Positions 1 through 10,237 of a stretch of DNA of 10,237 bases are shown in pieces. The notes beneath the pieces were generated by a model, which was not told where the DNA came from, did no database searches, and worked only from the letters and a program-made list of their open reading frames with translations. The stretch's first letter is position 1. Every line of letters begins with the position of its first letter. The stretch spans positions 1,516 through 11,752 of the forward strand of contig JAOZUU010000036.1 in assembly GCA_029938515.1 (NCBI GenBank). Reading direction: 5' to 3'. A program made the position numbers and the translations under genes. The DNA comes from Desulfobacterales bacterium (GTDB lineage Bacteria > Desulfobacterota > Desulfobacteria > Desulfobacterales > QNYZ01).

Positions 1-6
1 GTTACA

Positions 7-1518
7 CTATGAAACCGTGATTTGTTCATCAGGAACATATAGTGGAAGTTCTATCAAGAACGTGGTTCCCTTGGAACTCATTTCCTTAATTGAAATATGG
101 CCGCCATTTTCTTTTATAATTCCATAGGAAGTACTCAGGCCGAGTCCGGTACCCTTGCCGGTCTCTTTTGTGGTAAAAAAAGGATCAAATACTTTGGACA
201 AACTATCTTCGGGAATACCGCATCCGGTGTCCGATACTTCTATATATGCCTTTTTGTCGGGTTTATTCCGATAGGTCCGAAAGATAAGGCACCCTTTCCT
301 TTCCATGGCGTCGATGCCATTCATTATCAGATTTATAATGACCTGACTGAGCTGATTTTTATCTGCATGAATCAGTATCATCTCTCCAGACATTTCTTTA
401 ACGAGCTTTATATTCGAAAAAAGTTCCTGGTCCCGCATAAGGCTCAAGCTATGTTCCACCAGCGAATTGACTTGAAATATTTCTTTAGCCGGACTAGCTT
501 GCCGACTGTATGCCAAAAGGTTTTTTACAATATCCCTGCACCGGCCGGTATCATCGAGCACCGATTCCAAGTATTTCCGAACAAGGTCTTTTTCATCCAG
601 ACGTTCCAGCGCCAGGTTTGAATAAAGAAGGATTCCGGTCAAGGGGTTATTGATTTCATGGGCAACGCCTGCCGCCAGTTGACCCAGGGATGCCATTTTT
701 TCCGATTGAGCAACTTGGATTAACACCTCATTTAGTTTCTTTTCCGCTGCAATTTTTCCCCTGAGATCATAAAAAATCCCCGTTGTAGCCACTTCTTCTT
801 CACCCTCATATATAATGGCGCCCGCCACCTCAGCGGGAACGGTTTCACCTTGTGCGTTAATGATATCCACTCGGGAGGCGAACAATTTTCCCTTACCACC
901 AAAACGTTCGCTTTTTAAATTTTTCATGATCTCTTTTGCTTTTCCGGGGGGATATAAGCTCTCTGCGTTTTTTGTTTGAAGGGCTTCTTCCATGGAGAAG
1001 CCAAATAAATCTTCAGCCGCCTGATTCATTAACAAAATATTTCCCTTCATGTCTGCAGCGACAATGGCATTGTGAGAGCTTTGGATGACCTTATCCAGGA
1101 ACTGTCTCATATGGATTGACCTTTTTTCCAAAGAAATCATCCGGGTGACATCGCGGACACACTCCATGATGAATTTGACATTCCCGTTTTCGTCCAGTAT
1201 CGGGGAAAACATTCGGTCTACCCAAACTTCCTCGTTCCCTTCGGGTTCCATTCGTCTAAAGGTGGAGTGTGCTTTCTTTTCGGCGATCACTTTTGAAAAT
1301 GGACAGATAGCAGCGGAACAAGGTATGTCCATCTGATAAAAAACATGGTGGCATGTTTTGCCGACGACCCTGTCCAAATCGGTGTTCTTTTTTTTCAAAA
1401 AGGCATTATTCGCAGAGATAATGATCTTTTCCGTTGAAAGAATAAGCGCAGGAAAAGGGATGGTATCAAAAATTCTTGTTCTCCAGTCCAATGCTTCGGT
1501 GACCGCAATATTTTTCAT
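7..1518 (-). CDS. Soluble two-PAS sensor histidine kinase
   Basis: This is a 503-residue cytoplasmic histidine kinase that would autophosphorylate and pass phosphate to a response regulator. No membrane segment or signal peptide is visible. Two PAS-type sensor regions precede the kinase core, at about residues 12-125 and 137-255. The first PAS carries cysteines at C56, C67 and C72 plus C120, which could suit redox or metal sensing (inference). The HisKA domain has the H-box ASLGQLAAGVAHEINNP, with H287 as the phosphoacceptor. The ATPase domain shows the N-box around N396-N400, G1 DTGCGI (430-435), the F-box FDPFFTTK and G2 GKGTGLGLS (454-462). All catalytic boxes look intact. There is no fused receiver domain. 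The ATG start at 1516-1518 follows the last upstream stop and has only a weak ribosome binding site. The gene is the last of the co-oriented series; the single-domain response regulator at 2866-3252 is its obvious nearby partner candidate, although two genes lie between them. Confidence 0.93.
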   Translation of the reverse strand: MKNIAVTEALDWRTRIFDTIPFPALILSTEKIIISANNAFLKKKNTDLDRVVGKTCHHVFYQMDIPCSAAICPFSKVIAEKKAHSTFRRMEPEGNEEVWVDRMFSPILDENGNVKFIMECVRDVTRMISLEKRSIHMRQFLDKVIQSSHNAIVAADMKGNILLMNQAAEDLFGFSMEEALQTKNAESLYPPGKAKEIMKNLKSERFGGKGKLFASRVDIINAQGETVPAEVAGAIIYEGEEEVATTGIFYDLRGKIAAEKKLNEVLIQVAQSEKMASLGQLAAGVAHEINNPLTGILLYSNLALERLDEKDLVRKYLESVLDDTGRCRDIVKNLLAYSRQASPAKEIFQVNSLVEHSLSLMRDQELFSNIKLVKEMSGEMILIHADKNQLSQVIINLIMNGIDAMERKGCLIFRTYRNKPDKKAYIEVSDTGCGIPEDSLSKVFDPFFTTKETGKGTGLGLSTSYGIIKENGGHISIKEMSSKGTTFLIELPLYVPDEQITVS

Positions 1519-1571
1519 ATTTGTATGACTTTCGCCAGACTTTCAACTCTTTGTAATTCTTTAGCGTTTTA

Positions 1572-1593
1572 ATCCGCCGGTTCTATGGCGGAT
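1572..1593. repeat. Perfect 7-bp inverted repeat (hairpin)
   Basis: ATCCGCC (1572-1578) and GGCGGAT (1587-1593) are perfectly complementary around an 8-nt loop. On the minus-strand transcript no U-run follows, so it is not a typical intrinsic terminator. It could be an operator or an RNA processing hairpin ahead of the kinase gene; its function is unknown. Confidence 0.5.
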
Positions 1594-1597
1594 CACT

Positions 1598-1629
1598 CGA
1601 ACCCTTGAATCCTGGACCCCTCGACCCCT
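1598..1629. repeat. Four degenerate 8-bp tandem units
   Basis: Four consecutive octamers are visible on the plus strand: CGAACCCT, TGAATCCT, GGACCCCT and CGACCCCT. They share the pattern NGAMYCCT (minus strand AGGRKTCN). The array is directly adjacent to the 1572-1593 hairpin and lies in noncoding DNA upstream of the kinase gene. It looks like a small, decayed or slipping microsatellite; no function can be assigned. Confidence 0.6.
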
Positions 1630-1713
1630 CTGGGATAACGCTCGGTCAATTGGAAACAACCCATTTATTTGGCCTTAGCTATCTACAACTAATCGGGAGG
1701 TGATCCTTGATTG

Positions 1714-2211
1714 TTATGGGACCTCAAATGCTTCGGCCAATACCGGCCGGGCCTCATGCAACTTTTTTTCAGGAAATACAATGTAAACGGCGGCCCCGGA
1801 GCATACCGTTATTAAAATCGGAACCTCTTGATCGTCCAAAGCCTTAAAAGCTGAATCAGCGATGCCGTACCTGTCCCCAAAATGAGGGCCATGAAAACTG
1901 ACTAATTCCACTGGAGAAGTTAAATGAACAAAATTTTTAGATTCCAGATCGCTCCTTTTATCAATAGAAGATAATACGCTATCGGCCCAAAACTTCTCAA
2001 GTAAAATATACAATCGCAATTTCTGATGCGCCGAATACTTAGCCAGAATCAGATGGAAACCGATATCAAGATCCGCCAATTCCATCAGCCACAGACCCCA
2101 TTGGGACATTTTCCCCGGTCTAATTGCAATATTCAATAAAGACAAACCGGTAACTTCATTAAACCCATATGTTTTAGGCCTAGGTTCCCAATAAACGGCA
2201 ATTGTCTCCAC
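1714..2211 (-). CDS. Small ACT-domain-like protein, possible amino-acid sensor
   Basis: This 165-residue soluble protein belongs to no enzyme family I recognise. Its last ~65 residues (about 100-165) look like an ACT domain of the aspartokinase type. They contain VSFHGPHFGDRYGIADSAF, then VPILITVCSGAAVYIVFPEK and a closing helix ending in AFEVP, matching a strand-helix-strand-strand-helix pattern with a Gly-containing ligand loop. The N-terminal ~95 residues may be a second, more diverged domain. The start is GTG at 2209-2211, preceded by AAGGA about 8 nt upstream; this site lies just after the stop codon of the preceding gene, 18 nt away, so the two ACT-like genes are probably co-translated. 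ACT domains normally bind amino acids or other small ligands and regulate a partner. Here the partner could be the flanking kinase or C1 enzymes (inference). The ACT assignment comes from motif recognition only. Confidence 0.7.
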   Translation of the reverse strand: METIAVYWEPRPKTYGFNEVTGLSLLNIAIRPGKMSQWGLWLMELADLDIGFHLILAKYSAHQKLRLYILLEKFWADSVLSSIDKRSDLESKNFVHLTSPVELVSFHGPHFGDRYGIADSAFKALDDQEVPILITVCSGAAVYIVFPEKKLHEARPVLAEAFEVP

Positions 2212-2229
2212 GAATTTTTTCCTTATTAA

Positions 2230-2763
2230 TTATCTTTTCTTTTGGATCATATGCACTTCCTGTCGAAAGGGCGCATGGTTCGGTGGCAGGTCCACATATT
2301 TCAGAAAAGTTGAAACAGCTTCGTCCAGGCGTGAATAATCCGTGATAAATGTCAGGGAAGAAATGGAGGTTGCCATGCCATACATCGGCAGATGGGCCCC
2401 ACCCAAAAGATAAAAGGCCAGACCCATCAGCTTCAGGTTCGATCGATGTGGAAACATGGACAAAGCACCGACCGACGATATAAATTCTACATTTTCCTTC
2501 AGGTTCGGTTCCTCGGCAACCACCTTTTTTATCCGGTTGATATCATCAGCTTCCACGCAGCACGATACCTGGATTTTTTCTTCCATTCCGGTAAGTAAAA
2601 TAAAGGGGGCATTTATTTGATTTTGGGATAGATGTCGAAAAAACAGAGACCGGGAAATCTCTGGAGACGAAGCATTTAAGAGATTTATCTGGACCAGTTC
2701 AGTACTTAATTTAATACCGTTAACACGTATTTTTTTATTGAAACCTGTTGGGGAGATGCGCAT
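2230..2763 (-). CDS. Tandem ACT-domain-like protein, possible amino-acid sensor
   Basis: This 177-residue soluble protein appears to consist of two ACT-like units with no catalytic domain. The first spans about residues 22-88, ending in a strand with VSCCVEADD and a helix. The second spans about 92-158 and includes FISSVGALSMFPHRSNLKLM, then PMYGMATSISSLTFITDY and a helix with EAVSTFLKYVDLP. The S-S-x-S-x-L-T-F/I-style strand after a small-ligand loop recalls the second ACT unit of lysine-sensitive aspartokinases. The C-terminus NHAPFRQEV is outside the fold. The ATG start at 2761-2763 has AAAGG close upstream. Together with the next gene it looks like a free-standing, split version of an aspartokinase regulatory region. 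The ligand and partner are unknown. A role in sensing methionine or another C1-linked amino acid is only a guess from its location near metF. Confidence 0.72.
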   Translation of the reverse strand: MRISPTGFNKKIRVNGIKLSTELVQINLLNASSPEISRSLFFRHLSQNQINAPFILLTGMEEKIQVSCCVEADDINRIKKVVAEEPNLKENVEFISSVGALSMFPHRSNLKLMGLAFYLLGGAHLPMYGMATSISSLTFITDYSRLDEAVSTFLKYVDLPPNHAPFRQEVHMIQKKR

Positions 2764-2784
2764 AAGCCTTTAAAGTGTTAAAGG

Positions 2785-2808
2785 AAGGGGAAGAACTCGC
2801 TTCCCCTT
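2785..2808 (-). terminator. Candidate terminator or attenuator hairpin
   Basis: AAGGGGAAG and CTTCCCCTT form a perfect 9-bp stem around a 6-nt loop (2794-2799), lying between the response regulator stop and the next start. On the minus-strand transcript the tail is CCUUUAACACUUU, only moderately U-rich, so termination may be partial. On the plus strand the tail is UUACC. It could alternatively stabilise the upstream mRNA 3' end. Confidence 0.45.
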
Positions 2809-2865
2809 TTACCGGAACCATCCATATTAAAAATCTGGGTTTCAATATCGAAAGACGTTGCTCTC

Positions 2866-3252
2866 CTATTCGAGATTTTCTTTCACAATTTCCATCAGCT
2901 TATCCAGATCGATCGGTTTTGGAATAAAATCGTCAGCCAAGGTTGTTTTTCCACCCAAATGGGTGTATTCGGTCGATGTTACGGCATCTCCCACTGCGGT
3001 GAGAAGCACCACGATAATATCTTTGTATTGATCGTCCTTTTTCAGCTCATCACACAGCTCATACCCATTTTTTCTTGGCATCATGACGTCCAGGATAATC
3101 AGTTCCGGTTGCTCTTCCTTGATTTTTTCCCAGGCCTCTACGCCGTCGTAGGCTTTGGCTACCCGGAAATTATGGCTCTCCACTTTCATGGCAATGGATT
3201 CAACCAGATCGGGGTCATCGTCTACGACTAAGATGAGTTGTTTATCGCTCAT
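2866..3252 (-). CDS. Single-domain response regulator (CheY-like)
   Basis: This 128-residue protein is a stand-alone receiver domain without an output domain. The acidic pocket D11-D12-D13, the phosphoacceptor D55 (in LIILDVMMP), the switch threonine T85 and the conserved lysine K112 (in FIPKP) are all present, so it should be phosphorylatable. The T85-K112 spacing is 27 residues, about five longer than in E. coli CheY, giving an extended alpha-4 region with YTHLGGKTTLADDFIPKP. The ATG start at 3250-3252 is supported by an excellent ribosome binding site, AAGGAGGAGG at 3260-3269, 7 nt from the start. The gene follows metF after 80 nt of very AT-rich sequence. It could act by protein-protein interaction in a phosphorelay with the kinase at 7-1518 or modulate the adjacent C1 enzymes; neither can be decided from sequence. 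Confidence 0.92.
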   Translation of the reverse strand: MSDKQLILVVDDDPDLVESIAMKVESHNFRVAKAYDGVEAWEKIKEEQPELIILDVMMPRKNGYELCDELKKDDQYKDIIVVLLTAVGDAVTSTEYTHLGGKTTLADDFIPKPIDLDKLMEIVKENLE

Positions 3253-3289
3253 TAACTTTCCTCCTCCTTGTTTTTAATAGGCTGCCTTT

Positions 3290-3295
3290 ATTATA
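3290..3295 (-). promoter_or_regulatory. Possible -10 element upstream of the response regulator
   Basis: On the minus strand this is TATAAT, within the very AT-rich 80-nt gap between metF and the response regulator gene. No good -35 hexamer lies at the expected 16-18 nt: the nearest candidate TTGATT (3319-3324) is 23 nt away. An internal promoter is possible but weakly supported. Confidence 0.25.
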
Positions 3296-3332
3296 TATTC
3301 AACACATTTTTTTTATATAATCAACAACGAAA

Positions 3333-4262
3333 TTAACTGAATTCTTTCGGCCTTGGAAGAAGCCCGGCTCTTTCAACAATCTCGGGGACCTTCTGTTCCC
3401 ACTCAATGGCCATGATATGGAATCCTTTTACACCCTCAACTTCTTTCAACCGCTCGATCGCTTCGATACTAATCTTAATTCCTTCATCTGCTTGTTTTTC
3501 TTTGGGGACACCGGCCATGCGCTTGATAAGCTCATCCGGCACATCCATTCCAGGCACCCTTTTTTTCATATATCTGGCCATCCCTACGGTTTTCATGGGC
3601 GTAATCCCGGCCATAATATTGACCTTTTCATGCAGCCCTCTGTCGCGGACGCCATCCATCCATTTCTCAAACTTATCCAGGTTGTAAATGCATTGTGTTT
3701 GAATAAAATCAGTCCCCGCCTTGATTTTTTTAGCCAGGCGAGCCACTCGAAGCTCAAATGGGTCCGCAAACGGGTTGGCTGCTGCACCGATATACATTTT
3801 GGGCGGATTCAAAATCTCGTCACCACCCTGGAATCTGCCCTTATCCCGCATGTCTCTGACCATCTGAACGAACTGAACGGAATCGATGTCATGCACATTG
3901 GCCGCCATGGGGTGGTCGCCAAAGTGGGGATGATCACCCGATAAACAAAGCATGATGTCGATGCCGTGTGCATAGGCACCCAGAATGTCCGCCTGCATGG
4001 CCAGCCGGTTACGGTCTCTGGTCACCATCTGAAGAATGGGGTCCATTCCCAATTGTTTGATAAATACACAGGCGGCAAAACTGGACATCCGGACCATGGC
4101 GGTCTGGTTATCCGTGACATTGACCGCATCCACATATCCTTGAAGCATCTTGGCTTTTTCTATAATCTTTTCCGCCAAGGCACCCCGAGGAGGTCCACAT
4201 TCGGAGGTCACCGCCAACTCGCCTGAAGCAAAAACTTTTTCCAGCACACTTTCGGTCTTCAT
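3333..4262 (-). CDS. metF: Methylenetetrahydrofolate reductase, catalytic subunit MetF
   Basis: MetF interconverts 5,10-methylene-THF and 5-methyl-THF in the methyl branch of the Wood-Ljungdahl pathway, using FAD in a TIM-barrel fold. The 309-residue protein has the usual length of the bacterial catalytic domain. The expected catalytic glutamate appears as E21 in TSECGPPRG, and the folate-binding aspartate as D110 in LCLSGDHP. The segments TDNQTAMVRMS, TRDRNRLAMQADILGA and FIQTQCIYN also fit the family. Its ATG overlaps the metV stop by 4 nt (ATGA), so MetV and MetF are translationally coupled and likely form the MetVF pair known from Moorella. In such organisms electrons pass through MetV and HdrA/MvhD rather than directly from NADH (family knowledge; inferred here). 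No frameshift or missing key residue is seen. Confidence 0.95.
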   Translation of the reverse strand: MKTESVLEKVFASGELAVTSECGPPRGALAEKIIEKAKMLQGYVDAVNVTDNQTAMVRMSSFAACVFIKQLGMDPILQMVTRDRNRLAMQADILGAYAHGIDIMLCLSGDHPHFGDHPMAANVHDIDSVQFVQMVRDMRDKGRFQGGDEILNPPKMYIGAAANPFADPFELRVARLAKKIKAGTDFIQTQCIYNLDKFEKWMDGVRDRGLHEKVNIMAGITPMKTVGMARYMKKRVPGMDVPDELIKRMAGVPKEKQADEGIKISIEAIERLKEVEGVKGFHIMAIEWEQKVPEIVERAGLLPRPKEFS

Positions 4263-4927
4263 TTTACCAGATCCTCTCTTATTATTTTACGGGGTCCGCC
4301 ACCACGACCTGTCCGCCAGTCTTTTGCCGCGATATTGTCTTCGTATCGATCTTCCAGCCCCAAGGCTTTCAGCCGATCCCAAATAAGCTGCCAGGCACAA
4401 TCAATATCCGGATCCACCTCGCACTTGCCGTTTGTGGATCCACCGCAAGGGCCGTTCAACAACTGCTTGGCGCATCGCGCAATGGGACAGATCCCACCGG
4501 TCAATGCCAAAACGCATTCTCCGCAGCCCTGGCATCTTTCAACCCAAACACCTTGACGTTCCGAAGCACCCATGAACGTTGTATTCAAAGCCGGAAAAAC
4601 AGGCTTGGATTTAAACCGGCCGGCAATTTCCTGAACGCCACAACCGCAAGCCATTGACATAACCGCTTCTGCCTGATCAATGTGCGTGACCAGTTCTTCT
4701 ACATATTCAGGATCGCATTGCCTCTCGAGGGTAATTTCTTTAACATCAAGGGTTTTTCCTTCTTTCATAAATGCCATCTGTAATGCGGAAGATAAAATTC
4801 CGACCTCTTTTCTCCCCCCGGCCGAGCATACCGTGACACATTCATTACAACCGACGAGAAGAATGCGGTGGTACGGCCTCAGACATTCAATGAGTTCTTC
4901 CATTGGTTTACGTTCAGCAGTGATCAT
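4259..4927 (-). CDS. metV: MetV, cysteine-rich partner of methylenetetrahydrofolate reductase
   Basis: MetV (MTHFR C-terminal family) is the metal-binding and iron-sulfur partner that links MetF to electron carriers. The 222-residue protein has its cysteines in the typical places: C27, C30 and C34 in LLVGCNECVTVC; C71; C94 and C96 in ACGCG; C132, C135 and C138 in RCQGCGEC; then C147, C152, C161, C169 and C177 around ICPIARC, NGPCGGS and CEVDPDIDC. These support both a zinc-type site and at least one Fe-S cluster. The N-terminal half forms a Rossmann-like fold. The ATG at 4925-4927 follows AAAGGAGAG about 9 nt upstream. It lies 46 nt after mvhD and overlaps metF by 4 nt. This order places it physically between the Hdr-type electron-transfer genes and MetF, matching its presumed role as the electrical connector. 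Confidence 0.94.
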   Translation of the reverse strand: MITAERKPMEELIECLRPYHRILLVGCNECVTVCSAGGRKEVGILSSALQMAFMKEGKTLDVKEITLERQCDPEYVEELVTHIDQAEAVMSMACGCGVQEIAGRFKSKPVFPALNTTFMGASERQGVWVERCQGCGECVLALTGGICPIARCAKQLLNGPCGGSTNGKCEVDPDIDCAWQLIWDRLKALGLEDRYEDNIAAKDWRTGRGGGPRKIIREDLVK

Positions 4928-4973
4928 TGTGGTTCACTCTCCTTTTAGCCCCTTGGTTGGTGTCCATACATTA

Positions 4974-5408
4974 TTACGCAGCCGTTTTTGCCTCATTTAC
5001 GGATTTAACGGGATTGGGCCCCAATTTACGGATTTTTTCCGTTATTTCTGTGGCCGTTTGAGCAAAACGTTCCCCCATTCCCGCCGACATTAAAACCATC
5101 TCAACCCGTTCTCCGCCAATGCCGATTTCATCAAGTAACTTCTTTATATAGGCCACCCGTTTGGCAGCGCCTATATTCCCGTTTTTAAAGTGGCAGTCGC
5201 CGTCCAGGCATCCGGCCACGTAAACACCGTCAGCCCCCATTTCCAGGGCTTTCATAATGTGAATCGCGTCGACCTTTCCAGAGCAGGGGACCTTTATAAT
5301 TTTAACATTGGGGGGATAACAAAGCCGTTTACTACCCGCCATATCCGCCGCTGTATAGGCGCAATAATGGCAGCAAAATGCGACAATAACCGGTTCAAAA
5401 TTTTCCAT
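4974..5408 (-). CDS. mvhD: MvhD-like iron-sulfur electron-transfer subunit
   Basis: MvhD is a small [2Fe-2S] protein that passes electrons between a donor enzyme and the HdrA flavoprotein. The 144-residue product is full length for the family and shows its cysteine pattern: FCCHYCAY (residues 11-18), C30, PCSGKVD (42-48) and GCLDGDCHF (66-74). The ATG start overlaps the last base of the hdrA stop (TAATG), which indicates translational coupling and a direct HdrA-MvhD interaction; in some organisms the two are fused. In methanogens MvhD connects to a [NiFe] hydrogenase, but no hydrogenase gene is visible here. Its electron partner is therefore more likely MetVF or an enzyme encoded elsewhere, such as a formate dehydrogenase or hydrogenase (inference). 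Confidence 0.94.
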   Translation of the reverse strand: MENFEPVIVAFCCHYCAYTAADMAGSKRLCYPPNVKIIKVPCSGKVDAIHIMKALEMGADGVYVAGCLDGDCHFKNGNIGAAKRVAYIKKLLDEIGIGGERVEMVLMSAGMGERFAQTATEITEKIRKLGPNPVKSVNEAKTAA

Positions 5409-8400
5409 TAGTTTACCCTTTCCAAAAGTCCGGCCAATTTTGCCAGAATCTGGTCGTCTTCATATTGCATGAGCTGAATGGCCTTAGCCGGGCATTCAGC
5501 GGCACATATACCGCATCCATGGCACTGGGCCGGATCGATTTCAGAATATCCATCAGCATTGATAAATGGGATGTTAAAGGGACAGGCCCTCACACAGATC
5601 AAACAGGCCGTACACCGCTCCTTATCTACCCGTGCAATAGCGGCGCCAAGATTAAGCGTATCTTTAGCCAGCAGGCAATGGGCCCTGCCCGCCGCCGCCT
5701 GGGCTTGGGCGATGCACTCACGGAGTGTCTTGGGCGCATGGGCCGTGCCGGCTACAAAAAATCCCGCCACCGGCAAGTCTATCGGCCTGAGTTTGATATG
5801 ATCTTCGAGAAAATAGTTGTCACTGGTTTTCGGGATTCGAAATATCCTGCCCAGATCTTCGGTAGATTCTTCATCGGCGATTAACCCCGTACTCAAGCAA
5901 AGATAGTCCGCATATACCGATACCTTTCGGTTTAGAATCGGATCATTAAATGTGACCTGAAGTTGTTCGTCCGCAGCCTGCACCTCGGGGGGGGTATCCG
6001 CCTCATAGCGGACGAAGATAACGCCTTTTTCACGGGCTTTTTTATAATAATCTTCCTGGAATCCATACGTCCGCATATCCCGATAAAGAACAAAAATTCG
6101 GACCGTGGGATTGAGTTCCAATATTCTGAGCGCATTTTTTATGGCAGATTGACAACAAATGCGTGAACAATTGGGGTTTTCCGGGCATCGGGACCCCACA
6201 CACTGGATCATGATAACGTTGGAAAGATCCTTGATCTTATCCGGTTGATCCTCAAGCATTGCATCCATATCGAGCTGGGTCATCACATTGTTATGTTCTC
6301 CCAGAAGATATTCTTTGGGTTGGTTGGGAAGCGCCCCGGTCGCCAAAATGGTAACGCCGTGCTCGATCTGCCGGTAAAACATCTGCGGTGCTATCTGGAA
6401 CCCGGTTTTAAACATGCCCGGCATACCCGTATGATCCACAATAAACGCATTGGTCAGGATCTCGATCCGATCATTTTGGGTGGTTCTTTCAATCAGATCC
6501 TTCATGTAGGCCTGCACATCATCCCCTTCAAGTGTCTTGTGGATATTTTTTGCAACACCCCCCAATTCTCCGGAACGTTCTACGAGATACACCTTAACGC
6601 CCATGTCGGCCATATTCAAAGCAGCGTTCATTCCCGTTACACCACCGCCAACCACAAGAACATCCTTTTTCATGGGGAAAACATTGTCCGTAAGCGGATG
6701 AGACAGCGCCACACTGGTCACGGCCATACGAATCAGCTCCCGGGCTTTATCCGATGCATCTTCAGGCCGATCAAAGTGAACCCAAGTATCCTGATCCCGT
6801 ATATTAGCGATTTCAACCAGATATTTATTGAGGCCGGCTCTGCGGAGGGTGTCCTGAAATTTGGTTTCGTGCGTTCGGGGAGAACAGCCGCCGATGACCA
6901 CCCGGTTCAACTCTTTTTCCCTGATAACGTCTTGAATATGTTTCATGGTCTCCCGGCTGCATCCATACCCGACCATTTCAGATCGTTTAACATCGGCAAG
7001 TGTGCCGGCATAATCCGCCAGGTCCTTTGCATTAATCACATCACCGATATTTAACCCGCAGTCACATACAAAAACACCGATTCGGAGAGGCTCCTGGCTG
7101 ACATCACGTTCAGGGGGAAATTCATCGATACTTTCGATCGGTTCGGAAAGAATACTGATATCCTTGGAAGCACAAAATGCCGCCGCACTGGCCTGGACCA
7201 TGGTTTCAGGAATGTCCTTGGGACTTTCGAACATGCCGCAGGCATAAATGCCGGGCTTGGAAGTGGACACCGGACTGAAACCACCTGTTTTTGCAAAATG
7301 GTGTTCATTCAACTCGATCCCCAGTTTCCCGGCCAGTTCCTGCACATCCTCGGAAATCTTGAAGCCGGTGGACAGTACCACCATATCAAAATCTTCCGTC
7401 AGGTTGCTGCCACCGTCATCCGGAGAATAGATAATGGACAGGCGCCCTGTTTCCGAATCATGAAAAACACTATGAGGGCGACTTCTAACAAGACGAATAC
7501 CGTAATCGTTTTTTGCCCGATTTAAATATAATTCATAGTCCTTCCCGAATGTTCGCATGTCCATATAAAAAATGGTGGTCTCGATGGAGTCTTGAAAGCG
7601 CTCCTTGGTGACGATGGTCTCTTTCAAAGCAAACATACAACAGACACTGGAACAATATGATGCAGCGCCCTCGTGGATACTGCGTGATCCCACACACTGA
7701 ATCCAAGCTATTTTCTTGGGTTGTTTTCCATCTGATGGACGGACGAGCTCTCCCTGGGTGGGGCCGGATGCAGACAATATGCGTTCATATTCCAGGCTGG
7801 TAACCACATCGGGGTTGGCCGCATAACCCAAACTATCCAATTTGTCAGGGGCAAACACCTCGGCTCCGGGTGCCAGGACAATGGCACCGGCTTCTACTTC
7901 CCGAACCTTTTGGGTATCTTCGGGAATGATGGCACCCGCCTTGCAGACCTGAACCAGCGCATCGACATCGTTACATTTTTCCATGTCAATTGAAAAGGCA
8001 TGGGGGATCGCCTGGGGATACCGCATACAGGTCGGCGCCCGGTGATCGAGACCTGGCGTAAAACGAACACATTCCGGAAATTTATTAAAACAATCCCCGC
8101 AGGCCGTACATTTTTCCAGGTCGATGTATCGTGGCGCGGTAATTAATTTTAACTTAAAATCGCCCGCCTCCCCTTCGGCTTCGGCCACCTGGGTCATTGC
8201 CAAAAGCTCGATATGCAATTGACGGCCCGCTTCGGACAGATCGGGAGACAGTGTGCACAAGTCGCAATTGTTGGTGGGAAAAGTACGGTCCAGTTGAGTC
8301 ATCAGTCCGCCGATGGAATATGACTTGTCTATCAATACAACATCTCGATTCGATTCAGCCAGATCCATGGCGGCACGAATACCACCGACCCCCCCGCCAA

Positions 8401-8446
8401 TTACGAGCACCGTATTATTCTGTTTGAGCGTATCTTGAGCTTGCAT
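5408..8446 (-). CDS. hdrA: HdrA-HdrA fusion, flavin/iron-sulfur heterodisulfide-reductase-like subunit A
   Basis: HdrA is the FAD protein at the bifurcation site of Hdr complexes. This ~1012-residue protein contains two HdrA-type modules. In numbering from the alternative GTG, module 1 (about 14-430) has the FAD motif VLVIGGGVGG, the HdrA signature NNCDLCTLSP, and an inserted ferredoxin-like segment (C115, C118, C121, C128, C142, C160, C170) whose clusters look degenerate. Module 2 starts with an HdrA N-terminal domain (FVCDCGLNIGD, CSPRTHE at 523-529), then a second FAD motif, VLVVGGGVTG (~598), and IQCVGSR. It ends in an intact ferredoxin with two [4Fe-4S] motifs, CTACLICVRACP and CHGCGICAAECP (947-988). 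I chose ATG at 8444-8446 because AAGGG sits 5 nt upstream. The in-frame GTG six bases earlier directly abuts that site. It overlaps mvhD by 1 nt. The family is certain; the bifurcating partners are inferred. Confidence 0.95.
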   Translation of the reverse strand: MQAQDTLKQNNTVLVIGGGVGGIRAAMDLAESNRDVVLIDKSYSIGGLMTQLDRTFPTNNCDLCTLSPDLSEAGRQLHIELLAMTQVAEAEGEAGDFKLKLITAPRYIDLEKCTACGDCFNKFPECVRFTPGLDHRAPTCMRYPQAIPHAFSIDMEKCNDVDALVQVCKAGAIIPEDTQKVREVEAGAIVLAPGAEVFAPDKLDSLGYAANPDVVTSLEYERILSASGPTQGELVRPSDGKQPKKIAWIQCVGSRSIHEGAASYCSSVCCMFALKETIVTKERFQDSIETTIFYMDMRTFGKDYELYLNRAKNDYGIRLVRSRPHSVFHDSETGRLSIIYSPDDGGSNLTEDFDMVVLSTGFKISEDVQELAGKLGIELNEHHFAKTGGFSPVSTSKPGIYACGMFESPKDIPETMVQASAAAFCASKDISILSEPIESIDEFPPERDVSQEPLRIGVFVCDCGLNIGDVINAKDLADYAGTLADVKRSEMVGYGCSRETMKHIQDVIREKELNRVVIGGCSPRTHETKFQDTLRRAGLNKYLVEIANIRDQDTWVHFDRPEDASDKARELIRMAVTSVALSHPLTDNVFPMKKDVLVVGGGVTGMNAALNMADMGVKVYLVERSGELGGVAKNIHKTLEGDDVQAYMKDLIERTTQNDRIEILTNAFIVDHTGMPGMFKTGFQIAPQMFYRQIEHGVTILATGALPNQPKEYLLGEHNNVMTQLDMDAMLEDQPDKIKDLSNVIMIQCVGSRCPENPNCSRICCQSAIKNALRILELNPTVRIFVLYRDMRTYGFQEDYYKKAREKGVIFVRYEADTPPEVQAADEQLQVTFNDPILNRKVSVYADYLCLSTGLIADEESTEDLGRIFRIPKTSDNYFLEDHIKLRPIDLPVAGFFVAGTAHAPKTLRECIAQAQAAAGRAHCLLAKDTLNLGAAIARVDKERCTACLICVRACPFNIPFINADGYSEIDPAQCHGCGICAAECPAKAIQLMQYEDDQILAKLAGLLERVN

Positions 8447-8535
8447 TTGCACCCTTATATTATTTGTTGTCCGTCTGAAATTATTTTTACTTCTGAATCC
8501 TTTAGCGATCTAACCCATAAAATGAAAAATAACCG

Positions 8536-9408
8536 TTACATACCTGCATAATCCAGTATTTCGGGGAGCCGGTATTCCCACCCGAGGGTAATAATATGTA
8601 CACCCTGGACAATATTTCGCAGCCCTGCAACGGTTTCTCCGGCAATCCGGAGACATTCCATTTCCGTATCCGATGCTTTCCGAATACGCTTGATCAAATC
8701 GTCTGAAATATGGGCGCCCGGTTCATAGTTGGCGAGATATCGGGCGATTCCCACTGATTTGATGAGAAAAACCGTAGAAAGAATCGGTACGCCCAACTCT
8801 TTGAATGAGTTCATATTCGACGAAAAGTGATCTAAATCAAAAACAGGTGGCGTAATAACAAACTGGGCACCCGCTTCAATTTTTTTTCTTGCAAGGGACA
8901 ATTCCTTTTCAAGGGCCGCATCATCGCCGGAAGGAGCAATGGTACATCCTACGGTAAACGCGGGTTTTCCGGTAAGGTCGAAGCCGGCCATGTCCTTTCC
9001 CTCTTGCAAAGATTGAATAGCCCCCAGGAGTTCCACTTCATCCAAATCATTTACCGGTTTTGAATCTTGATGATCCCCTTTAGCCATTTCTTCACTGTGG
9101 ACAACCACAAGATTCTGAATACCCAGCACATGGGCGGCGAGGATATCGCCTTGAAGTGCCATCCGGTTTCGATCCCGGCAATAGACATGAATAATTGCTT
9201 CGACCCCCTGCTGTTGCATGAGAACGCCACCGGCCAGAGCACTCATTCGCATGATTCCATTGTCCATATCCGGAACAATGACCGCATCAACACGCCCTTT
9301 AATCCGGCGCGCGTTGGTAACCAGCTCAGATATATCCACCCCTTTGGGCGTATTCATCTCGGCCAGTACGACAAACTCACCTGATATTAATCGTTTCTGA
9401 AAACTCAT
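8536..9408 (-). CDS. Divergent MetF paralogue (methylenetetrahydrofolate reductase family)
   Basis: This 290-residue protein has the MetF TIM-barrel fold and aligns along its whole length with the canonical MetF at 3333-4262. Shared segments include RGR/GYVDAV, MRMSALAGG, CRDRNRMALQGDILAAHVLG, the central KIEAGAQFVITPPVFDLDHF, LKSVGIARY-like IKSVGIARYL, and a C-terminal GVHIITLGWE. E17 (LAEMNTPKG) matches the catalytic glutamate. However, the conserved S-G-D of MetF is H-S-E-E here (residues 104-107), so the folate-binding aspartate is replaced by glutamate. It may act on a modified or different pterin, work as a slower reductase, or be a structural subunit of the complex (inference). The ATG at 9406-9408 follows AAGGAAG at a good distance. 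The gene lies 26 nt after the HdrD-like gene and about 90 nt before hdrA; nothing clear is seen in that gap. Confidence 0.9.
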   Translation of the reverse strand: MSFQKRLISGEFVVLAEMNTPKGVDISELVTNARRIKGRVDAVIVPDMDNGIMRMSALAGGVLMQQQGVEAIIHVYCRDRNRMALQGDILAAHVLGIQNLVVVHSEEMAKGDHQDSKPVNDLDEVELLGAIQSLQEGKDMAGFDLTGKPAFTVGCTIAPSGDDAALEKELSLARKKIEAGAQFVITPPVFDLDHFSSNMNSFKELGVPILSTVFLIKSVGIARYLANYEPGAHISDDLIKRIRKASDTEMECLRIAGETVAGLRNIVQGVHIITLGWEYRLPEILDYAGM

Positions 9409-9434
9409 AATCTTCCTTCCTCTTTTGTCCTTGA

Positions 9435-10237
9435 TTACATCGCCGTTTCAGGGTGAAAAACCAGTACATCCTTGAGGTCATCGCCCAGGTATTCGCGTTC
9501 GTTCGGCCCCAGTATCCCCAAAGAAAGACAGATAAGCGTCCACAGGTGGACAACGGGGTAGCCGCCGCCGAAATGCTCGCTCAGTTCATGAATCTGGGCA
9601 TGGCAGTTGTGACACCCGGCGATACAATAGTCGGCGCCCGTTGCCTTGATCTGCTGGTCTTTCAATTCCCCGTATTTTAACCGTTCTTCCTTAAAACCCG
9701 ACTGCAGGAATCCGCCGCCGCCGCCACAGCAATAATTGTTGGACCGGTTGGGTTGCATATCGATGAAATTCTCTTCACCCACCACGGACCTGACGACAAG
9801 ACGCAGATCTTCCGCGATGGGATCCCCATACGATTTCCGTACAATTTGGCAGGGATCCTGGACGGTAAACTTTATTTTCAGGTCTTTGTTCCAGTCGGAA
9901 TTGACCTTCAGCTTTCCCTCCCGGATCCATTTAGCGTAATATTCATAAATGTTTTTGACGACAAAATCATGTTCGATATTGAATTTTTTCAGTCCTGCCA
10001 GGACTGAGAAGGTAACATGCCCTCATTCGGTATTTAGGTATGTTTTACACCCGAGTTCATTCGCTTTTCCGGCCGTGGTACGGGTAACCTGTTCCCAGGC
10101 GTCGTCATCCGCCAAAAACATGCAGTAATTTTCTCCCCCCCATCCCTTGCTGCCGTAGGTCCAATCGGCACCGGCCAGGTGCAGGATTTTCCATAGCGGG
10201 ACCAACTCGTCCGGCTCGGTGACCGGTTCCCTTGAGT
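9435..10237 (-). CDS. HdrD/HdrB-like CCG-domain Fe-S protein with predicted selenocysteine (5' end off window)
   Basis: This is the C-terminal part (266 visible codons) of a heterodisulfide-reductase-like protein. Such CCG-domain proteins hold unusual [4Fe-4S] clusters that reduce disulfides or a similar acceptor. The visible second CCG domain is complete: DPC (C129), NNYCCGGGGG (C169-C170) and CIAGCHNC (C204, C208, C211). The visible first domain has DWTYGSKGW, ENYC (C38) and then TE-U-GH, where U is TGA at 10023-10025. DsrK/HmeD-type relatives have E-C-G-H at this place, so the TGA replaces a cysteine. The frame stays homologous on both sides and a SECIS-like hairpin follows, so I read the codon as selenocysteine rather than a stop. 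The frame continues past 10237, so start and N-terminus are not seen. The protein probably replaces separate HdrB and HdrC in the complex with the downstream MetF, HdrA and MvhD proteins. An unbroken alternative is a nonsense mutation, which I consider less likely. Confidence 0.85.
9986..10010 (-). promoter_or_regulatory. Bacterial SECIS-like hairpin downstream of the TGA
   Basis: On the mRNA, CAGTCC (10006-10001) pairs perfectly with GGACTG (9995-9990) around the loop UGGCA (10000-9996). A U-A pair extends the stem, followed by one mismatch and two more U-A pairs out to 10010/9986. The loop begins 22 nt after the TGA and has G as its second base, as expected for bacterial SECIS elements recognised by SelB. 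The hairpin lies wholly within coding sequence. SelB specificity varies between species, so this supports selenocysteine without proving it. Confidence 0.72.
10023..10025 (-). other. Predicted selenocysteine codon (in-frame TGA)
   Basis: TGA is in frame within the HdrD-like gene, visible codon 71. It is preceded by codons for KTYLNTE and followed by GHVTFSVLAGL, reconstituting the E-[C]-G-H motif of CCG-domain proteins. Treating it as a stop would leave 195 downstream codons with conserved cysteines untranslated. Decoding would need selA, selB, selC and selD elsewhere in the genome. Confidence 0.83.

Follow-up and report, generated by a model that had tools for sequence, protein, structure and literature searches.

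The locus raised the question of whether an opal codon within a gene for an HdrD-like Fe-S protein is read as selenocysteine (Sec) and, if so, what role the residue would serve. The window, meaning the whole 10,237-nucleotide stretch of DNA analysed here, originates from a draft Desulfobacterales genome, the host being a relative of sulfate-reducing bacteria. The gene (HdrC-HdrB fusion type; 9435..10237, minus strand) was identified by a Pfam CCG match of 46.2 bits and by alignment to relatives. Its minus-strand frame, read over 9435-10235, terminates in TAA and harbours a sole interruption, a TGA at 10023..10025 within ...LNTE(U)GHVTF..., which from the aligned codon column is read as Sec in the motif E-U-G-H. 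Both sides of the TGA aligned with a single protein frame of relatives over 266/266 residues, and this together with the reading of the frame bore out the claim of the first-pass annotation that a lone TGA lies in an otherwise continuous CCG-protein frame. TGA also serves as an ordinary stop elsewhere in the window, where it terminates metV. The contig (C367; 11752 bases) and the window both end at contig position 11752, where the gene is cut at its 5' end; the N-terminal part of the protein is missing because the frame runs off the contig, and the portion in the window comprises a degenerate first CCG domain and a complete second CCG domain. Three TGA-bearing HdrD-like genes were present in the source genome (contigs C367, C426 and C354).

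Among a set of loci drawing on the best 80 of 532, a sample that favours close relatives and in which the window and some genomes are counted twice, the aligned codon was TGA in 104/104 matches of at least 80% identity, a recurrence well in excess of chance, and in 95/95 once identical contexts had been removed. Cultured organisms carrying the gene include Desulfonema magnum (L033) and Desulfobacter vibrioformis (L085). TGA was likewise found in 10/10 matches of 65-80% identity, with one TGC and one TGT in the two matches of 30-50%. Fifteen more distant twins (L130-L144), 14 of them picked for a stop-free match and the other (L139) having a TAA counted in its match, carried TGC or TGT at this column in every case. 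At the protein level, Cys occupied the column in 120/120 homologous proteins listed, of 2443 matches, in a database biased towards Cys forms, since proteins with Sec are probably truncated there at the TGA. The TGA had been claimed to sit at the cysteine of an E-C-G-H motif, and it did align with the invariant Cys of the homologues; no residue other than Cys or TGA was seen at the column among the loci, twins and listed proteins examined, as an alignment check proposed at the outset had anticipated.

Two further loci were observed alongside these. A distant subfamily of 36% identity (L145:4937-5695) also carries TGA at the Sec column, and 99 of its 120 relatives listed (of 1432 matches) are just 150-199 amino acids long, the size that would result from gene calls beginning downstream of this codon; these short database fragments suggest that such proteins are being cut at that codon. 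In L146:4671-5450 an in-frame TAG lies upstream of the TGA within the same gene, and is a candidate for either an error or pyrrolysine.

A bacterial SECIS is a hairpin positioned right after the UGA, and a SECIS-like hairpin was predicted at 9989..10007 (minus strand), conserved in TGA contexts and broken in the Cys twins. The predicted fold has an 8-bp stem and a 3-nt loop (GGC), with the core stem starting 16 nt after the TGA and a spacing of 23 nt from the TGA to the loop. Pairing, with G-T pairs allowed, was compared across 125 contexts excluding identical ones, of which 108 contained TGA and 17, the control group, Cys codons. All six core pairs were present in 98/108 TGA contexts and five in the remaining 10, against 0/17 Cys contexts with six (five in 3, four in 3, three in 7 and two in 4), these counts leaning towards the hairpin because it was derived from the window's own sequence. 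When contexts were matched at 65-80% identity, all six pairs were retained in 12/12 with TGA and 0/13 with Cys. Synonymous variation was almost absent over the stem in contexts of at least 80% identity (GTC 95/95, CTG 87/87, GGA 94/95) and higher on both sides of it, and paired changes on both stem sides were rare, consisting of A-T for G-C in two contexts and C-G for T-A in one.

The first-pass annotation had also called for a search of the genome for the sel genes, and the outcome was divided. The selA gene was recovered (612.2 bits) at a contig end, but in this 71.7%-complete draft of 560 contigs no match over cut-off was found for selB (best 71.4 bits vs 242), selD (75.3 vs 125) or tRNA-Sec (selC; 32.4 vs 47), the weak tRNA-Sec match being a tRNA-Ser. 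As the genome is incomplete and selA itself lies at a contig end, these absences constitute weak counter-evidence. In the 58 genomes searched, source included, selB was found over cut-off in 50 and tRNA-Sec, for which stricter filters were used, in 48. The 41 relatives with a TGA gene of at least 65% identity comprised 37 with selB, 33 with tRNA-Sec, 30 with both and 40 with at least one, G007 having neither over cut-off; the tRNA listed over cut-off in G048 is a variant adjoining a second type of SelB (selB*, discussed below). Ordinary SelB was encoded 10.6 kb from a TGA copy in G053, and in-frame TGA codons were also present inside five of the nine FlpD copies of the source genome.

The Cys/TGA-only column, the conserved SECIS-like hairpin, selA, and the presence of Sec machinery in almost every relative that bears the TGA uphold the original proposal of Sec in an HdrD-like Fe-S protein, and from these sequence data the selenocysteine reading of the TGA is strongly supported. 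The large comparative set further supports the view that HdrD-like proteins with a predicted Sec at their UGH site are common among the host's relatives. Overall, the locus is very probably best explained by a soluble HdrD-like (HdrC-HdrB fusion) Fe-S protein in which UGA would be decoded as Sec through bacterial SelB and SECIS, with the cluster and Sec roles proposed below.

The full domain make-up was read from full-length relatives, and residue numbering follows one of these (L020; 439 residues), in which an HdrC-type 4Fe-4S dicluster part precedes an HdrB-like part in which Pfam recognises one CCG domain, the HdrC-HdrB fold being evident from L020 and its alignment. In the first CCG domain, C211 and C/U244 were kept in 54/54 rows and C236 in 50/54, so that 'only two cysteines' applies to the strictly invariant ones alone; Ser174 was present in 54/54 rows and Cys at position 247 in 0/54. 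Catalytic heterodisulfide reductases of the HdrB/HdrD type have two complete CCG domains, whereas here the second is complete and the first degenerate, and assignment as such an enzyme was rejected since the first domain lacks a complete motif for a non-cubane cluster.

The Sec lies within this degenerate first domain, at a position that likely corresponds to a cluster ligand of EtfD. Its correspondence to Cys581 and, for the neighbouring histidine, His583 of EtfD rests on spacing and overall fold, the sequence alignment covering EtfD Cys637 being weak (i-Evalue 0.2, made with a distant relative). In HdrB, Cys78 serves as a cluster ligand. Two cubane clusters would be held by the HdrC part of the protein and a single non-cubane cluster by the second CCG domain, the latter cluster most likely being capped by the invariant His two residues past Sec in the manner of His583 of EtfD. 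The Sec probably pairs with a Cys as a redox couple, or contributes to a small metal site, beside the non-cubane cluster, and electrons may be passed between HdrA/MvhD and the methylenetetrahydrofolate (methylene-THF) reductase module, or to or from a thiol/disulfide partner. The first-pass annotation further supposed that Sec could alter the redox chemistry of the whole C1/Hdr complex.

A possible, if less favoured, reading is that Sec is instead a true ligand of a linear or non-cubane Fe-S cluster in the first CCG domain. Its spacing matches that of EtfD Cys581, a ligand of the linear [3Fe-4S] cluster, and C236 could serve as a further ligand in the 50 of 54 rows that retain it; however, the next expected ligand positions are occupied by the invariant Ser174 and by residue 247, which is never Cys.

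The suggested partners of the protein are encoded beside the gene, in the order hdrD-metF-hdrA-mvhD-metV-metF, all on the minus strand. According to Pfam scans these comprise a first MetF-like methylene-THF reductase (8536..9408; Pfam MTHFR), an HdrA-like flavoprotein (5408..8452) and an MvhD/FlpD protein (4974..5408), both without in-frame TGA, a MetV-like protein of the MTHFR C-terminal type (4259..4927; Pfam DUF5981) with a genuine TGA stop, and a second MetF-like copy (3333..4262; Pfam MTHFR). The MvhD/FlpD of the cluster is thus TGA-free although more than half of the FlpD copies in the genome are not. Downstream of the cluster, two ORFs without a Pfam match (1714-2211, 165 aa, and 2230-2763, 177 aa) adjoin a histidine-kinase-like ORF (7-1518, recognised by eye) and a response regulator (2866-3252).

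The same six-gene order was found in six of the best 80 of 532 loci (L027, L028, L046, L056, L073 and L081), and mvhD on one side with metV on the other in 16 of these 80. Matches to hdrA, mvhD, metF or metV were absent within 1.5 kb in 34 of the 80, hence the association with MetF does not hold throughout, and the varied neighbours indicate that the protein serves several settings, of which the MetF link is one. A Sec-bearing HdrD-like protein can nonetheless occur in a methylene-THF reductase/HdrA cluster, and the excerpted literature describes the electron donor of the methylene-THF reductase C1 step as still debated.

Of 194 genomes of the order, 20 encode a second SelB, selB*, distinct from ordinary SelB (E-values of 2.1e-103 or better, the next being 2.4e-96, with the boundary set by eye at this score gap). 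In 18 of the 20, all but L173 and L182, a tRNA with a UCA anticodon lay within approximately 0.5 kb of selB*. Stretches of about 10 kb on each side, where the contig allowed, were searched with a chosen set of query proteins, ordinary SelB not being counted as a control, and a Cys twin of the HdrD-like protein was found in nine of the 20 at distances of 20 bases to 8.8 kb (L130, L133, L166, L169, L170, L172, L176, L178 and L179). All nine had the opal tRNA beside selB* and TGC or TGT at the Sec column, L178 having an in-frame TAA elsewhere. A 2-hydroxyglutaryl-CoA-dehydratase-D-type gene was located near selB* in seven of the 20 (L164, L165, L166, L170, L174, L175 and L182), accompanied by a BcrAD-type gene in six of these seven; two of the seven also belong to the Cys-twin group. 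In the other six stretches, L163 encoded a molybdopterin oxidoreductase and L177 an hdrA-mvhD-metV-metF array, and the queried genes were not found in L171, L173, L180 and L181, bar a weak 30% BcrAD match in L171; L180 and L181 are short contigs.

Two further features were noted. At L167:9719-11620, a tRNA-Cys (anticodon GCA) scoring above the tRNA-Sec cut-off is followed by a CCG Fe-S protein gene, with Cys (TGC) at the aligned Sec column, and then by the start of a SelB-like gene. In L130, two copies of a 461-aa ORF (858-2243 and 6639-8024), presumably a group II intron reverse transcriptase, adjoin hdrA and selB*, and the hdrA and selB* ORFs end in the same peptide.

Linkage of selB* to a Cys twin in nine of 20 genomes suggests a selenium-scarcity module. 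Passages of two reviews cover selC*, selB* and CysRS* of Desulfobacterales and suggest that, under selenium scarcity, UGA codons for Sec receive Cys instead, one stating such insertion, and the linkage fits this proposal. We tentatively envisage two tiers in the Desulfobacterales, namely a selenoprotein whose Cys-Sec pair adjoins the non-cubane cluster, and as its backup a Cys twin that needs no selenium and is encoded, frequently together with HdrA and MvhD, in the selB*/selC* module. When selenium is scarce the Cys enzyme might be supplied, with UGA rewritten as Cys in the remaining selenoproteins, relatives of the window gene included. The linkage of Cys twin, second SelB and opal tRNA offers a testable setting for such recoding.

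An alternative is that, in organisms that also encode selB* and an opal tRNA for cysteine (selC*), the same UGA is read partly or conditionally as Cys, for instance when selenium is scarce. The occurrence of selB* with its neighbouring UCA-anticodon tRNA in the order and the statements in the review passages lend this some weight, yet no selB* match was found in the source genome, an incomplete draft, and close relatives where ordinary SelB alone was seen (for example G051/L101) retain an intact hairpin, making this reading improbable. That the TGA is an assembly error for TGC or TGT, or marks a decayed gene, could be suspected in so fragmented a draft but is ruled out by the recurrence of an identical TGA in all 104 close matches and by the frozen hairpin.

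The first-pass annotation had wondered whether an HdrD-like selenoprotein might already have been listed, and indeed it appears in a 2006 survey, a 2009 genome paper and a 2026 review. The 2006 survey counts Fe-S oxidoreductase (GlpC), with five members, among its selenoprotein families and gives glpC-hdrA-frhD-frhG-frhA as the operon of Syntrophobacter fumaroxidans and Desulfotalea psychrophila. In excerpts, the Desulfobacterium autotrophicum genome paper (2009; PMC2702500) lists HdrD4 as a selenocysteine protein, a 2021 paper includes Fe-S oxidoreductase and heterodisulfide reductase in the Sec proteins that it lists for a marine deltaproteobacterial genome, and the 2026 review (PMC13188914) prints an Fe-S oxidoreductase-like family with the motif UGH. 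The HdrD-like Sec protein belongs to this published selenoprotein family, of which the window gene is a well-supported additional member. The present analysis adds that Sec is placed in the first, degenerate CCG domain, where EtfD likely has a cluster ligand, and that a Cys twin occurs near the second SelB in nine of 20 selB* genomes.

Amongst known systems, the best NCBIfam matches of the full-length L020 were TmcB, HmcF and DsrK (173.6, 173.1 and 122.9 bits), and equivalence to any of these was rejected as the scores fall far below the respective cut-offs of 735, 750 and 400. The excerpted descriptions of the GlpC family (PTHR43551; WP_174406253.1) share with the window the UGH motif, here NTEUGH, the Fe-S oxidoreductase type, a deltaproteobacterial host and hdrA plus frhD/mvhD-type neighbours; the published operons are glpC-hdrA-frhD-frhG-frhA, whereas the window partners are metF, hdrA, mvhD, metV and metF. 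HdrD4 of D. autotrophicum HRM2 is, by its published description (PMC2702500), also a soluble HdrD-like selenoprotein, and its host is a complete-oxidising sulfate reducer. EtfD of Mycobacterium smegmatis (9ojn) differs in being membrane-bound, in having heme, and in providing four ligands for its linear [3Fe-4S] cluster. With methanogen HdrB/HdrC (5odc, 8rvu, 7bkb) the protein shares the HdrC-type ferredoxin part and the HdrB fold, the CCG and CxxC of the second domain aligning between them, but its first CCG domain is degenerate and carries, on the present reading, Sec in place of Cys.
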